From assembly GCF_014174215.1 (NCBI RefSeq), contig NZ_JABEQL010000032.1, positions 1 to 42,529 of the forward strand: 42,529 bases of DNA. Direction: 5' to 3'. Positions 1 through 42,529 of this stretch are shown piece by piece. The stretch is from Gluconacetobacter tumulicola. Lineage in GTDB: Bacteria; Pseudomonadota; Alphaproteobacteria; Acetobacterales; Acetobacteraceae. Numbering within the stretch: position 1 is the first letter of the stretch; the number at the start of each line of letters is the position of its first letter. The position numbers and the translations under genes were made by a program. The notes under the pieces were generated by a model. That model saw only the letters and a program-made list of their open reading frames with translations. It had not been told where the DNA came from and made no database searches.

Positions 1-97
1 CACCCGTCCGCCACTAACCCCGAAAGGTTCGTGCGACTTGCATGTGTTAAGCATGCCGCCAGCGTTCGCTCTGAGCCAGGATCAAACTCTCAGGTTC
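1..97 (-). rRNA. 16S rRNA, 5' end only
   Basis: On the minus strand this reads as the start of a bacterial small-subunit rRNA: GAGAGTTTGATCCTGGCTC, then the AACGCTGGCGGCATGC block and the TGCAAGTCG block. The rest of the gene lies beyond the left edge. The exact mature 5' end, set here near 97, cannot be fixed by eye. The divergence of the 20-60 region fits an alphaproteobacterium. Confidence 0.97.
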
Positions 98-353
98 ATC
101 TCAGATCTCCACAAAAGCAGAAACCCAAAACAAACAAACCCGAACTCAATCCAAGCCTTAACTACTCAAACCAAAGGCCCAAGCAATCAAACTCGAAGCT
201 ATAAAAACGCATAAATCAAAGAAATATGCATCACAGCGTCCAAGCAGGCATCAATCAAACCCAGGCTAAACCCAGATAAAACCAATCCCTAACAACCCAC
301 TCTCGCAGGCCGCCAGAACGCCGCCAACATATCCCTTCCATTCCATATTCTAT

Positions 354-364
354 TGTCAAAGAAC
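354..364 (-). promoter_or_regulatory. boxA-like antitermination signal in the 16S leader
   Basis: The minus strand reads GTTCTTTGACA, close to the rRNA boxA consensus (TGCTCTTTAACA), about 255 bases upstream of the 16S start. In rRNA operons boxA recruits NusB/NusE to keep polymerase processive. The rest of the leader (98-353) is A-rich on the plus strand and holds no gene. Confidence 0.6.
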
Positions 365-398
365 CGGTCCGAAGCGGTAGTGCCGTTCGGTGAAGCGG

Positions 399-427
399 GT
401 TTTACGGAGATCGGGGGGGGATGTCAA
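399..427 (-). promoter_or_regulatory. Probable rRNA operon promoter
   Basis: On the minus strand a perfect TTGACA (427-422) is followed by 17 bases, including a run of eight C, and then TAAAAC (404-399). Transcription would start near 392, upstream of boxA and the 16S leader. The near-consensus -35 and exact 17-base spacer fit a strong growth-rate-controlled promoter. Upstream, 428-577 carries A/T tracts that could act as an UP element, but this is not certain. Confidence 0.75.
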
Positions 428-577
428 CGCGCTTCAAAACAGCCCCAAAACACCCTGTTTTTCCCGGAAAACCGGCCCACCCAACCGGGAGCCCACACCC
501 CTCTGTGGACAAAGCGTGGATAAGAAAATGAACTTTTTTCTGCTTTTCCATGTCAGGGCCGCGAAAAGCCCCTGAAA

Positions 578-605
578 GGGGCGGCGCATCACATTGCGCC
601 GCCCC
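578..605 (-). terminator. Terminator hairpin after clpB
   Basis: Perfect 11-base arms (578-588 and 595-605) around a 6-base loop, lying 9 bases past the clpB stop codon. On the minus strand the hairpin is followed by a short T run and then another TTTT 13 bases on, so it is a plausible intrinsic terminator with a weak U-tract. Confidence 0.65.
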
Positions 606-614
606 GCCAACCGG

Positions 615-3218
<2,604 letters not shown>

Positions 3219-3301
3219 AATCCCATGTCCCTTTCACTCAGGCGACCTGAAGCTGGGGATGCCATCCCTTCATAAGGCAATGGCACGCCACACAGAGGTC
3301 G

Positions 3302-3330
3302 AGATGGGGATAATGAGACGTTGTTACAAG
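3302..3330 (-). promoter_or_regulatory. RpoH (sigma-32) heat-shock promoter of clpB
   Basis: Minus strand: CTTGTAA (3330-3324), a 14-base spacer, then CCCCATCT (3309-3302). This matches the classical sigma-32 pattern CTTGAAA-N13/14-CCCCATnT at nearly every position. It lies 84 bases upstream of the clpB ATG, a textbook target. Transcription would start near 3295. The site also lies just past the stop codon of the gene upstream, so clpB need not depend on read-through. Confidence 0.8.
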
Positions 3331-3393
3331 GGTCTGGAGACGCGATGGCACATGACTGCCCCGCCCCTCGCGCGGCCGGTTTCATGACACCGA

Positions 3394-3954
3394 TCATTGA
3401 AACCGGGGCAAGACTTCCTTAACCGCCGCAACGGCGCAGGCCTCGTCCAGATCGCCGCCGGGCGCGCCCGAGACGCCCAGGCCCCCCAGCACCGAACGAT
3501 CCGCCCGGCGGAGCAGCACGCCACCGGGCACGAACAGCACCTGCGGAATCGTGTTCAGCGCCCCATTGGCCGGCCCGGTGACCTTGGCCGCGATCAGCGC
3601 GCTGGTCGTATCCTTGTCGAAGGTCATGCCATAGGCATAAGCGGTGTAGGCCTTGCGGTAGGATACCGACAGCGATTGCAACGGCACGGTATCGCCCTTG
3701 ATGATCGCCTGCTCATGACCGGACGGATCGACCACGGCGGCGGTCACCGACCAGCCGCGCGCGGCACAGATCCGCACGGCAGCCGCCGCGAGCTGATCGG
3801 CAACCTCCCACGACAGTTTCTGGGTGGTGATGACGGAAGGCCCGACGGCACGGGCCGGTCCGCCCGTCAGCTGGCCCGCGACCGTAGTCGAGGATTCCGT
3901 GCACACCGGACGGCTGGTAACGGTGATGGAAGCCTGGGAGCCGGACCCGGTCAC
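3394..3954 (-). CDS. GlcG/HbpS-like (DUF336) protein, 5' end disrupted
   Basis: From about residue 41 the protein is a complete GlcG/HbpS heme-degrading-like domain: LSWEVADQLAAAAV, then a VVDPSGHEQAI strand, SVSYRKAYTAY, FVPGGVLLRR, and the closing GLGVSGAPGGDLDEAC. This family binds heme or small ligands and is often periplasmic. The first 40 residues (3954-3835) match nothing in the family. They are the antisense of a LysR-gene remnant on the other strand. No start codon lies at the natural domain edge; ATG 3954 and GTG 3904 are both inside the foreign stretch. The native start, and any signal peptide, were therefore probably lost. The 3' end is intact. The gene may be dead or expressed as a fusion. 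Confidence 0.6.
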   Translation of the reverse strand: MTGSGSQASITVTSRPVCTESSTTVAGQLTGGPARAVGPSVITTQKLSWEVADQLAAAAVRICAARGWSVTAAVVDPSGHEQAIIKGDTVPLQSLSVSYRKAYTAYAYGMTFDKDTTSALIAAKVTGPANGALNTIPQVLFVPGGVLLRRADRSVLGGLGVSGAPGGDLDEACAVAAVKEVLPRFQ

Positions 3955-4063
3955 CTTCTACGCCATCCACCCCGTCAGCATCGCCCACTCACAGAAGATC
4001 GCGCTGTTCATCGACGACCTGCTGGCGCCGGACGGCATCATGGCCGATCAGACAGCGCCGTAG
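3872..4063 (+). pseudogene. 3' remnant of a LysR-family regulator gene
   Basis: This plus-strand frame encodes a typical LysR C-terminus: VVEDSVHTGRLVTVM, then EAWEPDPVTFYAIHP, then KIALFIDDLL, ending in a stop at 4063. In LysR proteins this is the last strand and helix of the effector domain (the usual form is AGRLVPVLEDW...P.FYAVYP...AFIDFL). The helix-turn-helix and most of the effector domain are missing. Upstream of about 3870 the sequence turns into the GlcG-like gene on the other strand. The remnant's last 16 bases overlap the end of the convergent FAH gene. It is a decayed fragment. Confidence 0.65.
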
Positions 4064-4743
4064 GTCACATCCAGCGTGCCGACCCCGACGCAGCTTGCAT
4101 GCAGCACATCGCCCGGCTGCACCGCGCCAACGCCCGCCGGCGTGCCGGTCATGATCAGGTCCCCCGGCGCCAGCTCAACGAAGGCACTGAGCTGCGAGAC
4201 GATATCGGCGACCGGCCAGATCATGTCCGACACGTCACCCTGCTGACGAACCATCCCGTTCACCGACAGGGTGATGGGCCCGCGCTCCGGATGGCCGATC
4301 ACAGCCACAGGCGCCACCGGCCCGATCGGGCAGGACTGATCGAACCCCTTGGCCAGCGCCCACGGCCGACCGGCCTTCTTGGCCTCGGCCTGCAGGTCGC
4401 GGCGCGTCATGTCCAGGCCCAGCGCATAGCCATAGACATGCGACAGCGCCTGATCCACCGGGATATCCCGGCCGCCGGTGCCGATCGCCACCACCAGCTC
4501 GACTTCATAATGCAGATTGGCGGTCCTGACCGGAAAGGGCAGCACCCCGCCGCCAGGAACAACGGCATCGCCCGGCTTGGCGAAGAAGAAAGGCGGTGCC
4601 CGATCCGGATCGCTCCCCATTTCGCGCGCATGTTCGGCATAGTTCTGGCCGACGCACCAGATCCGGCGCACCGGGAAACGGGCATCGGTCCCCGTGACGG
4701 ACAGGCTGGGCTGAGGCGGCTGAGCGATGACGTAATCGGTCAT
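4048..4743 (-). CDS. Fumarylacetoacetate hydrolase (FAH) family protein
   Basis: A 231-residue single-domain FAH-fold enzyme. Members of this size cleave C-C bonds in acylpyruvates, such as fumarylpyruvate or maleylpyruvate, or decarboxylate oxaloacetate, using a divalent metal. Visible motifs: RIWCVGQNYAEHAREMG near the N-terminus, FFFAKPGDAVV, the metal-site stretch HYEVELVVAIG, DMTRRDLQ, AKGFDQSCPIGP, and PGDLIMTGTPAGVG near the end. The ATG at 4743 follows AAGGA at a good distance. The substrate cannot be told from sequence. The neighbouring LysR and GlcG-like remnants suggest an aromatic or organic-acid catabolic locus that has partly decayed. Confidence 0.88.
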   Translation of the reverse strand: MTDYVIAQPPQPSLSVTGTDARFPVRRIWCVGQNYAEHAREMGSDPDRAPPFFFAKPGDAVVPGGGVLPFPVRTANLHYEVELVVAIGTGGRDIPVDQALSHVYGYALGLDMTRRDLQAEAKKAGRPWALAKGFDQSCPIGPVAPVAVIGHPERGPITLSVNGMVRQQGDVSDMIWPVADIVSQLSAFVELAPGDLIMTGTPAGVGAVQPGDVLHASCVGVGTLDVTYGAV

Positions 4744-4807
4744 GGGGTGTCCTTATTGACTGAGCCGGGCAAGCTTATTCCCACTCTCCACCGGCATGAA
4801 AGAGCCC

Positions 4808-5347
4808 TTACGCGGTAACATGCTTGCGCATCCGGACCAGCGGAACAGCAACCTCGTTCACGATCGCTTCGACCGTTTCGACAGGCTGGTACCCGCTCGC
4901 CACATAAAGCGGCTGGCCGCTCAGCGTCGCCATCAGTTCCACCGCCGAAAATCCTGCGGCACAAGCAGCCTGTTCGCACCCCGACAGGATCACACGGCCG
5001 ATACCCTGCCGCGCGCAACGCGGGTGCGTATACATCGCACGGATCTTCGCGGCGTCACGGGCAGGATCGAGAAGCTGCGGGTTGCGCAGGCGCGTACTGT
5101 GATCGCCGCCATAAAGCGTCGCACGCCGGCTCCAGCCGCCACATCCCACGATCTCGCCGTCCTTTTCGGCCACGAGATAAGTGCCGTCGACGACCAACTG
5201 GGTATCCAGCCCCATGATCGCCCGGCTGGCCGCGATCTGTTCGGGCGTGAGGAACCCCGCCTGCAAGGTCTCGATCGACAGGGCGATCAGCGACCCCAAT
5301 GCCGGAAGATCGGCCATGGTCGCCCATCGTGTGCTGACGGCGTGCAT
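4808..5347 (-). CDS. GNAT-family N-acetyltransferase
   Basis: A 179-residue protein with the GNAT fold. Residues after YLVAEKDGEIVGCGGW form the central strand, and IRAMYTHPRCARQGIGRVIL is motif A with the acetyl-CoA pyrophosphate loop (RQGIG). LYVASGYQPVE is motif B. The chosen ATG at 5347 gives MHAVSTRWATMADLPAL, a normal GNAT opening. The frame stays open upstream to 5527, but that part reads through an intergenic repeat and is not protein-like. The acceptor substrate is unknown. It follows ilvC on the same strand, with the double-hairpin repeat between, so co-transcription is unlikely. Confidence 0.88.
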   Translation of the reverse strand: MHAVSTRWATMADLPALGSLIALSIETLQAGFLTPEQIAASRAIMGLDTQLVVDGTYLVAEKDGEIVGCGGWSRRATLYGGDHSTRLRNPQLLDPARDAAKIRAMYTHPRCARQGIGRVILSGCEQAACAAGFSAVELMATLSGQPLYVASGYQPVETVEAIVNEVAVPLVRMRKHVTA

Positions 5348-5383
5348 CACACAGCCCTTTCGATGGATTCCGGCAGGGTTTCT

Positions 5384-5505
5384 GTTCTTTTTTACAAAAA
5401 AGAACCAAAAAACTCCTGATTCGTTCAGGAGCCTTGTGCTGGGGACACACAATGTCCCTGAACAGATCAAAAGTCTTTTTGCTTCTTTTTCTTCAGAAAA
5501 AGAAG
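5384..5505. repeat. Double-hairpin dispersed repeat, copy 1
   Basis: A 122-base element bounded by two A/T-rich hairpins: GTTCTTTTTT...AAAAAAGAAC at the left and CTTCTTTTTC...GAAAAAGAAG at the right. Between them lie the inverted words TCGTTCAGGA and CCCTGAAC and the core GGAGCCTTGTGCTGGGGACAC. It matches the element at 11063-11182 in the opposite orientation at roughly 85-90% by eye. Each end hairpin has T-runs on both strands, so the element could terminate transcription in both directions, here after ilvC. Confidence 0.85.
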
Positions 5506-5551
5506 ATTTACGGCCGGGCGGCCACAATCACCCGCCCGGCCTGTCGCATGA

Positions 5552-7134
<1,583 letters not shown>

Positions 7135-7233
7135 GATGAGAATTCCTGAACAGGGCCCGGCACGGGGCGAACCCCGCTGCCGGTGTATATCAAGGGAGAC
7201 GGCCGGATGGGCCGGGGGCGAAGGGGCGTCGGA

Positions 7234-9060
7234 TCAGACCAGCATGCGGCCCTCGGCGCTGACCTTCACCTCGCCTTCCTGCTCGGGACCCAGAAGCATC
7301 TGGTTATGGGCCGCGCCGGACGGGATCATCGGATAGCAGTTCTCGTCCTGCGCCACGCAGATATCGGCCACCACCGCGCCGGGCTCGGCCAGCATGGCGC
7401 GGATCACGTCGTCCAGTTCGCCCACGCAGGTCGCGCGCATGCCCTTGGCATGGAAGCTCTCGGCCAGGCGGATGAAATCCGGCAGGGCCGCGCTGTAGCT
7501 CTCGGAATAGCGGGAACCATGCAGCAGTTCCTGCCACTGGCGGACCATGCCCATATACTGGTTGTTCAGGATGAACAGCTTCACCGGCAGGCGGTACTGG
7601 GCGATGGTGCCCAGTTCCTGGATGTTCATCAGCGTCGAGGCCTCGCCCGCGATGTCGATCACCAGCGCGTCGGGATGCGCGACCTGCGCGCCCACCGCCG
7701 CCGGCAGGCCGTAGCCCATGGTGCCCAGCCCGCCGGAAGTCAGCCAGCGGTTCGGCCGGTCGAACTGGAAATGCTGCGCGGCCCACATCTGATGCTGGCC
7801 CACCTCGGTCGAGACGAACGTGTCGCGCCCGGTTTCCATCGCCAGCTCATACAGCCGGCGGACCGCATGCTGTGGCCGGATGATCGCCGACGGCGTCCTG
7901 TCCTGGTCGAAATGCAGGCTGCGGATGCCGCGCCAGGCATCGATCTGCTGCCACCACTGACCCAGCGCCGCCGGATCGGGCGCGCCGTCCTGGCGGTCCC
8001 ATTCCTCCAGCATCATCTCGATCACGCGACCGGCATCGCCGACGATCGGCACGTCGACCTGCACGATCTTGTTGATCTGCGAGGGCTCGATATCGGCATG
8101 GATCTTGAACGAATCCGGCGAGAACGCATCCAGCCGCCCGGTCACCCGGTCGTCGAAGCGCGCGCCCAGCGCGACCAGCACGTCGCAGCCATGGGTGGCC
8201 AGATTGGCCTCATAGGTTCCATGCATGCCCAGCATGCCCAGGAAATGCCGGTCGGTGGTCGGATAGGCGCCCAGCCCCATCAGGGTCGAGGTGCAGGGGA
8301 AGCCGGTCTTGCGCACCAGCCGGCCCAGCGCCTCGCTGGCCTGCGGGCCCGCATTGATGATGCCGCCGCCGGTATAGAACAGCGGCCGGCGCGCACGCTT
8401 CATGGCCGCGACGGCGCGCACCACCGCCTCGCGCTCCGGCTCGGTGCGCGGACGGTAGGACGGATGCGGCGCGCGCGACGCCGGGGCATAGGGCGCCGGC
8501 CCCACCGAGATATTCTTGGGCAGGTCCACCACCACCGGGCCGGGCCGGCCGCTGCGGGCGATGTGGAAGGCCTCGTGCGCCACCCGGGCCAGATCGGCCG
8601 GCTTCCTCACCAGATAATTATGCTTGGTGGCCTGACGGGTGATGCCCGTGGTGTCGGCCTCCTGGAACGCATCGGTGCCGATCAGCGGCACGCCGACCTG
8701 CCCGGTGAAGCACACCACCGGGATGGAATCCATCAGCGCGTCCACCAGGCCGGTCACGGCATTGGTCGCCCCCGGGCCGCTGGTGACCAGCACCACGCCG
8801 ACCTTGCCGGTCGAGCGCGCATAGGCCTCGGCCGCATGCACGGCCGCCTGCTCGTGCCGCACCAGGATGTGGCGCACCGCGTTCTGCTTGAACAGCGCGT
8901 CATAGATCGGCAGCACCGCGCCACCCGGATAGCCGAAGATGACATCGACCCCCTGCTCGACGAGAACGCGAAGCAAAACCTCGGCACCGGAGAGGACAAT
9001 ATCCGCTCCGTGGTCACGCGTGTTCGGCTTCAGGTCGTTCAGGTTGGGTGTCGCGTTCAT
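7234..9060 (-). CDS. ilvB: Acetolactate synthase large (catalytic) subunit
   Basis: ThDP-dependent enzyme joining two pyruvates, or pyruvate and 2-ketobutyrate, in branched-chain amino acid synthesis. The 608 residues from ATG 9060 carry VDVIFGYPGGAVLPIYDAL with the FGYPGG motif of the ThDP pyrimidine domain, the RHEQAAVHAAEAYAR catalytic-glutamate segment, a central FAD-type domain, and the ThDP-pyrophosphate domain ending in LFILNNQYMGMVRQWQ. The Mg2+ motif reads AGEAS where enterobacterial enzymes have DGDGS; I believe this is usual in related lineages. GGAGGAGCAGGGAC lies directly before ATG 9060, so the in-frame start 14 codons upstream is less likely. A 6-base-arm hairpin (9093-9108) precedes the gene. 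I see no leader peptide rich in Val/Leu/Ile. Confidence 0.97.
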   Translation of the reverse strand: MNATPNLNDLKPNTRDHGADIVLSGAEVLLRVLVEQGVDVIFGYPGGAVLPIYDALFKQNAVRHILVRHEQAAVHAAEAYARSTGKVGVVLVTSGPGATNAVTGLVDALMDSIPVVCFTGQVGVPLIGTDAFQEADTTGITRQATKHNYLVRKPADLARVAHEAFHIARSGRPGPVVVDLPKNISVGPAPYAPASRAPHPSYRPRTEPEREAVVRAVAAMKRARRPLFYTGGGIINAGPQASEALGRLVRKTGFPCTSTLMGLGAYPTTDRHFLGMLGMHGTYEANLATHGCDVLVALGARFDDRVTGRLDAFSPDSFKIHADIEPSQINKIVQVDVPIVGDAGRVIEMMLEEWDRQDGAPDPAALGQWWQQIDAWRGIRSLHFDQDRTPSAIIRPQHAVRRLYELAMETGRDTFVSTEVGQHQMWAAQHFQFDRPNRWLTSGGLGTMGYGLPAAVGAQVAHPDALVIDIAGEASTLMNIQELGTIAQYRLPVKLFILNNQYMGMVRQWQELLHGSRYSESYSAALPDFIRLAESFHAKGMRATCVGELDDVIRAMLAEPGAVVADICVAQDENCYPMIPSGAAHNQMLLGPEQEGEVKVSAEGRMLV

Positions 9061-9132
9061 GTCCCTGCTCCTCCATCCGGCGTGTTTGACGCGGGGCCAC
9101 AAGGCCCCCTCCGGACGGAATGTGGGCTGGGT

Positions 9133-10131
9133 TTAGGGAAACTGACGGCCCGCGTCAATCCGGTTTAGAATAAAAGAAATGACGTTGCCGTCATTTCTTT
9201 CCATTTGTTGCGCATCGCTGTCGATCCGCGTGTCGATCACCCGCGTATCGGCCGCATCCGCCAGGCTGTGATGGGCAAACCAGGTCGTCTGCCGCCGCGT
9301 GTAGCGCCCGGTCGCCAGCACCGCACGGCCCGCGGCTTCCTCCACTGTCAGCTCCCCGCGCAGATGGGCGGCCAGTTCCGGCACGCCATGCGCGCGCATC
9401 GCCGGCAGGGCCGGGGACAGGTCCTGCGCCAGCAGCGTCCGCACTTCCTCCAGCGCCCCGGCCCCCAGCATCGCATCGAAGCGCCGCGCGATCGCGGCCC
9501 GCAACGCATCACGCGGCGGCTCCAGCCGCACCGCCACCCGGTGACAGGCCAGAGGCGGCAGCGTCGCGGCCCGGCGCCAATGGGCCATGCCGTGCCCGGT
9601 GCCCGACCAGACCTCCCACGCGCGGGCCACGCGCTGGCTGTCGGAGGGGCGCAGCGCAGCCGCACTTTCGGGATCGACCGCCGCCAGCCGGGCATGCAGC
9701 GCCGCCGACCCCTCTTCCTCGACCAGCCGGCGCGCCTCAGCCCGGGCCTCGGCACCGGGGTCGGGAATGTCGGTCAAACCGTCGGTCAGCGCGCGCATAT
9801 ACATGCCGGTGCCGCCACACAGCACCGGCAACCGCCCTTCAGCCCACGCCGCCTCGATTTCCGCTATCGCGCGGGCGCGCCACCAGGCGACGCTGCCGGT
9901 CTCGTGCGCGGGCAACACACCATACAGACGATGCGGCACGGCCGCTTCTTCTTCCGGCGTCGGCCGGGCCGTCAGCACCCGCAGATCGCGATAGACCTGC
10001 ATCGAATCCGCGTTGATGATCACGCTGTCCGTCGCGCGCGCCACCGCCAGCGCCAGCGCCGATTTGCCCGAGCAGGTCGGCCCCGCGATCACCACCACCG
10101 GCCGTTGCGACAGATCCACCGCTTGCGTCAT
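9133..10131 (-). CDS. miaA: tRNA dimethylallyltransferase
   Basis: Transfers the dimethylallyl group to A37 of tRNAs that read codons starting with U. 332 residues. The P-loop GPTCSGKS is at 17-24, then INADSMQVYRDL (the conserved DSxQvYr motif), HRLYGVLPAHE, the catalytic stretch VLCGGTGMYMRALTDG, and the C-terminal ATGRYTRRQTTWF (family RYaKRQ.TWfR). Start ATG 10131 gives MTQAVDLSQRPVVVIAGPT. It lies head to head with serB with only 30 bases between start codons, so the two promoters must overlap the opposite reading frames. Upstream of ilvB by 72 bases on the same strand. Confidence 0.96.
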   Translation of the reverse strand: MTQAVDLSQRPVVVIAGPTCSGKSALALAVARATDSVIINADSMQVYRDLRVLTARPTPEEEAAVPHRLYGVLPAHETGSVAWWRARAIAEIEAAWAEGRLPVLCGGTGMYMRALTDGLTDIPDPGAEARAEARRLVEEEGSAALHARLAAVDPESAAALRPSDSQRVARAWEVWSGTGHGMAHWRRAATLPPLACHRVAVRLEPPRDALRAAIARRFDAMLGAGALEEVRTLLAQDLSPALPAMRAHGVPELAAHLRGELTVEEAAGRAVLATGRYTRRQTTWFAHHSLADAADTRVIDTRIDSDAQQMERNDGNVISFILNRIDAGRQFP

Positions 10132-10161
10132 GCCGCCTTCCCTGTCACACGCCTGTTCGTC

Positions 10162-11058
10162 ATGTCGCTGTCCCATACCATCACGCTCGTCGCCCGCCGC
10201 GACGCCACGACCCTGACCGACGCCGATGCCCGCGCCGCGCGGGACATGGTGAAGGGCGGCGTCCCCGTCATCCTCTCGCCCGGCGAGGCCGTGGATATTC
10301 CCAGCCCCGCGCCCCATTCGGGCATGCCGACGCTGGACACGATGCGCGCCGTCTTCGGCCCGCGCCAGATCGACGTCCTTCTGACGCGTTCGCGCGGACG
10401 ACGCAAAGGGCTTCTGGTCGCGGACATGGACAGCACCATCGTCGCCAACGAGACGCTGGACGACCTGGCCGCCCATGCCGGCATCGGCGAACGCATCGCC
10501 GAGATCACCCGGCGCTCGATGAACGGCGAGATCGATTTCGCCGCCGCCCTGCGCGAGCGCGTTTCCCTGCTGGCCGGCCTGCCCGCCACCCTGCTGGAAA
10601 CCGCCTGGAACGACGTACGCCTCAACGAAGGCGCGCGCGAACTGGTGGCCACCATGCGCGCCCGCAACGCCCGCACCGCCCTGGTCTCCGGCGGCTTCAC
10701 CTTCTTCACCAGCCGCGTCGCGGCCCTGTGCGGCTTCACCGAACATCATGCGAACGTGCTGGAGATCCAGAAGGGCATCCTGACCGGCACGGTCGGCGAG
10801 CCGATCCTAGGCCCCGACACCAAGCTGGCCCATCTGCGCCGCCTGGCCGAAGACGGGCGCCTGAAACCCGCCGCCACCATGGCCGTGGGCGACGGCGCCA
10901 ACGACCTGGCCATGCTGAAGGACGCCGGCCTCGGCATCGCCTTCCACGCCAAGCCGATCGTCCGCGCGGCAATCGGCAACCGGGTGGAACACGCCAGCCT
11001 GCGTGCACTGCTGTTTGCGCAGGGCTATCCGGCGACATCGTTCGTGAGCGAGGACTAA
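10162..11058 (+). CDS. serB: Phosphoserine phosphatase
   Basis: Last step of serine synthesis: removes phosphate from 3-phosphoserine. HAD-superfamily enzyme of 298 residues. Motif I is DMDSTIV (nucleophile D88, acid D90), motif II SGGFTFF, then motif IV GDGANDLAML. An N-terminal ACT-like region of about 75 residues precedes the catalytic domain, as in most proteobacterial SerB. Start ATG 10162 gives MSLSHTITLVARRDA. Divergent from miaA. A bidirectional-terminator repeat follows 4 bases past the stop. Confidence 0.96.
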   Translation: MSLSHTITLVARRDATTLTDADARAARDMVKGGVPVILSPGEAVDIPSPAPHSGMPTLDTMRAVFGPRQIDVLLTRSRGRRKGLLVADMDSTIVANETLDDLAAHAGIGERIAEITRRSMNGEIDFAAALRERVSLLAGLPATLLETAWNDVRLNEGARELVATMRARNARTALVSGGFTFFTSRVAALCGFTEHHANVLEIQKGILTGTVGEPILGPDTKLAHLRRLAEDGRLKPAATMAVGDGANDLAMLKDAGLGIAFHAKPIVRAAIGNRVEHASLRALLFAQGYPATSFVSED

Positions 11059-11062
11059 AGCC

Positions 11063-11182
11063 CTTCTTTTTCTGAAGAAAAAGAAGCAAAAAGACTTTCA
11101 ATCGTTCAGGGTCATCGCGTGTCCCCAGCACAAGGCTCCTGAACGAATAAAAGTTTTTTGGTTCTTTTTTTCAAAAAAGAAC
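11063..11182. repeat. Double-hairpin dispersed repeat, copy 2 (inverted)
   Basis: Reverse complement of the element at 5384-5505, with the same end hairpins and the same core. Here it fills the whole space between two convergent genes (serB and the cation-efflux gene, whose stop codon is 2 bases away). This is the position expected for a bidirectional terminator. Differences from copy 1 are scattered substitutions and short indels. Confidence 0.85.
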
Positions 11183-11184
11183 TT

Positions 11185-12120
11185 CTACCGCTTTCCCTTC
11201 GCCATCCGCGCCGACGCATCCTGCGCCTCGATAAACACATGCGTCACCTCGGGCACCGCCGCGCGGATCTGTTCCTCGATATGAGAGACTGACCGTTCCA
11301 CCTGCCCGGCGCTCAACCCGTTGTCGAAATCCAGGCTCAACGCCACCAGCACATCCGACGGACCGAAATGCATCGAACGCATTTCGTTCAGCCCCAGCAC
11401 GCCCGGTTCACGCAGGGCCAGGGCCCGGACCTTGGCCTGGGATTCCACCGCCATGCCCTCGCCGGTCAGCAGGGACTGGGTTTCCCGCGCCAGGAAGGCG
11501 GCGGTCACGGTCAGGATCACGCCGATCAGGATCGAGGCCACGCCGTCGAGCATCGGCTGGTCCAGCGTTTCCGCCAGGATATTGCCCAGCAACGCGACCA
11601 GCAGGCCGCACAGCGCCGCCGTATCCTCGAACAGCACGGTAAAGACGGTCGGGTCCTTGCTGTGGCGCACGGCCTCGATCCAACCGCGCCGCCCCTTGCC
11701 GTTGCGCCGGAACGCCCGCAGCGCCATCAGCCAGACCGAGCCCTCGAACAGGATGGCCAGCGCCAGCACCACGTAATTGACGACGACATGATCCACCGGC
11801 TGGGGATGACGAATGCGGCTGACGCCCTCGATCACCGAGACACCGGCCCCGAGGCCGAAGATCAGCAGCGCCACCACGAAGGTCCAGAAATACAGTTCCA
11901 GCCCATAGCCGAACGGATGCAGGGGCGTAGCCGGGCGCGCGGCACGGCGCAGGCCCACCAGCAGCAGCATCTGGTTGCCGGTGTCGATCAGCGAATGGAT
12001 CGCCTCGCTCAACATCGCGGCGCTGCCGGTCATGAAGGCGGCGGCAAACTTGACGACAGCAACCAGCAGGTTGCCCCCCAGGGCCGCGTAGATCACGAAA
12101 CGGGACGAAGAGGCGGCCAT
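11185..12120 (-). CDS. Cation diffusion facilitator family transporter (ZnT9-like)
   Basis: Inner-membrane antiporter-type protein of 311 residues with about six transmembrane segments in the first 200, then a cytosolic alpha/beta domain (about 210-305). TM2 carries the CDF signature SEAIHSLIDTGNQ. In the fifth segment, where zinc carriers usually have an HxxxD pair, this protein reads LFEDTAALCGLL. That pattern is typical of the SLC30A9/ZnT9-like branch, so zinc transport is not assured. ATG 12120 follows GGAG at 5 bases; a GTG two codons upstream is an alternative. The gene is divergent from the nitrilase-family gene. Confidence 0.9.
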   Translation of the reverse strand: MAASSSRFVIYAALGGNLLVAVVKFAAAFMTGSAAMLSEAIHSLIDTGNQMLLLVGLRRAARPATPLHPFGYGLELYFWTFVVALLIFGLGAGVSVIEGVSRIRHPQPVDHVVVNYVVLALAILFEGSVWLMALRAFRRNGKGRRGWIEAVRHSKDPTVFTVLFEDTAALCGLLVALLGNILAETLDQPMLDGVASILIGVILTVTAAFLARETQSLLTGEGMAVESQAKVRALALREPGVLGLNEMRSMHFGPSDVLVALSLDFDNGLSAGQVERSVSHIEEQIRAAVPEVTHVFIEAQDASARMAKGKR

Positions 12121-12304
12121 GGTCACTCCGGACAGCGAAGGCCCAGCATAGACCGGATGCCGGCCGCGTCGAAGATGCCGACACCGAAAACCAGCCCCCC
12201 GAAGCGGGCGGCAGTTGCGGGCGGGTCGGCCCGCACCTTATAAAAGGCGGCTCGAGACCATGGATCGGCCGGCCGGCCGCGTCCGCTTTCGCACGGAGTG
12301 TCAG

Positions 12305-13144
12305 GTGCGCACCACTGTCGTCCAGATGGCCCCCGGCGCGTCCCTGCCGGACAATATCGCCCAGGCCCGTGACCTGATCGCGGCCGCCGTAGCCGCCGAC
12401 CGGCCAGACCTGGTGGTGCTGCCGGAAATCTGGAGCTGCCTGGGCGGCGCGGCCGAAACCAAATTCGCCAATGCCGAGGAACTGCCCGCCCCCGGCGCCA
12501 CGGCCGGCGCCGGCCCGCTCTATCGTTTCCTCTCCGAGACCGCACGCGAACACGGCATCACCCTGCATGGCGGGTCGATCGGCCAGCGATATGGCGGGAA
12601 GCTGCTGAACACCAGCCTCGTCTTCGGCCCCGACGGGGTGGAACGGGCGCGCTACAGCAAGATCCACCTGTTCGACATCACCACCCCCGGCGGCGAAGGC
12701 TATCGCGAAAGCGATACCTACGCCCCGGGCGAAGAGGTCGTGACCGTCCCGGTGGGCGCGTTCACCGCCGGGCTGGCCATCTGCTACGACCTGCGCTTCG
12801 CCGAACTGTTCCTGGCCCTGCGCAGGCGCGGCGCGAACGTGATCGTGCTGCCGGCGGCCTTCACCGCCGAGACCGGCGAGGCCCACTGGGCCACGCTGCT
12901 GCGCGCCCGGGCGATCGAAACCCAGTGCTGGGTCGTGGCCTGCGGCACCACCGGCACCCATATCGATGCGGGCGGCCATGCCCGGCGCACCTACGGCCAT
13001 TCCATGATCATCGACCCCTGGGGCACGATCGTCACCCAGGCGTCGAACGGCGTCGGCTGGGCCACGGCCACCCTGACCCTCGACCAGGTCGAGCGTGTCC
13101 GTGCCGGCATGCCCGTGCTGGCCCATCGCCGCCTGGGAGCCTGA
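12305..13144 (+). CDS. Carbon-nitrogen hydrolase (Nit1-type amidase)
   Basis: Nitrilase-superfamily amidase of 279 residues with the full catalytic set: Glu41 in VLPEIW, Lys119 in RYSKIHLFD, and Cys160 in AICYDLRF. The KIHLFDI and DLRFPEL-like motifs are those of the Nit1/NitFhit branch, whose bacterial members hydrolyse deaminated glutathione as metabolite repair. GTG 12305 is chosen because ACGGAG lies just ahead and it begins the beta-strand RTTVVQMAP. An ATG at 12260 would add an unconserved tail. The final codon and the stop lie inside the left end of a MITE-like repeat, so the C-terminus was probably reset by that insertion. Confidence 0.93.
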   Translation: MRTTVVQMAPGASLPDNIAQARDLIAAAVAADRPDLVVLPEIWSCLGGAAETKFANAEELPAPGATAGAGPLYRFLSETAREHGITLHGGSIGQRYGGKLLNTSLVFGPDGVERARYSKIHLFDITTPGGEGYRESDTYAPGEEVVTVPVGAFTAGLAICYDLRFAELFLALRRRGANVIVLPAAFTAETGEAHWATLLRARAIETQCWVVACGTTGTHIDAGGHARRTYGHSMIIDPWGTIVTQASNGVGWATATLTLDQVERVRAGMPVLAHRRLGA

Positions 13145-13298
13145 CCGGAAATGCGCGCTGGCGGCAATCCGACGCGCGTTTCCTGCGCTTCGGTGCTCAC
13201 TTCCATCAAGGCCGCTCCGCTCCGATGCTCGGAAACCCACGCCGGGCGCGGCCCTTGCGGACCGCTCTCGCTCGCCAGCCCACATTTCCGGTCAGGCT
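13138..13298. repeat. MITE-like element, copy 1
   Basis: A 161-base non-coding element with terminal inverted repeats of about 26 bases (13138-13163 and 13273-13298), beginning AGCCTGACCGGAAATG and ending in its near-perfect complement. A second copy lies at 34443-34604 in the opposite orientation. It encodes no transposase. Its left end supplies the stop codon of the upstream amidase gene, and it ends 40 bases before nadK. No clear target duplication is seen at this copy. Confidence 0.8.
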
Positions 13299-13338
13299 CT
13301 GAATACGTGACAGCGCCCCACCCGGCCGCGACCGTGCG

Positions 13339-14142
13339 ATGACCGAAGTCCATCCCCCAATCTGGCCCCGCAGTGGCGCGCCGCGCCGCCTGTGCTTCAT
13401 CTCGGCCCCGAACGATGTCGCCCGCCGGACGCAGGACGAGCTGGTCGCCCGTTACGGCCAGTATGCCCCGCCAGACGCGGACGCCGTCATCTGCCTGGGC
13501 GGCGACGGCTTCATGCTGGAGACGCTGCACAGCATGCTGGGCGAGCCGACGCCGGTCTACGGGATCAATTGCGGATCGGTCGGGTTCCTGATGAATCCGT
13601 CCGTGCCCGACGACCTGCCGGCCCATCTGGCCCATACCCAGGCCGCGACGCTGCACCCGCTGCGCATGTGTTCGGTCGACCGCGCGGGCGTGGAAACCAA
13701 GGCCCTGGCCCTGAACGACGTGTTCCTGTTCCGCCAGACCCGACAGGCCGCGAAGATCGAGATCGAGGTCGATGGCCGGGTCCGCATGCCGGAACTGATC
13801 TGCGACGGCGTGCTGGTCGCCACCCCCGCCGGGTCGACCGCCTACAACCTGTCCGCCCACGGGCCGATCGTCCCGCTCTCGGCCAATCTCCTGCCCCTGA
13901 CCCCGATCAGCGCCTTCCGCCCCCGGCGCTGGCGCGGCGCGCTGCTGCCCTCCACCGCGCGGGTGACGCTGACGATCCTGGAGAGCGAGAAACGCCCCGT
14001 CGCGGCCGTCGCCGATTTCACGGAAGTCCGCGACGTGGTGCGGGTCGAGATCGCCGAGGACCGCACCCTCCACGCCACCCTTCTGTTCGACGCCGACCAG
14101 AGCCTGTCGGAACGGATACTCGCCGAACAGTTCACGGTGTAG
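13339..14142 (+). CDS. nadK: NAD kinase
   Basis: Phosphorylates NAD+ to NADP+. The 267-residue protein has the hallmark GGDG at 54-57 (AVICLGGDGFMLETL), then YGINCGSVGFLMN, the ALNDVFLFR segment in place of the usual NE/D motif, and the second conserved stretch DGVLVATPAGSTAYNLSAHGPIV. The C-terminal beta region is present (SAFRPRRWRGALLP). Start ATG 13339 is taken from the family N-terminus; a ribosome-binding site is weak. Its last 11 bases overlap the end of the convergent LysR gene. Confidence 0.96.
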   Translation: MTEVHPPIWPRSGAPRRLCFISAPNDVARRTQDELVARYGQYAPPDADAVICLGGDGFMLETLHSMLGEPTPVYGINCGSVGFLMNPSVPDDLPAHLAHTQAATLHPLRMCSVDRAGVETKALALNDVFLFRQTRQAAKIEIEVDGRVRMPELICDGVLVATPAGSTAYNLSAHGPIVPLSANLLPLTPISAFRPRRWRGALLPSTARVTLTILESEKRPVAAVADFTEVRDVVRVEIAEDRTLHATLLFDADQSLSERILAEQFTV

Positions 14143-15091
14143 GAACGCCCCCGGCCCCCATCACGCCGATCAGGTGGCGCGCCAGGGCGTCGGCGGCGAC
14201 CGGCAGCGGCGCCGTGGCGTGGGCGTACAGGCCCAGATTGCTGACGACCCGCTTCCGGTGATGGTCGATCGGGATATGCTGCAGCGTCCCGGCCCGCAAT
14301 TCGGGCTCGATCCCGACCTGGGTCATGAACGCGACACCCGCGTTGCGCAGCACGAGCTGCTTCATCAGTTCGATCGACCCCACGTCGTACCGGCGGCATT
14401 CCTGGCGGATGGCATGCGGCAGCAGGGCGTCGAGCTGCGCGCGATTGGCGAAATTCGATTTGGGCAGGATGACGGGCATGTCGAAATAATCCGACAGGGC
14501 GGAGACCCGCCGCACGGCCAGGGGAGAATCGGGACGCACGATCGCCCCCAGCACGAAGGGTGCGACGTGAAGCTGCCGGATGTCCGGCTGCTTGCTGACT
14601 TCGAACGCCAGGCCCATATGCGCGTCGCCGCGTGCGATGGCACCGGGGATGTCGCGTGTATCGAGGACCTGCACGCCGACCGTGATCCTGGGATGGCGGC
14701 GGGCCAGCAGCCCGATGGCCTCAGGAAGGATGAAGGCGCATAATCCTTCCACGGTCGCAACCTCCACATGCCCCGCGTGCAGGCCGCGCAACTGGTCGAG
14801 GCGCGACGACACCTCCTCGGCATCGCGCAGGACCAGCTGGACATGATGCGCCAGCAATTCTCCAGCACTGGTCAGCCGCATGCCCGACGACAGGCGCATG
14901 AAGAGGGGGGTGCCGAGTTCCTCTTCCAGGTAAAGGATCTGCCGGTTGACGGCCGATGACGCGACGTTCAGCCGCCGCGCCGCCTCGCGGACCGATCCCG
15001 CGCGATGCACCGCATCGAAATAATGAAGAACGGCCGAATGAAGACGCAGCTTGGTCTTCCCCGGCACCGTCTTTTTCGTAGAAGCCGCCAT
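14132..15091 (-). CDS. LysR-family transcriptional regulator
   Basis: A 319-residue LysR protein. The N-terminal winged helix-turn-helix runs about 12-70 (HYFDAVHRAGSVREAARRL, then NVASSAVNRQILYLEEELGT). The effector-binding domain follows (about 100-310), with VEVATVEGLCAFILPEAI at its first strand. Start is uncertain: ATG 15091 (MAAST) or ATG 15100; the frame is open further upstream, but those residues are not LysR-like. It is divergent from the MFS-PyrK-PyrD-amidohydrolase operon, and a T-N11-A palindrome lies between, so it most likely senses that pathway's substrate. Confidence 0.94.
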   Translation of the reverse strand: MAASTKKTVPGKTKLRLHSAVLHYFDAVHRAGSVREAARRLNVASSAVNRQILYLEEELGTPLFMRLSSGMRLTSAGELLAHHVQLVLRDAEEVSSRLDQLRGLHAGHVEVATVEGLCAFILPEAIGLLARRHPRITVGVQVLDTRDIPGAIARGDAHMGLAFEVSKQPDIRQLHVAPFVLGAIVRPDSPLAVRRVSALSDYFDMPVILPKSNFANRAQLDALLPHAIRQECRRYDVGSIELMKQLVLRNAGVAFMTQVGIEPELRAGTLQHIPIDHHRKRVVSNLGLYAHATAPLPVAADALARHLIGVMGAGGVPTP

Positions 15092-15179
15092 GTCGCGCAT
15101 ATCCCGCCGATCCGCGAACAGCCCCCTGTCGCCCGCACGCATGATACCCCGCGCTCCCCCGGCAGGGTATGCCGCAGCC

Positions 15180-15196
15180 GATGCCGTTTCGGCATC
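15180..15196. promoter_or_regulatory. Candidate LysR operator (T-N11-A palindrome)
   Basis: Perfect inverted repeat GATGCCG-TTT-CGGCATC. It contains the LysR core T-N11-A inside ATGCCGTTTCGGCAT. It lies about 90 bases upstream of the lysR start and 172 upstream of the MFS start, the usual place for a regulator that represses itself and activates the divergent operon. The call rests on pattern and position only. Confidence 0.55.
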
Positions 15197-15367
15197 AGCT
15201 TGCCCTAAAATCGATGCTTTCCAGCACAGGCCGCCCGTTCCTACGTTACGGACGCGGACTGGAAATTCCTCCGGGTTTGCGGGCAGCATCCACCATTGAT
15301 CACCGCCCGTCCCGAAGCGACGCCACGTCGACCCTCCGCGGGGCAGAGAGGAATTGGACCGTTTCGC

Positions 15368-16603
15368 ATGACTTCCCGAGTAATCTCTCCATTACCCGAA
15401 CAATCGCGGCCTGCCCGTGCCCGGCTTCCATGGGCCAGTGTCGCGGGGTCGGCCGTCGGCTATGCGATGGACGGCTTCGATTTCCTGCTGCTTGGCTTCG
15501 TCATGCCCTCCCTGGTCAAGGATCTTCACCTTGACATGGTACAGGGCTCCTGGCTGGTCACCGCCACGCTGCTGGGCACCGTCGCCGGCGGGCTGGGCTT
15601 CGGCCTGCTGTCGGATGCACTGGGTCGGATTCGTGTCCTGGCCATCAGCATCCTTGTCTTCGCCCTTTTTACCGGCCTGTGCGCCTTCGCGCATTCCTAT
15701 GCCGAATTGCTGGCCTGTCGCGTGGCCGCAGGGGTCGGACTGGGCGGAGAATTCGGGATCGGCATGGCGCTGGTGGCCGAATCCTGGCCGCCGGCCTATC
15801 GCGCCCGGGCCTCGTCCTATGTCGGCCTCGGCTGGCAGGCGGGCGTCTTTCTCGCGGCGATCTCCACCCCGCTGCTGCTGCCGCTGATCGGCTGGCGCGG
15901 CATGTTCCTGCTCGGCGCGGTTCCGGCGCTGGTCGCGGTCTTCATCCGGCGCGGCTTGGCCGAACCGGCGGGCAGCCCGCGCCCGGCGGCCTCCGCCCGA
16001 CCGGGGCTGTCATTGCGCCCCCTCCTGGGCAGCGCGGCCGCGCGGCGCACCGCGCTCGGCATCCTGGTTCTCTGCTCGGTTCAGAATTTCTGTTATTATG
16101 GCGTCATGATCTGGCTGCCGAACTATCTGGCGGGCCATTTCGGATATACCCTGACCCGCACGGGACTGTGGACGGCCACGACCGTCCTGGGCATGGCGGC
16201 GGGCATCGCCTCCTTCGGCCACGTGGCCGACAGGCTGGGGCAGAAAATCGCCTTCCGGACCTGGATGTGCGGCGCCGCGATCATGGTCGTCGTCTATTCC
16301 CAGATGACCACGCCGCCGGGCCTGCTGGTCGCGGGCGCCGCCATGGGCTTCTTCGTCAACGGCATGATCGGCGGCTACGGCGCCCTGATCAGCGATTCCT
16401 ACCCCGCGACCATACGCGCCACCGCCCAGAATCTCCTGTTCAACGGCGGCCGGCTGGTCGGCGGATTCGGGCCGGTGGTGATGGGCGCACTGTCCGTCTC
16501 GTGGGGAATCGGCAGGACGATCGCCGTCCTCTCGATCCTCTATCTGATCGATATCGCCGCGCTGGCCCTGATCAGCGACACGCAGGAGACACCGGCATCA
16601 TGA
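15368..16603 (+). CDS. MFS transporter, aromatic acid:H+ symporter-like
   Basis: Inner-membrane importer of 411 residues with 12 predicted transmembrane segments. TM1 has GYAMDGFDFLLLGFVMP, the DGFD motif of the AAHS/metabolite:H+ symporter branch. The TM2-TM3 loop reads GLLSDALGRIRVL (the usual DrxGRR motif), and GGEFGIGMALVAE lies in TM4. The central loop (about 205-235) is Pro/Ala-rich. ATG 15368 is the only plausible start. The stop overlaps the pyrK-like start (ATGA), so the carrier is translationally coupled to the oxidoreductase. By context the cargo may be orotate, a dihydropyrimidine or a hydantoin. Confidence 0.92.
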   Translation: MTSRVISPLPEQSRPARARLPWASVAGSAVGYAMDGFDFLLLGFVMPSLVKDLHLDMVQGSWLVTATLLGTVAGGLGFGLLSDALGRIRVLAISILVFALFTGLCAFAHSYAELLACRVAAGVGLGGEFGIGMALVAESWPPAYRARASSYVGLGWQAGVFLAAISTPLLLPLIGWRGMFLLGAVPALVAVFIRRGLAEPAGSPRPAASARPGLSLRPLLGSAAARRTALGILVLCSVQNFCYYGVMIWLPNYLAGHFGYTLTRTGLWTATTVLGMAAGIASFGHVADRLGQKIAFRTWMCGAAIMVVVYSQMTTPPGLLVAGAAMGFFVNGMIGGYGALISDSYPATIRATAQNLLFNGGRLVGGFGPVVMGALSVSWGIGRTIAVLSILYLIDIAALALISDTQETPAS

Positions 16604-17415
16604 CCGTCCCTTCCGGCCGCCATCCCCGTCCCGTCGACGAAATCGCGACCATCGTCAGCCATGACCTGGTGAACCGCGAATATCGGCACATGACGGTGCG
16701 GGGAAGCGCCGCCCTGGCCGCGGGCATGCCCGGCCAGTTCTACCAGATCGCCTGTTCGCCGGCCCGCGCGGACATCCCCTATCTGCGCCGCCCGTTCAGC
16801 CTGTACGCCGCGCGCCCGGACGATGCGGAAATAGAATTCCTCTACAAGGTGACAGGCGAAGGCACGCGCAGCCTGGCCCTGATGGCGCCCGGCGACCCGA
16901 TGCGCATCCTCGGCCCGCTGGGACATGGCTACCGCCTCGCCCCGCACTGGAAGCATGTGGCGGTGGTGGGGCGCGGTGTCGGCCTGGCGACCCTGCACCC
17001 GCTGGTCGCCGCCGCGCACGCACGCGGCATCGGCGTCACGCTCATCGTTTCGGCGCGCGACGCGGCGCTGGTTCCGCCCCTGCCCACGGGTCCGGACGGG
17101 ATCGAGATCCATGTCGTGACCGACGCGGCCGGGACCAGCGACCCGGCCCGGGTCGAGGCACTCCTGCGCGACCTCGTCCGCCAGGGGCGCTGCGATGCCT
17201 TCCTGACCTGCGGTTCGGCGCGCCTGCTGCGGGTGCAGCAGACACTGGCCGCCGAATACGGGCTGGACGGCCAGGTGGCGATGGAACAGCAGATGGCCTG
17301 CGGCCTGGGCATGTGCTTCTGCTGCGTCCGCGATTTCCGCGGTGCCGGCGGCATCGTTCACAAGCGGGTCTGCTGGGACGGCCCGGTCTTCGACCTGATG
17401 GACGCCGTGGCATGA
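16600..17415 (+). CDS. pyrK: Dihydroorotate dehydrogenase electron-transfer subunit (PyrK-like)
   Basis: FAD and [2Fe-2S] protein that passes electrons between NAD(H) and the PyrD subunit encoded next. 271 residues, close to the 262 of the Lactococcus protein. The ferredoxin-reductase-like FAD site is RRPFSLY (63-69). The nucleotide domain has AVVGRGVGLATLHPL, where the usual motif is GGGxGxxP. The cluster cysteines are Cys234, Cys239, Cys242 and Cys258, spaced as in PyrK; an extra Cys241 lies between. ATG 16600 overlaps the MFS stop, and the pyrD-like start overlaps this gene's stop (ATGA), so a tight stoichiometric complex is likely. Confidence 0.92.
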   Translation: MTVPSGRHPRPVDEIATIVSHDLVNREYRHMTVRGSAALAAGMPGQFYQIACSPARADIPYLRRPFSLYAARPDDAEIEFLYKVTGEGTRSLALMAPGDPMRILGPLGHGYRLAPHWKHVAVVGRGVGLATLHPLVAAAHARGIGVTLIVSARDAALVPPLPTGPDGIEIHVVTDAAGTSDPARVEALLRDLVRQGRCDAFLTCGSARLLRVQQTLAAEYGLDGQVAMEQQMACGLGMCFCCVRDFRGAGGIVHKRVCWDGPVFDLMDAVA

Positions 17416-18338
17416 TCGACATGCAGGTCTCCATCGGCGGGTTGCGCCTGAAGAACCCGGTCATGCCCGCCTCCGGCACCTTCGCCGAAGGGCTGGGCGA
17501 CGTCTTCGACCTCGACCGGCTCGGCGCCCTGGTCCTCAAGACCATCACGCGCGCCCCCCGCACCGGCAACCCGCTGCCGCGCGTCGCGGAGGCCACGTCG
17601 GGCATGCTGAACGCCATCGGCATCCCGTCGGCCGGCGCGCGTGATTTCCTGCACGACCACCTGCCGCATTACCGGCGGTGGAAGGCCCCCCTGGTCGTTT
17701 CCATATCCGCCCCCACCGCCATGGCATTCGCCGAACTGGCGGCCATGGTCGACGTACCCGGCATCGCGGCGATCGAGGCCAATATCTCCTGCCCCAATCT
17801 CGAGGCGGACGGCAGGGCGTTCGCCATGCATGCCGCCGGCACCGAGCGCGCCGTCCGCGCGGTGCGCCGCGCCACGCGGCTTCCGCTGTGGGTCAAGCTG
17901 TCGCCCAATGTCGGCGATATCGCCGAGATCGCCCGTGCCGCCCGCGACGGCGGCGCGGACGCGCTGGTGGTGGCCAACACGGTCCTGGCCATGGCCATCG
18001 ACACACGGACCTTCCGCCCCAGGCTCGGCAACGTCATGGGCGGCCTGTCCGGGCCCGCCATCAAGCCCATCGTCCTGCGCCAGGTCTATCAATGCGCGCG
18101 CGCCGTCGACCTGCCCATCATTGGCTGCGGCGGCATCGCGACCGCCGAGGACGCGGCCGAATACATGCTGGCCGGCGCCACGGCGGTACAGGTCGGCACC
18201 GCCACCTTCGTCAACAGCCGCGCGATGATCGAGATCCTCGAAGGGCTGGAACGGTACGGCGCCGCCCACGACCTGGCCCGCATCGCGGACCTGACGACAT
18301 CAGGCCTCTTTCCGTCCACCGTCCACAAGGACGCCTGA
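17412..18338 (+). CDS. pyrD: Dihydroorotate dehydrogenase, class 1B catalytic subunit
   Basis: FMN-containing TIM barrel of 308 residues that interconverts dihydroorotate and orotate. Class 1B features: LKNPVMPASGTF at the N-terminus, Lys43, GNPLPRVAE, the substrate loop MLNAIG (65-70), catalytic Cys127 in NISCPN, Lys162 in WVKLSPN, then GGLSGPAIKPI and IIGCGGI with the FMN-phosphate loop near VGTATF. There is no C-terminal 4Fe-4S domain, so it is not a PreA dihydropyrimidine dehydrogenase. With PyrK it can work with NAD(H), including in the reductive direction. An aerobic alphaproteobacterium normally makes UMP with a quinone-linked class 2 enzyme, so this pair in an accessory operon points to catabolism. 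That role is inferred. Confidence 0.93.
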   Translation: MIDMQVSIGGLRLKNPVMPASGTFAEGLGDVFDLDRLGALVLKTITRAPRTGNPLPRVAEATSGMLNAIGIPSAGARDFLHDHLPHYRRWKAPLVVSISAPTAMAFAELAAMVDVPGIAAIEANISCPNLEADGRAFAMHAAGTERAVRAVRRATRLPLWVKLSPNVGDIAEIARAARDGGADALVVANTVLAMAIDTRTFRPRLGNVMGGLSGPAIKPIVLRQVYQCARAVDLPIIGCGGIATAEDAAEYMLAGATAVQVGTATFVNSRAMIEILEGLERYGAAHDLARIADLTTSGLFPSTVHKDA

Positions 18339-18341
18339 CCG

Positions 18342-19643
18342 ATGAACGCTACCCCGACCCGCATGCCGCATGGTCCGGCCCCCTCCCTGTTCGCGGGCGC
18401 CCCGGCGCTGGCCCGCCGCCTGTTCGCCGAATTGCAGGCGGCGGGGAGCGACGGGGTCGGGATCACGCGCCGCAGCTATGGCGACGGCGAAACCCGCGCC
18501 ATCGAGATCATCGAGGCCCATGCCCGTGCCTACGGCCTGGAGACGACGCGCGACGCCGCGGCGAACCTGGTCGTCACGCTGCCGGGCCGGGACCCCGACC
18601 AGCCGGCGATCGTCACCGGATCACACATGGATTCGGTGCCCCAGGGCGGCAATTACGACGGCGCCGCCGGGGTCGTCGCCGGTCTGGTCGCAATGATCTC
18701 GATCCGGCGGGCCGGCATCGTACCACTCCGCACGATCCGCCTGCTGGGCCTGCGGGGCGAGGAAAGCGCGGAATTCAGCGTGCCCCATCTCGGCTCCTCG
18801 GCCCTGTTCGGGCAGATCACGCCCGGGATGCTCGCCTTGCACTCCAGCGACGGACAGGCGGACCTGGCCACCTGCATGGCGCGCGTGGGCGCCGACCTGG
18901 CGCGGGTGTCGCGCGGCGACAGGCTGGTGGATCCCGCCGGCATCGCCTGCTGGCTGGAACTGCATATCGAACAGGGGCCGGTCCTGGAGGCACAGGACCA
19001 GGCGGTGGCCGTCGTCAGCGCCGTGCGGGGCAATGTCCGCTACCCGTCGGTCACCTGCACGGGGCAGGCCGGACATGCCGGGGCGGTCCCCCGCGCGTTG
19101 CGGCATGACGCGGTCCTGGCCACCTGCGCCATCCTGTCGAAAATGGAAACAGCTTGGGAGAGCCTGCTGGAACAAGGCCACGACCTCGTCATGAATGCGG
19201 GGCGCTGCCAGACCGATGCTGCGCGCCATGCGATTTCACGCATTCCCGAACAGGCATCCTTCTCCTTCGAATTCCGCAGCCAGTCCGAAAAGACGCTGCG
19301 CCTGTTCGACGACCTGTTCCAGCAAACCTGCCGGACCGTCGCCGCCGCGCGCGGGGTCGCGGTCGAGACGGGACCATGCAGCACCGTGCAGCCCGGGGTG
19401 ATGGATGCCGGATGGCGCGAACGACTCTGCGCGATCATGGTCGATCTCGGCATTCCCCCGGCCACACTCCCAAGCGGCGCGGGCCATGACGCGACGATCT
19501 TCGCCCGGGCCGGCATTCCTTCGGCCATGCTGTTCGTCCGCAACCAGCATGGATCGCACAATCCGTGCGAATCCATGGAAATCGACGATTTTCTCACGGG
19601 TGTGGAGGTCCTTCTCCACGCCCTCCTCAGCCCGCCGCCCTGA
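18342..19643 (+). CDS. M20-family Zn amidohydrolase (N-carbamoyl-L-amino acid hydrolase / allantoate deiminase type)
   Basis: 433-residue amidase of the HyuC/AmaB/beta-ureidopropionase group, which removes the carbamoyl group from N-carbamoyl amino acids. Metal ligands are visible: His95 (GSHMDSVP), Asp106 (NYDGAAG), Glu140-Glu141 (RGEES), His208 (ELHIEQGPVLE) and His406 (HGSHNP). The lid/dimerisation domain spans about 225-340. The gene starts 3 bases after pyrD. If the operon acts on orotate, this enzyme would be the ureidosuccinase that turns N-carbamoyl-L-aspartate into aspartate. Allantoate or other N-carbamoyl substrates remain possible. Confidence 0.93.
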   Translation: MNATPTRMPHGPAPSLFAGAPALARRLFAELQAAGSDGVGITRRSYGDGETRAIEIIEAHARAYGLETTRDAAANLVVTLPGRDPDQPAIVTGSHMDSVPQGGNYDGAAGVVAGLVAMISIRRAGIVPLRTIRLLGLRGEESAEFSVPHLGSSALFGQITPGMLALHSSDGQADLATCMARVGADLARVSRGDRLVDPAGIACWLELHIEQGPVLEAQDQAVAVVSAVRGNVRYPSVTCTGQAGHAGAVPRALRHDAVLATCAILSKMETAWESLLEQGHDLVMNAGRCQTDAARHAISRIPEQASFSFEFRSQSEKTLRLFDDLFQQTCRTVAAARGVAVETGPCSTVQPGVMDAGWRERLCAIMVDLGIPPATLPSGAGHDATIFARAGIPSAMLFVRNQHGSHNPCESMEIDDFLTGVEVLLHALLSPPP

Positions 19644-19693
19644 CGGGCCGGCGGCGCCCCCTCGCAATCATTTCGTTCCGGGACAAATACGAC

Positions 19694-22192
19694 ATGAACA
19701 GGCAATGTTTTCTGTATCTCTCGCTCTCCCTGCTGATGACGACATCCCTGTCGGGGCTGGCGCAGGCGGCGACGGCCAGGAAGCACGCGGCGAGCGCAAA
19801 GGCCGCGCCACCCCCCGCCCAGCAGCCGGCACCGGCCTCCACGCCCCTGCCCGCCGCCCGGACCGTGCCCCATCCCGCGCCGCGCCCCATGCAGGCCGAG
19901 GAAATCCGGGTGGTCCACGGCACCAATGCCGGCCAGGGCGCCCTCGCCACGACCACGGAAACCCACAGCACGACATCGGTCGTGATCGTCTCGGGCGCCA
20001 CGCTCATGAAGACCGGCGCAACCAACGTCATGGAGGCGCTGGCCCAGAGTTCCCCGTCCATCACCTCGCCGCCGCTCGGCGCCACGGGCAGCAACGCCCT
20101 GGTCCAGACCATGCAGCTTCGCGGCCTGTCGGCTGACGACACGCTCATCCTCGTCAATGGGCATCGCCGGCATATCGGGGCCAATTTCAACCCCAATGCC
20201 GGCCCGAACTGGGGCACCGAACCCACCGACATCGCGCTGATCCCGATCTCCGCGATCGACCATATCGAGGTCATCACCGAAGGTGCGACCGCCCTCTACG
20301 GCCAGGATGCGATCGCCGGCGCGGTCAATATCGTCCTGAAACAGGGCACCGACGGCGGCACGATCAATTTCAAGAACAGCGGCTTTTACGCCGGGGACGG
20401 CCAGGCGCTGGACGGATCGGCGCATTACGGCATGGCGGTCGGCCAGCGCGGCAGCTTCAACATTTCCGCCCAGGTCACGCATCAATTGCCCACCAACCGC
20501 AGCGGCCTGTTCAACGGCACCCTCTATCCCGCCCTGGCCGGCGGCGTGCCCGACCCCCGCAACGCGACCGACAGCCGCGACGTGCAGCGGATCATGGGCA
20601 TTCCGAAATCCACGATGGAGACGATCAGCGCGGTGACGAACCTGCCCGTCACGAACACGATCAATCTCTACAACACCTCCACCTTCTCCCACCGCGCGAG
20701 CCATGTCGCCCTGACCTACCAGTCGGCGGCGTCGTCCCTGACCACCCCGGCGCTGTGGCCCAACGGCATGCTGCCCTATCTGGGCCTGGACCAGTATGAT
20801 TTCGAGACCGATACCGGCTTCAAGGGCACGCTGGGCGGCTTCGCGTGGGACGTCTATACCAACTTCGCCCGCGACCAGCAGGATTATTCGACCATCCACA
20901 CCAACAACATCACGCTCGGCACCATGAGCCCGACGGATTTCGATGACGGCGCCTCGATCGTCTCCGAACTGACATCCGGCTTCCGGGCCTCGCGCGCATT
21001 CGCGACCGCGCTGCTGCCCCGGCCGATCAACCTCGATTTCGGTTTCGAATACCGGCATGACACGTTCCAGATGACCGAGGGCGAATACGGCTCGTGGTAC
21101 GGCCGCGGCGCCTCCGATCACGCGGGCAACCAGCCCTTTGCCGCGACGAACCAGAATCGCGACGTCTATGACGGGCACGTCAATCTCGAATTCTACCTGA
21201 CGCCCAAATGGGAATGGACCATCGGCGGCCGCAGCGTCAGCTACAACAACCTGGCGACCATCGAAACCGGGTCGGTCGGAACACGCTATAATTTCTCGAA
21301 GCATTTCGCCGTCCGGGCCAGCTTCAACACCGGCTATCGTCCGCCCACGCTCGGACAGCAATATTTCTACTACAACGCGCCCTTCGCCGGTTATTCCCAG
21401 GACCAGCTCCCCAGCAACAGCGAAGCCGCGCGCGCGCTGGGCGGCGGGCCGCTCAAGGGCGAATATTCGCGCAATTACAGCATCGGCTTCGAGGCCTCGC
21501 CGATCGAGAACATGCACCTCATCGGCAATCTCTATTACATCGCGATCAACGACCGCCTTGCCAGCACCACCGCGCTGGGCGGACCGGCAGTGGCCAACAT
21601 CCTCAGCCAGGCCGGGCTGGGCGGCGTGACCTATGCGTCCTATTACACCAACCCCGTCAATACCCAGACCTATGGCGGCGATTTCAGCCTCGACTACCTG
21701 TGGAACACCGGACGCTACGGATCGTTCGATTTCCGCGTCGGCGTCAATTTCTCCGACAACGAAATCCGCAGCTACAACAAGACGCCGGCGGTCCTGAAAA
21801 ATCTCGGCCTGCAAAGCTTCAATACCTATGCCGAGGAAATCCTGCTCCATACCAGCCCCAAGAACCGGGAAAATCTCGATATCACCTGGAAATATGGACG
21901 CTGGTCGATCTTCGCGCAGGAACAGCGCTATGGCTCGACCCTGTTCCTGCCGTCACCCGCCCTGCCCGGCGTATCGGAAAATCCGGCGATGCTGACGAAT
22001 CTCGAAGTGTCCTACCGCATCCTGCCGCGCTGGGCCGTCGCCGTCGGCGGACGCAATATCGGCAACAAGTACCCCACGCGCGTTCCCTACGCCATCCGTG
22101 GAAAATTGCAGAACCAGTCGCTTTATTCCTATTTCGGACCCTATGGCTTCAGCGGCGGCATGTATTACGTCCGCACGTCGCTCGATTTCTGA
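19694..22192 (+). CDS. TonB-dependent outer-membrane receptor
   Basis: 832-residue outer-membrane transporter. A signal peptide (MNRQCFLYLSLSLLM... to about residue 26) is followed by an Ala/Pro-rich linker and the plug domain (about 75-200: MEALAQSSPSI, MQLRGLSADDTLILVNGHRRH, then IDHIEVITEGATALYGQDAIAGAVNIV). The rest is a 22-strand type beta-barrel ending in RTSLDF with the terminal aromatic needed for assembly. It begins 50 bases after the amidohydrolase gene and is probably the last gene of that operon. The substrate is unknown; context suggests a nitrogenous heterocycle or its complex. Its last 28 bases overlap the convergent ABC gene. Confidence 0.95.
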   Translation: MNRQCFLYLSLSLLMTTSLSGLAQAATARKHAASAKAAPPPAQQPAPASTPLPAARTVPHPAPRPMQAEEIRVVHGTNAGQGALATTTETHSTTSVVIVSGATLMKTGATNVMEALAQSSPSITSPPLGATGSNALVQTMQLRGLSADDTLILVNGHRRHIGANFNPNAGPNWGTEPTDIALIPISAIDHIEVITEGATALYGQDAIAGAVNIVLKQGTDGGTINFKNSGFYAGDGQALDGSAHYGMAVGQRGSFNISAQVTHQLPTNRSGLFNGTLYPALAGGVPDPRNATDSRDVQRIMGIPKSTMETISAVTNLPVTNTINLYNTSTFSHRASHVALTYQSAASSLTTPALWPNGMLPYLGLDQYDFETDTGFKGTLGGFAWDVYTNFARDQQDYSTIHTNNITLGTMSPTDFDDGASIVSELTSGFRASRAFATALLPRPINLDFGFEYRHDTFQMTEGEYGSWYGRGASDHAGNQPFAATNQNRDVYDGHVNLEFYLTPKWEWTIGGRSVSYNNLATIETGSVGTRYNFSKHFAVRASFNTGYRPPTLGQQYFYYNAPFAGYSQDQLPSNSEAARALGGGPLKGEYSRNYSIGFEASPIENMHLIGNLYYIAINDRLASTTALGGPAVANILSQAGLGGVTYASYYTNPVNTQTYGGDFSLDYLWNTGRYGSFDFRVGVNFSDNEIRSYNKTPAVLKNLGLQSFNTYAEEILLHTSPKNRENLDITWKYGRWSIFAQEQRYGSTLFLPSPALPGVSENPAMLTNLEVSYRILPRWAVAVGGRNIGNKYPTRVPYAIRGKLQNQSLYSYFGPYGFSGGMYYVRTSLDF

Positions 22193-22815
22193 AGGGCGCG
22201 CATCTCGACCGTAGCCGCGCCGCACGCCGCGATGAAATCCTCGTCGTGCGAAGCAAACAGCACCATCCTGTCGCACCCCGCCCGGCGCAACAGGATGGCG
22301 AGATGGTCGCGGGCCTCCGGGTCCAGGCCGTTCGAAGGCTCGTCCAGCAGCAGCACGGGGGGCGTCGCGATCCAGGCCGCGCAGACCAGCATCTTCTTGC
22401 GCGTGCCCAGCGACATCGCATCGAAGCGCGTGCGCAGGTGCCGCTCCAGCCCGAACGCGCCGACCATGGCCGCGACCTCCGGGCCGATCGCAGCCCGCCG
22501 CGCGGCGGCGACGAAACGCAGCAGGTCCTCGCCGGTCATGAAAGGATAGACCGGGCTTTCATCGGGCACATAGGCCAGGCGCCGCCTGGCCTCCTCGGGC
22601 GCCCGTGCCAGGTCGATCCCGTCGACCAGGATACGCCCGGCCTCGATCGGCCGCGCACCGGCCAGCAGGCGCAGCAGCGTCGACTTGCCGATGCCGTTCT
22701 CGCCCCGCAGGGCATGCACCCCCGGCCCGAGATCCAGGCCCAGCCCCTCGAAGATCGTGCGCCCGCCGGCGGTGGCCAGCAGCCCCGCGCAGGCCAGACG
22801 GCCGCCGCCGCTCAT
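22165..22815 (-). CDS. ABC transporter ATP-binding protein
   Basis: 216-residue ABC ATPase. Walker A is GENGIGKST (38-46), Q-loop region VPDESPVYPFMTGED, signature MSLGTRKKM (a degenerate LSGGQ as in ABC-2-type exporters), Walker B VLLLDEPSNGLD, and H-loop FASHDE. It starts with an ATGA overlap on the permease gene upstream, so the two form a pair. The cargo is not evident. The 3' end runs 28 bases into the end of the convergent TonB-receptor gene. Confidence 0.92.
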   Translation of the reverse strand: MSGGGRLACAGLLATAGGRTIFEGLGLDLGPGVHALRGENGIGKSTLLRLLAGARPIEAGRILVDGIDLARAPEEARRRLAYVPDESPVYPFMTGEDLLRFVAAARRAAIGPEVAAMVGAFGLERHLRTRFDAMSLGTRKKMLVCAAWIATPPVLLLDEPSNGLDPEARDHLAILLRRAGCDRMVLFASHDEDFIAACGAATVEMRALQKSSDVRT

Positions 22816-24005
22816 CGCGACACCGCCGCGATCGCGGCGCCCGACCAGCCGGCGGCCAGCACCAGGCTGAGGACCAACCGATGGCGCCCGCCACGCAGCA
22901 CCGGCCAGCGCAGCGCCACCAGCAGCGCCTGTCCCGCCACCGCCAGCCCGGCAGACACCGCCAGCAGGCCGCGCCCCTGCGGCCGGAACAGGATCGCCAG
23001 CGGCACCAGATTGACCAGCATCAGGAACCCCGTATCGCGCAGCGGCCAGTAGCGCGGCGGCAGCGGCAGCGCGGCCAGATAGGGCGCCGCCGCCCGATGC
23101 GCGTCGGACAGGGTGCAATACAGGCCCGCCAGCAGCAGGCCGGTCGCCGCCACCGCCACGATCATGGTCGGGATCGCCCGCGTGTCGAAATCGAACAGCT
23201 CGACCAGCCGCGCGCCCCCCATGGCCAGCCCGACCGCCGCACCGATCCGCAGCACGGACACCACCGGCCGATCCGCCAGGATTCCGCACTGGACCCGCAG
23301 CGCGGGCGCGACGATCCGCCGGCGATCGAACATCACCGCCCCCGGCCCGGTACGCCCGCGCCTCCATCGCCCACCCAGCCCCGCCGGACAGCCGCCGACC
23401 CCCGCCACGGCCACTGCGAGCGCCACCGCCAGCAGGCACCAGCGCGCCGGTGGCGATGCGGCATCCAGCCCCATGGCAAGCAGCAAGTCACCCATCGCCA
23501 CCCCACCGAGCGGCAACAGCCGCCGGGTGACGACGGCATGTTGCGCCAAGGCCGCCAGGCCCAGCACCGCCAGGAAGCCGCACGCCCGATACGCCCCATC
23601 CGCGAGCACGGCCGCCCGTGCGGCGGCCAGCCCGGCCACGGGCAGCAGCGGACCATTGGCGACCGCCAGCATCGTGGCCTCGACGGCCTGCCGGATGGGG
23701 CGCGACACCGGCAGGGTGGCCACATAGCCCATGAACGCCCCACCCGACACCGCCCGCCGCTGCGGCATGATCCACAGCATGGCCGCCAGATCGATCACCA
23801 CCGCCAGCAGGGCATGCCCCGCCATCCCCACGCCGGGCGCAACCACCGCCCCCAGCAGCACGGAAAATTTGAGAAAGGGTGCGACGATCGGCGCCCCCGG
23901 CACCAGCAGGGTTGCCAGCAGCGCCCATTGCCAATGCCGTGCCAGCAGGTCGCGGCCGAGCCGGCCGTACCATTCCAGACGCAGGCGTGCCAGACGACCA
24001 TACAT
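22812..24005 (-). CDS. ABC exporter membrane protein
   Basis: 397-residue hydrophobic protein with about 10-12 transmembrane stretches and a short basic break in the middle (GGRWRRGRTGPG, near 225). I recognise no specific family beyond an ABC-2-like permease, inferred mainly from its coupling to the ATPase gene. ATG 24005 follows GGGGAGGGG at a suitable distance and gives MYGRLARLRLEWYGRL, an amphipathic opening common in these proteins. It lies 25 bases after the XRE-cupin regulator gene and is probably in its operon. Confidence 0.8.
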   Translation of the reverse strand: MYGRLARLRLEWYGRLGRDLLARHWQWALLATLLVPGAPIVAPFLKFSVLLGAVVAPGVGMAGHALLAVVIDLAAMLWIMPQRRAVSGGAFMGYVATLPVSRPIRQAVEATMLAVANGPLLPVAGLAAARAAVLADGAYRACGFLAVLGLAALAQHAVVTRRLLPLGGVAMGDLLLAMGLDAASPPARWCLLAVALAVAVAGVGGCPAGLGGRWRRGRTGPGAVMFDRRRIVAPALRVQCGILADRPVVSVLRIGAAVGLAMGGARLVELFDFDTRAIPTMIVAVAATGLLLAGLYCTLSDAHRAAAPYLAALPLPPRYWPLRDTGFLMLVNLVPLAILFRPQGRGLLAVSAGLAVAGQALLVALRWPVLRGGRHRLVLSLVLAAGWSGAAIAAVSR

Positions 24006-24030
24006 GCCGCGTTCCCCTCCCCGATCTCCG

Positions 24031-24603
24031 TCAGGCTGGCCCACCGGCCGGCATGGCGCAATTGACCCACAGTACCCGGCTTTCGCCGTCATGCGCGTTC
24101 ATGAAACGATGCGGCCGGGAACTGGCAAAGCGAAAACTGTCGCCGGCCTCCAGCAGCATGTCCCGATCTTCCACCACCAGCGTGATCCGGCCTTCCAGCA
24201 CCAGCCCTGCTTCGACGCCCTCGTGGGTGTACAGATCGTCGCCCGTCGTGCTGTCCGGCGCCAGCGTTACCATGAACATCTTCAACGGAGCCTCATCCTG
24301 CGGCGTCAGCAGCCGCTTCGTGATTCCGTTCTTCAGCATTACCGGGGGCCGGCGCGTGCGGCGAACCATGATCGGGTCCGGCGACGCCATCCCGGACTGG
24401 TCGAGAAAATCCCCTGGCGAGGCCTGGAGGATTTCCGCGATCCGGATCAGGTCGCGCACCGAGGGCGAGGACAGGCCGCGTTCGATCTGGCTCAGATGCC
24501 CGACCGAAATGCCGGCCTGGTCCGCAATCCGTTGCAGGGACAGCTCCAGCGCCTTCCGCCGCTGACGCAGGTGCCGCCCCACGGCACCATCCGGATTTTC
24601 CAT
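24031..24603 (-). CDS. XRE-family regulator with C-terminal cupin domain
   Basis: 190 residues. An HTH_3 DNA-binding domain (about 10-66: LRQRRKALELSLQRIADQAG, then SVGHLSQIERGLSSPSV) is followed by a cupin_2 sensor barrel (about 110-185: YTHEGVEAGLVLEGRITL, LEAGDSFRF). This PuuR/SutR-like layout commonly controls polyamine or amino-acid transport and catabolism. The gene faces a Tat mini-ORF and an APC permease on the plus strand, with a perfect palindrome 48 bases upstream of its start, and may also drive the ABC pair downstream. Confidence 0.93.
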   Translation of the reverse strand: MENPDGAVGRHLRQRRKALELSLQRIADQAGISVGHLSQIERGLSSPSVRDLIRIAEILQASPGDFLDQSGMASPDPIMVRRTRRPPVMLKNGITKRLLTPQDEAPLKMFMVTLAPDSTTGDDLYTHEGVEAGLVLEGRITLVVEDRDMLLEAGDSFRFASSRPHRFMNAHDGESRVLWVNCAMPAGGPA

Positions 24604-24650
24604 GCATCGCCTTCACTGGCTGGGTGGTCAGCCCGTCCGATATAGCGGGT

Positions 24651-24670
24651 TTTTTCACGAGCGTGAAAAA
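24651..24670. promoter_or_regulatory. Palindromic operator candidate
   Basis: Perfect inverted repeat with 9-base arms, TTTTTCACG and CGTGAAAAA, around AG. It sits 48 bases upstream of the XRE-cupin start, in the divergent space shared with the permease side. The remaining stretch up to 24796 holds no gene I can support. Confidence 0.5.
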
Positions 24671-24796
24671 TTTCTTGCCGGCCCATCATATCGGTCCTAC
24701 AACAATCTGGACAATCCAGCCATTGTTTGCGTCCCGATGCCCATCCGGCACACAGCATGGAAGGGTCTGCGGAATCACGTCCGGAGTAGCGCGCCC

Positions 24797-24937
24797 ATGT
24801 CAGACCGCCCGGCTTGCAGATCCGCGATCACCCGCCGCGATTTCACCAACGGCATTGCGGCCACAACGACATTGGCCAACGCCCTTTTCGGCGTAGCCTT
24901 TCCCTCCGTCGCCTCCCCCGGTCCGGCCATTTTCTGA
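24797..24937 (+). pseudogene. Stranded Tat-signal mini-ORF (46 aa)
   Basis: A GGAG and a well-placed ATG open a 46-residue frame containing ITRRDFTNGIAATTTLANALFG, the twin-arginine export motif followed by a hydrophobic stretch. The frame stops soon after the would-be cleavage region (SVASPGPAIF), so no mature protein remains. The motif resembles Tat leaders of exported FAD-dependent oxidoreductases, including polyamine-oxidase-like ones. Most likely the 5' remnant of such a gene after deletion. An independent tiny protein is the alternative. Confidence 0.45.
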
Positions 24938-24993
24938 GCCGGATGCCCCCGTACCCGGGCCGGGCGGCGCCCGGACAACGGAAAGGACAAGAC

Positions 24994-26349
24994 GTGGCGC
25001 CAGGCAGCATCGACTCCACACCGGCGGCATCGCTGCGCATTCGCCATATCACCATGATCTCGCTCGGCGGCGTCATGGGGGCGGGTTTCTTCATCGGCTC
25101 CTCGGGCGCCATCGCCATGGCGGGGCCGGCGGTACTGCTGTCCTATGCCTTCGCCGGCATCCTGATCTTCTTCGTCAACCTGATCCTGTGCGACCTGCTG
25201 GGCCGCACACCCCATCGCGGGTCCTTCGTCAGCCAGGTCGGCCATATCCTCGGCCCGCGCTACGGCTTCGTCATGGGCTGGACCTACCTGCTGGTCTGGA
25301 TCACCACGCTGGCGGCGGAAATCATGGCCGCCGCCTCGCTCCTCGCCCCGCTGGTGCCGCTACCCTACTGGCTGCTGGAACTGCTGGTGCTGGGCAGCAT
25401 GACCGCGCTCAACCTCGCCTCGGTGCGCGGGTATGGCGAGACCGAATATTGCCTGTCCTTCACCAAGGTCGCCGCCGTGGTGATCTTCATCCTCATCGGG
25501 GTGATCGCGCTGGCCACGGGCCACCATGTGCCCCACGCCGCGTTCCTCGGCGGCAGCCTGTTTCCCCACGGCGGCGTGGCCATTCTCAGCGCGGTGCCCA
25601 TCGTCGTCTTCTCGATGGCCGGCACCGAGATCGGCACCATCGCGGCGCTGGATTCCGACCAGCCGAAGAAGAACATCGCCCGCCTCGCCCGCACCATCGC
25701 CATCCGCCTGCTGGGCTTCTACCTGTCCTCGATCGCCGTCATCCTCTGCCTGCTGCCATGGCAGAGCATCGCCCCCGGCCATTCGCCCTTTCTCCAGGTG
25801 CTGGACGCGCTGCATATTCCCTTCGCCGATACGCTGATGACCATCGTCATCCTGGCGGCCGTTCTCTCCACGCTGAATTCCGGCCTCTACGCGTCGTCCC
25901 GGATCCTGCGCGATGTCGCCCTCGCCGGAAACGCGCCCGCCACGCTCAGGGCCACCGCCCCGGCCAGCGGCATTCCGCACCGGGCCATTCTGTGCGTGGC
26001 CGCCGCCAGCGCCGCCGTCGCGGCCTCGGCCATCCTTTCGCCCACTCTGGTCTTCGCGTTCCTGATCAGCGTCGTCGGCGTCTTCATCATCGCGGGCAAC
26101 ATGATGATCGTCCTCGCCCGGCTGTATCTCGTGCGTGACGGGCGCCGGGCCGCGCTCCTGACCCTGGCGGGCCTCGCCGCCGTGCTCGTCGCCATGGCGG
26201 TCGATCCGCATGCCCGCCACGAACTCGCCCTCGGCGTGGCCGCGATCGGCGGTATCCTGGGGCTGGAGCGGATCGTGTCCGCCTTGCGCCGGCGGGCGGG
26301 AGAAGGTCGGGCTCCGCCCGAACCCGCAAGGGGCCAGTCGGCCCCTTGA
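24994..26349 (+). CDS. APC-family amino acid / GABA permease
   Basis: 451-residue inner-membrane permease with 12 predicted segments. TM1 carries ISLGGVMGAGFFIGSSGAIAMAGPA, the GxGxFIG substrate-binding break of the APC/AAT family. GETEYCLSFTKVAAV lies in TM5, FSMAGTEIGTIAALDSDQPKK in the TM6-7 region, and STLNSGLYASSRIL in TM8. GTG 24994 is chosen because GGAAAGGA lies 6 bases ahead and the protein then begins just before TM1. Likely controlled by the divergent XRE-cupin regulator; the substrate could be an amino acid, GABA or a polyamine derivative. Confidence 0.93.
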   Translation: MAPGSIDSTPAASLRIRHITMISLGGVMGAGFFIGSSGAIAMAGPAVLLSYAFAGILIFFVNLILCDLLGRTPHRGSFVSQVGHILGPRYGFVMGWTYLLVWITTLAAEIMAAASLLAPLVPLPYWLLELLVLGSMTALNLASVRGYGETEYCLSFTKVAAVVIFILIGVIALATGHHVPHAAFLGGSLFPHGGVAILSAVPIVVFSMAGTEIGTIAALDSDQPKKNIARLARTIAIRLLGFYLSSIAVILCLLPWQSIAPGHSPFLQVLDALHIPFADTLMTIVILAAVLSTLNSGLYASSRILRDVALAGNAPATLRATAPASGIPHRAILCVAAASAAVAASAILSPTLVFAFLISVVGVFIIAGNMMIVLARLYLVRDGRRAALLTLAGLAAVLVAMAVDPHARHELALGVAAIGGILGLERIVSALRRRAGEGRAPPEPARGQSAP

Positions 26350-26445
26350 CCCCAAACGAATGGATTCCAAAGCCGCCGCCTTTGGCGGGGTGCGGGGCAG
26401 AGCCCCGCTTTCAGCGAACCAGGGCTCGCTGAAAAGGCTCCGACC
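26344..26445. repeat. Hairpin-rich 3' flank of sldA, copy 1
   Basis: Non-coding stretch between the permease and sldA copy 1, repeated at 29478-29578. It holds stacked hairpins: TTTCAGCGA...TCGCTGAAA (26409-26417/26426-26434) and GCGGGGC...GCCCCGC (26392-26398/26402-26408), and a CCGCC...GGCGG stem. A further AAGGGGCC...GGCCCCTT stem overlaps the permease stop. Likely a transcription terminator for both convergent genes. Confidence 0.75.
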
Positions 26446-28641
26446 TCACTTGTTATCAGGCAGCGTGTAAACCACCAGCGCATCACTGACCGGGGTCATC
26501 ATGAAATGATGGCCACCCGCCATGATGGCCACATACTGCTTGCCCTTGTACTCATACGTCATGGGCGTGGCCTGCCCGCCACCCGGCAGCACGTCGTTCC
26601 ACAGTTCCTTGCCGCTTTTGGCATCGAACGCATGCAGCATGTTGTCGGTGGTGGCACCGACAAACACCACGCCACCCGCCGTAATCACCGGCCCGCCATT
26701 ATTGGGCGTGCCGATCGTCACGGGCAGATAGGTCGGCACACCCCACGGACCGTTGGCCCGGGCACTGCCCAGCGGATGCTGCCACAGCACCTTGCGCGTG
26801 TGCATGTCGATCGCCGTGATCATGCCGTAAGGCGGCTTGTTGCACATCATGTGCGTGTACTGGTTCCAGAACGGCGAAACCACGATGCCATACGGCGTGT
26901 CGGCCATGGCGCCATTGCCTTCCGCCCCGCCACCGCCAGGTTTGAAATTGGGATCGTCGATCGGCATCAGGCCCAGCGCATCGGCCTTCTTGCGCGTGAC
27001 GAGCTGATCATACATCGGCGTCACGTTCCAGTTGGCGATCAGCACGCCCGTCTTCGGATCGTACGCCATGCTGCCCCAGTCGCTTCCACCGTTATAGCCA
27101 GGATATTCGATCCACGGCCTGTCGACGCTGGGGGCCGTGAACTCGCCCTCATATTTGGCACGGCGGAATTGCAGGCGGCAGAAGAGCTGATCGATGGGGG
27201 ACATCCCCCACATGTCGCTTTCCTTCAGGTCCGGCAGGCCCAGGCGCGGCATGCCGACCGACCAGGGCTGCGTGGGCGAACGCGGATCGCCCTCTACATC
27301 AGTCTCCACCGGGGCCGGACGTTCCTCGACCGGCAGGATCGGCTTGCCGTCGCGGCGATCGAGCACGAAGGTCTGGCCGCGCTTGGTCGGCACCACCAGG
27401 GCCGGCACCGGGCCGTCCTGGCCGGGGAAGTCGATCATGGTCGGCTGCGAGCCGATATCGTAATCCCAGACATCCTTATGCACGGTCTGGAACACCCAGC
27501 GCGGCGAACCGGTCTTCACATCCAGCGCCACGATCGCGGACGAAACCTTGTTCTCCTCCGGCGAGCGCATGGCGGAATAATAATCGGCCGCCGAATTGCC
27601 GGTCGGGACATAGACAAGGCCCAGCGCATTGTCGCCCGTCATGGTCGCCCAGGAATTGGGCGTGCCACGGCTGTAATGCTGGCCTTCCGCGGGCTCGCCA
27701 TGCTGGTCCGGGCGATTGACGTCCCATGCCCACAGGAATTTTCCCGTCTCGGCGTCATAGCCACGAATCACGCCCGACGGCGCCCAGCGGCGCTGGCCAT
27801 CCAGCACTTCGTGATTCACCACGATCGCGCCGTTCACGATCGGCGGCGGTGCCGTCATGGACACGAAGCCCGGAACGGATTCCCCCATGCCCTTCATCAG
27901 GTTGACCTGGCCGTGATCGCCGAAGCCTTCGCACAATTTGCCGGTATCGGCATCGACCTCGATCAGCCGCATGTCCAGCGTGCCTTCGAGGATCCGGTTA
28001 TGGCAGGGCTCCCCCTCAGACACGGTGGAGGACGTGTAATACACCACCGCCTTGCAGGCTGCCGTATAGGGAATGCTGGCATATTTCACGCCGGCCTCGT
28101 GCCGCCAGATTTCCTTGCCGGTCGCCGGGTCCAGCTTCACGATGTCGTTCATGGCCGTACACATATACAGCCCGTCGCCCACCTTGATGGGGGTACTCTC
28201 GGCGGCCCATTTGTTCACCTGGCCCGGCGCCGGCTTGCTGCCGGTATGATAGATGAATGCGCGCGTGAGCTGCCCGACATTCCGGGGCGTGATCTGCTCC
28301 AGCGGGGAAAAGCGCGTGGCGTCGGTATCCCGCCCGTAGGCAGGCCAGTCATCATGCGCCGGATGGCTGCTAATCTGCTCGACGGCAGGTGTGGCCTCAC
28401 CGGGCTCGGCCGGCGGTCCATCGGGAATATTCGCGGCATTGACCCCGGGCGCCTGCGGCGCAAAAGGCGACGGGCCTGCAAATTTGTCACTGGGTTTCTT
28501 CCCGGGCGCATCCGCGTCTCCCGGCCCGGGCGGGGCCTCCTTGTAGGCACTCTGGGCCCGAGCCGGCGCGATGCCTGCCGTCGCGGACAGAAGCACGAGG
28601 CCACACAATGCCGTGGCGGCAGAAAGATCCGTCCTGGGCAT
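26446..28641 (-). CDS. sldA: PQQ-dependent polyol (glycerol/sorbitol) dehydrogenase large subunit, copy 1
   Basis: Periplasmic quinoprotein that oxidises polyols and passes electrons to ubiquinone through its membrane subunit SldB. 731 residues. Signal peptide to about residue 29 (APARA/QS). Beta-propeller repeats with many W motifs. Conserved family stretches are visible: WPAYGRDTDATRFSPL, KWAAESTPIKVGDGLY, ESVPGFVSMTAPP, RYYSRGTPNSWA-type segments (HYSRGTPNSWATMTG), WDYDIGSQPTMIDFPG, PTKRGQTFVLDRRDGKP, EYPGYNGGSDWGSMAYDP and VAIMAGGHHFM. The ATG shares one base with the sldB stop (TGATG), so translation is coupled. Residues corresponding to 27020-27547 are identical at DNA level to copy 2. 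Substrate specificity among glycerol, sorbitol, arabitol and gluconate cannot be told. Confidence 0.93.
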   Translation of the reverse strand: MPRTDLSAATALCGLVLLSATAGIAPARAQSAYKEAPPGPGDADAPGKKPSDKFAGPSPFAPQAPGVNAANIPDGPPAEPGEATPAVEQISSHPAHDDWPAYGRDTDATRFSPLEQITPRNVGQLTRAFIYHTGSKPAPGQVNKWAAESTPIKVGDGLYMCTAMNDIVKLDPATGKEIWRHEAGVKYASIPYTAACKAVVYYTSSTVSEGEPCHNRILEGTLDMRLIEVDADTGKLCEGFGDHGQVNLMKGMGESVPGFVSMTAPPPIVNGAIVVNHEVLDGQRRWAPSGVIRGYDAETGKFLWAWDVNRPDQHGEPAEGQHYSRGTPNSWATMTGDNALGLVYVPTGNSAADYYSAMRSPEENKVSSAIVALDVKTGSPRWVFQTVHKDVWDYDIGSQPTMIDFPGQDGPVPALVVPTKRGQTFVLDRRDGKPILPVEERPAPVETDVEGDPRSPTQPWSVGMPRLGLPDLKESDMWGMSPIDQLFCRLQFRRAKYEGEFTAPSVDRPWIEYPGYNGGSDWGSMAYDPKTGVLIANWNVTPMYDQLVTRKKADALGLMPIDDPNFKPGGGGAEGNGAMADTPYGIVVSPFWNQYTHMMCNKPPYGMITAIDMHTRKVLWQHPLGSARANGPWGVPTYLPVTIGTPNNGGPVITAGGVVFVGATTDNMLHAFDAKSGKELWNDVLPGGGQATPMTYEYKGKQYVAIMAGGHHFMMTPVSDALVVYTLPDNK

Positions 28642-29024
28642 CACGCAATTCCCCTCTGTGCCAAAGATGTTTTCTGAAGGCGGCGCAGAACGGGAATGGT
28701 CAGCACCACGAGAACGGCAATCAGCGTCGGTCCCAGCACGCGCGGCAGAAGCCCCCAGCCGTCAAACCCGACCTCCCACAAGGCCCACGGCCAGGTCAGC
28801 AGCCATGCCAGCAGATACAGAAAGGCCCCGGCAACCGAGCCCATCAGCATGAGAATACCGCCGGCGATAATGGCAGCGCCCGCCACGACATAGTAAAGCG
28901 ACCCACCGAGCAGGGCCAGCTCAGCACCCATGATCAACAGGGGAAGCCCAAGAAGAATGAGCAGTACCGCAACCGCGCACGTCGCCCATTCCGAGGCCCT
29001 TCGAGGTCTGTATAAACCCGCCAT
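28641..29024 (-). CDS. sldB: Polyol dehydrogenase small membrane subunit, copy 1
   Basis: 127-residue hydrophobic protein with four to five membrane segments. Recognisable SldB stretches: ELALLGGSLYYVVAGAAI, GAFLYLLAWLLTWPWALWEVG, LLPRVLGPTLIAVLV and LTIPVLRRLQ. It anchors SldA and hands electrons to ubiquinone. GGAG lies 9 bases before ATG 29024. The sldB-sldA order and coupling match known acetic acid bacterial glycerol/sorbitol dehydrogenases. Nearly the same protein is encoded at 31762-32145. Confidence 0.92.
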   Translation of the reverse strand: MAGLYRPRRASEWATCAVAVLLILLGLPLLIMGAELALLGGSLYYVVAGAAIIAGGILMLMGSVAGAFLYLLAWLLTWPWALWEVGFDGWGLLPRVLGPTLIAVLVVLTIPVLRRLQKTSLAQRGIA

Positions 29025-29344
29025 CCATCAATGCTCCGAACAAAACATCATTCCAAGGTTTTGTGGACCATCGGGTTCATCCGAAAAAGAACTGATTACA
29101 AAAAGGCAGTTCAATATAAAGTGCGCGCCCTATCGGACAATGCGCACCATCGGCGAGATGCGCCTCCGCAAAAGCTTGAGGGAGGCGCAGCGCGCATGGC
29201 TGAAAAATCCCTTTCCATCGCTCGGTTTCTGTATTTTGGGGGATGATATGCGGCTGCATCGCCATCCCTGAATGGAGACGACAAGCTTCAGTCTTTCCAA
29301 GAGGATCTTTAGAAATATTGGTCGGAAATCGCCACGATTCCCAT
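29025..29344. other. Non-coding spacer between the sldBA copies
   Basis: No gene seen. The first ~90 bases still align with the region upstream of the second sldB, so they are the duplicated promoter/leader of sldBA. An 8-base-arm hairpin (29160-29167/29181-29188, arm GCGCCTCC) lies in the middle. The rest is lower in GC than its neighbours and shows no coding signal. Confidence 0.6.
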
Positions 29345-29480
29345 GCATACCCGTCCGGCAGCGAGACAGGGCACCCCAGGAAAACGATGGCACGGCCCTG
29401 ATGGTCAAACAGAGAGCACCGATGACGGTGCCGACAATGATGGCCAGCGCGATGCCCCGAATGGCCGGATGATGCGTCTT
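29345..29480 (-). pseudogene. dedA remnant
   Basis: 29421-29480 aligns without gaps to 32881-32940 of the fuller dedA gene (KTHHPAIRGIALAIIVGTVIG against KTHHLAIQGVALVAIAGAVIG). 29345-29420 aligns to about 32705-32780 (GRAIVFLGCPVS against GSAIVFLGRFVS). The 100 bases between (32781-32880) are deleted, which shifts the frame. Codons 1-28 are absent, replaced by the sldA flank repeat. It is the decayed outer part of a duplicated dedA-sldB-sldA unit. Confidence 0.75.
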
Positions 29481-29578
29481 GACCCCAAATGAATGGATTC
29501 CAAAGGCACCGCCTTTGGCGGGGTACGGGGCAGAGCCCCGCTTTCAGCGAACCAGGGCTCGCTGAAAAGGCTCCAGCC
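29478..29578. repeat. Hairpin-rich 3' flank of sldA, copy 2
   Basis: About 90% match to 26345-26445, starting at CTTGACCCCAAA and running to the sldA stop. It keeps the TTTCAGCGA/TCGCTGAAA and GGGGC/GCCCC stems but lacks the AAGGGGCC stem of copy 1. Its outer edge is fused directly to the dedA remnant, which marks a duplication junction. Confidence 0.75.
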
Positions 29579-31762
29579 TCACTTGTTGCCAGGCAGGGCG
29601 TAAACCACCAGCGCATCACTGACCGGGGTCCTCATGAAATGATGCCCGCCCGCCATGATGGCGACATACTGCCTGCCCTTGTACTCATACGTCATGGGCG
29701 TGGCCTGCCCACCGCCCGGCAGCACGTCGTTCCACAGTTCCTTGCCGCTTTTGGCATCGAACGCATGCAGCAGATTGTCGGTGGTGGCACCGACAAACAC
29801 CACGCCACCGGCCGTCACCACCGGCCCGCCATTATTGGGCGTACCGATCGTCAGCGGCAGATAGGTGGGAATGCGCCACGGGCCGTTGGCCCGGGCACTG
29901 CCCAGCGGATGCTGCCACAGCACCTTGCGCGTGTGCATGTCGATCGCCGTGATCATGCCATAGGGCGGCTTGCTGCACAGCAAGCGCGTGTACCGGTTCC
30001 AGAACGGCGAAGCCATGATGCCATACGGCGTGTCGGCCAGGGCACCTTTGCCTTCGGTCCCGCCACCGGCCTTGAAGCTGGGATCGTCGACCGGCATCAG
30101 GCCATCGGCTTTCCTGCGGGTCAGGATCTGATAGACCGGGGTCACGTTCCAGTTGGCGATCAGCACGCCCGTCTTCGGATCGTACGCCATGCTGCCCCAG
30201 TCGCTTCCACCGTTATAGCCAGGATATTCGATCCACGGCCTGTCGACGCTGGGGGCCGTGAACTCGCCCTCATATTTGGCACGGCGGAATTGCAGGCGGC
30301 AGAAGAGCTGATCGATGGGGGACATCCCCCACATGTCGCTTTCCTTCAGGTCCGGCAGGCCCAGGCGCGGCATGCCGACCGACCAGGGCTGCGTGGGCGA
30401 ACGCGGATCGCCCTCTACATCAGTCTCCACCGGGGCCGGACGTTCCTCGACCGGCAGGATCGGCTTGCCGTCGCGGCGATCGAGCACGAAGGTCTGGCCG
30501 CGCTTGGTCGGCACCACCAGGGCCGGCACCGGGCCGTCCTGGCCGGGGAAGTCGATCATGGTCGGCTGCGAGCCGATATCGTAATCCCAGACATCCTTAT
30601 GCACGGTCTGGAACACCCAGCGCGGCGAACCGGTCTTCACATCCAGCGCCACGATCGCGGACGAAACCCTGTTCTCCTCCGGCGAGCGCATGCCAGAGTA
30701 ATAATTGACGGCCGCATTGCCCATGGGGACGTAAACAAGCCCCAGCCCATCGTCGCCCGTCATGGGGGCCCAGGAATTGGGCGTGCCGCGGCTGTAATGC
30801 TGGCCTTCCGCGGGTTCACCGTGGTCGTCCGGGCGGTTGACGTCCCATGCCCACAGGAATTTTCCCGTTTCGGCGTCATAGCCACGAATCACACCCGAGG
30901 GCGCCCAGCGGCGCTGGCCATTCAGCACCTGATGGTTCACCACGATCGCGCCGTTCACGATCGGGGGCGGTGCCGTCATGGACACGAAGCCCGGAACGGA
31001 TTCACCCATGCCCTTCATCAGGTTGACCTGTCCGTGATCGCCGAAGCCTTCGCACAATTTTCCGGTATCGGCATCGACCTCGATCAGCCGCATGTCCAGC
31101 ATGCCTTCGAGGATCCGGTTATGGCACAACTGCCCCGCCGGCACGGTCGACGCGGTATAATATACAACCCCCTTGCAGGCCGCCGCATAGGGAATACTGG
31201 CATATTTCACGCCGGCATTATGCCGCCAGACCTCCTTTCCGGTTTCCGGGTCCAGCTTTACTATGTCATTCATGGCCGTACACATATACAGCCCGTCGCC
31301 CACCTTGATGGGGGTGGTCTCGGCGGCCCATTTGTTCGCCTGGCCCGGCGCGGGCTTGCTGCCGGTATGATAGATGAATGCGCGCGTGAGTTGCCCGACA
31401 TTCCGGGGCGTGATCTGCTCCAGCGGGGAAAAGCGCGTGGCGTCGGTATCCCGACCATAGGCAGGCCAGTCATCATGCGCCGGATGGCTGCCGATCTGCT
31501 CGACGGCAGGTGTGGCCTCACCGGGCTCGGCCGGCGGTCCATCGGGAATATTCGCGGCATTGACCCCGGGCGCCTGCGGCGCAAAAGGCGACGGAGCCGC
31601 TAATCCCTTACCTTCTTTTTGTTCGGATGCATCCGCCTCACTCAAGCGGGGCGGGGCCTCCCTGTACGCGCTTTGGGCCCGAGCCGGTACCATGCCTGCC
31701 ACTGCGGACAGAAGCACGAGGCCGCACAATGCCGTGGCAGCAGCGGGATTGACCGCCGCCAT
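29579..31762 (-). CDS. sldA: PQQ-dependent polyol dehydrogenase large subunit, copy 2
   Basis: 727-residue paralogue of the gene at 26446-28641, with a signal peptide ending near VPARA/QS and the same propeller motifs. It differs mainly in the pro-region after the signal peptide (EAPPRLSEADASEQKEGKG) and in two loops: NAAVNYYSGMRSPEENR where copy 1 has NSAADYYSAMRSPEENK, and VYQILTRRKADGLMPVDDPSFKAG where copy 1 has a longer loop (MYDQLVTRKKADALGL...). The second loop was probably shortened. Changed loops may mean altered substrate range. TGATG coupling to sldB is kept. Both copies look functional. Confidence 0.93.
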   Translation of the reverse strand: MAAVNPAAATALCGLVLLSAVAGMVPARAQSAYREAPPRLSEADASEQKEGKGLAAPSPFAPQAPGVNAANIPDGPPAEPGEATPAVEQIGSHPAHDDWPAYGRDTDATRFSPLEQITPRNVGQLTRAFIYHTGSKPAPGQANKWAAETTPIKVGDGLYMCTAMNDIVKLDPETGKEVWRHNAGVKYASIPYAAACKGVVYYTASTVPAGQLCHNRILEGMLDMRLIEVDADTGKLCEGFGDHGQVNLMKGMGESVPGFVSMTAPPPIVNGAIVVNHQVLNGQRRWAPSGVIRGYDAETGKFLWAWDVNRPDDHGEPAEGQHYSRGTPNSWAPMTGDDGLGLVYVPMGNAAVNYYSGMRSPEENRVSSAIVALDVKTGSPRWVFQTVHKDVWDYDIGSQPTMIDFPGQDGPVPALVVPTKRGQTFVLDRRDGKPILPVEERPAPVETDVEGDPRSPTQPWSVGMPRLGLPDLKESDMWGMSPIDQLFCRLQFRRAKYEGEFTAPSVDRPWIEYPGYNGGSDWGSMAYDPKTGVLIANWNVTPVYQILTRRKADGLMPVDDPSFKAGGGTEGKGALADTPYGIMASPFWNRYTRLLCSKPPYGMITAIDMHTRKVLWQHPLGSARANGPWRIPTYLPLTIGTPNNGGPVVTAGGVVFVGATTDNLLHAFDAKSGKELWNDVLPGGGQATPMTYEYKGRQYVAIMAGGHHFMRTPVSDALVVYALPGNK

Positions 31763-32145
31763 CACGCAATATCCTTCTCTGCCACGGCTATTTTCTGAAG
31801 GTGGCGCAGAACCGGAATGGTCAGCATCACAAGAACGGCAATCAGCGTCGGTCCCAGCAGGCGCGGCAGAAGCGCCCAGCCATCAAACCCGACCTCCCAC
31901 AAGGCCCAGGGCCAGGTCAGCAGCCACGCCAGCAGATACAGCAGGGCCCCGGCAACCGAGCCTCTCAGCATGAGGATGCCACCTGCAACAATGGCTGTTC
32001 CTGCCAGGATATAGTAAAGCGACCCGCCAAGCAGGGCCAGCTCGGTCCCCATGATCACCAGGGGAAGTCCAAGAACAATGAGCAGTACCGCAACCGCGCA
32101 CGTTGCCCATTCCGAGGCCCTTCGGGGCCTGTATAAACCTGCCAT
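31762..32145 (-). CDS. sldB: Polyol dehydrogenase small membrane subunit, copy 2
   Basis: 127 residues, nearly identical to the first SldB through the membrane segments. It diverges at the C-terminus (VLRHLQKIAVAEKDIA against VLRRLQKTSLAQRGIA). ATG 32145 is chosen to match copy 1 and follows GGAG; nine more in-frame codons upstream are unlikely to be used. The spacer 32146-32430 is AT-richer, holds no gene, and should carry the promoter of this sldBA pair. Confidence 0.92.
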   Translation of the reverse strand: MAGLYRPRRASEWATCAVAVLLIVLGLPLVIMGTELALLGGSLYYILAGTAIVAGGILMLRGSVAGALLYLLAWLLTWPWALWEVGFDGWALLPRLLGPTLIAVLVMLTIPVLRHLQKIAVAEKDIA

Positions 32146-32430
32146 CCGATCATGCTCCAGAGGAAACACCACCCCCCAACATTATGTGGCGCATCAGGTT
32201 CTCTGGAGAGCGACTGATCGTAATGAGTTCTTCAAGACTCAGCACGCTCTAACACGTTCATTCGTCTCGATATTTGAGACAATTCTTAAAAATTCCCAAT
32301 GATCGGCAGACGTTCACGATCACGGAAAATCCTGTTTGTTTCCTCCATTCCCATATTTTTGAAAAACGAAAAAATAACGAAAAACTTTCGATCCCATCAG
32401 ATCAAACCAGACGCCGAACCGGGCGTTCGA

Positions 32431-33024
32431 TTACACTCCCGGTCGCGCGGAAAGCGCGGCGTCTTCCTTCAGCGCCAACTGCGTCAATCGCTGTTCATTC
32501 TTCCTCAGGAAGAGCCCCGAGAAGAACAGGCCGATGATCGTCACGATTCCGATCGCCATGCCGGTCGGACCGGACAGCTGCGAGATCTTGCGCCCAAGAA
32601 GATAGGTGCCCACGGCATAACCGCCCGCCCAGCACGTGCCCCCCAGGGTATTGAAGAGCATGAAGCGCCGCCAGCGCATGTTGCATGCCCCGGCCAGCAG
32701 CGCCACACAGACACGCAGCAGCGAGACGAAGCGCCCCAGGAAGACGATGGCACTGCCATGATGGCTGAACAGATAACGCCCGAGAATCAGCCGTTCGGAC
32801 GTCAGGCCAATACGGGCACCATGTTTCTCGAGAAGCGGAAGGCCGAAATGCCGTCCGATCATGTAGCCGAAATTGTCACCGATGACGGCACCGGCAATGG
32901 CGACCAGCGCAACGCCCTGAATGGCCAGATGGTGCGTCTTGAGGCAATAGAGCGATGCCGTAATGATGCAGGTTTCAGCCGGGATGGGAATGCCCATGCT
33001 CTCCAGCAGAACGGCCAGGGTCAC
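32431..33024 (-). CDS. DedA-family membrane protein
   Basis: Polytopic inner-membrane protein of the DedA/SNARE-associated family; relatives flip undecaprenyl phosphate or phospholipids. 197 residues from GTG 33024. Family features: LLESMGIPIPAETCIITAS, VIGDNFGYMIGRHFG, GSAIVFLGRFVSLLRV (usual GRFxPxxR) and NTLGGTCWAGGYAVGTYLLG. Homology seems to extend upstream (HLDSLLHHYGYGIV in frame from about 33063), but no ATG, GTG or TTG is in frame there. The true start may be a CTG, or the gene lost its start. A deleted second copy lies at 29345-29480. Confidence 0.8.
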   Translation of the reverse strand: MTLAVLLESMGIPIPAETCIITASLYCLKTHHLAIQGVALVAIAGAVIGDNFGYMIGRHFGLPLLEKHGARIGLTSERLILGRYLFSHHGSAIVFLGRFVSLLRVCVALLAGACNMRWRRFMLFNTLGGTCWAGGYAVGTYLLGRKISQLSGPTGMAIGIVTIIGLFFSGLFLRKNEQRLTQLALKEDAALSARPGV

Positions 33025-33220
33025 GATACCGTAACCATAATGGTGCAGCAGGCTGTCCAGATGCTGAAGCAGGGGAGGCTTTCCTTGCGCTGATCGACCA
33101 GCCCGTTTGATGGGGGCAAAATACCCCCCGGGGGAAGAGAAATTAGCGCATGACAGCCCTTCCCCAACGGTCGGCGCGCAGCCGATGGCCCTTCGCGATC
33201 AGCCGCTGCCGTCGTTCACA

Positions 33221-34078
33221 TCAGTCGGCGGAACCGAAAATATCCTGCAGCGCGCGTTTCATGACGCTGGCATCAAGCGTTTTGCCCAGCCACAATTCCA
33301 CGCCGATCACCCCCTGGTTGACGAGCATGCCAAGACCGTCGAGCGGCGTGCAGCCGCGCGCCTTCGCCTCGCGCAGCAGGTGCGTCCTGGGCGGATTCGG
33401 GATCACGTCGGCGACGATGTGCCCTTTCTTCAGAGTGTCCAGCGCAATCGACGGGAGCGCATCCTTGTCGCCCAACCCGATGGAGGTGGCATTGATGAGG
33501 ATATCGACATCCTCGGGGATGCGTACCGCGCCGTCCCACGGCATGGCGGCCGCGTCGCTTCTGGTGTTGTCGCGCACCAGCGCCGCGATGATTTCGGCTT
33601 TCGCGGGGTCGCGATTGACGACCGTGATATGCGCGGTGCCGGCAAGGCCCAGCTCCACCGCAATCGCCCGGGCGGCGCCCCCCGCACCCAGCAGCAGCAC
33701 CTTCTTGCCGCGCGGATCGGTCACCTCTTTGAGCGAGGCCAGGAAGCCCTTGCCGTCCGTATTGTCACCGGTCAGCCGGCCGTCGCGGATGGTCACGCAA
33801 TTGACCGCGCCGATAATCTTCGCGGCCTCGGACAGCGCATCCAGATGCTGGATGACCGCAACCTTATGCGGCAGCGAGCAATTGAACCCGACCCATTCCA
33901 TCGCCTTCGCACCCCGAACGGCATCGGCGAGATTGTCGGGCTTCACATCGCAATTGATGTAGCGCGCGTCGATGCCATGATGGCGATAGGCGGCCTCGAT
34001 CATGGCAACCGTCGGGTTGTCGGCGCAAGGCGTGGAGAAAGATCCGGTCAGGATGCTCAGGAAGCTCTCGTCACTCAT
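33221..34078 (-). CDS. aroE: Shikimate dehydrogenase family protein (AroE/YdiB-like)
   Basis: 285-residue NAD(P)-dependent oxidoreductase. Catalytic Lys72 (NCSLPHK) and Asp108 (GDNTDGKGF) are present, then the Rossmann motif LLLGAGGAARA (from 128) and NATSIGL and GLGMLVNQG near the end. The N-terminal substrate loop is unusual: GSFSTPCADNP in place of the xPxxHSxSPxxHN of housekeeping AroE. The cofactor loop reads NRDPAKAE, not NRT. This may be a quinate/shikimate or related sugar-acid-like dehydrogenase and not the biosynthetic enzyme. Start ATG 34078. Confidence 0.85.
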   Translation of the reverse strand: MSDESFLSILTGSFSTPCADNPTVAMIEAAYRHHGIDARYINCDVKPDNLADAVRGAKAMEWVGFNCSLPHKVAVIQHLDALSEAAKIIGAVNCVTIRDGRLTGDNTDGKGFLASLKEVTDPRGKKVLLLGAGGAARAIAVELGLAGTAHITVVNRDPAKAEIIAALVRDNTRSDAAAMPWDGAVRIPEDVDILINATSIGLGDKDALPSIALDTLKKGHIVADVIPNPPRTHLLREAKARGCTPLDGLGMLVNQGVIGVELWLGKTLDASVMKRALQDIFGSAD

Positions 34079-34442
34079 TCGACGCTCCGGAAACAGGCGT
34101 TGCGATCAAGTCGCGTAGCTATGCATAAGCGGCCCCGGGATGTCCAAGGTTGAGAAATGATACCAAGTTAAAACCATGGCCCGATGCCACCACACTCAAT
34201 CAATTGCGCATCAATCACGCCTTTACGAAATCCCGGATGCCCGCGCGCAAAAACTTCAGATGTCACAGAAGAAGGACAGGAGCGGCGTGAAATCTGTGCA
34301 TGACACCGAACGCCGCATCAGGAATCACGACAAATTACCTGAAGGAACACTCTTCCCCTATCAAGAAAGTTTCGAATTCGCTCCCCGATGAATCCACAAG
34401 ATTGAACGAAAGCATTTCAACCATAAACAAGATGGACCTCAG
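34079..34442. other. Non-coding spacer upstream of aroE-like gene
   Basis: Lower in GC than the surroundings. No frame here looks like protein. The minus-strand part next to 34079 should hold the aroE-like promoter, but no convincing -35/-10 pair stands out. Its right end (34438-34442, CTCAG) is repeated directly after the MITE-like element. The stretch 34605-34852 on the other side of that element also holds nothing I can support. Confidence 0.5.
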
Positions 34443-34604
34443 AGCCTGACCGGAAATGTGGGCTGGCGAGCGAGAGCGGCCCGCAAGGGTCGCGCCCGGC
34501 GTGAGTTTCCGAGCATCGGAGCGGAGCGGCCTTGATGGCCGTAAGCACCGAAGCACAGGAAACGCGCACAGGACGCGCCGCCAGCGCGCATTTACGCTCA
34601 GGCT
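34443..34604. repeat. MITE-like element, copy 2 (inverted)
   Basis: 162 bases, the reverse complement of the element at 13138-13298, with the same terminal inverted repeats (AGCCTGACCGGAAATG at the left, TTTACGCTCAGGCT at the right). Here it is flanked on both sides by CTCAG (34438-34442 and 34605-34609), which looks like a 5-base target duplication. No coding capacity. Confidence 0.8.
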
Positions 34605-34852
34605 CTCAGAGCCCGGAAACGCGGCCATGCACAATCCTGCTCGAGATGCGACATCCCTTCGCCAGACCGTCAACCATTTCAGGATTGATGAGGACCGGGC
34701 CGCCTTTGCGCCATGCTGCGTCGGGTCCACGAAAGGACGGACGAACCTCCTCCCCTCAGCCGAGTCAATCCGATCGGATGCCCAGCCATGGACCAGGACG
34801 GTCACGACCGGACTCGGCGCCATGCGGGTCGCGCCCCCGATATCGGTTCTGT

Positions 34853-34938
34853 TGGTGCGAACTGCGGGACTCGAACCCGCACGCCCCTGCGGGCGCAAGA
34901 TTTTAAGTCTCGTGCGTCTACCATTCCGCCAAGCTCGC
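34853..34938 (-). tRNA. tRNA-Leu (UAA)
   Basis: 86 bases on the minus strand including an encoded CCA. Acceptor arm GCGAGCT pairs with AGTTCGC. The D-arm has TGGCGGAATGGTAGACGC, the anticodon loop CTTAAAA gives UAA, a long class II variable arm follows, and the T-arm is GCGGGTTCGAGTCCCGC. The anticodon and the long variable arm make it leucine. Confidence 0.97.
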
Positions 34939-35001
34939 CCGGCCCGCCATCTAGCATACTCGCGCGGCGGGTGAAATCCGGCAGCGGCGGTTTTCGGCAG
35001 G

Positions 35002-35724
35002 TTATGCGGCGCGCAGCAATGCCGGCCCGTGACGGCGCAGCCAGGCTTCGGCCATGTGGCGGTGCGGTGTCAGGCTGGCCACCAGCACCCAGAAATCGGG
35101 GCCATGATTCATGTGCCGCAGATGGGCCAGTTCATGGGCCAGCACGTAATGCTGCACGTCGACGGGCGCCATCACCAGCCGCCAGTTCAGCATCACCGTG
35201 CCATCCGCGCTGCAACTGCCCCAGCGGCTGCTGGTATCCTTGATCACCAGCCGGCGGGGCCGCAGGCCGGAGGCCCCCGCGATCTGCGCCAGCCGCGCGC
35301 CCAGCCGATGCCCGGCTTCCTGCCGCAGGAACGTCGTCAGGCGGCGGCGCAGGAACGGCGCCTCGCCGCTCACCTTCACCGCATCGTCCTCGATCCACAC
35401 GCCCCGCCGCCCATCGGGGCAATGGACGATCCCATGCGGGCACCCATCCAGCACCACCTGTCCCCCGTCATGCCACGGCGCCGCCGCCGGCAGATGGTCC
35501 AGCCGCGACAGCGCCCAGACGGCATGGCTGCGCAGCAGCGCCAACCCCGCCTCGCGCTCCGCCCGTGGCGGCAGGGTAATCACGATCTCGGCCTCACGCG
35601 CATCGATCCGCAGCGACAGCCGCCGCGCCCGGCTCGACCGACGCCAGCGGACCGGCACGTCGCGCCCGGCCAGCCGGACGGTCTCGGCCTCCGCCGGCAT
35701 CGGACCGGTGAGGCCGGCCCTCAT
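35002..35724 (-). CDS. YgjP-like (DUF45/WLM) metallopeptidase-domain protein
   Basis: 240 residues. Zinc-protease motif HELAH (197-201) with a third ligand candidate His207 in HMNHGPDFW, preceded by the family stretch [20 protein letters not shown]. The N-terminal part is the basic [13 protein letters not shown] strand common in this family. Cellular function is unknown for the family. It overlaps the stop of the YcgN-like gene by ATGA, so the two are translated together. Confidence 0.92.
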
Positions 35725-36203
35725 TCCCCAGTGGGCGTCCGTGGCCGGCGCGGACGCGGCATCACACCGGGCCAGTCGACGATGTGATGCTCCAGCGGGC
35801 CGGCGCGACGCTCGCTGATCGCCCGTCCCCGTACCGAAATCCCGGCCTCATGCACGGTATCGGGCGAGCCCGACACCAGCGGATGCCACCATGGCAGCTT
35901 CCGCCCTTCGGCCAGCAGCCGATAGGCGCAGGAAGGCGGCAGCCAGTCGATCTCCGCCAGGGCCTCGGGCGTCAGCTGCACGCAGTCGGGCACCTTGCGC
36001 CGGCGGCACGCGTAATCCGAGCAGCGGCAGCTTTCCAGGTCCAGCAGCCGGCAGGCAACCTCGGTAAACAGGATCTGCTCGGTCACGTCCTCGCGCAGCT
36101 TGTGCAGGCAGCAGCGTCCGCAGCCATCGCACAGCGATTCCCATTCCTCGGTCGTCATTTCGTCCAGGCGGCGGACCTGCCAGAACGGCTTTGTATCGGT
36201 CAT
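35721..36203 (-). CDS. YcgN/UPF0260 family cysteine-cluster protein
   Basis: 160 residues. N-terminal [12 protein letters not shown] motif (25-32), then [24 protein letters not shown], matching the UPF0260/YkgJ-like cluster family, whose cysteines probably bind Zn or Fe-[23 protein letters not shown] is the conserved C-terminal part. The last ~40 residues are less conserved. Function is not known to me. Coupled to the YgjP-like gene downstream. Confidence 0.93.
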
Positions 36204-36251
36204 GGCGACCGTCTTACTGAATCCGGCCGGCCGAGAGAAGAAAAACGCCGC

Positions 36252-36698
36252 CTACCCGTCCAGAACGCCCATCATCACGGCGCCCGCCACCGCCAGCGCC
36301 GCCGCACCCAGCGCCGCCGGCCCCAGCAGCGGCAGCCACAGGCCGCGCAGCCGGACAACCCGCCCGGCCCCCAGACCCGCCGCCGTCCGCGCCAGTCCGG
36401 GCGGCAGGCGGTCGAGCGCGCGCAGAAGCGGCAGCAGCACCAGCGGCACCAGGCAGACAGCCTGCGTCACGACCGGCTCCGCGCCGCCATCCCGCCAGGG
36501 CCCGGACAGCGCAACGGCCCCCATCCATCCGGGAATCGCCAGTGCCAGGGCACAGACCTGGGCGGCCGACAGCACGCGCCGCCCCCGCGGCCCCGCCCGC
36601 AGCAGCAGGCCGAGCCCGCACGCGGCCAGGGCTGCCCCCCCTTCCACCAGCAGACCGACGACCAGTGCCGGCGACGAGAAAGCCGGCAGCCCGGTCAT
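36252..36698 (-). CDS. Truncated ABC permease-like membrane protein
   Basis: 148 residues, about four membrane segments. Near the C-terminus it has AAGLGAGRVVRLRGLWLPLLGPA, which resembles the EAA loop (EAA---G---------LP) that docks ABC permeases to their ATPase. Normal permeases of this class have 260 residues or more, so this is a short or reduced form. The ATG overlaps the stop of the solute-binding gene (ATGA). The ATPase of the same operon is degenerate. Confidence 0.7.
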   Translation of the reverse strand: MTGLPAFSSPALVVGLLVEGGAALAACGLGLLLRAGPRGRRVLSAAQVCALALAIPGWMGAVALSGPWRDGGAEPVVTQAVCLVPLVLLPLLRALDRLPPGLARTAAGLGAGRVVRLRGLWLPLLGPAALGAAALAVAGAVMMGVLDG

Positions 36699-37729
36699 GG
36701 CGCGGCCAGCCAGTCCGCGAAGCGCCGGGACAGATCAGGCAGATGCTCCTGCCAGAAGGCGGCATCCATCGGCACCGGCTGCGCCGACGGCGCGTCCGGA
36801 CGCGCATGATAGAGCGAAGCGAACCGCGCCACCTGCTCGGGCTGGGTCATGAAATGCAGCAGGCTGCGTGCCCGGTCGCGCGTCGCCCGATCCAGATCGG
36901 GCGCAACACCCCAGGACAGGCCGTCATCCAGGCTCTGTTCCCATTGCAGCCCGACATCGCGCTGGCCGGACCCGGCCGCCGTCACCTCGCCCCCCACCGC
37001 GCTGGTCATCAGCACACTGCCATTGCCGATGATGCGCGCGGATTCCGCCGGGCTGGTCCACCATTCGATATAGGGACGCAACTGGCTGAGCTTGCGGAAC
37101 GCACGCGCCACCCCGTCGGGCGTCGCCAGCACGGCATAGACATCGGCTGGCGCCACGCCATCGGCCATCAAGGCGATCTCAAGCGTCGAGCGCGGGTCCT
37201 TGCGCAGGCCGCGCTTGCCGGGATAGCGGACGACATTCCAGAAATCGCTCCAGTGCGGGGCCACCGGAATGCGGCCGCGATCCCACGCCAGGGCGATCCC
37301 CTCGCGCAGGGCCGGCACGCCACACGCATCCGCGCTGCCCGGCGCGCCGCCCAGCCGCAGCAGGACTCCCTGCATGCAGGCGGCGCGGGCGGTGCTGTCT
37401 TCCATCAGCGCCACGGTCCAGGCACGGCCGCCAGAACCATGGCTGGCGGCAGGCTGCGGATCGCCATCCCATACATAGCGCAGGATGCCGACCTTCATCT
37501 GGGCCGCGAAGGGGCGGAAGAACGCCTTGTCCTGGGCGGCGCCCAGGGCGCCGCCCAGGCTGTTCACCACCAGCGCATGCGCGCGCCAGCCCGTCCGGGC
37601 ATTCCCGCCGGTCGGCACGATCGCCAGCAGCAGCAGCCCGATCAGAAGACGACGGAGCGATCGGAAGGTGCGGAGCGGGCCGGACAGGGGAATGGACTTT
37701 CGCAGGGGGCGGGGCAGAGAGGCGGGCAC
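36695..37729 (-). CDS. ABC solute-binding-type periplasmic protein
   Basis: 344 residues from GTG 37729, one base past the ATPase stop; ATG 37768, inside the ATPase gene, is the other option. The N-terminus (LRRLLIGLLLLAIVPTGGNA) looks like a signal peptide. The body resembles polyamine/iron-type binding proteins: ALMADGVAPADVYAVL, YIEWWTSPAESARIIGNGSVLM, and FMTQPEQVARFASLYHARP near the end. The ligand is unknown. Confidence 0.78.
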   Translation of the reverse strand: MPASLPRPLRKSIPLSGPLRTFRSLRRLLIGLLLLAIVPTGGNARTGWRAHALVVNSLGGALGAAQDKAFFRPFAAQMKVGILRYVWDGDPQPAASHGSGGRAWTVALMEDSTARAACMQGVLLRLGGAPGSADACGVPALREGIALAWDRGRIPVAPHWSDFWNVVRYPGKRGLRKDPRSTLEIALMADGVAPADVYAVLATPDGVARAFRKLSQLRPYIEWWTSPAESARIIGNGSVLMTSAVGGEVTAAGSGQRDVGLQWEQSLDDGLSWGVAPDLDRATRDRARSLLHFMTQPEQVARFASLYHARPDAPSAQPVPMDAAFWQEHLPDLSRRFADWLAAP

Positions 37730-37730
37730 G

Positions 37731-38846
37731 CTAGCCCATTTCCCCCCGGAACGGAAAGGCCACGGCATGCGCCGGCGGCCAGGCCAGCCGGGCGGTCCGT
37801 CCGGGCACGAGCCCCGTCAGGTTCTGCGCGGGCGGCCGGCGGACCAGGACCTCCTGCCCGTCCTCCAGGCGGAAGCGCAGCCGAATATGGTCGCCCATAT
37901 GGTGCAGCCCCGCCAGCACCGCCGGCAGCGTGTCCTCGCCATCATCGTCGGCGGCGGCCCGCCCGGTCGGAAACAGGGTGGCGATCCGGTCGGGCCGGAC
38001 ACACAGCGTGCACAGCATGTCCGCGTCCACCCCCTGCCCGGCCATGGCCTCGACCCGCGCACCGCTGGCCAGATGGACCGATGCCAGATCGTCCTCGACC
38101 CACGCGACGCGGCCGGTCAGCGCGTTGGCGTCGCCAAAGCGCGTGGCGACCCGGTCGCAGGCCGGCCGGTCGAACAATTCGGCCGCACTGCCGACCTGCA
38201 ACAGCGTCCGACCGGACAGCACACCGATCGCATCCCCCAGCAGCAGCGCATCATCCCGATCCCCGGTCGCCAGCAGCAGCGTCAGGCCCTGCGCCCGGGC
38301 CACGCGGGCCAGCAGGCGGCGCATCGCCAGCCGGTCTTCGCGCTCCAGCCCCGCGAACGGGTCGTCCAGCAGCAGGACCGAGGGCGCGAACACCAGCAGC
38401 CGGCCAAGGCGCGCGCGCCACTCATCCTGCGGGGCAAGGGCGTGCGGGCGGCGGGCGGCCTGTCCATCCAGCCCCAGCAGGGCCAGCACCGCATCGACCC
38501 GCGCCGCGATCGCCGGCCGCGCCAGCCCGCGCGCCTCCAGCGGAAAGGCCAGGTTCCGCCGCACCGTCAGGTGCGCGAACAGCGGATCGCGCGCGCTGAA
38601 CAGCCCCAGGCCCCGGCTCCCCGCCGGCCGTGCGGCCACGTCCCGGCCATCGAGCAGGATCTGGCCGGCCACGCACGGCAGATGGCCGGCCAGCGTGTCC
38701 AGCAGGCGGGAGAGATCGGCCGCACGGTCCCCAAGCAATGCCAGGCACCCGCCGGGTGCGATCGAAAAGGACAGCGTGGGCGTGGAAGGCTCCACCGGCG
38801 CACACACAAATCCGCGAACGTCAAGACGTGGAGAGAGGGGAGCCAT
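37731..38846 (-). CDS. Degenerate ABC ATPase-like protein with TOBE-like C-terminus
   Basis: 371 residues with the layout of spermidine/iron/sulfate-type ABC ATPases: an ABC core (1-235) and a C-terminal TOBE-like regulatory part (about 240-365). Yet each nucleotide motif is lost. The P-loop is GDRAADLS (39-46) with no Lys, the Q-loop Gln is Ser84, the signature is LAPQDEW (137-143), Walker B ends LLLDDP (DD in place of DE), and the H-loop reads ATGD (193-196) with no His. The reading frame is intact and structural stretches such as FAHLTVRRNLAFPL remain. ATG 38846 is chosen over an upstream TTG. Either a non-hydrolysing pseudo-ATPase or a gene early in decay. Confidence 0.82.
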   Translation of the reverse strand: MAPLSPRLDVRGFVCAPVEPSTPTLSFSIAPGGCLALLGDRAADLSRLLDTLAGHLPCVAGQILLDGRDVAARPAGSRGLGLFSARDPLFAHLTVRRNLAFPLEARGLARPAIAARVDAVLALLGLDGQAARRPHALAPQDEWRARLGRLLVFAPSVLLLDDPFAGLEREDRLAMRRLLARVARAQGLTLLLATGDRDDALLLGDAIGVLSGRTLLQVGSAAELFDRPACDRVATRFGDANALTGRVAWVEDDLASVHLASGARVEAMAGQGVDADMLCTLCVRPDRIATLFPTGRAAADDDGEDTLPAVLAGLHHMGDHIRLRFRLEDGQEVLVRRPPAQNLTGLVPGRTARLAWPPAHAVAFPFRGEMG

Positions 38847-39201
38847 GCGAGAAGCGAAACCTGACAGGACGGAGCGAAAGTCGGCCAGTGTAGACAACCC
38901 GCATCAAAGATACGACCGTTCCTGAGGCACCAGCCCGTAAAATCGGCCTAACACCGCCGCTGACGACCGCCCCCGCACCCCCCTCTTCCCGGTCCGGAAG
39001 CGGAGGCCGAGCGGGCATGGACAGCCTGACGGGTCGTTGCCAAGGCGCGCGAACTGGCCGATTATCCGCGCAAGACCTGAGCCGCCGGGGCCCCAAGCAC
39101 CCAGGGCGGCCATCGCCAGCCATGCCGCGATCAGCTATCTGGCCGGGCGGGCATTCCGGCGGAACGCCCGCCAACGCAGTAGTAGGGACGAAGCAAGGAC
39201 C
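38847..39201. other. Divergent intergenic region
   Basis: 355 bases between the degenerate ABC operon (minus) and the holin-X-like gene (plus). It should hold promoters for both. A strong hairpin (39146-39172; arms GGCGGGC and GCCCGCC with an inner TTCC/GGAA stem) lies 30 bases before the plus-strand start codon and could act in the leader of that mRNA. No gene seen. Confidence 0.55.
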
Positions 39202-39642
39202 ATGAAGATAGCCGAACTTGGCAAGGCCACTGTCCAGGCGGAACTGACCGTACGCCGCGAGATGGCCATTCGCATAGGCAGGCAGGTAGCATTCCTGGTT
39301 GTCGCCGCCGTGTTCGGCCTGCTGGCTGTCCTGTCGGGACACGCGCTGCTGTGGGCCTTCGCCTATCAGACGCTGGGGTTCAGCGTCCTCGGCGCGGCCA
39401 TCCTGGTCTTCGCTGTGGACGCCGTGATGGCGCTGCTCTTCCTGCTGCTCGGCCGCCGCTCGATCATGACGGCGACGGAAATCCGCGCCCGCTTCGCGCG
39501 CGAACATGCGCTGAACGAACTGCGGCAGGCCCTGGCCCTGACCGCCGTCACGTCGGCGATCGCGGGCCCGGTCGGCCGCCAGGCCCTGCGCGGACTCATG
39601 CACCTCGTCCGCTCGCTCTTCGGCCGCAAGGGCGGCATCTGA
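39202..39642 (+). CDS. Small membrane protein, holin-X / phage-holin-III-like
   Basis: 146 residues. Two hydrophobic segments (about 31-53 and 63-88), each preceded by basic residues (REMAIRIGRQ; LGRRSI after the second). The C-terminal part is an amphipathic helix region with Arg/Ala-rich stretches (ALNELRQALALTAV). This resembles the putative holin-X family of small housekeeping membrane proteins, not a phage lysis gene; no phage genes are nearby. AAGGA just before ATG 39202 fixes the start. Confidence 0.75.
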   Translation: MKIAELGKATVQAELTVRREMAIRIGRQVAFLVVAAVFGLLAVLSGHALLWAFAYQTLGFSVLGAAILVFAVDAVMALLFLLLGRRSIMTATEIRARFAREHALNELRQALALTAVTSAIAGPVGRQALRGLMHLVRSLFGRKGGI

Positions 39643-39915
39643 TCTCCTGTTGACACCCGCCTGGCAGGAGAGACGCCAAAGCCGGTTGGGGACCATGCTG
39701 AAATTGCATTGGCCCCCGCCCCCCATTTCTGGAACCCTGTTCCCTGGTCACAATTTCATGAGCATACGCCCCACATGCGTGTTCATGACAGCAGGGAAAC
39801 CGGGTAGCTGCAGGGATGGCGGACTCCGAGCGTAGTGCGCGGGCACGATCCTTTGGACGTCGTCTGACCCATAAGAACGCCTCTCGACAGGGACGGCCCG
39901 GTCGTGGCGCGCCGC
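39643..39915. other. Spacer upstream of the efflux operon
   Basis: No gene seen. It should contain the promoter of the FUSC efflux operon, but I find only an isolated TTGACA near 39650 with no matching -10. No regulator gene of the AaeR kind is adjacent. Confidence 0.4.
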
Positions 39916-39948
39916 ATGTCCGGGCCGCGCATGCGGCGGCCCGGACAT
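39916..39948 (+). promoter_or_regulatory. Hairpin covering the start codon of the FUSC gene
   Basis: Perfect 13-base arms: ATGTCCGGGCCGC (39916-39928) and its complement (39936-39948), around a 7-base loop. The second arm contains the first two bases of the start codon (ATG 39947) and all of the space where a ribosome-binding site would sit. In the mRNA it would hide the initiation region. Alternatively it is a DNA operator. Confidence 0.6.
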
Positions 39949-42181
39949 GAGCATCCGGCTGGTTCCGCCCCACACGGCGCTGCATGTCCCGCGTTCGCTG
40001 GTCCGGTTCGGCGGCTTCGCCTTCCCCGACTGGCAGACGCTCTCGCCCACCATCGCCTACAGCATCCGCGCGCTGCTGGCCGTCGGGCTGGCGCTGTTCC
40101 TGGCCTTCTTCTTCCAGCTCCAGACGCCGATGTCCTCGGTCACGACGGTCCTGATCGTGGCCAACCCCGTCGTCGGCGCGATGGTCTCCAAGAGCTTCTG
40201 GCGCATTTTCGGCACCGTGATCGGCGCGACGGCGGCGGTCCTGCTGATGGCGGCCTTTCCGCAATCGCCGATGCTCTATTTCATGGGCCTGTCGCTCATC
40301 ATCGGCATCGCCTGCTGCGTGTCGACGCTGCTGCGGTTCTACAAGGCCTATGCCGCCGTGCTGGCGGGCTACACCATCGTGCTGGTTTCGATCTCCACCT
40401 TCGCGGACCCCGACCGCATCTTCATGGCCGCCATGTCGCGCCTGTCGGCGGTCACGGTCGGCATCGTCAGCACGGCGGTGGTGTTTCTGGTCACCTCGGT
40501 CAGCCGGCCGGAAAAGGTCCTGCGCCAGGTCGACCAGACGTTGCGCAATATCGCCAGCCAGTTCTCGCACCCGGCGGACCTCGAGGACGCGGTTCCCGGC
40601 CAGACACCCATGCCGGACGATGGCGGCCAGCCGCTCTCCTTCCGCACTATGACGCTGACCAGCTACGATGCGCGCGCCCGCCTGCTGTCCCAGGCCAATG
40701 CACTGGTCGAGGCGATCGAATATGCCGCCGCCGACAATTTCGCGATCGGCCGCCGGGTCGATGGCCTGCGCGCGGGCGTGGCCAGGCTGCTGGGGCTGCT
40801 CAGCACCGACCACCCGATCTGGCGCGACGAACCGCCCCAAAACCCGCAATCGGCCGCCGCCCGCGACCTAGTGCATGAGGTCATGGCCAGCTTCGCCGTC
40901 ACGCCGCCGGAAAACCTGCATCTGGACGATCCGGGCCATATGCGCGCGCGCCTCGCCACCGCCATCGACACGCTGGACGATTTGTCCGAGCAGACGAAAG
41001 ACCTCCCCACGATCGCGTTCATCGACAATGAACGCGATATCCTGGTGCAGTTGCGGAGCGCGCTGGACGATTTCGTGGGGCCGCAGGCCCATGTGCGCCC
41101 GCTCAGGCTGCGGCTGTTCTTCGACTGGCCGGCGGCATTGCGCAACGGCACGCGCGGCGCGTTCGTGACCTTGCTGGGCTGCCTGACCTGGTACGTCTTC
41201 CGCTGGTCGAACGGCGCGGCCATGCTTGCCTACCTGATCCCGGCCTCCTGCCTGCTGGCCACCAGCCCGGTGGCATCCCGCGCCAGCGTCCTGTTCGCCA
41301 GCGGCACCCTGGCCGCCATCCCCGCCGCCTTCATCTGCCAGACCTTCCTCCTGCCCCGTATCGACGGCTATCCGCTATTATGGCTGTCCCTGTCGGTCTG
41401 CCTGCTGCCGGGCATCTGGCTGCAGTTCCATCCCCGCCACGCCATGCGCGGCTTCGGCTATGCGGTGTTCTTCAATGCCATGGTGCAGATCCGCAACCCG
41501 ATCTCCTTCGACGACCTGTCGCTGATGAATGTCTGGCTGTCCTACCTGATCGCCCTGATCGGGCTGGCACTGGTATTCCGGGTCATCCTGCCGTCCGACC
41601 ACCGGCTGGATACCGGCCGGCTGGTCATGTCGATCAACCGCGCCACCCAGCAGCTGGCCCGCCTGCCGCTGGACCGCCATGTAAGCTGGACGGTGTGGGA
41701 AAACCTGCAGATGCAGAAGATCCTGCGCATGATCCAGCGCTTCTCGCTGGTCGCCCCCCCCACGCGCGTCTACGAAACCACCGACGCGGCGTTCATCTCC
41801 GTCTCGGTGGGACGCCTGATCACCCGGCTGCGGCATCTGATGCAGAACCCGGCAGTTCACGCGCAGGATCGGGCGCGCGCACTGGCGGCGCTGACCGCAT
41901 TCCAGCATCTGTGCACGCACCCCACCCGCACCGCACTGCTCTTGCGCACGGCGGCGCAGCAGGTGATGGCCGATGTCGAAGACCGCCCCGCCGCATCCCA
42001 CGTTCCCACCCGGCGCATTGCAGCATGCCTGGAACAGGCGTCGCTCCTGGTAGACTCGGCGCCCGGATTCTTCCACAAACATGGTCCCCTGCAATTGCCT
42101 GGCGACATGCAAGGCGCCAATAACAGGCTGAATATGGCCGTCCCGCCCCAGACGCGTTCGTTCGGATTGAGAGTCGCGTGA
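39947..42181 (+). CDS. FUSC-family efflux protein (AaeB-like)
   Basis: 744-residue inner-membrane protein of the AaeB/YccS fusaric-acid-resistance family, which exports hydroxylated aromatic acids. Two membrane blocks (about 35-180 and 395-530) each precede a soluble helical region. The first block has ALLAVGLALFLAFFFQLQTP and VLIVANPVVGAMVSKSFWRI, with FGTVIGATAAVLLMA, the conserved FUSC motif. The second repeats it (NGTRGAFVTLLGCLTWYV, then SPVASRASVLFASGTLAAI). ATG 39947 is at the natural N-terminus but has no clear ribosome-binding site and lies in a hairpin. The stop overlaps the next start (TGATG). Confidence 0.92.
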   Translation: MSIRLVPPHTALHVPRSLVRFGGFAFPDWQTLSPTIAYSIRALLAVGLALFLAFFFQLQTPMSSVTTVLIVANPVVGAMVSKSFWRIFGTVIGATAAVLLMAAFPQSPMLYFMGLSLIIGIACCVSTLLRFYKAYAAVLAGYTIVLVSISTFADPDRIFMAAMSRLSAVTVGIVSTAVVFLVTSVSRPEKVLRQVDQTLRNIASQFSHPADLEDAVPGQTPMPDDGGQPLSFRTMTLTSYDARARLLSQANALVEAIEYAAADNFAIGRRVDGLRAGVARLLGLLSTDHPIWRDEPPQNPQSAAARDLVHEVMASFAVTPPENLHLDDPGHMRARLATAIDTLDDLSEQTKDLPTIAFIDNERDILVQLRSALDDFVGPQAHVRPLRLRLFFDWPAALRNGTRGAFVTLLGCLTWYVFRWSNGAAMLAYLIPASCLLATSPVASRASVLFASGTLAAIPAAFICQTFLLPRIDGYPLLWLSLSVCLLPGIWLQFHPRHAMRGFGYAVFFNAMVQIRNPISFDDLSLMNVWLSYLIALIGLALVFRVILPSDHRLDTGRLVMSINRATQQLARLPLDRHVSWTVWENLQMQKILRMIQRFSLVAPPTRVYETTDAAFISVSVGRLITRLRHLMQNPAVHAQDRARALAALTAFQHLCTHPTRTALLLRTAAQQVMADVEDRPAASHVPTRRIAACLEQASLLVDSAPGFFHKHGPLQLPGDMQGANNRLNMAVPPQTRSFGLRVA

Positions 42182-42375
42182 TGCTGACCGAGTTCAATTT
42201 CTTCGGTGTCTTCATGGCGCCGATCGTCGTCTACGCGATCGCCGCCCTGCCGGTGACCATGCTGATCCGTTTCCTGCTGTGGTGGACCGGCATCATGAAA
42301 TGGTTCTGGCATCTCGCGCTGTTCGAGGTCGCCCTCTACACTTGTGTTCTGTGCCTGATGATCCTGTTCGTCTGA
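42181..42375 (+). CDS. DUF1656 (AaeX-like) small membrane protein
   Basis: 64 residues, two membrane segments: FNFFGVFMAPIVVYAIAALP, then HLALFEVALYTCVLCLMILFV. This matches DUF1656/AaeX, the small subunit found between FUSC and HlyD-like genes. Translation is coupled to the FUSC gene by TGATG; GTG 42178 is an alternative start. The HlyD-like gene begins 43 bases later. Confidence 0.92.
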   Translation: MLTEFNFFGVFMAPIVVYAIAALPVTMLIRFLLWWTGIMKWFWHLALFEVALYTCVLCLMILFV

Positions 42376-42418
42376 GAAACGACCGAACACCTGCCCCCTG
42401 CAAGGTCCGAGATAAACA

Positions 42419-42529
42419 ATGCCTCTTTTGCGCACCCTGATCCGCGTGGTCCTGACCCTGAGCGTCGTTGTGCTGGCGATCGTTCTGGGGGTGACCCTGT
42501 GGGACACGTATATGATTGCCCCATGGACG
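42419..42529 (+). CDS. HlyD/AaeA-like membrane-fusion protein, N-terminus only
   Basis: First 37 codons before the right edge. A basic start (MPLLRTLIR) leads into one transmembrane segment (VVLTLSVVVLAIVLGVTLWD), then TYMIAPWT, the typical Y-x(4)PWTRD lead-in of AaeA/EmrA-type fusion proteins. Position after FUSC and DUF1656 completes the efflux trio. The rest is outside the window. Confidence 0.85.
   Translation, partial: MPLLRTLIRVVLTLSVVVLAIVLGVTLWDTYMIAPWT

Follow-up and report, generated by a model that had tools for sequence, protein, structure and literature searches.

The window analysed here, a stretch of 42,529 nucleotides from Gluconacetobacter tumulicola (NZ_JABEQL010000032.1), contains a LysR-type regulator gene facing an operon for an MFS carrier, PyrK, a class 1B PyrD and an M20 carbamoylase-family enzyme, followed by a TonB-dependent receptor (Table 1). 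None of these six genes, from LysR to TonB receptor, has an internal stop. The initial annotation had described this gene set, with ATGA overlaps at the MFS/PyrK and PyrK/PyrD junctions and a gap of 3 bases between the PyrD stop and the M20 start, and each of these was found again when the sequence was re-checked; a further 50 nt separate the M20 stop from the TonB receptor start. The LysR gene lies almost wholly outside the range originally given for the locus, 15091..22192, because 15091 is a start codon of this divergent gene.

Table 1. Features of the putative orotate-catabolic locus
Feature	Position	Strand	Basis
LysR-type regulator, divergent from operon	14132..15091 (alternative start 15100)	-	Pfam HTH_1 and LysR_substrate above cut-off
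Inferred divergent promoter/operator region	15092..15367	.	Sequence reading
Proposed orotate importer: MFS carrier resembling aromatic acid/H+ symporters	15368..16603	+	MFS_1 above cut-off
PyrK, electron-transfer subunit of class 1B DHODH	16600..17415	+	PF10418; 1ep3_B match; four Cys
Proposed orotate reductase: PyrD, catalytic subunit of class 1B	17412..18338	+	NF005574 and TIGR01037 above cut-off
Amidase of the M20 hydantoinase/carbamoylase family, proposed to act as N-carbamoyl-L-aspartate hydrolase (ureidosuccinase)	18342..19643	+	TIGR01879 above cut-off
TonB-dependent outer-membrane receptor; possibly outer-membrane step	19694..22192	+	Plug and barrel domains above cut-off

As judged from its sequence, PyrKD is a class 1B dihydroorotate dehydrogenase (DHODH), with a class-1 model match, catalytic Cys127 and a four-cysteine partner. 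PyrD exceeds the cut-offs of NF005574 (348.6 bits, cut-off 269) and TIGR01037 (296.1, cut-off 270), and its closest PDB matches are 5ue9 and 1ep1 (the DHODB PyrD subunit). Against the PreA model NF006183 it reaches 144.7, under the cut-off of 335, and is thus not of the PreA type. The motifs KTIT43, NAIG67, NISCPN124, VKLSPN161 and ANT188 are all present, and we take these to be the canonical orotate/FMN-site motifs. PyrK matches PF10418 (42.8 bits, cut-off 23.9) and, over residues 13-264, 1ep3_B (the DHODB PyrK subunit; E 4.9e-21); it falls under the cut-offs of all the NCBIfam PyrK equivalogs (best 116 bits vs 314). Its [2Fe-2S] site, C234-x4-C239-x2-C242-x15-C258, is invariant across 18 aligned PyrKs. 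The residues and a Pfam search bear out the earlier description of PyrD, with Cys127 in NISCPN (124-129) and no Pfam ferredoxin domain, and of the cysteine spacing in PyrK. The orotate couple lies near -0.23 V, above NAD, so an NAD-linked enzyme fits orotate reduction.

The catabolic reading of the initial annotation depended on the presence of another pyrD in the genome. A separate class 2, quinone-type PyrD was found on contig C10 (NF003645 455 bits, cut-off 366; TIGR01036 357, cut-off 200), on which ground a biosynthetic role for the window pair was rejected, and the reading stands. With this class 2 PyrD, a PyrE and a uracil-degradation cluster (contig C15) in the genome, the window PyrKD is surplus to biosynthesis. 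In all 22 alphaproteobacterial relatives, PF01180 likewise has another match, of 250-273 bits, which identifies the domain and not the class.

M20 scores 260.2 bits on TIGR01879 (cut-off 204), and its closest PDB match is 3n5f, an N-carbamoyl-L-amino acid hydrolase. Residues H95, D106, E141, H208, H382 and H406, presumably metal ligands, are conserved in all 47 operon M20 proteins. The same 47 proteins carry Ala/Ser/Thr-Arg/Lys ([AST]-[RK]; S299-R300 in the window) where the five paralogues encoded in the same genome have Asn-Val, and it is possible that this signature marks a dicarboxylate substrate. M20 is a broad family whose substrates are unreadable from sequence, and we propose the assignment to ureidosuccinase (N-carbamoyl-L-aspartate hydrolase, EC 3.5.1.7) from context and signature. 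To our knowledge, this activity has no assigned gene. On an Agrobacterium plasmid, an unnamed small protein of about 108 residues is fused to M20.

A survey of other genomes for the same gene order, as initially suggested, shows that the PyrKD–M20 pairing recurs. Operon-type M20 accompanies PyrKD at 20 of 22 alphaproteobacterial loci (the first set) and in 17/20 stretches from family genomes; one of these stretches, L149, is the same locus as L011. They are also linked on plasmids of three proteobacterial classes. M20 was present in only 3/12 PyrK stretches of the class survey, and several PyrKD loci are without it. Judged on these gene orders, the association is not due to chance. The full MFS-PyrK-PyrD-M20-dihydroorotase set is found on plasmids of Klebsiella (with MFS divergent), Variovorax (two) and P. 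putida, and a megablast search with the Klebsiella PyrK-to-PyrC stretch returned no close counterpart in E. coli genomes. The Klebsiella plasmid M20 is represented by 53 near-identical records, nine of which, as a raw record count, give milk as their source. PyrK was absent from all 13 listed same-genus genomes at E <= 1e-30, and the operon is therefore a sporadic trait.

The operon in the window holds no dihydroorotase, in agreement with the initial annotation. In relatives, the gene lies directly 3' of M20 in three Acetobacteraceae loci (L012, L133 and L143), on two Variovorax plasmids and on one plasmid each of Klebsiella and P. putida; overall, the operon includes it in L012, L133, L143, L187, L194, L203, L204, L205 and L210. 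Dihydroorotase and dihydropyrimidinase queries placed it beside M20 in 1/22 first-set loci (L012) and 2/20 further family stretches (L133, L143), and, in L141, at a distance of several kb. The class II gene of L012, recognised on ORF reading and not detected by the dihydropyrimidinase query, led us to reject an absence of dihydroorotase near all 22 first-set loci. The dihydroorotases of L012, L133 and L143 overlap the end of M20 by ATGA and reach 420-430 bits on TIGR00856 (cut-off 293); they are extra copies, since the same genomes also carry pyrC_multi (321-349 bits). The Klebsiella and Variovorax plasmid enzymes are of the TIGR00856 type (411-434 bits) and that of P. putida is of the PRK09236 type (701 bits, cut-off 535). 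By these model matches, two classes of dihydroorotase have been recruited to one operon position. In L133, the operon ends in an ATGA-coupled aspartate ammonia-lyase (NF008909 712 bits, cut-off 510; TIGR00839 634.6, under the cut-off of 681.2).

Elsewhere in the G. tumulicola genome, contig C14 encodes an active-looking PRK09060-type dihydroorotase (698 bits, cut-off 482) with the motif HVHLRDPG, and the pyrB-linked PyrC on contig C33 is without the HxH metal motif. The C14 gene was rejected as operon-specific: a pyrC_multi match of 289-302 bits, counted besides the pyrB-linked type, occurs in 7/7 same-genus genomes without PyrK. This rejection was made despite the one that L141 has several kb away from its operon.

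MFS scores 273.6 bits on TIGR00895, under the cut-off of 418.55. Five plasmids (P. putida, Klebsiella, two Variovorax and Roseomonas) have an MFS gene adjoining PyrKD, to whose products it is 56-62% identical. LysR orthologues with 53-58% identity are present in 8/22 alphaproteobacterial loci; among the ORFs of three stretches of its own genome, it matches only the LysR that adjoins the uracil-degradation cluster (35% over 288 aa). Searches of the other loci (the 22 alphaproteobacterial loci, the family stretches and the class survey) gave no TonB receptor match next to PyrKD, and the receptor was consequently rejected as a conserved operon part. One Variovorax cluster contains a porin gene, and the P. 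putida and Klebsiella clusters contain other candidate outer-membrane proteins.

We consider it very probable, from the gene content and its recurrence, that the window genes form an inducible orotate-catabolic operon supplying nitrogen and carbon. We infer the direction of reaction, the substrates and the regulation as follows. Orotate would cross the outer membrane via the TonB receptor and the inner membrane via MFS. NAD-linked PyrKD would then run against the biosynthetic direction, using NADH to reduce orotate to dihydroorotate, and a dihydroorotase, supplied in some relatives by the operon and in G. tumulicola most likely by the C14 gene, would yield N-carbamoyl-L-aspartate. Removal of the carbamoyl group by M20 would release aspartate, CO2 and ammonia. 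In L133 only, aspartase would take aspartate to fumarate and NH3. The signal for the divergent LysR would be orotate or a pathway intermediate. This order of reactions is drawn from gene content that includes the dihydroorotases and the L133 aspartase.

Salvage is an unlikely alternative, in which imported orotate or dihydroorotate would pass to UMP via PyrKD and PyrE and M20 would be accessory. A PyrE-like gene, as a second PyrE copy, adjoins M20 in 19/22 first-set loci; its presence there rather than a dihydroorotase also fits salvage, and L187 and L194 combine a canonical-looking PyrE with PyrK-PyrD-M20-PyrC. However, all 19 first-set operon copies have Leu or Gln in place of the loop Lys of the 23/23 housekeeping PyrE copies, and PyrE is unmatched in the window's operon, L012, L133 and L143. 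Furthermore, M20 would destroy the precursor, and the L133 operon terminates in aspartase.

The initial annotation had left room for a related ring or hydantoin. Its orotate reading is strengthened by the dihydroorotases that follow M20 in relatives and by the L133 aspartase, which disfavour the other substrates. In this alternative, the operon would break down a hydantoin, another ureido acid or a dihydroorotate with substituents, and PyrKD would work on an analogue of orotate. This would be in keeping with the nearest solved structure to M20, and with the neighbours of PyrKD relatives at other loci, which are a Rieske oxygenase gene or genes for TauD and a polysaccharide deacetylase. It is nonetheless quite improbable, given that the operon dihydroorotases of relatives exceed equivalog cut-offs and that the orotate motifs of PyrD are canonical. 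An additional biosynthetic DHODH, acquired by transfer among chance neighbours, is scarcely credible: many Gram-positive bacteria use a class 1B enzyme for biosynthesis and the plasmid PyrD genes are mostly tagged as pyrimidine biosynthesis, but the genome has its class 2 PyrD, and the linkage of M20 with PyrKD holds in three proteobacterial classes and extends to MFS in five plasmid clusters.

Beyond the window, we lean towards a wider orotate-catabolic reading, taken as a whole. A mobile cluster may have dispersed among alpha-, beta- and gammaproteobacteria and onto plasmids of Klebsiella and Pseudomonas, with the [AST]-[RK] M20 clade as the ureidosuccinase gene. The dihydroorotase added to it would differ between lineages, as would the outer-membrane protein (a TonB receptor, a porin or perhaps a Tsx-like channel), and the protein fused to the Agrobacterium M20 would be a further part. 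Such a trait may be hidden in databases, since the plasmid genes are annotated as dihydroorotate dehydrogenase and as 'Zn-dependent hydrolase' or amidase. If correct, the orotate reading points to genes that may encode N-carbamoyl-L-aspartate hydrolase and accounts for the surplus PyrKD of Proteobacteria with class 2 PyrD. Orotate, which is excreted by cells and contained in milk, would then be a testable nitrogen source.

The open-licence literature that we searched yielded no description of a PyrKD–M20 cluster and no match for 'ureidosuccinase', consistent with the earlier statement that no system with this exact set had been described. The reductive uracil pathway (PreTA-dihydropyrimidinase-M20) follows an analogous three-step logic with homologous M20 and LysR proteins. 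Its cluster on C15 is separate, however, with PreA (709 bits, cut-off 335) replacing PyrKD, dihydropyrimidinase (606, cut-off 393) replacing dihydroorotase, and an Asn-Val M20 instead of the [AST]-[RK] form. Biosynthetic DHODB (1ep1-1ep3, which we take to be the Lactococcus lactis enzyme) shares subunit make-up, sequence and active-site motifs with the window PyrKD, which differs in its gene context, in the class 2 PyrD of the same genome and in its presumed reverse direction. The chemistry itself is classical: Clostridium (Zymobacterium) oroticum degrades orotate reductively through DHODH, dihydroorotase and ureidosuccinase (EC 3.5.1.7). Its DHODH is classed as 1B in PMC10395836, and the two systems share an enzyme class as well as the predicted reactions. 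C. oroticum is an anaerobic Gram-positive fermenter, whereas the proteobacterial operon is Gram-negative, partly plasmid-borne, and accompanied by MFS, an outer-membrane protein and a LysR or HTH regulator. Finally, E. coli and Salmonella also take up and use external orotate, importing it by DctA as a pyrimidine source according to PMC13328217; that route, as described there, ends in UMP via OPRT, while the one proposed here would end in aspartate and ammonia.

All six genes were present as the initial annotation had described them, in uninterrupted reading frames: PyrD, a class 1B enzyme, contains Cys127, the four cysteines of the PyrK site are in place, and 50 nt separate M20 from the downstream TonB gene. 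The reactions of orotate degradation are classical, and the set would fit orotate reduction, ring opening and decarbamoylation, with deamination as a putative final step in one relative.

PyrKD would be the biosynthetic enzyme if the source genome (4.29 Mb, completeness 100%, operon on contig C32) held no other pyrD, as the initial annotation recognised. A separate class 2, quinone-type pyrD was sought and found on contig C10, one of four PF01180 matches above cut-off. Another, on C15, is PreA (NF006183 709 bits, cut-off 335), neighboured by a dihydropyrimidinase (TIGR02033 606, cut-off 393), an M20 enzyme, a LysR gene and a PreT-like protein named from its position (best NCBIfam match glutamate synthase, under cut-off); judged by its genes, this cluster is the known reductive uracil route. 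PyrE lies on C30 (NF001729 388, cut-off 245), and a TIGR00336 search of the genome for a second PyrE gave none above 27 bits. These placements indicate that biosynthesis, uracil degradation and the window operon are separate, and PyrKD is unlikely to be the biosynthetic enzyme. Genomes of all 22 related alphaproteobacterial loci likewise contain a second PF01180 match (250-273 bits). Elsewhere in the window lie two tandem paralogous gene pairs (table).

Ring opening was expected to depend on the housekeeping PyrC, the window having no dihydroorotase. The need for a gene elsewhere stands, but the pyrB-linked PyrC on C33 lacks the HxH metal motif and is probably an inactive partner. The most likely source of ring opening is therefore the C14 dihydroorotase, in which HVHLRDPG is intact. 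Three relatives (L012, L133, L143) carry a class II dihydroorotase gene whose start overlaps the M20 end by ATGA; their genomes alone passed the TIGR00856 cut-off among nine searched, and also contain pyrC_multi, with an additional TIGR00856-type copy elsewhere in that of L133 (G044). In L133 aspartate ammonia-lyase follows, again joined by ATGA. Among the alphaproteobacterial loci a linked dihydroorotase is a minority feature (1/22 loci of the first set, 2/20 further family stretches), with the L141 dihydroorotase several kb distant. Outside the family, L187 and L194 read PyrK-PyrD-M20-PyrC-PyrE, with TRAP carrier genes upstream in L187.

Plasmid searches returned 65 records for M20 (E <= 1e-80) and 77 for PyrK (E <= 1e-20), 53 from Klebsiella in each case; gene order was read in nine stretches (table). 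The MFS carriers of five plasmid clusters are 56-62% identical to that of the window, and the dihydroorotase of P. putida differs in class from those of Klebsiella and Variovorax. All 53 Klebsiella records share an M20 gene with identity of 99% or more, and in each a dihydroorotase overlapping it is annotated; one record was inspected directly.

Forty-seven operon M20 proteins were compared with five paralogues, numbered as in the window protein. H95, D106, E141, H208, Q211, H245, R312, H382 and H406 are invariant in both groups. Position 299 is A, S or T (15/11/21) in operon proteins and N in all paralogues; at position 300, 45 operon proteins have R and two have K, against V in all paralogues. 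Of three PDB alignments inspected, 3n5f and 1z2l have Asn-Val in these columns and 5tp4 a gap. We take the column-299 Asn to be Asn309 of yeast beta-alanine synthase, which contacts substrate, and the Arg 13 residues beyond it (R312) presumably binds the substrate carboxylate. The extra positive residue of operon proteins would suit a second carboxylate.

Since other clusters carry outer-membrane candidates, the TonB receptor is a reasonable, if unproven, part of the operon. The candidate in V. paradoxus belongs to Porin_4 (176 bits). In P. putida the match is to Tsx and weak, at 18.3 bits against a cut-off of 27.2, and the Klebsiella candidate, 421 residues long and barrel-like by eye, lacks a Pfam match. 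A protein of ~103-109 aa also recurs at cluster ends in beta-, gamma- and some alphaproteobacteria (table). Three copies gave no Pfam match, and a search of the window found none; in Agrobacterium pAt1 a homologue is fused in frame within a 552-aa M20 ORF.

Features located in the window and compared stretches, and gene orders of plasmid clusters
Feature	Location	Gene order or remark
Tandem paralogous gene pair	window 26446-29024	~730 aa + ~130 aa
Tandem paralogous gene pair	window 29579-32172	~730 aa + ~130 aa
pyrB-linked PyrC	G000:C33, L129:5680-6993
Example first-set operon PyrE	L010:10183-10860	18 more first-set loci alike
Small protein	L203:11618-11947
Small protein	L204:15270-15596
Small protein	L205:11093-11419
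Small protein	L207:9113-9436
Small protein	L208:8949-9275
Small protein	L209:10743-11054
Small protein	L210:10014-10340
Small protein	L211:10059-10322
P. putida p716811-VIM		MFS-PyrK-PyrD-M20-dihydroorotase
Variovorax sp. RA8		MFS-PyrK-PyrD-M20-dihydroorotase
V. paradoxus VAI-C		MFS-PyrK-PyrD-M20-dihydroorotase; LysR and porin upstream, HTH and PyrE downstream
Klebsiella plasmid		divergent MFS, then PyrK-PyrD-M20-PyrC-HTH
Roseomonas haemaphysalidis		LysR opposite MFS-PyrK-PyrD-M20-PyrE
Nitratireductor, Roseicitreum, Paracoccus		TRAP-PyrK-PyrD-M20-PyrE
Agrobacterium pAt1		PyrK-PyrD-M20 alone

The PyrD search gave 25 loci, three of them Gram-positive-type records (L032-L034); the named related loci are mostly Acetobacteraceae. 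Among the 22 alphaproteobacterial loci, M20 is nearby in 20, a PyrE-like gene in 19, a LysR orthologue (53-58%) in eight and the MFS in three. PyrK occurs in 38/397 sampled family genomes (E <= 1e-30) and 12/385 class genomes (E <= 1e-25), the source genome counted in both, and is absent from all 13 listed same-genus genomes (E <= 1e-30). Given the family and genus counts the operon is sporadic, and it may have been acquired. M20 is present in 17/20 family stretches (L131-L150; L137 and L140 run out at a contig end, L134 is a diverged PyrKD) and 3/12 class-level stretches (L187-L198; L190 is truncated by a contig end, L198 is a weak PyrK match), its absence from several indicating that PyrKD has other contexts too. 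L024 and L025, the two M20-lacking loci of the first set, are Rhodobacteraceae; PyrKD of L025 adjoins a Rieske ring-hydroxylating oxygenase and an asparaginase-like gene, with TRAP and xanthine-dehydrogenase-like genes identified by eye, raising the question of another ring pathway. In L192 and L193, PyrKD is accompanied by a TauD-family dioxygenase and a polysaccharide-deacetylase-family gene (identified by scan in L192, by eye in L193), and by an XRE regulator.

The main loose end of the orotate-catabolism reading is the PyrE-like genes, which may serve salvage or sensing. NF001729 (>200 bits) finds two PyrE copies in 19/22 genomes and one in G003, G015 and G016. The loop Lys of 23/23 housekeeping PyrE proteins is Leu or Gln in 19/19 first-set operon copies; among further copies, those of L136, L138, L139, L148, L150 and L188 have Leu, Gln or Ile there and that of L209 has Arg, L131, L187, L191, L194, L207 and L208 retain the Lys, and the loop is shortened in L205 and L210. 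The first-set copies, all lacking this Lys, are possibly pseudo-enzymes or sensors. L191 reads PyrK-PyrD-PyrE-PyrC-PyrE, without M20 and with one PyrE named by eye.

PMC4016543 discusses DHODH classes and M20 homology, and its passages on these describe no orotate-degradation operon; searches of the open-licence literature found no account of such a cluster, in keeping with the initial view that no described system has this exact gene set. For that set, a catabolic direction, orotate as substrate and the mode of regulation are predictions.
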